A DNA stretch of 64,000 nt from positions 12,663,483 to 12,727,482 of the forward strand of contig NC_019859.2 in NCBI RefSeq assembly GCF_002234675.1, given 5' to 3'. The notes under the pieces were generated by a model that did not search any database, had not been told where the DNA came from, and worked only from the letters and a program-made list of their open reading frames with translations. This DNA comes from Oryzias latipes. Lineage: Eukaryota; Chordata; Actinopteri; Beloniformes; Adrianichthyidae. The position numbers and the translations under genes were made by a program. The number at the start of each line of letters is the position of its first letter. Within the stretch, counting starts at the first letter, position 1. Positions 1 through 64,000 of the stretch are shown here, piece by piece.

Positions 1-47
1 CTGGTTTATACATATCATTTGAATCCTCTTATGTGAGTGCAAACCTA

Positions 48-6050
<6,003 letters not shown>

Positions 6051-6732
6051 AACGAAAAGGCTGCAGCTCTGAGACGAAAGACTGCGATTGTGGGCGTTAT
6101 TTACCATGACATACGCGTTACTCACGACACACCACGATTTAATCTGTTCCAATTTAAACGACAAAAAGGTTTGTAAATCTTCTGATTGTTTGTTATGTCT
6201 ACTCAGTGTAAACAAATACAATTTCAAATAGTCCGCCGGAAAATATTGTTGGTGTTTCACTAAAACTGTCCGGAGTAGCGTAGGTTGAGCCACATTAAAA
6301 GGTTCCTATCTACTTATTATTTTTTGGCCTCAACTACCCACTGTAACCTAAACTATTTGTTCGCTCCAATCATTGTGAATGGTCTTTTCGTAGCAATAAA
6401 TATTCATCAAACTTTAATAATTTAGTACTTTATTATTAAAAATTTGCTTCCGTTTATTAATAATTCATGAACTGTGCCAAGTTATAAAGATAACTTATTA
6501 TGTCTCTCTAAACGGGATGTTAACGCATAACCGTTAATTTAAAAAAATAAGATTTGTGATCTTTTTTATTTTATTTTACATTTTTCTCTATAAATGTATT
6601 ATAAAAACTGTTGAAAGTCTCTGGCACCGAATGGAATGGGCAAGGCGTATGGGAAGGTTCCAAAACGTCACTCACTGGGCGTGGTCAAGTGGCTAGTGGG
6701 CGCGCCCGCTGCGACGTTACGGAGGCTTCAAG
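6051..6732. promoter_or_regulatory. Divergent promoter region between polq and ptpn9
   Basis: The start codons of the minus-strand polq and plus-strand ptpn9 lie about 680 bases apart, head to head. The ptpn9 side (about 6,640-6,735) is the most GC-rich part, with an ACGTCAC half-CRE-like word, a GGGCGTGG KLF/Sp-like box, a GGGCGCGCCC palindrome and a TGCGACGTTACG word just before the ATG. The middle (6,300-6,620) is AT-rich with no gene-like sequence. No TATA box is evident at a sensible distance from either start. That it is a shared bidirectional promoter is inferred from arrangement and composition only. Confidence 0.55.
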
Positions 6733-9700
6733 ATGGCGGAAGCCTTGACAACTCAGGAGCAGCTGGTGAGAGGCTCCTAATATTTTTTTCTATCTTCCAG
6801 TTCTATTTAATTTTTTTACATTTCATTATATTTCTAAACAAATATCAATATAACCAAGCACTCTTAAATTATGTGTATTTAATTTAGAAAGGGCAACGTG
6901 AATGGACTAGCTGTGGCCCGTTACGTCTCTCCTGCATCGATCGAGTCGACTGACAGACAGTAGTAGTTGGTGTGTGTTCGCGTGATGGTGTTAGCTAAAG
7001 GGGATCATATAGCCGGCAGTTTGTTTCAGCTTGCCTCCATCACCTCTGTTATCATGACTCGCATAGCTATCCATACAGCACAATTTACTACAACTGCATG
7101 ATAATGTTTGTTTTTGTTTCATTTCAAGCGGCTACACGTGCCGTTTTTTCAATGTTTTTTTCCGCTACCACATGTAACCTAGCCACTAGCTCGTGCTAAC
7201 ATAGCTTTTGTTGACTAAAAGTAATTTATTCTGAACATTTATTTGCCAGCAGGTCTAACGGCAGCATGATTTTCCTACATTTTATTTATTTGTAAAAAAA
7301 TGTCAGGCAGTTGTTTGTTTTGGCTCTGTGTGTCGAATTCAATTTCGGAGCGAGGCGTAGTAAACCCGACAAATATCGTGACGCTTAGCTCCACGCAAGA
7401 AGAAGGAGTTGCTGCCGGGACTCGAGTATTAAGCCAGTAAATCGACTATCGGTGGTATGCCGACCAATTCACAGAAGTGATGCTCCGGTTCCAAGCAATG
7501 TTGTTGATATGACTTTCTAGTAAAATGGGCGGATCCGACATTGATACATTTCTAATAATAGTGTTGTTTTATGGGTACTTGTTAACTCGTCATCGTCCAC
7601 TATCAGGTAAGGTAGACGCACGTTATCTAGATTAGCAAAACATTTGTTGGCTCGGATGCCGTATTCTTTCTACAGATTCGCACGTTTTAAAGTTGCCAAA
7701 CTTTCTCTTGTTGTTAAAAATTTTAGATGACATATTTAAATTATGAGACTCTCCTGTTCCCCCCTCCATGGATCGATTTATTTCCCCCCAAAAATCTGAC
7801 AACATAATTTCTGTATAACTCTACCAAACACATTAATTGTTTACAGTCAATGTTACTTTATGGATTTGTATTGATTCTTTTTGTGTTTTTGGTTTAATTG
7901 AAAGTGTGCTTTTTTCTTACACGACTTCAGTTTTTTGTAAATACTTGAAAGTAAATGTATGTAAAACCTTCAACAGCACAGCGTTTATCTTTGTCAGCAA
8001 CAGTTATCTACTAATCAAAATTATGATAAAGGGGCAGTTGTTCATTTTTTTAGGGGATGTAGGCTTCTAAAGACACACTCCAATAAAAAAAAAATTTTTT
8101 ACATGTTTTTGTTGGAATTTTTCTCATGGTGGAGGACGTATGTTAAAAAAATCTTATAATTGCACTTCTGAGCATTTTTTTTTATTCAAATCTTTGTGAA
8201 TCAGGAGCAGACAATAGCATGCAGTTTGAAAGAGCTTATAGTTATGGAAAAACTACAGTCAGCCAGCCACAAGCTCCCTGCTCTGCTCCAGACTGATACA
8301 TCCATGACACCCCCTTTATCCACCTCTGAGCTGGCATCTGGCTCAAAAGTCCAATTTAACTCCAAATGTTAAAAAGATATCAAAAAGTGATTGGATTGGT
8401 GGTTTAAAATCGTATTGCTATGTGGGCTTGGTTTCTTTTTTCTTTCTTTTTTTAAACTTTTTAATCATTATCTATACTCTTGTCTGCATAGCATCCATGA
8501 AACAAAGTTCATAGCAGTTTTGTTTAATAAGTTAACAAGTGAAGAATGGTTATTCTCAAGTGGAAAACAAACATTTCTATCCATTGTATTGTGATCTGAT
8601 GAACAGATGTCCGTAAGGAATAATGTAACGTTCATTTATATAGAAAATTAATAGGATAATAGACAAGGATCATGTTGAAAGTACCTAATGTTGTTTGACA
8701 TGAACAAGAAATTTGTGGTAAAGTTTTCTTTTTTTTTTTAAATGTATTTCATTTCCAGTAATGGAAGTCGTAAAAAAATAGGAAGATGGATTTTCTGCAG
8801 AAGAGAAACACTTGTGTTGGCCTCTTGTTGACAATCAATATACTCTACACATAACTGGGAAATTAGATACGGTCCTGCTGTCTTCTGTTTTCCTGCGGAA
8901 AATTCTGTTCAGACTGTCAAATTCCTGAGAACGTTTGTCCACTGAAACTGGCTTGTGCGGTTTTGTCAATCTTGCATTTTATCTGTGTTTCTTTTCTTAG
9001 GGCTTTATTTAGGAACAAACTTTATGGACCAAAAAGCTTAACATCTGTCTAGATTGCTACTACAACCAAATGAATTATTGAAATTTGCTTGATGCAGTCT
9101 TTGGATTACATAGACCTCTGGTTATGTCAGTCCTAAATGTGACAGACCTTTATGGTTTTTATTTTGGGCACAACTTTTTGTTATGGTAGTTACTTTTTTT
9201 GCAAATGGAGAATTGATGCATCTAAACTGAGAGGCAATTAAAAATAATTAATGTTATTAAAATCTGAATTGCTCAGAATTTACACAAAAAATGACAAATC
9301 GGTTTAGGTTCCCCCTATTTGTCTGCAGAAACGACAAACTTTACATATCTTCCATTAAGCTAATTTCTTATGTTTATTTTTCTGCTGCGTCTCTTTTAGG
9401 CTGTGGAGGAGTTCCTGAGTGAGGTGCGTAGCAGGGAGCTACCTCACAGCGCTGGGCTCGTCTCACAACCCACAGCTCTGAAGTTTCTTATGGCCCGAAA
9501 GTTTGATGTTCCCAGAGCCATCGACCTCTTCCAAGCGTATAAGGTACAGTATTGACTGCTGACAGAAGATATGCTTGCTAAGTATTCCATTAGCCATTTT
9601 TTTATTAACCATAAAAATGAAACGTTTTGCTAAACCATGCATTTTCTTTCTGTAATAATTAAAGTTTCCACTTATTTGAATGTCTATATTCATCTAGTCT

Positions 9701-12700
9701 TTAAAGTACCAACTGAAATTATGTTGTTGGCTCTCAAAGCACAATTTAGCTTTTTCTTTCTTTTAGCTTATTTACTCCTAGATTAAATAGTCTATAAATA
9801 CACCAGTAATCAAAATACTTGGATTGTTATTTTGAATTTTCTTTGTCCAATAAGAACACAAGAATCAAAGAGGGCATCATAAATATCAACCCGGACGAGG
9901 AGCCGCTGCGCTCTGAGCTGTTGAGTGGCAAGTTTACAGTCCTGGTGAGTAAGCTTGCAGTTAAAAATTAATAATAACTAATATAAATCAATAAAAACAT
10001 CCTCTTATACAAATATTTTGCAGTTTTTGACATTATTTATGAGTTACCATGAAGCAGTGTGACTTTTTAGTTATTTATTTTTTTAATCTAGAGCCTTGTT
10101 AGGGTTTGGTAAACCTGCCATCCCAATTTTCCCAATTTGTTTATTTATTGCATTCAATTTTTAAAGAAAAAGGGTGAAAATACATTTAATTTTTTTTGTC
10201 CGATTTCACAAGCCCATCATAATAATTTGTAGAAATAACATGGGTCTTTTGGCCTGTGTCACATTATTTACATTAACAAGGAAAATGAATCATTTTTAAG
10301 ACCTGTATAGCCTGGGCCGCAATGATGAGTCTGTTATCGGTTTCCTCTGGCATATTTAATGCAGAAATGTTAACATTTAAGGAAACCCATTGTTTACCCC
10401 AGTCTGAGTGACAACCATTTAAATTATTTTCTTTAATCTGGTGCCACTCATAATAATTATGGAGGCTATTTTGCAGCAGTTACTTTTTCAGAACTCTTTT
10501 TTTAGACACATTGTCATTTTATGTTTATGACCATTTGACGTTTCCACCAGCCTGGCCGAGATGCTAAAGGAGCAGCTTTAGCTCTCTTCACTGCCCGCCT
10601 TCATCGGCCAGACGTCACTACCCACAAAGCTGTGCTGCAAGCCATCATCTATCAGCTGGACAAAGCCATAGAGAGGTACTTTTCTGGACAAACAATTTGT
10701 ACAAACACACCTCTTTTTATTTTAGGAACTATTTTTCTGTATGGGTCTTTGTTTTTTTTAATTGATTTTATTTTTTACTAAAATGTCAGATTGAATTGTG
10801 TTTACTCGGTTTTTAAAGATGTCGTCTTTCAGTATTTCTGTTATTCATTTTCTGTTTTAGTTACAACAGTTCTCTATATTATGGTTTTGTTGTTTTTTAT
10901 TAAAAGAAACCGTAAAAATATAATATCAAAGAAACCTTTATGACCTTTGTCATGTGCTTTCCAGTGTGCAAACGCAAAGAGATGGGCTCATATTTATTTA
11001 CGACATGACAAACTCCACTTATGGAAATTTTGACTATGAGCTCTGTGTCAAGATTCTCAATTTGCTCAAGGTAAATCTGAGGCCTTGTCTTTTATGTTGG
11101 CTGTTCTGTGGTCTTTTAATTATTTTATTTTTTTTACAAGATGAAGAAAATCTAACTTGTATATCTGCTCGTGGGTTTTACAGGGAGCTTTTCCAGCCCG
11201 TCTAAAGTGTGTCTTCATTGTTTCCTCTCCTCTTTGGTTTCGGGCGCCTTTCGCAGTTCTCCGCCTGTTTGTGCGTGAAAAGCTAAGGGAAAGGGTACTA
11301 GCTTTTATCTGACTTGGTAGATTTGCATATGATCCGGTTCGGCTCTATTTCAGCTGTTTGCTCTCTTCTGTTCTCTTGTAAGGTATGCACAGTAAAAGCC
11401 CATGAGTTGATCAGTCACATCCCTGTCTCCTCCCTCCCTGAACATTTGGGCGGAACGTCTCAGTACAGCCACGTGGCGTGGATCCAGTCCTGTGTTAACA
11501 TGCAAACAAACACCATTCAGGATGATGCGCACGACTGCGTGGGAAGATTGCTGCGCTCTTACAGCTTAGATAACAGCAACAAAAGTATAGGTGTAACTTT
11601 GGCCCACTCTCACATGAACACACAGCTGGTTAACTCTAACTGTCACGACGACAAGAATGCTAACCCCCGTAACCACTGTGATGCAGGGGACAGCAGGACT
11701 CGAGGCCTCGGCCAGTACCAGCAGAGCTCAAACTCTGCTTCCGACAGATCTGATGGGAACCACCAGCACTGGAACGGCTCCGCGGTGGGCGGAGCCGCCG
11801 AGAGTGTCAGTGGACCCAACGCAAACATGAATGGCCGTGGCCTCCAAGCTCCCCCACAGTCAGACACCCCTCCGGACACGCCACTTTCACAGAAGGAAGA
11901 GGGGGACGCTGCTTCTACGGCGACAGACTCGGGCCATAAATCTCAAAATGAAGGACTAAATGAGGAGGATGAGGAGTGTGATGAAGAGGGAGGGATACCT
12001 TCTTTGCCTAAGAAATCTCTTCCACGAGCACCCAACCAGTCCCCTCCCCTGTCTTCATCGTGGGGACCCGATGAAAGCTGCTACATGGAAATGTCTGTCC
12101 ACGTGCCGGATCAGGGAGGCATGACTGTGTATGAACTGGTGGATTATGTAAAGAGGAAGAAGAAGAGGGGCATTTATCAGGAGTACGAGAACATCCGTAA
12201 GGAGCCTCCAGCAGGCTCCTTTGACTATTCCAAGTAAGAGTCACCGTGCTCTCTACCCCGTGATTTTCTCTGCCTGCTGATGGAAGATTGTTGAACTCCA
12301 TGTTGCCTTTGCAGAAAACTGTCCAATCAGATCAAAAACCGGTACAGCGATGTTCTCTGCCTGGATCAGTCACGCGTGCATCTCTGCCAGCTCTGTGATG
12401 ATGAAGACGAGGTAAATGTCAAGGCGATCCTCAAAACCTCTTAAACAAAAGAAGACCCTGAAAAGGTTGAAACTGTCTTAAATTCTAACTTAGTGTAGCA
12501 GCTTGGGCTATTTAAAGTACCGGTAGTGTTAAAAAAGGTCCTAAAAAGTATTTACCGGTAATTTTACTTCCCTAAATCTAGTCATTTCTTACAAAAATAT
12601 CTTTCAGATTGTTGTTTGTAAATCCTGGGACTGACATGTCTTCTTTATGTGTTTGCAGACATCTGATTACATTAATGCGAGTTTCATGGATGGGTACAAG

Positions 12701-15700
12701 AGCCGCAACGCTTACATTGCTACTCAGGGTGAGTTACTATCTGCATGCCTTTCTGAAAACTTTGGGATTGTTTATGTAAAAAGCAATAAGATAAACAGTA
12801 ATTCACAATAATGGGCAGTGTAGATTATGCAGGAAGGCTTTGGTTTAAACTCACGGTTTTCTTTTTTTCCCATTTAAACATTTTTATTTTGGTAAACAAA
12901 TGCTCAATTCCTTTCACTTAGTTCATACATAACTTAGTTCATACATTTAACTTAAACATTGCTTTCCTCTGCTTTTGCCTCCTTGCTTTTATTACTATGT
13001 TTACTAAGTTGTAGAAAAACTCTCTATTTGCATGTAAGAAATTGTAAAACTCATGAAAATAGCTGAGTAGTTCAGTTTGTTTATATGGATGTGTGCTCTT
13101 TTACTTCATTTTTTTCCTACATATATAAATAAGACCATTTACACATGTAGCTTCTGGAGTGGAGTTGGGCCCAAAAGATTTCAGTTTCTCACTTTATCTC
13201 TTCCAAAAGATCTGAGGATCCTGGCAAATAGACTTGTCTAAATGGGTTCTGTGAAGATCCCCTGCTGATTCTCCACATTTATTATTGTTTCATTTTGTTT
13301 GTAATTTTCTATAAAGTTCAAGATTAGACTTCCAGAGTTACATGATTGTGTTTTTAGTTCTAAGGTCAGTTTTGTAACTTTTAAGTGATGCTATTTATTT
13401 AAATAAAGCAAGCCTTACTTAACTTGTTCCACTCATTAACATCATGTTGGTGTGGATCTGCAAACAGAATTTGGAAAACATAGAATGCTTGATATTAGAA
13501 ATATATTTTATGATGGAAATATATATTGTTACGTAAAAACCTTTCTATCTTGTGTCTTTGCATAATTTTATAGTAATGGTTGGTTGTCAGTGTTATTGGA
13601 GGATGGATTTAGAAAATGTTTTGGGTTTTAAATACATTCCATTTGATTTTATGTTAGAAAAGTCAAAAGTTTTAGAAAACTTGCATCCTCCTCTCTGCCT
13701 TCACCCTGTCCGCAGTGTTGTACTTTCATCATGATTCAGTCTTCTGTGTCCTGTAGGTCCTCTGCCAAAAACCTTTGGTGACTTCTGGCGGATGGTATGG
13801 GAACAGATGGTACTTATCATTGTTATGACCACCAGGTGATTCTTTGAATTTCTTGTCATCCTAATGGATTTTGTCAAAAGTTTGTTGTTTTTAAAGGATG
13901 GGCTGAATTATTGAAAAAGTGTTTCTCAGGGTTGTGGAGCGTGGACGTGTCAAATGTGGGCAGTACTGGCCTCTGGAGGAGGGCAAGGCGGAGCAGCATG
14001 GATATTTCTTGATCAGGAATACACACATTCAGTTGTTTCAGGATTTCCAACTCACTCACCTTGAACTGTACAACACACAGGTATATGGTGTAACCTATAA
14101 AAAAACCAACATACGTTTTCACATGGTTATTTACCTGAGTTTGCTCAGCTGCTTGAGGATCTGCTTTCAATCGTCTGTGTTTTCCAGTCTGGCGAGAAAC
14201 GTGAAGTAAGCCACTACCTCTATGTCAGCTGGCCTGACTTCGGGGTGCCAAAAAGTGCATCTGCCATGTTGGACTTCCGTGAGCATGTTCTTGAAAGAAG
14301 GAAGGCTGCCGTCCAAAACCTGGGGTCCAGCTGGAGGGGGCCTCCATGGGGCCCTCCTGTTGTTGTTCACTGCAGTGCTGGTATTGGACGTACAGGTACG
14401 CAGATACTTTAGACCAGAGGTCGGCAACCTGCGGCTCTTTCATCCCTGTGCTGCGGCTCTCTGTGTATTTGTAAAATAACTATCATGTTCTAAGATTGTC
14501 GTGGTGCCTTTAACACCGTCGGGTAGTGCGAGCGGCAGGAGGAAGAGAGCAGCGTGTGCATGCGGAGGGGGCGTGTCTGCAGCTGTGAACGCCAACCAGA
14601 GTCTGCTATAGGATGGAATGTTTTTCTGGAAAGACAGCTAGTGGTGATCTCGTATGGGACACAAAAGCCTTTTTTTTTCCTAGACTAAAACCACCCATTT
14701 CCACGTAAAATGAATAAAATTTGGGCGCCCCTATTATCCTGTCAACTTGCTGCTACGATGACTGTATGTCTGTGTAGAACACGCTGGCGCGGGGGGAGGG
14801 GGGGTGCACGCGGGGAAAACAACTTGGAGCTGCAGATGTGTGAACAGGTTAGGAAATAAATAATTAAATAAATATCCTGACAACATTTGGAATCAATACA
14901 AGTCTTGCCAAATGAGCGATATTTCGGCGAAATGATTTTTTCTAACACCACGAATGTTGCTGCTCCCTGTGCTTTCATTTCTGTGGGAAACTGATCCAAG
15001 TGGCTCTTTGAGAGGAACAGGTTGCCGACCCCTGCTTTAGACCTTAAGCTTACCACAATAACTGTGGAACACCTAGAAATATGTGAAAAGTCTTAATAAT
15101 TAATAATACTACCACGGATCGATACCTAATTTATCATAGTAGTAATTGGATATTTAGTAAAATTAACTTTCCTTTTTAACTATGAGTCACATCGTTTACT
15201 TTTTTAGCTTTCTCTGCTGACTGATCAGAACTCTTTTCTTTACACTGGTGTTTAGCTCATAGTTTTGCTGTTTTTCCCCTTATATTTGACTCCTTTGACT
15301 TATTTTCTGAGGTTAATGTTAGGTTCCAGTGTCTTTAAATGCAGTCAGATGGTCAGTTTTGTATTATCTGAATGTTGGCTTGATGCTCCAGGTGAAAAAG
15401 GGGAGAATCACCAAAGGAAAGTCTCCCAGTTTTTATGACTGCCTCTGATGTCATGTAAATACAAATAAACTTACTGTTTGCAACTAGAAAAAAAAATGAA
15501 AATTGACTGGGTTTTTTCACAAAAATGTAAAGAGAGACCAGAAAATCAGAAAAAACTGCATTTGTATTGAGAAAACAAGCAAACATTTGACTGAATTTAG
15601 TAAAATACACATACACATTAAACCTTTAAATTTCGACATTACATTTTTTAGAACTTACAACCACTGTAAGGGTTGAATTTATCTAGAAAATTGTCTAATC

Positions 15701-15960
15701 GGTATCTCCCACATTCTTGTTGTGATTGATGTGCAGGTACATTCTGCACGCTGGACATCTGCCTGTCTCAGCTGGAGGACGTGGGCACCGTAGACGTGCA
15801 TCAGACTGTGCGAAGGATGCGCACACAGAGAGCTTTCAGCATTCAGACCTGGGATCAGTATTATTTTTGCTACACAGCAGTTATTGAATATGCCCAGCGT
15901 CATGGGAAACTGTCCCCAGTGCAATGGTCTGACTCAGACTTGGAGACTGACAGTGAGTGA
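6733..15960 (+). CDS. ptpn9: Tyrosine-protein phosphatase non-receptor type 9 (PTP-MEG2)
   Basis: Cytosolic tyrosine phosphatase with an N-terminal CRAL-TRIO (Sec14-like) lipid-binding domain; the family acts on secretory vesicles. Thirteen coding exons join in frame: 6733-6765, 9400-9543, 9855-9944, 10551-10675, 10965-11070, 11184-11294, 11383-12233, 12315-12411, 12659-12728, 13757-13835, 13930-14080, 14188-14395, 15737-15960, giving 762 residues. Recognisable blocks are [10 protein letters not shown] and GLIFIYDM in the lipid-binding part, [21 protein letters not shown] (general acid Asp about 636) and the signature loop [10 protein letters not shown] (Cys about 681), then [12 protein letters not shown]. 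All catalytic elements are present. Exon 7 is 851 bases and carries an acidic, Ser/Asn/Gly-rich linker that makes the protein about 170 residues longer than the 593-residue human one. Intron 12 holds a hAT-type insertion and intron 1 a MITE. Teleosts may have two ptpn9 copies; I cannot say which this is. Confidence 0.95.
8068..8408 (+). repeat. MITE family A, copy 1 (in ptpn9 intron 1)
   Basis: The copy begins TAAAGACACACTCCAATAAA and ends near ATTGGATTGGTGGTTTAAA. Shared internal words are TTTTTCTCATGGTGGAGG, AGCCACAAGCTCCCTGCTC and GAGCTGGCATCTGGCTCAAAA. It lacks the later part of the full element. Confidence 0.75.
14415..15034. mobile_element. hAT-type non-autonomous DNA transposon in ptpn9 intron 12
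   Basis: A 620-base element has terminal inverted repeats CAGAGGTCGGCAACCT (left) and AGGTTGCCGACCCCTG (right), one mismatch in 16. It is flanked by a perfect 8-base duplication CTTTAGAC (14407-14414 and 15035-15042). An 8-base target duplication and CAG-type ends are the hallmark of hAT elements. No transposase reading frame is present, so it must have been moved by an enzyme made elsewhere. It sits just after the exon that encodes the phosphatase signature loop and does not disturb the splice sites. Confidence 0.92.
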
Positions 15961-18912
15961 ACAGCTTAACTAACCTAAGAATGAGCGAGAAGCCGCATTT
16001 CAAGGAGGAGGAGACGCTTCGTCCATCAGGATGTAAGAACTCAAGCTTTGCTCTTCCTCCACACGAGGTGGAGCTGATGAAGAGTTGGAGGAGGAAATAC
16101 CTTGCAGTGGAAACTATACATTGAATTCATGAGCAAGCTGGCCTGCCACTATTAAAACCCCTTTTTTATTTAGCAGACAGACGAGGGCCTCAGCCTCTTC
16201 TTGTTGACAAAAGCGTCATACAAATTGTAGCATTTTTTTTATACTGACTTGCACATGAGGAAAGACAAACTTGAACGGAAGCCCTCCAAGTCTTAGTCCT
16301 TGTCCCCTTTTTTTTAAATTTTTTTATTCCTTGTCCCTTTTTAGTTCTGAACAAGTAATTCTGGTCACAGATGGAACGTGACGGGCGTGACAAGGTCAAA
16401 CTTGAGGACTTTTCTTTGTCATTGTTTTGCTTTGGAAGTAATGGTTCTCTGTCAGAGTTGTTGTGACAGATTACTGTGTGAAGTCTTTTGTCCACTTTCT
16501 TTCTTTTGTCCATTATTTTTCTATGGTTTCTTTTCAATGTGCATATTTTGTGCAGACTAACTTTTCAAAGCCAAAGTCTTTACCCAGAATGCTTTGATGT
16601 ATTCCTTTACTGAGATGACGTAGACTGAAGCCCATGTATATTCTTGTATCATACATTTATACTTTATTGTGCTTAATAACACCATTTGAAATAAGAACAA
16701 AGAGAAAAAAAAGCCTTGTTGAATAAAACAGACCTAACCTTAGAGGGACGTTCTATACAGCACGTCAAGCTTTGTGAAAAATAACATATTTGCGTTTAAT
16801 CTGAAGCTTGTCATCATTTTTGCTGTTTGAACGCAGTAATTTGGCCTTAACTTGATTCACTGCCTCTTTGTTCTCGGATCCGAACCGTATCTTAAACTGT
16901 ACACTCTTAGTCTGCTCACTTTTTTGAATCGCTCTTAGTACCGGATCAATTTGGTTTCTGAGGTCTGTTGTGCCTCTGATAATCGTGCCTTCACATCGTC
17001 CTTAGATTCATGTTCTTGTAGGAAGTCAAAACACCCGAACTTCTGCACTGGCATTGTTAAGTGTCGCACACGACTCCCACGTTTTGCCTAAAGTCCTGTA
17101 TACAGCACACTACTTAGAGTGATGAGAAAGAAAGGAAAAGGAATCCAGGAGTAAGCTCTAGCTGCAAACATGGTTATTTTAGCATTTAACCTCAGGGGGT
17201 AATAATTGATTTTCAGTTGTGTTTTTGTGTCTAGCATCTCTTACTGGTTTTCCACCTGGTAAGTTAATCATTCAAAGAAAAAAAAAGATACATTTTTGTA
17301 TTTTATTCCATCTCACTGTTTCCTTTCTTTAACTTTTGCATTAGCAAAACCCGTGAATGTTGGTACGAAGCAGCGAAGAAACATTTCTTTTCATAAACTG
17401 GATTGTCAGAATCTAATCTCTCTGAATTTTAGTTAGGAAAATGCAGTCCTGCTTGTATTCTTAGGAGTGGTTTTGTGAAGGAAGTAAATGTGGGTAAGCT
17501 AGCTTTAGTTACTTTTCAAAATAAATGACGAGTAGCACTCTCTGTCCCAAGAAAAGAAAAGCTATCAGAGAAATTAGCAAAAACAACCGTCATCTTTTTG
17601 AATATGTAGTTCATTTTTAGAGAGAAAAAAGTATACTGTCCTAGTATTTTACAGTTTTTATACATGGGACATAATTTTATGCACACGCATGTCCATATTT
17701 ACCGGGTCTTTGGTAATTACATCCTCAGGTTGATAACTGATATGTTGCTGTGGTCTCAACAAAATCTAAACAAAATGCCAAAGTAGTTGTGAAAGAAATT
17801 GTGTTGCATCATAGAGTAGCTTGTAGAACAAACATCCTCTGGTTGGAAAAAAAAAAAGCCCAAATCGTAACCCTTCTATTGCAGTCTCTGACAGTCTGTC
17901 CAATGAATGTTCAATTGCTTTTGTTTTTGCTTTTTACAGATTGTTAAGCAAATTTGAAATAGATTGTAATGTTTGGTTTGAGAGACATGATATTTAGTTT
18001 GATGTTTTTTGCTAATTGAACTGACACTCCTCTGACCTCATTTTAGATGAAATGTTCATTTCTGGAAATGTTTTCCATTTAAGAATTACGAGAAATTAGT
18101 CATTGTTCACAAGTTGACTCTTTAAATGGATGAGTGGTCGATCATCGTCTTTTCTGCTTTATGTTTACTTGCAACACCTTCATTTCCAACTCAAAGTCTG
18201 CTTTTACAGAGGTGATCCCTTTTGCTGCTCAAGTGCATTGGATTGACAGCTGGACTGAAACTTGCCAGTTTTGTGGAAGTTTTTCACACACTGCTTTTGC
18301 ACGGTGCCTTAGTTTTTGTTGTACAGGAACACGCTCTAATATCGTTTGTGTTGATCTTCATCTGAGGGTGCATTTACCAATCGACATATCCCGGTTAGTC
18401 TTTATTTTAACAATGTCCTGGTATTGTAGAGTTGAAGTTGATATTGAAGCTTTGTTATTTACACGGCTGTAGATGCGTTATAGAAGCAGAGGGAGTTGAG
18501 GCTCCTCAGCATGGAAAGAGAGCCTTGAATGTTTTTGGGGTGACGGTGTCAGACCTTTTATCGAACAAACCTATATATTTTTTTGTGAATGTGGACCCTG
18601 CAGCCCGCAATGCCAAAGGCCTAGGCTCATCCTAAAGATTATATTTCTGTTAGACATCCTCAGAACACAGATTCCGGAGCACCTTGGGACCATTTGGACC
18701 GTTAATGTACAGCTACATAATGGAGGGGAGTGTGTATGCAAGAGTTCTGGTTCCTGTGGTCTCATTTTTTTTAATGTAGAAATGGAATGCAATGTTCATT
18801 TGTCAACCATGTCCTTTGGTTGTTTGTTTTCTAGTTCATGTGACTGAATGATGACCTTTTACATGCTGTCAACCTGGCTGTCCCATTAAAGCAATGGTCT
18901 TACTTTCTTGCA
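15961..18912 (+). other. ptpn9: Probable ptpn9 3' untranslated region with two poly(A) signals
   Basis: No coding exon is visible between the ptpn9 stop and the next gene. AATAAA at 16722-16727 would give a short 3' UTR of about 0.8 kb. ATTAAA at 18885-18890, followed within 30 bases by a GT-rich stretch, would give a long one of about 2.9 kb. Sequence between them is unique-looking, T-rich and free of obvious transposons, which fits a long UTR. Short open frames here have no recognisable content. Confidence 0.5.
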
Positions 18913-20670
18913 CAGTGGTGTTGCTAATGTGATCACATGACCAAAAGCGATGGGTGTAGGAGCCGCATGAAGGTACAGTATTTTGGTTTTCAGTTTGGAA
19001 ACTCATTTTACATGTAAGCCTTTCAAATTCTTTCAAATTTAGTTGGGGAAATATTTACCAACAAAAGAAGGTTAGTTTTATTTAAAAATAGATTACAACT
19101 TGATACATTATTTTTTTCCAACATTAAATATAATTCTAATTACTAAAAAGGGCAAAAATGAGCTACAGGTCAATGTAAGACTAAAATAACTTTCAGTCCA
19201 AAATATTTTGATGAAAGGGAAAAAACGGAATAAAAAATGAATGAATGAATTAACTAATATAGAAATGACTCAATGATTAATGTATGATAAAATCAATTAG
19301 GTAAATATTTACTAACTAATAATAAAAATAAAATCCATTTGTATCCTCTACCTTCATTTTAACCTGACATATGTGATTTTTTTTAATCTAATATAATTAA
19401 TGTTACAGATTTGAAATTGAATCAGCCTTTTTGTTGAGTTTTATTGGGTTGCTGACTTTTATTATAAAAAAACGAAATCTTTTCAGCATTTTATGCCCTA
19501 AAAGATTATAGCATTCATCTATGACTTTGTGTCAACGGCCATTCCTTCAGTCGGTTCTGTTTAGATTGACAGTGTATCATTTAATTTAATTTACAAAAGA
19601 TTAAATGTCTTTTTGTTACATTTCTTAGTTAATTAAACTTTTGTTTTATAACGTTTCAAACAATTTTTTTTATTTAAGCTAAATAAAGGAGAAGTTTTGT
19701 ATTTCTAAAAATGATGAATTGTTGAAGTCAAAATGAAAAGATGAGCCATTTTTGCCACAAAGAAGAGGATTTATTTTGAAGGAATAATCAGTCTTTGGAT
19801 TTCATCAATCAGAATTGAAATTTGTGAAGATGATTATGATTTGTGTGAGGAAACTGGAGATTCTAAACAAGACTGTAAGATAATGAAATTAGGCTGGTTC
19901 GTTCCCTTCAGTTTCCTGCACACAGAAATAAATGAATAATGACTCAGAGACAAAACTTAGCTTTTGTAGGTTTACTCCGAACAAAGAGCACAAATTTGTA
20001 CGCAGGGTCACAGACAGATGAACAGAGTACCTAAAAGTGTCAGATCTCTCTGAGGTTATCACAGACATTTGGCAGACCGCATACACCGGGACACACAAAG
20101 ATGAACAGGGAGGATGCTCGAGGAATGTTACAAGACAATAGTCTTGGTTGTGCTCTGTAGTATAATTTTGAGATGATAATACATAGTGAACCAAGTTTAA
20201 ACCATTAATGTGATGAAAAGTTAATGTAATAAAATGTAAAAGGGAGTTTCTAACTGTTCTGTTTCTAATCCCTCCTAACAATTTGGTTTAAGTTTTTTTT
20301 AAACCCAGTCATATTGTCAATTTACAAAATCAAATATTCTTAGTTCTCTCAAAACACAGTCTGAAACTAAAATTTAAAAACTTGTTGAGAAACTAAATGA
20401 AAACTTCAGACAGCTGAGAAACTACAAGATGTTTTTTTTTTTTTCAGAAATACAAAAATCAAATATATCCAGAAGGAAGGAGCGACGAAGATATTCACAA
20501 TTGTGGTATATTGTGCATGTGTTAATGTTTAGTTCCCTCACTTTAGAAGACCGGATCTTTTTTCAAATTTAATAATAAGGCACTATTCAAACAAAGTTGA
20601 TAGTCATCGGATAAAAGTTTGTACTTTTGTTGTCTTAGCATGACATGGGTCATGTCTTTCAAGAAGAGTA
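18913..20670. other. AT-rich convergent intergenic region between ptpn9 and thsd4
   Basis: Both flanking genes end here. The sequence is strongly AT-rich with short homopolymer runs (poly-T near 20,432) and no recognisable exon, RNA gene or transposon. Part of it should be the thsd4 3' UTR (minus strand), but I did not find a convincing poly(A) signal close to the stop. Confidence 0.5.
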
Positions 20671-23600
20671 TCACCGACGAATGCGGTTCCTTTGAATTGA
20701 CACGGGGTACGTCCTCTGAGTACGAGAGCAGGAAGTGCAGCAAACTCTTGTGTAGTAAGGGTAAACGCAGAGGCGGGCCTGAACCACTAACACGCAGTTA
20801 TGGAACTGGTCACTGCAAAGTGGATCTGTCAATCACATTAAAAAAAAAAGAAAAAAAGATCAGATCAAATGATTTTGCTGCTGCCACTTGGACTTGGGAG
20901 TAACCTTTTTGTTGAACACCCTGTTTAGTTCATCGGCTCAGAAAATGTATCCAAATCTAACAACCTAAAATACTGTTAGAAGCTGTTTCAGTTTGTTTCA
21001 TTTAGAAAAAGAGATTGTGCAAACAAATCAAATGAAATTCTTCAATTAAAAAAAAACTTTATGACTGAGTAGTTTTGTAGATTGTGGCAAAAAGTAATTT
21101 TAAAAACATGCAGTCTAATCATTTATAAGACCGGGTGTCATGGTTTACCTGCAGCCTGACAAACCATCTGTTACTAGAAGTTTATAGCTATTACTACAAA
21201 TTAAAATGAAAGTTCAATGCTCTATGTGAGCACAGCCTCTTCTTAAAAAAAAAAAAATGTTTTAATCTACGAAATAAAAACTTTTGGTGTCCCTTTCTAT
21301 AAATGAAAACTGTTCAATTAGTAATTAAATTCCCACTCTGACTCTAATCATCTTTTGATCTAGTATATCTATCTATTTATTTATTTATTTTTTAAACGTT
21401 CCCAGTCGTCTTTATATTATGATTTGTGTTGTTTTTCTCTACAATAAAAAAAATCTGTTTCGCTTTGTAGGACCTAGTTTCTGCAGAGCGGCAGAAATTC
21501 ATGGGAAATGTGCCTCTAAGTTGTGGGCAGAAGTAGGCCTGCCCTCATCTCCCAACACCCCCTTGTTTTCACTCTGTCCCGCTATTTTACAGCCCCTCAC
21601 AACTCCAACCTAACATTACCGGTGCAACAAAATTGGTGATTAATATTGTAGCCACCCAGCGTACAGCTTTGAGCCAGATTTCAGCTCAGACGAGGAAACC
21701 GAAGACGTACATGGATCTATTTGTCTGCAAGTGGATGCATCGGAATGGAGCGGAGCAGGCAGCTTGTGGCCTGCTCAGCATGTTCTCTATACGAAACAAA
21801 AACACTCTTTTTCCAACATCATTTTTTCTATTTGCTCCTGATTCACAACAGTTTGAAAAAAGAAATATTCAGAATTTTCTTTATAAATGCCTCTATTATC
21901 AGAAAAATGCCACAAGAGCATGTAAAAAAACAACATCACAATTTTCATTGGAGCGGATCTTTAAATGTACTTTTTTACATTGATTTAAAAATCATTGTCA
22001 ACATCATAGGTTCCTGAAAAAGACAGAGATGCTTTCCCTTTCACGCGTTACCGTAATATTTACATACACTAGACTAGAGTCAGTGCTGTATTGTTGAATA
22101 GACCTACTCGTTTCAGTTAGACATGGTTGTTTGTTGCATTCCTCACGACTCTCAGGAATTGAAATGGGGTGACAGTCGTCACTTGGAACAATGTCGTCAG
22201 TGAGACAGCGGACCTCACGCACCCGGTAGCCGCTGTTACAGGAGCGAGAGCACTGAGGAGATGCACGGGGAGAAGCAGTACAACTGAACACAGACTGCTG
22301 AGGTCACTTACAAAGAAAAGCACAGACAAAGGCAGGTGACTCAAAAGTCCTCACTTGACTCAAAACATTATTATTGGTGTTTAATTGTTGATCTAAAGGT
22401 TTGAAGACATTGGCACAAGTAATATTTCACATAACTCTAATAAATGTACAAGAAAACAGAAATAGCATACCGTAATTTTACACTTGAGAGCACATCTAGC
22501 CAAAGTGGACGGATGAAGGGATTCAGATTTTTTGTGGGCGTTGAACTTCGCTTTTTAAAAGTTGACTCATAATTATTTGACAAAAAGGGTGTACCTCTTT
22601 ATCTAATAGCATCTTTTATAGTTTTTGAATTTATCTTTACTGCCTGAGTAGAACCTTACTTGTTCAACAAAGTTTCTTTGAGCTTTTTCTTACACATTAA
22701 TGAAATTAACAAAACAATGGCAACAGTCACATTTGCTTTGAAATGAAACAGACTTTTCCTCACCTATAATCGTTAAAATATACATGATTGTGCAAAGAAT
22801 GGAACAGATGGGTGTCTAACTCAAAACCTCAATGGCTAATGTCAGTATTTTTTCCAACTTTCCCTGGTTTTGGTACTTCTTTTTGGTAAAATACAACTTA
22901 TCCAGGTAAGTAGCGGCAGGTTGGGCAAGAATGTGTGGAAAACAAGCAGGACAGTTGCTTTTTAGATCTGTAGTTTGAAATCTTCGGTGACTGATCCCAT
23001 AAACTTACCGCACTCCATTCTGTGACGTACCACTGGACCCCACAAGGTTTCAGTCTGCAGGGCTGCGATGTGATTGGCTTAGACAGACCGGAACATTTGA
23101 ACTGATCCACAACCTCTTGTAGACCGTTGTTGGTGAAAATGCAAAGTGCACTGCGGGTCTGTGTGCCGTTTCCACATTCTGCAGAACACTTGCATCAAGT
23201 GTGAACAAAGGTGAAGCCGATGTGTTTGGTTTAACCAAAAACTTTGGACGTCCTTATGAGAGTTACCTGGCTCCAAGGTCCTGTGTACCACTCAAGCTGA
23301 TTTTGACAGGGGCCAGCATCGCATGATGTCACAGCTGGTGGGCGGTCCCCTTCACAGCCATCCAGTGGGAGATCACTCCCACCACGATTGCTGAGACATA
23401 CGACCGATCTGGTTTTATTCCCTCGACCACACTCTGCAGAACACTGAGAAATTTCAGACAGATTTGGATGAAGCTTCTTTTTTAATACCCTCCATCCATT
23501 AATACATTTTCTTCACACAACCAAATAGTGGTGGTGTTACCCGCTGGCTCCAGAGAGAGGTGAACCAGCTTCTTGCACAGACTCCCATATCACAGTTTTG

Positions 23601-26600
23601 TAGAAAGTCTGGCTTTAGGCTCATGTTGCACTCCTGCTCATCCTCCACAACCCCCTGATTGCTCACACACACCACTTCCCTGCTGCGCTGGCCCACTCCA
23701 CATGGCACTGAGCACTGAAGGAAAACAGAAGACTCATCTCTGCTGACAGAAGACATGTGCTTCATTTATTTGCTCATGCTGATTTTATATTTTCAATGGG
23801 CATATGGCTCTAATAACAGAAAAGAATGTTTTTTCCAAAATTTCAATTGTTAGAGCAGAAGTTCGCTGTTATGCAGAGATGAAAATGCTGAGCTCAGAAG
23901 TTGTGTAGCAGCTTCATATAAACGTCAAATATTTTGTTTTTCTTACAGGGCTCCAGTCAGACCGGAGCTCCCAATGACTGCAGATCTTCAGCTGGCATGT
24001 GGATTGTGTCATCGGCCTTTCAGACGTGCCGCACTGCTCTGGCGCCACAGCAACAGAAGTCTCTGTCCCATTGTCATGAACTCGGGTCACCTGGCAGCAG
24101 ATCACCTGACGCATCTGACTGCCAGGCCCACACTTCCTGCTGCATTCTGACCACTCCCCAATGTCCCAGCTGACCGCAAATCAAAGAGGACAAAGAGAAA
24201 TTTGGAGGAAATGAAAAGCAAACGCCAACTGTGGTGACCATCTAATAAAGGAAACCACCAAGAGATTAGGCCAACTATGTGTCCTAATTTTAAGAAGATT
24301 AAATGGACTTCATGCCAAATGTCACTAATTTGCAACATAATCCAGGACTTTACCTAATTTAACATCCCCTTGAATGGAAAAAGCAGGATCTTTAAAGCAC
24401 GTTGTTTACCTGAGAATGGAAAGCAGGCCAACAGGGGCAAGAAGTTCCAGTACTGATACCATAAACTGTTTTTTTGCAACCCCTCCATTGCTGCGGTCCA
24501 GTAAATGTTTATGGTTTGCAATAATCCTAAATAGTTTAGCAATGAAATATGTAAACACATTTTGTGGAAAGCAGCGATGTATGGAAAACCTTTGTTGTAA
24601 TCTGATCCCACACTGCCTCTCATTCCTGGGATGCCATTAAAAAAACAGAATAAAAGTAAGCACTTTTTTTAATCACTCTCACCAGTTGACCATTTAAAAA
24701 AAAAACACATTTGAACCTATTCTCTCTTTTAGCATCTGCTGTATGGCCAAATAGATTACATTTTTTGTAGATTTCGTTCTAAATTCAATTAAATACTTTT
24801 TAAAGACTCACTCTGATCATCTATTTTCAAGTCGTTTTTTTTGTTATAATTGTGCCTTATTTAGCACACACAAAAAAACCCTGTGTCGTTTTCTAGAAGA
24901 TACTATAGTTGCTGTAAAGCCACAGTAGTTTATTAGAAATTCACCTCTGAGTTGTGACACAGGGAACCCCCCCCCCCCCCCGTTACTGAGAGCTCTCTGT
25001 TTACACACTCTCCCACTAGCTTACAAACCCGTCACAATCCTAGTCCAACATTACCCATGCAATAAAATTAGCGAGTAATATTGGAGCAGGTTTGAGCCAG
25101 GTTTGAGCCAGCTTCCAGCTCAGACGAGGAAAAAAAGGAGCAGGGAGCTTGTGGCCCACCCAGCGTATATTCTTCATCACAAATATGCTTTTTTTTTTTT
25201 CAAACTGAATTTTTTTTGCTGCTCCTGATTCACAACAATTTGAATAAAGAAATACCAGTACTCAGAAATGACACTTTCACTGTCCATCATAGGAAAAATG
25301 TTACAAGAACATGTGAAAAACACCAAAGACAATTTTCATCAGAGTAGGTCAAGGTTAAAACATAACAACAAAATAATATCCATTGAACAAAAGGAAAACA
25401 AATTTCTGGCCATCCTCAGGTTCTGCCAGTGAGAGAGTTGGGTTTATTTCTTTTTTATACATACATCATTTTTTCATTGGGATGCCTGTTTTTTTTTAGA
25501 GTAGTTGTTCACATCCATCTTTCTTTTAAAATCCAATCTAAAGGGAATTGCAGTGTATGTAAAAATCTGGTCAGAGAGTGTGGTTGCATTTTACTCACTA
25601 GGGAGGACAGGGATATTCGTTGCAGTCCTCCTGGTTTGTTGGTTCATTGGAAAGGTCACAAAAGTCAGCTGGAACAGTCATCTGGGAGTCACTGTCGACA
25701 CACTCCCAAAATACAGCACGCGTCCCTGCAGTGACACACTCAGCAAGTAAGTGTTTGCCCACTTTTATAGGCACTGACACACGATCCTTTTTCTTTTATT
25801 GGAGCAGATGGAGTACCTCAGGTACATTTTGGGAAAAGGAGGTTGACTGGTGAAAAAGGAAAATGAACCACAGGAACAAACCCATGAGGGCTCTTACCAG
25901 TACCACAGGTTGTGCTGCATCCTGTGTGTCCAGTCTTTGTCCAAACATAAGTGGACTGAGATACAAAGTTGATGCTGGTGTCAAAGGAATCCTTTTTGGA
26001 ATGGGTTTTATCCTTGACAGTGATGCTGTTAACGGTGGCCTCTGTGTTGACTCTCTCATCTCCATCCAATTGCGCTTCAGTGTCATCTGGGGGAAAATGT
26101 TTCTTGGATTTTTCTTTTTTTTCTGCACTATCAAATTTCATGCATTACTGTGTTTGGTGTGCCATGCAGATGTCATCCTCTCATAGTCCCTAAATACCAC
26201 GTAAAACGACACATACAATTTTACAAATATAAGGCTAGAATAAAAAAGGAGTATGTCATTAATTAGAAAAAAAACAGTTAGATAATTCACTCAGCACCTT
26301 TGTGAGCTGAGTTCTGTTATTTAAGTAAGAGATGTAAGGGTTAGAAAAAATTGATGAGTGAAAATGAATTTTTTGTCATTTTTCCCATTTTTTACTTGTT
26401 ATTAGTTTGACCTGAAACCGTAAAGTTTTTTAGTTTGCAAGTTGGTGCACGCACTCACCTGGAGGCATTATGTCAGGTGTGTCTGGTTCTGGAGAAGAGT
26501 GAATAATTATAGGTATGCTGTATTCATAATGAACACTTGGACCTGGTTGTTGGTAAATTAACTGTTAAAAAAAAAACAAAATCCACATCTTTACACATTG

Positions 26601-27433
26601 AGAAGCTGCAGGTCAGAGATATTTGTGGAGTGTGTTTTTGCATCTCACATAAAGATGCAGGTCATCAGTCAAGGGTCCTGGTGCAGTGATGGATTCTCCA
26701 TTCCAGGAATGGATCTCATTTGGCCGTTTATAGATCAGCTGCGTTCCAAGAGCAAAGTAAGTGCCAGGTCTGTCAATCACCCAGTTTCCGTTTATGATGG
26801 AGATGCCGCTCCGGGTCTGCAGGGCTGGAGAAACATCTTAATGTCTCACAACTTCAGGATTTGCCATTTTGTGATCAATTCTGTCTTCAAATGTAGTTAT
26901 CTGAAGATACCCAAATAATTTCGACTCTTTTTTGTCTCCTGGACGCTGATGTTGCATGCTCCTGCAGGAATCTCTGCAATCTTATTGTAGCCAACGTGAA
27001 GAAAGTCCCGAGAGAAATTTCCTCTCACTACCTCAAAGCCCTGCCATCACACAAATTCAAAAACAACGCGGCACACACAGACACAACTGTCACACAGAAA
27101 TCAGTTTTTTTATTTATAGCAATCTATGATACCTTGAATGACTTAATTTTACAATTTACATTAGTTTGATTTTCTCCCATCAATTATTTATTGTTTTTTC
27201 CTTCAAAACGTTTTCCCAAAATATAATAAAAGAAAATGACTGTTTAGTCTTTTCTGCTAAATATGAATAATTGACATTTTAAAAGGCAGATGTTGTACCT
27301 GCAAAGGGTATGAGCTCCTTTTGATATCCCAGGGAAGAGCACCTGAAACTAGGCAGAAAAGGCAGAGGAGATGGATGAGAGCCCCAAAACGACCCTGCTG
27401 CAGAGAGCAGAGCAGCTCCCACAGTCCAGCCAT
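20671..27433 (-). CDS. thsd4: Thrombospondin type-1 domain-containing protein 4-like (ADAMTSL6-like), short form
   Basis: Secreted extracellular-matrix protein; the family binds fibrillin-1 and promotes microfibril assembly. Twelve coding exons join in frame: 27299-27433, 26911-27040, 26649-26824, 26459-26561, 25898-26086, 25599-25725, 23947-24169, 23541-23714, 23267-23443, 23009-23188, 22108-22252, 20671-20825, giving 637 residues. Order: signal peptide ([14 protein letters not shown], residues about 19-32), ADAMTS-type spacer (46 to about 180, with [10 protein letters not shown] and YKRPNEI), a low-complexity stretch, six thrombospondin repeats from about 232 to 586 ([30 protein letters not shown]) and a C-terminal PLAC domain (CSDQFHNC, then [14 protein letters not shown]). 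The PLAC exon lies 1.3 kb past the preceding exon and was found by matching the split codon. Against human THSD4 the first thrombospondin repeat and the Cys-rich domain are missing, as in the short isoform. A paralogous ADAMTSL gene is possible, but the repeats match THSD4 best. Confidence 0.87.
21324..21966 (-). repeat. MITE family A, copy 2 (thsd4 last intron)
   Basis: Reverse-oriented, near full-length copy starting at ATTCCCACTCTGACTCTAATCATCTTTTGATCTA and ending at GAGCGGATCTTTAAA. It carries the shared core around 21,460-21,780. The open frames here, with an [13 protein letters not shown]-like peptide, recur in other copies and belong to the repeat, not to a host gene. Confidence 0.85.
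24799..25352 (-). repeat. MITE family A, copy 3 (thsd4 intron)
   Basis: Reverse-oriented copy from TTTAAAGACTCACTCTGATCATC to CATCAGAGTAGGTC. It contains a run of about 14 C at 24968-24981 and the shared GAGCCAGNTTCCAGCTCAGACGAGGAA core. Confidence 0.82.
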
Positions 27434-30400
27434 GAAGAGACTGAGGAAAGACAAACTGAACACACGCAGATGCTTGAAAAGCAACTATGAGCTTGTGAGG
27501 TGGGGTTAATCTGGAGGATGGGAAGGAGGAAAGGACAAGATGTGGGACCAATGAAAGGAGAGATGTTTGAAAAAGGTAAAAATTATATTAGTATTTTTTC
27601 TTTTTACGTTATGGTCCCGCTTGTTTAAGTCTGAATTTTGTTCAGACCTCAAAATGCAATTTCTGAAATTATTTTTTTACATACATTGTGGTCATATCTA
27701 AATGTTACTTTTGTGAAAGTAATATTAGTACATTGTTTTTAAACACTGTTTCACTGGAATGTGAAAGGACTTTTTAAGTTTCCAACTTTTATACTTCCTT
27801 CTATTATTTTCTAATGAAAAGCCGACATTTGTAAGACTTGTTTCTAATATATCTCCAATTTTTGCTTCTTTATCCTCTGTTATTTTTTTACTCCTCTATA
27901 AAAGTGCTGGAAAAAAGAAGATTTACTACAAAACAAAACCACCACAGTCAGAAAATTGTAGATAAACAAAGTTAGATAAAACTTAACTTTTCCCAGACTA
28001 TTGTGGTCCTTGACTACACAGAATCAATCACATGGTTTTTATTGTGTTTATTCAAATTCTTCTGATTTGTAGTACTAGTTATTCTCTAACATATTATTTC
28101 TATTAGATCAGTAGTTATTTTAAAAATGCTGTAAAGTATTTAAAACTTTACCATGGACTTCAGCCAAGGACAACATAGGTAGGGAAACATAATTGGTTGA
28201 AAGATTTAAATAAGTCAAAAACATTTGCCACACATGTAAGCTCAACAAAAAAACAAGAAAATTAAGAGAAATATAGTTTCAATGTCATATCACTCCCAGC
28301 ATTTGTGTGGAGAAATAAGAGACCTTTTTCCTAGCAGAAAATATTCCTCTCACATGCACTGAAGGGAAATATTTTTGGCAGAAACATTGCAGTTGTTCTT
28401 GATTTGTTTTTTCCATTTGAACAGTGACAGAAATTATATCATGCCGAGCAGCATAACAGCTGTGCACATGACAAGTGTGACGGAAATCAGAAAATTTGAC
28501 AGCTTCAAAAAAAAAAAAGAGCTATTGTTACATGTTTGGAGTTACATGTAGTTTTCTTTTTTTACATGTAGTTTTCTTTGTTTGAAGCTTGTTTAACTGC
28601 TGCAACCCAATTCATTCAGACATTTCTCCTTTCTGGCCCCCAGCCAAAGCTTAGATGTCATTGCCCTGCAATGAATTCCCAGTGGTCACACAGTTATGAC
28701 GGGAGGATCTGTGAGTCTGTCAGGGAATACTGAAACGTCTGTCCAGGTGTCTGTTTCTCACAGTGACAGCTTAATAGGTATTACTGTAATCACACACACA
28801 ACATTCCAGCAGCTGGAAGCATAGCATCAGCTTCAACAATGCAGATCTCAAGTAACATCCCACAGCAGCACAACAGACCCAACAGAATGTGGATGTTAAC
28901 TGAATCTATTGTTTGTGAATCTAGAAATCTGATTAAAAACTCAAACTTTTTGTAAATTAACCAAATCTAGTAGTTTTTCAACTTTAGTCTTTGGAAGATT
29001 AAGTGGGATCCTTAATATATCATCTGGCAAAGAGTAACAAACAGAGAATAAAGTTATTCAAGAGAAAAACATTGTTTTCTTTTGTGTCTCTTTTTCCTAT
29101 CAGTTGCTTTCCCCTCTCTGTTTTCCCCAGCTGTCGGCTGTTTGATGTCCGTCTGTCCCATCCTAACCATCTGCCTCACAATCTAAATGAGAGGTTCTGT
29201 TGTCTTGCTGACACCTGGACGTCCTCTAACCACTTGTTACTTCGTCAAAAACCAAGTCCTTTTCTAACAGCGGTGTAAAAAATGGTATGATGACCGTTCA
29301 ATGAATGAAATTCCCCTGCAGCTGTTTATGTGGGTTGGTTGACTGGCTAAAAATATAAAAGCCTTTGACCTCTTCTAGTAAATTTAGACTCTGGAAAAAC
29401 ATGGTTTCTGTGACATTTTTGGTAAGAGAAAGCAATGCAGCAGTGAGAGTGATTATATCGCAAAGTAGGGGTTGGTTTGAATTCACACTTTGGTCTGCTA
29501 GCTCCCCCACTTGCCTTTCCTAAATTACAGACTTAAAACATGCACACCTATTTGCACCATGAGTACACCTCTTTGGTTATTTTCCGCTGCCACATTCCAA
29601 AAGGTTAAGCTATTTAGAAAACACATGTAACGAACAAGATCCATTCCACCTCAGAGGTTCCACTTACCAACCTGAAAGCCAGTGTTAGTGTCCAAGACCT
29701 TTATGAAAACTGTGACATACTGTGTTTGGACCTCTTCATGCCAAGTGTGCTGTTGGGGACCCTGATTACTTAACACATTTTAGAAACTGCAGACCTGCAG
29801 TACTAAAGTTCTGCTTGACGTGTAAGTTCCTGAGGTGAAGTTTCATCAGAAACCAATAATCTCTGTTCAAAACAATTTGAAAAACATCAAAGCATTGAAG
29901 GTTCTCCCTTTAAAAGTATCAGAGATTATTCACTCAATTTCTAAAATATTTTAAATATTTGATACAAGTAATCACTTTTAAAGGTTTGAACCAGTGACGC
30001 GTCAAATATATTTACACTAAAATATGCAAAGCAAAATAATCTTCTTGATTAAACTAATATAAAGAACTCAAAGTACAATTAATAATAATAAATAATAATT
30101 TTTTTTTTTTTATATTTTCTCTTTTCATCTAGTTATTTTTTTCTACTGTTGAATTGTATTTACCACAAAGTAATGTGCTAAATAAAAGTTTTTCTTTTCT
30201 TTTGTAAACAGTACATATATGTCATAAATAAATGTAATTAAAACTTCGAAAATATTGACCGGAAACATGGGGGGAAAAAACTGCATGCTTGATACAATTA
30301 TCAGGGTAAATGTCTTGGGACTCAAAAGTCACTTTCCAATTTTTCCATGTGCTGTTCCCAAGTCCGGTAAGGAAAGAGGGCAAACGAATTAGAAAACTCA

Positions 30401-30600
30401 TGCAAGCATTGGAGAAATAAACCAATTCTCCACAGTGAAGGCTCAGTCAAGAATTATTTGATCATCTTTGCGGAAAAGATTTAAAAAAATAATGAAAAAG
30501 TTTCTTTTTCTTTATTATTTTATATTAATCTTGTTTTCAACATTTAAAACAGTTTTTAAAACATCAGTCAGGACCACTTTACGCCACAAGGGGGAGGACA
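27434..30600. other. Intergenic region between thsd4 and melk (divergent 5' ends)
   Basis: Just upstream of the thsd4 start (27,434-27,560) lies purine-rich sequence that is probably its 5' UTR. The rest to about 30,600 is AT-rich DNA with no recognisable exon on either strand. I looked here on the minus strand for the missing THSD4 Cys-rich and first thrombospondin exons and saw none. Confidence 0.55.
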
Positions 30601-30728
30601 AAGCACAAACCGGAAGCAGGAAATGACGTCAACTTCAACGTGCGAAATTCAAACTTGTGGAACAAAACATTCCCACCGAGGCTGGGCGTCCACTGACAAT
30701 TCTCGGTCTGTTTTTCACTAAAACACAG
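30600..30728 (+). promoter_or_regulatory. melk: melk promoter and non-coding first exon
   Basis: A compact cluster of sites: ACCGGAAGC (ETS-like, about 30,609), a full CRE palindrome TGACGTCA at 30624-30631, and GCGAAATTCAAA at 30642-30653. Read on the other strand that last word is TTTGAATTTCGC, an E2F/CHR-like pair, fitting a gene known to peak in G2/M. A 5' UTR exon appears to end in CACAG before a GTAAATG donor at about 30,729. The next exon starts at 30948 after ATCACAG. Confidence 0.55.
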
Positions 30729-30982
30729 GTAAATGTACAATTTCCATTATGTTAAAGACAGTTTGAAAATATGGTCACTTCTTTTTTTTTTTGTTTTAAA
30801 CTGAAAACATTTAGCCATTTTTTCCGTTTTATTAAATGTGTCGCTTAACTTTAGCTAGCTAGTACCGGCGTTAGCTAAATATTTACACTGAGTTTTGAAG
30901 GTATTTTCATTTCATTGTTCATATATCATGTTTTTTTTTTATCACAGCGTCGTTTGTTTTTAAAGCGACACACACAGGGGAG

Positions 30983-38377
<7,395 letters not shown>

Positions 38378-38909
38378 GGGATGCATGTCTCTGACTGCAT
38401 CACTGTCTGTGGACACTGGTCTGTTTGTCAGAAATATGGCCTCCCTGTGAGTCTGTTCAGACTAAACAGACGTTTGCCAAGACTATGGAAGCATTTCTTA
38501 AAGTTTATAGACGTTTTACAATACACTTTGTGGGTTAGGGAATTTAATGGTAAAAGTAAAATGCCTTTTTTTTTTCATTTCCTTTTCTTACTATTATGCA
38601 AACATCTGCTGTCAACTGTGTTGGAGTGTATGAAATAGAGCAGCACGATTTCAGCTGAACCGCTTGGCTGCTGTTTGTTTTATGTCTTGATAAAATTTTC
38701 CCCTTAAGGTGCAACACCTGCCTGATGAACAAAAACACAGAATACTGCTGATTTTCTGTCTTTCTTTGTCTTTTATTTTATGTGTTTACAGCTCTGTTGT
38801 ATTCTATAATGATGTTTGACACGGTTATGTGAAGTATTTTTTTTGTTGACATGTTTCTATTTTTTCTTTGTCTGTCTGTGAGTTTTTAACTAATTTTGTA
38901 AATTAACAT

Positions 38910-38915
38910 AATAAA
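38910..38915 (+). terminator. melk: melk poly(A) signal
   Basis: AATAAA lies about 530 bases after the melk stop codon, with T-rich sequence upstream. It is the first canonical signal after the stop. Confidence 0.6.
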
Positions 38916-38929
38916 AGATATCCGCTTTT

Positions 38930-39780
38930 ATTGAGACCGATGGGGGGAGAAAAGTGTTTGGGGCAGTTAGTTAAAGTTACCAATTAGTTAAAGATGACTT
39001 TCAAACATTCTCAGCCTGTAAAATGTTGAGGATTTCCCAGATTTTTGCTTGTTAGATCTTTTAAATATTTCAAATGTTAATTTTTTTTTTAAATCAAAGA
39101 ATAGAATATATATAAAACAAATTATTTTGTTGGTAGATTTTTTTTTCAATAATTACCCCTAATAAAGCAGCTTTGGTTAAAAAATATTAGAAACTCCATA
39201 GCATTTAAACCAAAATGCCTTTTGTAGAGTGATCAGCATGTTGTCTACCAAATTCTTGAATTCTAAACAGGAAGAGGAATCTAAGATTATTTAAACGGAA
39301 GATAGTTTTATATTTAAGACAACAGAATGTTTGGTATGGAGAAATTGAAAAATATGGAAGTTCTGGAAATGGCTAAAAACAAAAGTTAAAGGCCACCTGC
39401 TGATTGGCAATTTAAAGTTGTGACTCTTTCAGGTGTGAGAAGCAAGGTTTAATGAGAAAAAAAACTTTCTTTATATATTTCTAATCACCTCTCATCCATG
39501 CTGCTTTTTATCACAAAATTGTTTTTTTCTTTCATCTTAAATTTGACATTTTTTACTGTATAAAATATTTAAGTTTAAAATTTGAAAGATCTGTCTGTCG
39601 GCTGTTGGACCATGAACCGAACCTCCATTGTTCCTCCCTTCAAACAGGTGGAGCTGATTTTCCAAAAATCAGTCTGGGCTCATTAGTTCATTCCTGTTTG
39701 AGATTCAAAGAAAACACGTGGTTAGCACATGAGGAGGATTACTTGGTTTAAGCTGAAGAATTTGGAATAATATGGGACGT
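38930..39780. other. Intergenic region between melk and the small membrane-protein gene
   Basis: AT-rich sequence without recognisable exons or transposons. The right end (about 39,600-39,780) is less AT-rich and probably includes the promoter of the next gene. Confidence 0.45.
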
Positions 39781-39930
39781 TGTTAAAGTAGGAGGAAGCT
39801 GAACGCCATGTGCATCTAGCTGGCCTATATTTCTGGGTAAGTGGCAAAGTGGCTATTTAACAAGTTGCTCTTAAAACTGACAATGTTTAGAAAAATTTTA
39901 TTTTAAATCATTTCTCTTTTGTGGCAGAAA

Positions 39931-41336
39931 ATGAGAGGTTTCCTGATAATTGCTCTTGTGCTTCTTTTCTTATGTGAGTTTTGGTCAAATATCACAACAC
40001 AAGTGACCTAAACATCTCGTTCTCGCTTGTAAATCTGCTCTACTAATTTCGCAGGGCTTCTGAAAGCTGACCAGTCAGGTGACAAAGGAAATACTCATGA
40101 GGTTAGTGAGAAAAAATAGGAGTTTACGGTTAAAATTGGGGCACAGAATTGTTTCCTTTGTCACTTTCCGTTCTGGTTCCCAAATTGGGGCAAAATGGAT
40201 CGATTTAAAAAAAAAAAGCTTCTCTGTTTATATAAAGTGTTAAGTTTGGCACATTTAAGAGTTTATTATTTGGGAGGAAAGAGAATTAAAAAAAAAAAGT
40301 GTTCACTAATTGCAGTTGAGGTGTTCCCTGAAGAAAAATATTTTTACACTATTTGTGGGGGTATTGAATTTTTCTTTTTTTTTTTTTTTTTTTTTAACTT
40401 TGCAGTTGCTGGGATGAGAATTGACCATGACCTGTGCCACAAGTTTGAGATGTAACTGCTGAGTCTGAGCTGTGTCACAATAGCTAAGATTATGGCAGTT
40501 TCAGGATTGTTTACAGGGGTGCCACTTTTAACCCTGGAACTGTGGCATTTTCATAGGAAACCATAGGATGCTATAATGTTGGTGGTCTTATAAAATTACA
40601 TCAGACTAAAACCATATTTTCACTTAAGTCCTCAAAACTTGATGTCAAATGTGTAAATGTAAGTATTAGTTTAGGGAGTCAAAATGACACGACATCTAAA
40701 GAGTTGTTAAGAAAAACATTTTTTAAGACCCTTATTTGCACATATTTATGTGCAATCAAGCATAAGAAGTGATGGAAATTCCTTTCAGCTAAACGTTATG
40801 AGTGCGGCCAAGATGCATATTGCTCGCATGTATTTTAACCCCCCGTTATCATGTGCGAATAGTCATTTCTCTTTCTTTTTAAAAAATCAACACTTGATGT
40901 GTCCTTGTTTCTTTTGCTTTTGCAGAAAGGAACCCTGGGGGAGTTGGTGCTCACTCTCCTCTTATCTCCACTCTCTTTGTACTCCTGGGTGGCTTCCATA
41001 CTCGTCAGATTCATCATATCCATCCCAGCTCTTGGTCTCAGCGCCCTTCATTACTCCGTTGCGCTGATCTTTGCTGGGCCTTGGTGTGTGGCGACTATCT
41101 GCGTATCCCTGCTGCTGACTTGTCTCCAAATCACCCTGTACCTGCTTCACATGACCCTGGTGGTTGGGGTGGTGATAGTAGTTTTGACCCTCGCACGATC
41201 TAACTCCACTGATCGTGAGACCGTTGAAGAGGTGACAACAGATGAGGCAGCGAAGCGACTCCAGCAGTGGAGAGTGGAGCATCAAATGAAAACCAAACCA
41301 AGAAGGATATTTTTTAGAGTTGCAAAACAAGGCTGA
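39931..41336 (+). CDS. Small multi-pass membrane protein, unrecognised
   Basis: I do not recognise this gene. Three coding exons join in frame (39931-39973, 40055-40101, 40926-41336) into 166 residues ending at TGA. A 5' UTR exon ending at 39836 before GTAAGT, with a three-codon upstream open frame at 39808, is likely. Residues 1-18 (MRGFLIIALVLLFLLWLL) look like a signal peptide or anchor. Residues about 33-125 are almost continuously hydrophobic, enough for three or four membrane segments, broken by small loops (ISIPALGLSALHY, FAGPWC). The C-terminal 40 residues are soluble, first acidic (TDRETVEEVTTDEAAKRL) and then strongly basic (MKTKPRRIFFRVAK), as in a cytosolic tail. A poly(A) signal AATAAA is at 41507-41512. 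The splice sites are standard, the stop is followed at once by low-complexity DNA, and the hydrophobic pattern is coherent, so I believe it is real. Function unknown. Confidence 0.75.
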
Positions 41337-41506
41337 CTTTTTGTTGTGGTTTGTTTCTGCCAGGAAAAAAAGAACCTCGGCTTAAGCAGCTTTGAACCTT
41401 CTTTAAAATTCATTAATTTTTATACATGCAAAACTGCTTGAATTCTTCTTACATTTATTGTGTGTGTGTGTGTAAATTGGTTTTGAGACACTTTATAAGG
41501 AAGCAA

Positions 41507-41512
41507 AATAAA
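41507..41512 (+). terminator. Poly(A) signal of the small membrane-protein gene
   Basis: AATAAA 171 bases after the stop codon at 41336, with a GT-repeat tract (about 41,459-41,473) upstream. Confidence 0.6.
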
Positions 41513-41519
41513 ACACTCT

Positions 41520-43120
41520 CGTATGACTCTGATTTTTAAATGAGTAAAAAAGCATCTGCTAGTCGCTACTTTAACCAACAGCCAAGGGTTGTCCACTTAT
41601 CTTTCTCATTTTCCTTTCTCCAGTTAGAACTGCGGCCCCTCCAATTATCTGCGGATTGTTGTGCTGTTTGCTTCACATCTACAGATGTTATCATTAGTCA
41701 TGTCTGTCAAATGGAGATGAGGACAAAAGAGGAACAGGAGGAAATCTTCTGCATTCATTACATCAGTCTTTTTAATCTTTCCGTGTTTATGCAGTGAAGT
41801 TCAACAGTGCAAGGCAAACCATATCCCTGTAAAACACTAAAGGGAGTTAACAGAGAGAGAAACTACATGTGGTGGGAGCATTAAGTCGGGGCACTGGATG
41901 CTTGCCCAACCAGTAAACAGATCTGCAGGAAAAACTTGGGGGGGGGGAGGAGAAAATGGTGGAAAATGCACAAAAACAACCACTTCTATCAAAACCATTA
42001 ACCCTGAGCGAAGGGTTTAACGATGAAAAGTAATGGGCAAACTTTTTGGGGGAGGGGTTGTGGGATTGAGCGCATGTCTGTGTGAATGAGACTGAAAGAC
42101 AGAGGGGAAATGAGGCTGGATCATAGAGATTTATTACATGGCCGTGGCATCCTAATTAGCATAAAGACTGGACTGGCCCACTCAAGCAGAGAATTAAAAA
42201 CCTTAATTGTGCTGTCAGCCTTGCTCTCTCTTTCTCATTGTTGACTCTACTTCATTCCACTTTCAATCGCCTCCTTACGCTCCTCTCGTCCATTGGCTTT
42301 TGGCTTATAAAGTAGTCTACGCCTGTGCTGTTTTAATTGTTGGTGATAAATGAAAAGAGGGGAGTTTGTAATTGTCTCAGAGATGGGAAAATGGATGGAT
42401 ATCGTCTGCAGGAATGAGATGTAGAGTGGAGCCCCCTTGCAAGAATAGTGGAAAGTCGGTTAAATGGTTGAAAGGATAAACATTTGTCAACCACACCTGA
42501 AAAATTAATCCCCGACAACTTTTCCTTTTCTTCTCAAGCCAAAAAATGTTGGGATGTGAAACCCGAACAAATACTGCATTAATCTGCATGTGATTGTGGT
42601 TGCATTTAGTATATTTTACATAAGCTCTTTGATGGACTGGTGAACTGTCCATGGTGTACCCTGCTTTTGCTCTGAAGTAGCTGGATAGACTCCAGCAACC
42701 CCAACAAACAATCCTCCACAAGAAGATTGATGGATCGATATTTTACATAACTTCAGTTAACTCAGATGGATGCAGTGACAGTTTTGAGTCCACTGTTCCA
42801 TAAATTGAATGATTATCAGTGAGGGTATTCATGTATCTGTTGTTTTTACAACATACTTGAAATAAATCAACTCAAATAACTTACTTGGTGCATGGGAAAT
42901 CTTGCGTATTTGTGTTTTGAATTATTATATTGTATCACTGATTTCAACAAATTACTTATAGAATTTAACAAAGTTGAAATATTTTAAGGTCACTTCCATC
43001 ACTTTAGACTTTAATTTTCATTTCAAACCATTTCAGGGTGGTATACAGTTACATCCACCCAGTCCAGTATTAAAAACAGCACTCAGCAGCCTTTAACTCT
43101 GAGATTTTGTCTTTGTTTGT
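41520..43120. other. Intergenic DNA, with a candidate conserved element at about 42,080-42,260
   Basis: No exon is visible. The segment 42,080-42,260 stands out: GATTTATTACATGGCCGTGG then CATCCTAATTAGCATAAAGAC and GAATTAAAAACCTTAATTGTG, with paired homeodomain-like TAATTA cores and little repetition. It looks like a conserved regulatory element near pax5, which is only an inference. A degraded SINE tail (TGGACTGGTGAACTGTCCATGG) lies at about 42,630-42,740. Confidence 0.35.
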
Positions 43121-43121
43121 G

Positions 43122-43335
43122 TTAACCCTTGTGCTATTTTAGATGACCCCACCCTTCCATCGACGTGTTCTTCCTACCATGACAAAGGTGGATTAAGGTG
43201 GAAAGATTTCATGTAATCCATGGACACCAGTGAAGATCACAAATCATTGAAGAAAAACGGTGCAGCACACTGTCTTGTGGGGTCTAGATGACCCAACTCC
43301 CACTGTTAAAGTGCCTAGGATAGCACAAGGGTTAA
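43122..43335. mobile_element. TTAA-flanked MITE (piggyBac-type), copy 1
   Basis: The element is bounded by TTAA at both ends, with inverted ends TTAACCCTTGTGCTAT and ATAGCACAAGGGTTAA. It is 214 bases long and has no coding capacity. TTAA target duplication is characteristic of piggyBac-like elements. A near-identical second copy lies at 59883-60095. Confidence 0.88.
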
Positions 43336-43427
43336 TATGGATGCCAATCATCTTTTTGGATTGGAGCATTCCTAGTGTTGTGATGGAACATCAAAAATCA
43401 CTTAATATCAATTAAAAAAAAAAGGTT

Positions 43428-43806
43428 TTCAGCAGGGTTGCGGCTCTCTCCTCATAACAAGAAGGCCCTGGTTCGAGTCCCAGCGGGGACCTTTCTGTGT
43501 GGAGTTTCCATGCTCTCTCTGTGCATGTGTGGGTTTTCTCCAGGCACTCCATCTTCCTCCCACCGTCCAAAAACCTGCTACAGAATGTTAATTGGTTACT
43601 CTAAATTGTCTCTAGTTGTGAGTGAGTATGTCCCCTGCGACAGACTGGAAACCTGTTCAGGGTGTACCCTGGCTTCACTCAACAGTAGCTGGGACAGGCT
43701 CTGGGAGATATGGTGGGTTAAGAAAATGGATGAATGAATGAATGAATGAATGAATGAATGAATGAATGAATGAATGAATGAATGAATGAATGAATGAATG
43801 AATGGA
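43428..43806 (+). repeat. tRNA-type SINE with (GAAT)n tail
   Basis: The head includes a B-box-like GGTTCGAGTCCC at 43472. The body follows the widespread fish pattern TGTGTGGAGTTTCCATG, GTGGGTTTTCTCCAGGCACTCC, CCACCGTCCAAAAACCTGC. It ends in GAAAATGGATGAATGAATG, about 18 units of a GAAT tetranucleotide. The A box is degraded. The minus-strand open frame of repeated HSFI units is an artefact of the tail. Confidence 0.8.
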
Positions 43807-46007
43807 TGGACGGAAGTTTTTAGCAGGAGAAAGCCAAATGTGATTATGGTACAAACAAACCTTTGTCCCCAAGAGCCTTGTGCTCTGGTTGTTCAGTGTC
43901 TAGTTGTTCAGTAAAGTTGCAGAAGGATACTCGCCAATATACAGCTTAAGATTGCCTGTGAGAGAAATAATTATTTTGCAAGAGGGATAAGCTAAGTGGC
44001 TATTAGATTTTGTTTCAGCATTTCATCCAATAGTTTGTGTTAGCAATCACAGGAACAAAAAAGCACACAGCTTCATATTTCTGATGAGTTCACAGGTTGA
44101 TTTCTAGCAGTTTTCCATGAATGTGTCTTGCTACAATGTCCTTAAAGTCCCTTTTTTACATTGATCCCAAATCACATTTTAACAATAGTGCTTGTATCTG
44201 CAGAGAGTTTTTATGTTTATGTGAAGATCATCATTGGAGAAGAGACTTGGACAGTTAAAGTCTCACTCTAATCATCTTTTGATCTATTGTAAAAGCATTT
44301 CTAGTGTAATTATGATCATGTTGTTTTTCGGCAAAGTAAAAAACCTGTCATTTTCTAGGACATAGTTTCTGCAGAGCAGGACGAATTCATAAGAAATTCA
44401 CGTCCATAATCCATCTGTTTACACTCTCTCCTGCTAGCTTACATCCCCTCACAACCCTAAAATAACAAATAATAAACAAAATGGCAGGCAGTATTGGAGC
44501 TATCCACCCGTGCATTTTTGAGTCATATGGCAGCTCAGATGAGAAAAACCAAGACATAAATAGATCTAGTCTTCATCAGAATGGAGCAGAGCAGGAAGCT
44601 CGATCTAGTAGTTTCTATGTTACAGCTATAAGCTTTTTTCAATGGCATTTTCTAGTCTGCTGCTGATTCACTGATTTAAAAAAAGGAAATACTCAAAAAT
44701 GCAATTTTTGTCTTACCGTAATTTTTCTTGTAAATTTCATTCGTCCTGAAAAAATTAACATGTTAAAAACACACAAAAAAGCCATTTTCATCTGAATGGG
44801 TCTTTAAAAGTGGGACTGTGGAACAGAATAAACATGACGAGAGAGAGTGGAGGAACAGACAGAACAACGGTAAAAGGTCCTGCTTGTGTGTCTCGGCTGT
44901 CAAAGCCAACAGCAGCAAACGAGGTTAGAAGTGAGAGGGAGGCCGGCCCTTCTCACACTGCGTCTCCTCCAACACTGACAGCTCGTACAAATAGTAACCC
45001 CTTCCAAAATGCACTGTTTGAAACTTTGTGTTTTACCTTCATGTTTTGTCTTTTCAACCCCTTCTTTTTTGTGTGCGTTTCTGCTCTTATTCTCCATCTC
45101 CTGTTTTTTCCCGTCTGTGTTCCACACTCACTTTGCCTCAGTTTTGTCTTTGTTTTTTTTCCTCCCTTCTTCCTCTCTTCTCATCTCTTTCTCTAATTGG
45201 TCTCCGCTAGGTTAGCTTAGACAGGCCTATTCATCATAGCACTATCCTAAGAGACAAACCCTCTAGGAGCAAAGTGCAAATAGACAGAGTCAGACCTGAG
45301 GGCGATGGAGTCTACAGCTTGTCAACCCACTTCTCTCTTTTCTTTTTACGTGTTTTCTCTTCTTCCCTCCCTCCTCTGTCCTTTCAGTGCAGATGTCAGT
45401 TTTGCAAAGGGAAAAGAGGGTGAGGGTGGGGAAGGAGAAGGAGGGAATGTAGATGCATTAGTTAGGCTATTAGTTCTACAAGCTGATTCCATGCCTGTCA
45501 AAGGTCCAACATTTTTCTGAGCTCATGCACGCACAGACGCTCGTCGTGTCTGACATTTTTAAGTTGCAGCGTCTGTTTTTAAAGAGCTGTGAGTGGCAAG
45601 GAAGAAGAAAAAAATTCAAAGTTCCTTCTCATTTTTTGTGTCCAAATGATAAGTAAAGACCAGAAATGATCACCCTGTCAAGGCTTACACATTTTTACAT
45701 ATCTGGGATTTCAGTGTGTGAGGACATGAACAGAGCTAGAAAGGGCAACGAGGAGCATGTAGGCATTCATTGTGAGGTGTCCAAATGTCTTCTGTGATAA
45801 GGTCAAAGCAGAATTTTTATGCCTTTTGTGTGTCAGTTTCTCTTCATTTGATGAGCCAGAAGTTTGACCAAGAAACGGCATCAATTAACAAGAGGACAAA
45901 ACAATGATTCAGGCTATCTATAAAAGTCTGAACAATAATGTCAATTTGCGTTTCTGTTTCATTATTTAATAAAATTCAAGAATTGGTGTATCTAAAAGGT
46001 CATCCTC
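43807..46007. other. Intergenic DNA around MITE copy 7
   Basis: Outside the MITE there is pyrimidine-rich sequence at 45,000-45,200 and 45,320-45,390 and otherwise unremarkable DNA. No exon with convincing splice sites and coding character is visible on either strand. Confidence 0.4.
44254..44808 (-). repeat. MITE family A, copy 7
   Basis: Reverse-oriented, near full-length: starts GTTAAAGTCTCACTCTAATCATCTTTTGATC and ends TTTTCATCTGAATGGGTCTTTAAA. Its two ends are the clearest view of the family's imperfect inverted termini. Confidence 0.88.
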
Positions 46008-46557
46008 TTTAAATAACCACTCCAGTAAAAATTGTGTTATGTGTGTTTTTGATATGATGCTGTAGCATTTTTCTCATGTTGGAGTCATATATAATGAAAA
46101 TTAAGATTGAAATTGCATTTCTGAGGATTTCTTTTAATTCAAGTTGTTGCACATCAGAGGAGAGATGTAGAAATACCATTGGAAAAAGTTTCTAGATGCA
46201 TGCAGGTCTTTGTTTTCCTCGTCTGAACTAGCATCTGGCTCAAAACTGTTCGACTAGATAGCTCCAGTATTGCTCACCATTTTTGTTGCATTGGTAATGG
46301 GATGTTGGGGGTGTGAAGGGCTGTAGGCTTATGGCAAAAGTGAACACAGAGGAATGATGGGAAATGGGAGCGGCTTGCTCTGCACCAACGGTCTGCCCAC
46401 AACTTGGAGTTAAATTTCTTAGTGAACTCTGCAGAAACCATATCCTAGAAAAATGACAGATTTTTTTTATTTTACTCACAAAGGGCGTAATAATTTAAAA
46501 GACCACTGAGAACACTTTTAAAGGAGATCATAAGATGATCAGAGTGGGACTATAAAG
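46008..46557 (+). repeat. MITE family A, copy 8
   Basis: Starts TTTAAATAACCACTCCAGTAAAAATTGTG and ends AGATGATCAGAGTGGGACTATAAAG, with the whole shared interior between. Confidence 0.87.
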
Positions 46558-48284
46558 TTGAGATGATTCTATTTTGATGCCCAGTTTAGTTACAGTGGTA
46601 GACTTGACACTTAATATTAGGAGGGGTTAAAGTGTAAATGGTTCCTTGGTTCCAGAGCGTCAGTGTGACTGCAGATAAGTGCTCCCTCTGGGGATGAATG
46701 AAATGTGGAGAAAAATCCTCTCACATTTTTGGTGTGTGACGACCAGTGAGAGTCAAAATGTTGGTAATTCCAAGTAAAGTGAAAAAGACCGTAATGTAGT
46801 GGCTCTTCTGACCTTCTCACATTGCTTGTTTGTTTTTTTTTACTCTAGACCTTTATACTTTGTTGCAATCAGATTCACTGCCTACTTTCACCACCTAAAA
46901 CCAAATTCTAAATGGAAGTCCTGAAAAGAGTTGAACATCCCGAGGATGTGGGCAGCGAAAATCCCCCTGAAGAAATCAGCACTGGCAGCGTAAGAACAGA
47001 AAACACCTGCATAGCTTCAAACGTCCAAATAAGAAGATTTGAAGATGACTAAAGAACAGACAAATGCATGAAAACCAAATATGAACCGTAGCAGAAAATC
47101 GCTCAGTATATTACATGAATTTACACAGTGTGTAAGTGTTTGCTGCTCATTTGTGAAAACAGGACTAATACTCTTTGAGATGAACAGGACAGAGTGGAAA
47201 GAAAGCACAGAGCTAGAGATGCAAACGCATCAGAGGTCATGAATATGCAGCACGTGTGTCTGCTCACCGCTGCACTTCCCTTTACGCTTTCTGTTTTGTC
47301 AGATTCTCTCCTCTTCTTGTTTGAATCCCCTGCTCTTTCATTCCTCGTACATCTTCAGCACCCCCCCCCTCTCTCTCTCTGGCATGAAGTCCTCTTTACT
47401 AATCATCTGAGGCCCAATTATACTCAGTTGGCCCCACAACTCTTCTCTACAGGGGCTCTGGAGGGCCAAAATATACAGACTCTGACTGACGTTAATTTGC
47501 ATGACTTCTTGGCCTCCATAAGCACCGCTGTTGTCTGTCTTCTGCCTTTGTATAGAAAGTCAGAGGAGGAGGAACGTGAAATAGAGAAGATGGGAGGAAC
47601 AGTGTCAGAGCTTGGTTGTATTATGTAATGTGAAGGGAAAAGAGGAGAGTAAAACGTGCAGACGGCTCAGTGCTGCTTTTGACAAAACTAACCCTCATCT
47701 GGCAAACTGTTTGAACATCAGTTCTATGAAAGTTACATCACTGACATTGTGTGTTAGTCTGGAAATAACAACATTTAAATAAAGAAATATCTGCTGTGTT
47801 TTTTGGATACCCCCCAGACCTATTTGGCTTTTGATTTTAGACAAACACCTTGTCCTTGGTAGAAATTCTGAAATATGTGAAAAGTAGAAGGTTTAAGCAG
47901 AAATTTTTATCTGCAGCTTCTGCTGATCCCAGCAAACATAAAGCCTAGTCAGCGCTTATTTGGTCAACAAAAGTGACTAACTTTAGATGCTACTAGAGTC
48001 GTTCAACTTGAGGGACAATACACACACACACCAAACCTGAAGAATTTTGGCTTAAACAACTTCTTTGGATTCTTTTTGACCTTTCAGCTGCTCCTTTTTG
48101 CAGGTGAATCCAGAGAATTTTCCATAAATCGGGTGTTTAATTTGGCATCAGCTTCACATTGGAAACCCTTCCTGACACAATCATTTGTATTTACTGACTT
48201 GGGACCAGCATGTGAAATCCGTGGAGCATACCTCCTACTGGTAGCATTTATAAGTTTTATGGATTGACTGTGGAGACCATTTGA
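46558..48284. other. Intergenic DNA with no recognisable gene
   Basis: Nothing that I can identify except the tail of an old repeat at about 48,140-48,215 (ACCCTTCCTGACACAATCAT, TGACTTGGGACCAGCA). The open frame at 47,194-47,628 has a pyrimidine-rich, non-protein-like composition. Confidence 0.4.
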
Positions 48285-48830
48285 TATCATATCAGCAGCC
48301 TGAATCATTAATATAAGGCAGGATGGATCCATGCTTTCATGTTGTTGATGCTAAATTCTGACCCTAACATCTGAATGTCCCAGCAAAAATAGGGACTCAT
48401 TGGACCATACGTTTTGCCAATCCTCTATTGTCCAATTTTGGTGAGCCTGTGTAAATTGTAGCCTCAGTTTCCTTTTCTTAGCTAACAGGAGCGGCACCTG
48501 TTGTGGTCTTCTGCTGCTGTAGTCCATCTGCTTCAAGGTTGGACATGTTGTGCATTTAGAGATGCTCTTCTGCAGACCTCAGCTGTAACCAGTAGTTATT
48601 TAAGTTACTATTGCCTTTCTATCACCTGGAACCAGTCTGGACATTCTCCTCAGACCTCTGGCATCAACAAGGCCTTTTGCCCACACTGTAAAACCTAGAG
48701 ATAGTTGTGGGTGAAAATCCCAGTAGATCAGCAGTTTCTGAAATCCTCAGACCAGCCAGTCTGGCACCAACAACTACGCCTCATTCAAACTCACTTAAAT
48801 CACCTTTGTTCTCCATACTGATGCTCAGTT
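48285..48830 (-). pseudogene. Decayed Tc1/mariner-like transposase
   Basis: Read on the minus strand, the segment 48,351-48,536 gives RRPQQVPLLLAKKRKLRLQF and NWTIEDWQNVWSNESLFLL. This is the helix-turn-helix linker and first catalytic block (the WSDES-like motif) of Tc1-type transposases, followed leftwards by a HESMDPSCL-like remnant at about 48,330. Upstream (48,700-48,830) the typical untranslated/N-terminal sequence CAGACCAGCCAGTCTGGCACCAACAA is seen. Frames are broken several times and no intact ends remain, so the element is dead. Confidence 0.7.
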
Positions 48831-51348
48831 TGAACTGGAGCAGATCGCCTTGACCAGATCTACATGCCTAAATGCATTGTGCTGTCATCATGTGATTGGC
48901 TGATTAGAAATTTGCATTAATGAGTAGTTGGACCAAGAGAATCTGGCTGCAGACATAAATGTACAGAGACAGAAGTCCTTTGCCGGAACCGGAAGTCCCC
49001 TCATATCGCTCGAAAAACTTTATTTTAACTGGCAACTCTAACAGTTATAGTTTTTCCTGTTTCAAGTTTTAATTAAAGATTTTTCTACAGTTCAGAACAC
49101 TTTAGAATTAGGGCAAGTTGTATTCTTTCTGCTTCCATTCGATGATGTAAGGTGCCATGTTGTCTGCAGCCAGGTCCCTCTTAGCTAGACAGGTGTGCCT
49201 AAGAAAGGGGCCAGTGAGTGTTTGATACAGCAGGACTGCACCAGGCTTATTTTTCTAGTGGCCTTGTTACTTGTTTAGTCCACAGCAGCCCTGCTCAATT
49301 GCTCCTTTCGATGAAAGGAGAAAAAAATGGATTCTGACGTTAAACTCTGATTCTGGATCTTCCCTGCAAGTGACTTCAGTTTTATTGGCAACACGACATT
49401 TGGTCATTGTTTCTTTTCATATAGAGGTTTTTCTAGGGTCTTGGTGGGTTGTTTTTTTATTGGCAAGGAACCAAAACAAGGTCACATTAACACATACATA
49501 CACACAGTTGTTGCTCTGTGTTCTGGAGTACTGGGCAGCCACCCAATCTGCGACAGCCTGGCCCATGTCTCAAGCTGGGTATGAGCTGTTTTCAGTGTGT
49601 GTGGCGTGTTGTTGCCATGTCGTGGCTTGTGTCCTATTATCACCCCCTCCTTCTTTCCTCCTCACACACACAAACACACTCACACACAACTCTGCCCCTT
49701 CGTGGACTCGGCCAGCAGCCAAGACTGCAACACTGGGGCACTCCATTCACTCAGATTGCTGAGGTGAGGAATGGGAGGCAGTGGGACAACATGTTTGTCC
49801 TGAGGATGGGAGTAGAGCTGAGAAGTGACACTTCAGGCACAAACAACCAGCACCTCTGTTGTCAACAACATGCAGTCCATGCTGAAAGGCGCATTTAGAG
49901 GCATTCACAAAGCAGAAAAACAAGTATTTCCTTCAAAAAATGTTTACAGTAAAACTTAATAACTCAGACAACACCTTTCACTTCCAAAAAATTATGTTTA
50001 TTCTGAGGGACCAATAAAATTATGGCAAATATTTACAAATAATTACTTCTCAGTTTCACATTACAGATACATAAATGGAATAATTCACCAACAACAGTCA
50101 CTCATGTGGACATATGGACAGGTACACGGACCGAGTTTGAAAGGATGCATCAAGCAAACTGCAATTTAATATTTAACACTGAACTCAAAGCCAGGAAATT
50201 AAAAACAAATTACAATATCAACAACAGAAATATAAAAAAATAATATTATAAAATTAACAAATTTATTCCAGTTTTCTGAACAAAACCAATTTAAAGTCTG
50301 GAAAAAATAAGAAAGAAATTAAGTGATATGATATCTTTGGCAAATTCGCACTGCAGTAAAATACATTCAGATAGTAAGACAACACACAACACACAAAGAG
50401 AAAAAACACCAAGTTTTGTTTGCAACTACTAGAAAATTGAATAAAAAACATACACATTTTCTTAAAGAAGCTTTTCTTTAGCCTTTTTTAATCTTCCCCT
50501 CCACAATACTTGAAGGCAAATCTTATCATCTTGTGTTTGTACCTGTAAGTCTTTTCTGCTATTTAATATGTTTTTGTACAAGAATATTTCAAACAGGCGT
50601 CACAGGCTTTGGTGAGTGTTACAGATATGTTTTCTTTAGTTGTGATTGGGTTTTGCATTTTGACGTAAAGAAGTGGAATCATTAAAACCGTGTTTATCGT
50701 GTGAAACTGTTCTTGTGTTATGTTATTTTTCTTTCATTGAGTTTGTCTTTTTTTCTTTTCATTTGTTAATTTTTTTATCGAAACATCACAGATATAAATA
50801 TTTTTCCAACACCCCAGATAGGAAGCCATGGACACAAAAAAACTCCAGATTGTTACACGAAAGGCCACAGTAAGGTGAAAAATCATGTATCTATTTTTTT
50901 TCTTCCTTTCTATTTTGATTGAAACATCTGCTTAGAGAAAGCACAGTCGATCCTTGTAGGCTGTATCAGTCGTGAATATTACTCCTGCTCCAAAGTTGTG
51001 TAATATTAAGATGTACAAAAAACTGCAGACTTCAGTGTGAGATCAGTCCAGAACCTAGTTATTTCTGCTAGCATGAAACAGATTGTGCCACTAATTGCTG
51101 TCAAGATATGACGCTGAATTCCCCTCTGGTTTAGGAAGGCAGTAGCCATCTTCATAGATACATATTGAGATACAGTCAGGCAGTGTTCACTTGGTGGGAA
51201 AATCCTAATAATAACTCAAAGATTTACATTTGTGTGAGCATCCCATTTGTCTTAGAGTTAGGATGAAGATTCTGGATGCAAGTTGGGTCTCATGAATTGT
51301 AAACTGCGGGGAAAAAAATGTTTGTTTAAATTGAAACAGATTTTTCAA
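48831..51348. other. Non-coding DNA downstream of pax5
   Basis: No exon is visible on either strand. From about 49,980 rightwards the sequence could be the distal part of a long pax5 3' UTR (minus strand): TTTATT at about 49,998, read as AATAAA on the minus strand, would be a possible end point. That would make the UTR over 6 kb and is only a suggestion. Confidence 0.3.
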
Positions 51349-51921
51349 TGAAACCCACCAGATGAAAATGGTTTTTTAAAAGTTTTGTGGAATTTTTCTC
51401 ATGAGGGATGAAGAAAATTTAGACTAAAATTGCTTTTCTGAGTATTCCATTATTCAAATAGCTATGAATCGGTAGCAGATGAAAGAAACGCTGTTGGAAA
51501 AGCTAGTAAGTGTAATGTAGAAGTTACTACGGCAAGCCACAAGCTCCCTTCTTCACTCCATTCTGATCCATCCACTCATAGATGATTATGTAGGCCTACG
51601 TCTTTGTTTTCAAAATTTGAGCTGGCATCTGGTTCAAAACTGTACGTCTGGATAGCTTCAGTGTTTCTCGCCATTTTGTTGCACAGCTAATGTTAGGTTT
51701 GGGTTGTTTGGGGCTGTAAGCTAGCGGAAGAGGACGTAAAAAGATGGTTGTTGGGAAGGGGGCGGGCTTACCAACAGTCAGAGGTGAATTTCTAATTAAC
51801 TACTGCCGCTCTGCAGAAAACATGTCCTAGAAAATCACAGCTTTTGACATTTTGGCTAACAAAAAGTCCACTGGGAACGCTTTCAAAATAGATCAAAAGA
51901 TGATTGGAGTGCAACTTTAAA
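51349..51921 (+). repeat. MITE family A, copy 9
   Basis: Starts GAAACCCACCAGATGAAAATGG and ends AGATGATTGGAGTGCAACTTTAAA, with the full interior, including GAGCTGGCATCTGGTTCAAAACTGT. Confidence 0.87.
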
Positions 51922-52149
51922 CACTGATTTAGAGAAACCTGAATTTTGATATGGATTCTCAGTTCAAATACTGATGCTTGCTGCAGTCCTGACTTTGAAA
52001 TGACCTTGGCACAAAAAAATAAACCACCTTCCTTCCAGAATTTCTAACAGGACAGTGGGCATCACGTCTGAATAGTCACAGAGAAAAGTAAGAGAAGAAG
52101 AGGATTAACATTTCTGTCAGAAGAAAGAGGAAGGACTTTCTTGGGAAGG

Positions 52150-52650
52150 TCACGAGCCTGAAGTCAACACAAGAGTTTTAATATTCCTAATCCTGGTGAT
52201 GCTCAGTCCTGCAGGAGCGTAATAGAGAGGCGGCAGTGCACGAGATATGATGAGATTAGGGCTGAGGGAGGGGGGTTTGAAAAGACTGGATGAGCTTCTG
52301 ATGGCACAGCAGGTTTGGGCTCCCCTGGGGAAGGCAGGGGCATAAGAGGAGGGGCAATCACCACTTTGCAAAGGACAAAGGGAGGCAGCAAGTGTGTCTT
52401 TACTAATATTTATGTGTGTGTGTGTTTGGCCTCTGCTCGCTAGGCTTTCTACTGTACCACCCACAAGACAAGATCCCCCAACATGCCTGCAGTCAATGTC
52501 ACAGCTGCCAATTGAAACAACTGCTGGCCAGTGAGAATCCATTCTCTCTGCAAGTGAACCAGTCAGGTCAAAGCAATGGCAAAGCAAGCTGTGCTTCACT
52601 GGGAGATGCATAATTACACACAGCATTGGAATGTACTTAAACTACGGGCA
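52150..52650. other. Candidate conserved non-coding block downstream of pax5
   Basis: The stretch, clearest at 52,480-52,640, is richer in mixed-composition words than its AT-rich surroundings: CAGCTGCCAATTGAAACAACTG, GATGCATAATTACACACAGC. A 158-codon open frame on the minus strand covers it, but its composition (PPSLSP, HTHIN, SSSSL) is not protein-like and no splice context supports it. Regulatory or UTR sequence is more likely. Confidence 0.3.
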
Positions 52651-55600
52651 TTGTCTTTGTGTGACATTTTTGCTTTTTTGAAAGTGCATACAGGAGATCT
52701 GGCTGCAACCTCAAAAAGACACTGCTTTAAATAAACACCATGGTTGCTTGGCTTTTGATAGGGAAAGAAAAGTGGTGGTTCTTTTTTTCAGACTGATTAA
52801 CTAATGCAATGACTGACCACTTGGCTCTTTCCCATTATACTTGGTTTTTCCAGTGGTTGTTCCATATTCACCCAATTGGTCATATTTACCCCTTATGAAG
52901 GATTGTGCATGAAAATCTCCAAGAATTTGGACATTATCGTCTCAGATGCATCTTTAAATAGAAGTAATTTTTTTTTAAAGTAGGTTTTTGGCCAAATAGC
53001 TCTCAAAATGTTGGATCTTTCTTATGCCAATGTACTGAACTCAACTTTCTCTCATCAGTCATCCTGTAAAAGATTATGTTTTGATGCCCAATCCTTAAAT
53101 TCAGATGCAGTAAATTTAGCTTATACTGTCTTTCATGAGTCTTTTTAGGATGTTTAATGGTGGCAAACTGCTAAAAGTTGCTGTAAATTTCAGGGGACAT
53201 AGATCTGATTGCAGACTAACCTGCAACTGGCTTCTGTACTTTTGTAGTAAAAACCTAAACCAGGAGTAAAACTGGATATTTTGACTACTTGATGATTCAA
53301 AATTGAGAAAAATCCAGAAAATTTTACCTTTGAGTCGCACTAAATTGTCGTGGCATGACGGCTATGTTAACTCACAGAAAGAATTAGGCTTGTATTTTGG
53401 TGCATTTTTTCATCAAGTGTCAAATTTCTGTTTCAATTTTGCCAGTTTAGATTGAAATGTTGTGAAAAGTCCCTCACAAGAATTTCAATTTTTTTTAAAA
53501 ACAAAAACTAAACAGAGCACAGTTTAAGATGATTTTCAGATTCCCACCAGGAGTTAATAGTTATTTTCAATTATTTGGGTTCATTTGAGGTGAACCTTTT
53601 TAATGTACTTTTTTGTTTAAATACTGCATTGAAAAGCACAGTTTTCCAACTGAAAGGGATAATACACACACACACACAAATTTGAGAGAGGAATGAAAAG
53701 GTTACATTTTATGGGGCTTTGTTGCAGAAGGGCTTTGTCAGCTAAGTCAAAGCTGAGAAAAGATAAAGAAATCTGAGATAAAACATAATCCACATCAATC
53801 CAAATTTCATTTCTTTAAAAATAGTGAATCCGTTTTAAGTCACGTCATCAGAGCTATGGTGCAACAGTCGATGCATCGTGGAAACAATCGTTGACCTACA
53901 AGCGTGTGCTAAGCAGGGTGGATGATTGAGTTTTACAAAAGGAATAATAGGGAGGAATCTTGTTTTAGTGACTCTCGGTCGGTTGGGGTTGACATATAAA
54001 ACTAAAGGCACTGTCCTTGTTTTCCGCTGGTGTGGTTCAGGTTCAATAATGCCTTAGAAGGATAGAAGTAAGGAAAAGTCTCCTGCTGAGGTGGACACAA
54101 GCAGCTCAACAGGTGGGCAGTCACAAGAATCTTCTTTTTAGTTGTGTACAATTTTAGAGTCTACAAATGATAAAACTCCATGACTATCAAAAAAACAAAA
54201 CAAATACAGTAAAATTAACTTTTGTTTGGTGTCTATATAATACTTTATGTCTCATGCTGCAGATTTGGTGCGTTGAATCCAGTTCTCTTTTTGTAGGTAA
54301 AACTACAAGCAATGAAAATTAAGTTAGAAAGTCAACAGTTATTGATGAAAACACCACATAGTTTTAGTCTTTTTATGATCAGAAAAAACCCTCCACATCT
54401 GCGATTAACATAATTGAAATTCTATCAAAATTGTGACCTCTTCCCTCTTTCACCGATAGGCAGAATTAAAACAGGAAGCTACAAGATAAGAAAGACGATA
54501 CCCTATCACAAGATCAACGTTGTGCGACCTCTGACATCTGAGAAGAGCAACACACTGATTCCAGATCAGCACTTCAGGGCAAATCTGTTCTCTGAACATG
54601 ATGGGTAAGGCCTCGACCCTGGTGTCAAGCATTGTCACAGCGCAGAACGTATGGAGACAAAAAAAACAAGAGAAATGTTCACATGCTTTTTTTTCCCCCC
54701 ACAAAAAACTGTGGTTTAAAGGAATCAAACGGTTCCAAACAGCATCAGGACAAACACTCAAAGGCGAGGGAAAGAACTAAAGAACGTGGTCACACTGAAC
54801 TAAGTTATAAACGGCACCTTTGAGATGATGATTGAGAATCTTTGTGCTTTTGTCAGCCGATCCACTTGGGGGGGCCATCTTTGGGGAGTTTCAGGAGAGA
54901 CAGGAAGACGGACCGTTTTGCTTCCTGTTTTTTTTTTGTATTTTCTTTCTAAATAGGAGGCCATAAAATGGCATCTTATTAAGTGGCACCTATGTCAAAC
55001 CATAAACAGGAAAATGGCAATCTGATCACATTTCAAACAAACAAAAAGATCTTCTCATACTGAAAGTTTTTCTGATGATCTGCATCATCAGATCATCACT
55101 ATTCTAGCACAACAGATCGACACTAATATAAATCATCACAGGCATTCACTCTCATCGCAGAGCAGAAAAGATTTTTAATATATTACTCTTTCTCCTCCGT
55201 CATAAATAGCTCTTGATCATGACTGCGCCTTCCTGGCTATGGGGAGGTAGGACAGCACCTTCCTGTACAGCAAGTTTGGTTTGATGTGAACAAAAATTTT
55301 ATAAAATTCAAGAGCAGATGTGAAAGATTAATTTTAAAAAAATCTTTTTGTTTTCTAGAGGAATAAGAACTGGTTTGGCCTCAGCTGCTGTTGGCTTAGC
55401 CCCAACCCTATCAGCAATTATCTAATAACACTTCAACAGTCATGAGGCCAATCCAGTTTTGGATTTTGAGACACCTGGGAAAAGTTTCCCAATAATTATC
55501 TTAGCCTAGTAAAGGCTTTGAAGGACAAAATAGAGAATTAGCAAAAATTAATTTGGTCTTCACATAGGAAAATACCCAAGTGGTCAATCTGATTTACATG

Positions 55601-56226
55601 TAACTCATATTGAACAGCAACTCAATTAATTTGATGTTCACATTTTCATATTTTGATATTATTTTTCTTTAAAAAGTGTTTTTGGCGATAAAACACAAAC
55701 ATTGTAAAGCAAATTAAGGAAAGTCCCTTAAAAAAATGGTCTTTTCTGTGTTAGGATTTTGAAAGAAATGTGCAGCAAGTAGAGATTTTGTTTGCAAGAA
55801 TTGGATTGTCATTTTCTTACTGAAGCATGGATTTAAAATAAACTATGTAAAGTTGTTAAAATACTGTCCGAAAAAAAAGAAGAGATTTTGTTCTGGTCAG
55901 CTTGACAATGTCCCTAGCACAAAATCACATTTTACCCAAATCCAAACACTTAGTCTTTATAAATGGGCTACAGGTTGTCTTGATAAGACTTTCTGACACA
56001 GTAAGTCCCATATTCTTATGGTCAATTGAACCCCGACAGTATTGTGCTGCAGCAAAGAAGTGTTGTTTTGTTTAAGAGTCAAAATCACAGCTATCAAAGA
56101 CTCAAAATCCTGTCTTGGTCTGTGCAAACGTGAGTTTTTACGGAACAGTGCTGGTGCTATCCATCCCTCCCTCCATTTTTCCTCTAATGCTCCTTCTTCT
56201 CCCCTCTTTGCAGGATGTGGGGGGTG
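52650..56226 (-). other. pax5: Probable pax5 3' untranslated / downstream region
   Basis: This lies directly after the pax5 stop codon (minus strand). It is AT-rich and free of recognisable exons, with one compositionally distinct patch at about 55,350-55,470 (GGTTTGGCCTCAGCTGCTGTTG, CAGCAATTATCTAATAACAC). I see no clear poly(A) signal near the stop; human PAX5 also has a very long 3' UTR. Confidence 0.35.
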
Positions 56227-59200
56227 TCAGTGGCGATCGTAAGCGGAGGCTGTTGCCGTGGCAGCAGGGCCTGCTCCCCGTGATGTTGCACTGTAATAGT
56301 ATGGTGATCCTGAAAGAAAACAAAAGTACATGTACTCTTACTTATATACTACGTTCAACAGACTGTAACAGAAGTAAGGAAGTATCTAAAATCTGTAACA
56401 TTTTATTTTGGGGGCAGTGTTAATGTGTTTTAACCCTCTGGTTGTGTTGGTGTCCTGCGCCTCACTTTCAAAATTGCGGGGCCTGTGTTGACTGATCATA
56501 AATTAGCAGTGTCATTTTTACTGAACATTTTTTAACATTTTGAAAATTGTAGCAGAGAACAAAGTCTCAAAGTAGTCTTTAAAGACCCCCTTCAATGAAA
56601 ATCACGTATTTAACACGTTCTTGTGGCATTTTTCTCATAATGGAGGGCATGTATAAAGAGAATTAACATTCCAATAGCATTTCTGAGTATTTATTCAAAT
56701 CAAGAATCAGGAACAGATGAAAAAATGCCATTGGAAAAAAATTGTAGGCGGGCCAAAAGATGATGAAAAGGATGATGGGAAATGGGGACGGGCTTACTCT
56801 GCACCAACGCTTCCACCCACAACTCAGAGGTGAATTTCCAAGTAACTACTGCAGAAACGACGTTTGTTTATTTTGACAGTATAATCATAATTAAAAGACT
56901 ACTGGGAACACTAAAATACATCAAAAGATGATCGGAGAGGGACTTTAAATTTCTCTTACAGCAGTAGGATATTTTTTTGCTGTATAAATGTGGAAAAATG
57001 ACACACAGATTAATTTGAACCACCTATTGATGGATAGAACGAACAAAGCACAATAATCTTGTATTATTCTACGTTGGACTAATCAAAAAATTTCTTTGAA
57101 ACTTGTGCAACTGACTTGTTCTGGTCTTTTTTCTTCATGTATTTCTGTCACAATGTCATCGTACCCTCAAATCATAGCAATTAACTTGCCGAGAATAATT
57201 TCTATTTCAGATAGGAACGATGGTTAAAATGACAAAAATACGACTCGGGTTTTAATAAATCTGAAATCTCCTCTTAACGTGCAGTTTAAATGTGAAATGA
57301 GCAGCTTCCATTTTCTGTTAAGATTATATTTTATGAAAAATGTAAGAAATGAAAGGAAAAGGATGAGATGACATGAGCTGATGAAGCTAATAGCTGGAAA
57401 ACTAGTCTCGCCTTACAGTAGATCTGACTTTGTCTGCTTCCAGCCTCTCTCAGTGTTACCATCCTACCTTCCACACACACATGCTCACACACACACCATC
57501 TATGACAGTCTAAGTTGACACGCTGAGCACAGCTCTACTACCACTGATCCCTTGAGTCTATTCTTTCTCCCGGGAGAAGGTCAATTCAATACTGTAACCC
57601 TGAAGACACACAGAGACCCGCTCTCACACTTCTTAAGACACACTTCAATAGAATCACCTACACACAAACTTGTCTCTGTCACTTTCATCAGTCAATCTAG
57701 CTATGTACTGACAGGATGTGTCTGTCCACAGTCCAGGTAATCTCAGAATCCTCTTTGAGGAAGTGAGGCATTAAGTCGCCCTGACAAACTCTTTAGTCTC
57801 ACTCAAACTCAACCCACTCTCTCTGTAAATTGCCTCTTTTCTCTCTACTCTTTTCTTTCTTAATCCTCCCCCCTGTGTTTGTCCTTGTCTTTTTCAGCTA
57901 CCTTATGTGCATCTTGTCCACACATTATGTGTCTACTCATCCGGAGTAAAACCAAAGCACCTCTCTTTCTCCTGCTCTGACACACACAGAGTTTTTTTAA
58001 TTCGTTCACTTGCTTCTTCTTGTCTTTCTCCCACCACCTACCTTGCATCTGTCCTGCCTGAGTAGTGAAGAGACTGGACGAGCAGCCGATCTCCGTCCCC
58101 AAGAGAGACCCATAATCCTGCTGAAACACTGAGGGTAGAGGGATGGAGGGAGGGAAAAGAAGAGGTGAGGAGAGGACAGGGTGGGGGCACACCGCAGGTC
58201 ATCACAGCCTGACCCGTTTTAAACTACCATGACCTTTGGTGCTACCACAACCTGACCGCCTCACCTTTCAGACAAACTCCTACAGTAACTCCCAAGTACG
58301 GTGGCCCTGAAGTGCAAATCACATCAACAGATCAGTCTACGCAAAAACATACTAAAGATCACAATGACAATTTAAAAAGCTAAGCAAGTAATACAAAAAT
58401 ATTTATATTTTAGAAAACACAATTCCAAAAAGAATTAAAAATGAAACGATTCAGAAAACAAAAGTAATTTCCAGAAATCAATATGAAATGTAAAAAAATG
58501 AAACCAGAAAAGGTATGTACTATGGGTCATCGCTGATTGGATGATGGCATTTGAGTTTTTTCAAATGCATTTTCAATGTCCACATAATAATAAAGGTTTT
58601 ATGATTAGTACGGCGCATACTCAATGTTGCTTCATGCCGAATAACTTTTGGTTGAAAAGATGGACAAATGTCATCATCAAATCAGTGATGTCCCATAGTA
58701 CTGACCTTTTCCGGTTTCCTGTTGTGTTTTGTTTTGTAACATTTCAATTTCTTTCCTGAAAACATTTTACTTTGATTTCATTTTTTTTGTGTTTGTGTTT
58801 TGGTTTCTGTCATTTTGTTTTCTTTTAAAATTTACAGCAGTTTTTTTTATAAATTGTTTAGCTTTTTTAATTGTCATTGGGATTTTTAAAATGATTTTGC
58901 ATTGTGTGATTTGTTAGTGTGATTTGCACATCAGGGCCGCCGTACCCAAGACTTAAAAAAAGATACAGATATGCAGTGTTTCATTCATCGTTCTTCCAGC
59001 TGTCCGCCGTTTCTCAGCCAGTCAGTGCCATTCCACTATGAGGAGCAATTCTTTTAATATGGAACTTTATTGACATGGCAACTTATCAGATTACATCCTT
59101 CTGACTACTTTGAAAGCATTGTGTTTTTTTCCATTTGAATAATAGGTAATTAAACGAATAATCACACTTTGATCAGATATGTACTGTAATTAATAATTAA

Positions 59201-59644
59201 TGAATCTTGCTTTTGAGCTAAATTATTTTTTCTATTTTAGTGGTTTTATAAAACTTAAATTGAAGACAATTCACTCCTAGAACTGGTGTTTTCTGATAAT
59301 TCCCTTCCATTTTTTTTTCTTCCAATGCATTCATCCACAAGCATTTCAAAACAAACCTTTCCACTGACAAGTAAGCATGTCTGAGGTACAGCAAAGAATG
59401 ACAGATAATGAAATGAAAACATGACAAATGGAGCATGAGTGGTGCCTGTTATTATTAGAAGGGTTGGGATTAATTGTGTGACAAAAAATTGGGACTTTTT
59501 TCTTGTGATTGAGACCTGCTAATCTGAAATGGCTACCACTTTATGGAAAGTACCAACCTAAGAGGCTGGGATTTGGAAATCTCCATGACTCGTTGTATGT
59601 GGAATACTGCGGATGGGAATATGGACTTCCGGAAAAATCTCCAC
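56227..59644 (-). CDS. pax5: Paired box protein Pax-5, C-terminal exons (5' part beyond window)
   Basis: Transcription factor of B-cell and midbrain development. Two exons of its transactivation/inhibitory tail are here. Exon 59558-59644 follows acceptor TCTATAG and reads [20 protein letters not shown], then RFPNPSLLG, the penultimate exon in human. Exon 56227-56309 follows TTTTCTTTCAG and reads [20 protein letters not shown], then SAYDRH and stop, the invariant Pax2/5/8 C terminus. Phases agree (phase 1 at the join), so GLL-type G is split across it. Pax2 and Pax8 differ in the residues around the WRF block; together with the neighbouring melk, as in human, this makes Pax5 the best call. The paired domain, octapeptide and homeodomain remnant must lie to the right of 64,000. 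The donor of the 59.6 kb exon is GTTGGT, weaker than usual. Confidence 0.93.
56578..56948 (+). repeat. MITE family A, copy 10 (pax5 last intron)
   Basis: Starts CTTTAAAGACCCCCTTCAATGAAAATC and ends AAAGATGATCGGAGAGGGACTTTAAA; the interior is shortened. It lies 270 bases upstream of the final pax5 exon on the coding strand. Confidence 0.85.
58042..58128 (-). CDS. pax5: Candidate unannotated pax5 cassette exon
   Basis: On the pax5 strand, between its last two known exons, an 87-base segment has a strong acceptor (a 30-base pyrimidine tract ending CTACCCTCAG) and a strong donor (GCAAG then GTAGGTGG). Joined to the exon at 59558-59644 (phase 1) it reads [20 protein letters not shown] then FTTQAGQMQ, with no stop, and ends again in phase 1, so it splices onto SPYYYS without changing frame. 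Length is a multiple of three, as a cassette exon needs. I do not recognise the peptide. All three frames are open over these 87 bases, so openness alone is weak evidence; the splice sites and matching phases carry the case. Confidence 0.4.
58297..58944. mobile_element. Fold-back (long inverted repeat) transposon in pax5 intron
   Basis: A 648-base element begins TACGGTGGCCCTGAAGTGCA and ends with the inverse TGCACATCAGGGCCGCCGTA. The inverted arms continue inward: TATGTACTATGGGTCATCGC at about 58,513 pairs with GTGATGTCCCATAGTACTGA at about 58,685. So nearly the whole element can fold back on itself. It is flanked by a 6-base direct repeat CCCAAG (58291-58296 and 58945-58950). No transposase gene is present. 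Superfamily uncertain. Confidence 0.82.
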
Positions 59645-59882
59645 CTATAGATAAAAGAAAACAGAAAACAGGAAAAGAAATGTTTAGGACAAACAAAAGA
59701 TTAACAGGGATTTGCCTAAAGTTTGTTCGTATTCGTATTTGTTAAAAGGCAATATAAAACAATTAGTCCCTGTCAGAGTAAGTTTTGGAGGAAACTTCAA
59801 ATTATTAACAAAATATACACCGATTTAATAGGAAATTGCCAGATCAGCAGTTGACATAAACTGCATTTTATGGAACACACAT

Positions 59883-60095
59883 TTAACCCTTGTGCTATCT
59901 TAGATGACCCTACCCTTACATTGACGTGTTCTCCCTACCATGACAAAGGTGGATAAAGGTGGAAAGATTTCATGTAATCCATGGACACCAGTGAAGATCA
60001 CAAATCATTGAAGAAAAAAGGTTCAGAGCACTGTCTAGTGGGTCTAGATGACCCAACTCCCAATGTTAAAGTGCCTAGGATAGCACAAGGGTTAA
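59883..60095. mobile_element. TTAA-flanked MITE (piggyBac-type), copy 2
   Basis: Same element as at 43122-43335, in the same orientation, differing at a handful of positions (for example TATCTTAG for TATTTTAG). TTAA is at both ends. The MDTSEDHKSL open frame starting here is repeat-derived. Confidence 0.88.
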
Positions 60096-60127
60096 AGAAA
60101 GTCCAGCTAATGTTTAATCATTATTTG

Positions 60128-60228
60128 ACTACTACTACTACTACTACTACTACTGCTACTGCTACTACTGCTACTACTACTACTACTACTACTGCTACTA
60201 TTACTGCTACTGCTGCTGCTGCTGCTAA
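60128..60228 (+). repeat. Trinucleotide repeat (CTA/CTG)n in pax5 intron
   Basis: About 33 CTA-like triplets with interspersed CTG units, ending in a short pure CTG run before AATAAT. It starts 33 bases after the second TTAA MITE. Confidence 0.95.
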
Positions 60229-60585
60229 TAATATGAATAAGAATAATTGTTGTTGTTAAAATTTAGCACATTATGCCATGTTGACTGCATTTTATCATTA
60301 AAATATTTGAAAGAAATACAATTAGGAAAGAAAAAACTAAATAACTTTATAATGTTTTGTCATTGTATTTCCACTCATTTTTCCATAAATGCACATCTAA
60401 ATACCTTGAAGGCACGACTTTTACAACATTGTTTATTATATAATATACATTTATGCAGTAGAAGGCCATTGCAAATGAGAGTCAAACATAAATATACAAA
60501 AAAAGGGATAAATGCGTAATTTGAGGGGCTAAAGATTTCCTTTAAAAATAGGGCCTTTTGCTATTGTTATTTCTGCAATGCCCAA

Positions 60586-61194
60586 AAATCCACTCAGATG
60601 AAAATTGTGTAATTTTAACATTTCTCATGATAAAGGGCATGTATGAAGAAAATTAAGCTTGCAATTGCATTTCTGAGTATTTCTGTATTTAAATTGTTGT
60701 GAATCAGGAGCAGATGAAAAATTGCTATTTTAAAAAACTTGTTGATGTGACGTAAAATTAACAATCGGCGGGCTGCAAGCTCCCTGCTCCGCTCCATTCT
60801 AATGCAACCACTTGCAGACAAATAGATCCATGTACAGTATGTATTTGTTTTCCTCGTCTGAGCTGGCATCTGGCTCAAAACTGTGCGGCCGGATAGCTTC
60901 GACATTGCTCGCCACTCTTTTTGCACCGGTAATATTAGCCTGGGGTTGTGACGGGCTGTAAGCTAGCCGGAGAGAGTGCAAACAAAGAGCGGATGGGGAG
61001 TCAGGATAGGCTTACTCCGGCTCCACATGTCCCATCCACAGCTGAAATGCAAATTATTTACGAACAACTGCTGCTCTGCAAAAACTCTGCCATATAAAAT
61101 GACAGGTTTTTTAGATTTTGGCTAAAGCTGGAATAATAATAATTAAAGGACTAAGTCACAATAGATCAATAGATGATCTGAGTGGGACTTTAAA
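60586..61194 (+). repeat. MITE family A, copy 11 (pax5 intron)
   Basis: The longest forward copy: starts near ATCCACTCAGATGAAAATTGTG and ends AGATGATCTGAGTGGGACTTTAAA. It contains GGGCTGCAAGCTCCCTGCTC and GAGCTGGCATCTGGCTCAAAACTGT. Confidence 0.88.
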
Positions 61195-64000
61195 GAAACT
61201 TGAATTGATGATCTCTTAAGTTTTGTCAATAATGCTACCAATATTGACTCAAAATTGGGGGACAAATAGGGGGCAAAGCCTTTCACTGTTGTCACCTATA
61301 CAGTAGCTTAAGCCCTCTATATACACATGTGCATTTATATAAAACATTAACCGTTTGCAGCGTTTTCTTTTCCATTTTATGTAACTTCTATCCATTTTGC
61401 TAACACATGGTAAAGCTTTTCCAGCATGACGCAGTTGAGATGGACAGGAGATGTTAGCGAGGCTGCTGAAGTTCAGCCATACAGTGGATGATGGCAAAGC
61501 TTTTCTCCCTCATTTACTACCCACTGTCTAGGGTTTACCCTTCCTCTTGTTTTCTCATCCCTCTCCTCCCTTCACTTCAGTCTATTTATCTTTCTGCCTC
61601 CTCTCTTTTCTCTGGCTCTTCTGACAACAGCCCACCCATCACTTATCACATCAAAACAACAATCTTCTCTCCTCCCCTCATTTCTTTGCTGACTTGTTCT
61701 TTCTTTTTCCCTCTTTTGCTTTTTCTTTTTTCTATTTTTTTATTCCTTCTCCCGGGGGATCCCTCTCCCTTGGCTGACAGTCACAGACCCTGATGCCCCC
61801 TCTCTCCAGCCCACCCTCCATTCCTCTCCTCTGCATCTCGTTCTGTCGGTTCTGCCTCACTGCTCTCCTACACCCCCTCTGAGTGTCAGCCCCCCTGCTG
61901 CAGAGAGAAAGACAGAAAGACAGAGGGAGAAGGAGAACAGCAGAAGAGAGTTGCTTGCTTAATGAAGGTATGATATTAGACAGGGCGAGCAAAAAAGAGG
62001 ATAATTTGCTTGAGAATTGCTGAGATAAAACAAGCTGGAAAAGCAAAGTTTGTAGATTATCTCCTTTAACAATTCTTGTCCGATTATTGATTCAGGGAGC
62101 TGAGAGAATTCTCTGAAAAATGCAAACATTGACACTGAGGAAGTGCTCGCATACAACTTTTCTTTGTCTGTGTGTACATGCGAGTGTGTATCTGTTTAGC
62201 TGCGTCTGTCAGGAGGGGTCGAGATGTGGTCTCCATGGCACCCCTGGGTGTGAACATCCTCTCCCTTGTCATCACCGTAGTGACGGGAATATGTCAGGTT
62301 GTTTGGGAGATGAGAGGCGGGGGCGGGGAGAGAGGAGGGGAACGAAGGCTCAGGGGTCTCCATCGTGTAGCTCAGTGTCAAGGTCGCACGCACACGCTGT
62401 CAAAAACAAACACACATGCACGAAAACAATCCCGTACACCGATCCAAATACACACTCAAGTATACTGTCAAACCTGAGGACAGGACGGGGCGAACGCAGG
62501 GGGACAGGGCAACAGGGTTACCCGTCTTTAGATGTGCTGTTCTTACATGTCCGCAGAGACTCTGTATGTGTCAGCCCCAGAATGTGTGATACTGAATGAT
62601 TGGGACAAAAACTTGCAAAAAAAAAACCCTGTTAGCGATTCAGTTTCGGTGAACAGCAGCAGCATCCCTCTCACTGACCATCGCTGTTGCTTCTGGTGTG
62701 AACGAAAGCAAAGAGGGAAGAAGAATGGCGTTCCGGGATTGAAACACAAAAGCGCCATGGAAGGCGGAGTGGAAGGGAATGAATGAATTAGTCGTGGGTC
62801 ACTGGTGATTCTCATTAAAAACAAATTACTAATGTTGAGGAGGGACAGCTGTGCTAGTGTGGCTGGTTTCTAATGATACTCGGGGAGACACACAGCACAG
62901 GCGCAAACACACGCACACGTAGACACACAACACATGCCACCTCCTGGGACCGCTGTCAACCACAGTGTAGACAGACAAGAAAGAGGAAGTGTCAGAGCTA
63001 AGTACATTCTCTGAAGACTCACACACGTGCGTGCATACTGCGCACATCGAAGAGGAATTCAACACATTTATGGGTGCAGATGAGCTTTTCATGGCACGAC
63101 AATCACTGAGTAATTGATAACAGGTACTTACAACAACAAGCATTATTCAAAGTGCCAACATTCCTTAAGGAACGTTCAGACCATTGACTGTACAAGAGAA
63201 CTGGACTGAGTGAGCGTGACAACACCCATAGAAAATGACTTGCTTCCAGACAAAAGTAGTGAATTCAGTCACCATTTTTTCACAACACAGACACCGCCAT
63301 GTCGCTGCCAGATGACGTCAGTGGGCAATGATTGGTCCGAATTGGTCTTCGACAATGTTTGGCAACCACTATCGCCAATCAGGAGTGAGCTTGTTGGAAA
63401 CCCATACACCTACCACCTGAAAGCAGGCTACAGGAAATCTGACAACCCAACGTTTGAAATATGAGATGACATATTTCTATTGAGGTGTCTGATTGGTAAG
63501 TTTACAACTTGAATAACTTGCGCTAAAATTATCATGAAAAAAAACTAGGATTAACAAGAACATGTTAAAGAAATGCATTACATGAAAAATTGTAAATTTG
63601 GTAAATATGACTTAGTAATAGCTGTTTATAAAAGTTTAAGCAACGGGTACTTCCTATTGGAAAATGGGGGGAGGGGGGATCATTCAGTCCAGTTCCCTTA
63701 TACAGTCGATTATTCAGACCAGGATTTCCCTTTGGCATGCTAGAATTGGAGAGCCTCGTGTGGATCTTGCAGTAGATATGTACCTGAGTTTAAATTATAA
63801 AATGTCCTGGCCAAAACCAGCATTTGATAACTTGCTGGGATGTGAACCAGCCTTTGTTGTCAGTCACTGTGTCAGCTTGCTCCTCTACTGATGATAAAAC
63901 CCAAGCTTTATTTACAAAAGAAGATCTTAGATCCAAAAGAATAAATTCACTGACTTTCCAGTCTGATCACGGAAGCCCAGCCAAGTCTTTCCTAATCCTG
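61195..64000 (-). other. pax5: pax5 intron, rest of window
   Basis: The next upstream pax5 exon (encoding the GYPPHVPPAGQGSY-type segment) was looked for on the minus strand and not found, so this stretch is taken as intron. It holds a pyrimidine-rich tract (61,500-61,880) and CA-rich patches (62,390-62,460; 62,885-62,935). A denser block at 62,200-62,310 (CCATGGCACCCCTGGGTGTG, CATCACCGTAGTGACGGGAA) could be a conserved element. Confidence 0.45.

Follow-up and report, generated by a model that had tools for sequence, protein, structure and literature searches.

The question raised by this locus is whether the last intron of a fish pax5 gene carries an exon that could be spliced into the message without loss of the reading frame. 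A preliminary description had pointed to an 87-base segment with a pyrimidine tract, a CAG acceptor and an AAG/GTAGGT donor between the penultimate and last exons, and both direct reading and reassembly of the exons placed it at exactly the coordinates given there. We analyzed this segment, the candidate, in the context of the whole 64-kb stretch of DNA, which we call the window (Table 1). The reading that we favor, tentatively and from the letters of the DNA, is that the candidate may be a used, splice-competent and frame-preserving cassette exon of pax5. Such an exon is probably lineage-restricted and its product is probably minor.

Table 1. Positions of the features discussed, in window coordinates.
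Feature	Position	Strand	Basis and remarks
Helicase, Helicase_C match	2282-2629	-	Pfam
Phosphatase, best PDB match PTPN9	14101-14409	+	PDB match
ADAMTS-type protein, TSP1 repeats, three frames	22901-24180	-	Domain matches
melk-like kinase frame, best PDB match MELK	32347-32616	+	PDB match
KA1 domain of melk-like kinase	38180-38374	+	Domain match
pax5 exon 10 (last), coding part and stop codon	56227..56309	-	27 residues; direct reading and in-frame joins
Interspersed repeat family stretches	56500-57100, 60600-61260		Window self-comparison
Candidate donor, GTAGGT after AAG	58036..58041	-	Direct reading and site scoring
Candidate cassette exon, between exons 9 and 10	58042..58128	-	87 nt, phase 1/1, 29 residues
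Candidate acceptor AG with its preceding 40-nt pyrimidine-rich tract	58129..58170	-	Site scoring
Foldback element (MITE-like), an imperfect long inverted repeat, last pax5 intron	58296..58945	.	650 bp
pax5 exon 9 (penultimate)	59558..59644	-	87 nt, 29 residues, phase 1 in (inferred) and out; direct reading; Pax2_C tail match

The end of the pax5 gene occupies 59644 to 56227 of the minus strand. Neither exon 8 nor the paired domain was found within the 64-kb window, and for this reason the entry phase of exon 9 was taken from the conserved tail peptide. The first G of the exon 9 peptide comes partly from exon 8, and the first G of the exon 10 peptide is likewise shared with the preceding exon. 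Exon 10 follows directly on TTTCTTTCAG, with 56309 as its first position and 56227 as the last base of its stop codon. When the typed peptide of the exon 9-10 join was compared with Pfam it matched Pax2_C (PF12403, 6.4e-22), the tail of the Pax2/5/8 class. The same join with the insert matched PF12403 at 8.5e-23 in two stretches, the best of which reaches 22 residues into the insert. A melk-like kinase lies in the same window (32347-38374, plus strand). PAX5 and MELK are neighbors in human, and we take the tail WRFPNP-LLGSPYYYS ... AYDRH together with a MELK neighborhood to be marks of PAX5. The gene appears to be a teleost-like pax5, with membership in Pax2/5/8 supported by the Pax2_C tail and the choice of pax5 over Pax2 or Pax8 resting partly on this background. 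Among the other genes of the window, the helicase is presumably helq-like. An open frame of 157 residues at 40863-41333 (plus strand) had no Pfam match and shows several hydrophobic stretches by eye, and is possibly an exon of a membrane protein.

The candidate has the anatomy of an exon at both ends. Its acceptor reads CCCTCTACCCTCAG/TG and its donor AAG/GTAGGT, the 40 nt preceding the AG are 92.5% pyrimidine, the AG-free zone before the acceptor is 78 nt and so extends upstream beyond that tract, and a branch-point-like CTCAC lies at -38. The candidate had been described as phase 1 on entry and exit and divisible by three in length, and this is borne out by the joins, since the frame runs through AYDRH to the stop whether exon 9 is joined to exon 10 directly or by way of the candidate. 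The 29 residues gained by inclusion fall between SLL and GSPYYYS, ahead of the SPYYYS...AYDRH end as had been proposed. Usable acceptor and donor sequence, together with a length and phase that keep the frame, are what is expected of a cassette exon, and all of these are found in the candidate. The claim that the frame dictated by splicing is open also stands, but it is not specific. All three minus-strand frames are open over the 87 nt, which makes the open frame weak evidence.

All splice sites were scored with a position-weight score derived from general vertebrate position frequencies. There are three AGs within the candidate, at 58120, 58117 and 58057, with acceptor scores of 2.17, 2.80 and 4.54. 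Splicing to any of these shifts the frame into an alternative tail, therefore only the first acceptor yields the cassette protein. An exon that begins at one of them (79, 76 or 16 nt long) and replaces the inhibitory tail would be an alternative product, and the shifted exon 10 frame does continue into the 3' UTR. We consider it highly improbable that this is how the segment is used, as the acceptor at 58128 (4.10), the first after the tract, outscores the AGs at 58120 and 58117, and the AG at 58057, although its score is higher still (4.54), would leave an exon of only 16 nt.

A similar concern is that the segment could be the start of an alternative terminal exon, with splicing into 58128, the donor unused and the protein ending 60 residues on within the intron. 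The dictated frame is open to 57863, an ATTAAA hexamer lies at 58001 and other Pax genes have alternative C-termini. However, the stop would lie downstream of that hexamer and the candidate donor is strong. A single ATTAAA hexamer is also no signal here, because there are five of them between 58128 and 56309. This arrangement is very unlikely.

The strength of the two sites can be compared with the rest of the window and with exons of the melk-like gene. Over both strands of the window, the candidate donor ranks in the top 17 of 7168 GTs and the candidate acceptor in the top 287 of 8110 AGs. The pyrimidine content of this acceptor, in combination with an AG-free zone of 40 or more, is reached by 2 of 8086 AGs, its own included. 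The melk controls comprise 13 exons whose boundaries were placed by script around peptides recognized as MELK-like, with m7 and m11 among the doubtful ones. The candidate donor equals or exceeds 11 of the 13 control donors. Its acceptor is weaker than 11 of the 13 control acceptors, and the two that it exceeds are of doubtful placement. Taken together the sites have a summed score of 10.0, and six of the 13 melk exons score no higher. The candidate acceptor is also modest when set against those of its own gene (4.10 vs 9.16 for exon 9 and 10.69 for exon 10). The donor of exon 9, TAG/GTTGGT starting at 59557, is weak, with a score of 0.41 that 8.1% of all GTs equal or exceed. Reading through this donor (59549-59560) terminates the frame after GWYFP.

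The most serious alternative, and in our view one only somewhat less likely, is that the candidate is a silent pseudo-exon, in which an acceptor and a good donor happen to lie in matching phase, separated by 87 nt, within a pyrimidine-rich and G+C-rich patch of intron that the spliceosome ignores. The modest acceptor score relative to real exons is consistent with this. Across the window there are 14 acceptor-donor pairs with both scores as high (6 on the minus and 8 on the plus strand), of which two, one of them the candidate, have a length divisible by three and are open in phase 1. In controls for a 3248-nt intron, an open pair that keeps the frame and equals or exceeds the candidate in both scores was present in 10 of 1500 introns generated with an order-3 Markov model, 12 of 500 with a local order-2 model and 2 of 74 real tiles. 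This chance rate of 0.7-2.7% of control introns or tiles is optimistic, because the candidate itself supplied the thresholds. Each Markov or tile count was obtained by multiplying a printed fraction by its n, and the real tiles are half-overlapping and contain real exons of other genes, with minus-strand tiles overlapping the candidate left out.

When the pairs are judged by summed score the candidate stands out less. In-frame open pairs as good were then counted at 61 of 1500 order-3 introns, 46 of 500 local order-2 introns and 9 of 74 real tiles (4-12%), and seven such pairs on the two strands of the window reach the candidate's summed score, with the candidate itself and possibly real exons among them. 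Against a silent pseudo-exon, requiring a tract that is 80% or more pyrimidine and an AG-free zone of 40 nt or longer on top of both scores left 0 of 1500, 0 of 500 and 0 of 74, again with cut-offs taken from the candidate. For a single intron the candidate is unusual, but it is less so given a free choice from the whole window, and the preliminary description was free to pick the best-looking segment from all of it. The candidate is thus partly more than chance, and chance is a fair explanation of it.

The coding signal adds little to either reading. Codon usage was trained on 417 melk codons, and the candidate scored 0.86 in the dictated frame, 1.66 in another forward frame and 6.76 in an antisense frame, with the control exons uninformative. 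Exon 10 scored 2.79 in frame vs 6.22 in a wrong frame, and the known exon 9 scored -2.21, which leaves the test without power. The lack of a coding signal in this powerless test, together with three open minus frames, is what would be expected of a pseudo-exon. The G+C content of the candidate is 0.54 vs 0.39 for the intron when the foldback element is left out, and the 160 nt upstream of the candidate are equally G+C-rich (0.544). The candidate peptide alone had no match to a Pfam family.

We looked at the surroundings of the candidate for other origins. Exon 9 and the candidate are both 87 nt long with phase 1/1, which could suggest that one is a duplicate of the other. A BLAST search of the window with the candidate (word size 7, E up to 0.01) found no further copy, therefore the equal length looks like coincidence and a duplication was rejected. 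An exonized repeat was rejected as well, as there is no overlap with the foldback element (58296-58945) or with the repeats at 56.6-56.95 and 60.6-61.2 kb. The family to which these repeats belong also occurs at 21.5-21.9, 44.3-44.7, 46.1-46.6 and 51.4-51.9 kb, among the matches listed. A structural RNA was the third origin set aside, since the window contains no tRNA and nothing in it reached an Rfam gathering score. Pattern searches for relatives in a prokaryotic and a viral sequence collection, neither of them intended for fish, gave 239 and 9 matches respectively, of which none was confirmed. An ACT/GCT-type trinucleotide repeat lies at 60110-60241, in the intron upstream of exon 9.

The near end of the foldback element is 167 nt upstream of the candidate. 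Its arms are 104 nt at 82% and its inner arms 59 nt at 85% complementary, and folding of 58290-58950 as RNA gave -229.3 kcal/mol with a z of -13.7 (vs 20 shuffles). On this model the pre-mRNA would fold into a long hairpin at the element. This may bear on a further possibility, that the candidate is recognized occasionally as splicing noise, in a small fraction of pax5 transcripts, and has neither conservation nor function. A good donor and tract at the candidate could ease such occasional inclusion, and the weak exon 9 donor (0.41) and the strong hairpin element upstream could ease it as well. We think that noise of this kind is unlikely. The cassette exon remains our tentative preference. 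Its splice sites, its phases and the open frames across both junctions are present in the DNA, and we infer from them its use by the spliceosome and any effect on activation.

Alternative splicing of the C-terminal tail is familiar in this gene class. PAX2 and PAX8, which belong to the class of the gene studied here, have alternative exons in their C-terminal tails, and isoforms of Pax8 were reportedly described by Kozmik in 1993 and Poleev in 1995. As far as is known, these exons differ from the candidate in position and phase. A closer likeness in kind is offered by fish pax2.1, where the available part of a 2015 survey on splicing in the Pax2/5/8 class describes a 21-bp cassette exon, located between exons 2 and 3, in many Acanthomorphata (PMC4488758). 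Like the candidate it is an in-frame cassette in a fish Pax2/5/8 gene. In contrast, the part of the account at hand places it in the paired domain, conserved across the species compared and reported in transcripts (PMC4488758). For human PAX5, the portion of the account available to us gives isoforms that lack exons 6-9 in combinations, one isoform with a partial intron 6, and C-terminal variants reported to differ in transactivation (PMC9456430). As with the candidate, splicing alters the activation tail, but the isoforms in that portion are deletions or carry partial intron 6, and none described there inserts sequence between exons 9 and 10. The earlier remark that no such Pax5 isoform is known agrees with the published isoform accounts, as far as the portions seen extend (PMC9456430, PMC4488758). 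Strings of the candidate peptide had no match in the literature searched. No title on a pax5 exon between exons 9 and 10 was present among the matches listed, with a 2013 paper on trout pax5 splicing outside that scope, and the same searches returned no paper matching a teleost pax5 splice variant with a cassette exon.

The position of the insert can be read against the domain map of mouse Pax5, of which we draw on the part available. There, exons 8-9 (CRD1) are an activation domain with a small extension, exon 10 (CRD2) is a shortened inhibitory domain, and the two were deleted singly and jointly in mice for a study of B-cell development (PMC10509461). This part of the map agrees with the proposal that the insert lies in the region that sets transactivation strength (PMC10509461). 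If exon 9 were joined to the candidate and the candidate to exon 10, the protein would gain its 29 residues at SLL/GSPYYYS, between the activation domain of exons 8-9 and the inhibitory domain of exon 10. The insert could then serve as a spacer or a small docking segment, and may loosen the hold of the inhibitory tail on the activator. A stronger form of this idea is that fish pax5 carries a regulated and conserved 29-residue cassette that parts the activation and inhibitory domains, as a splice switch for Pax5 strength in B cells or the midbrain-hindbrain region that is absent in mammals. We regard this stronger form as decidedly improbable.

If the candidate is not used, it would be one more of the pseudo-exons that are common in introns. 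If it is used, it would be a natural insertion placed exactly at the border of the blocks that in mouse are CRD1 (exons 8-9) and CRD2 (exon 10), and would offer a convenient way to ask whether the distance between these two disordered blocks tunes Pax5.
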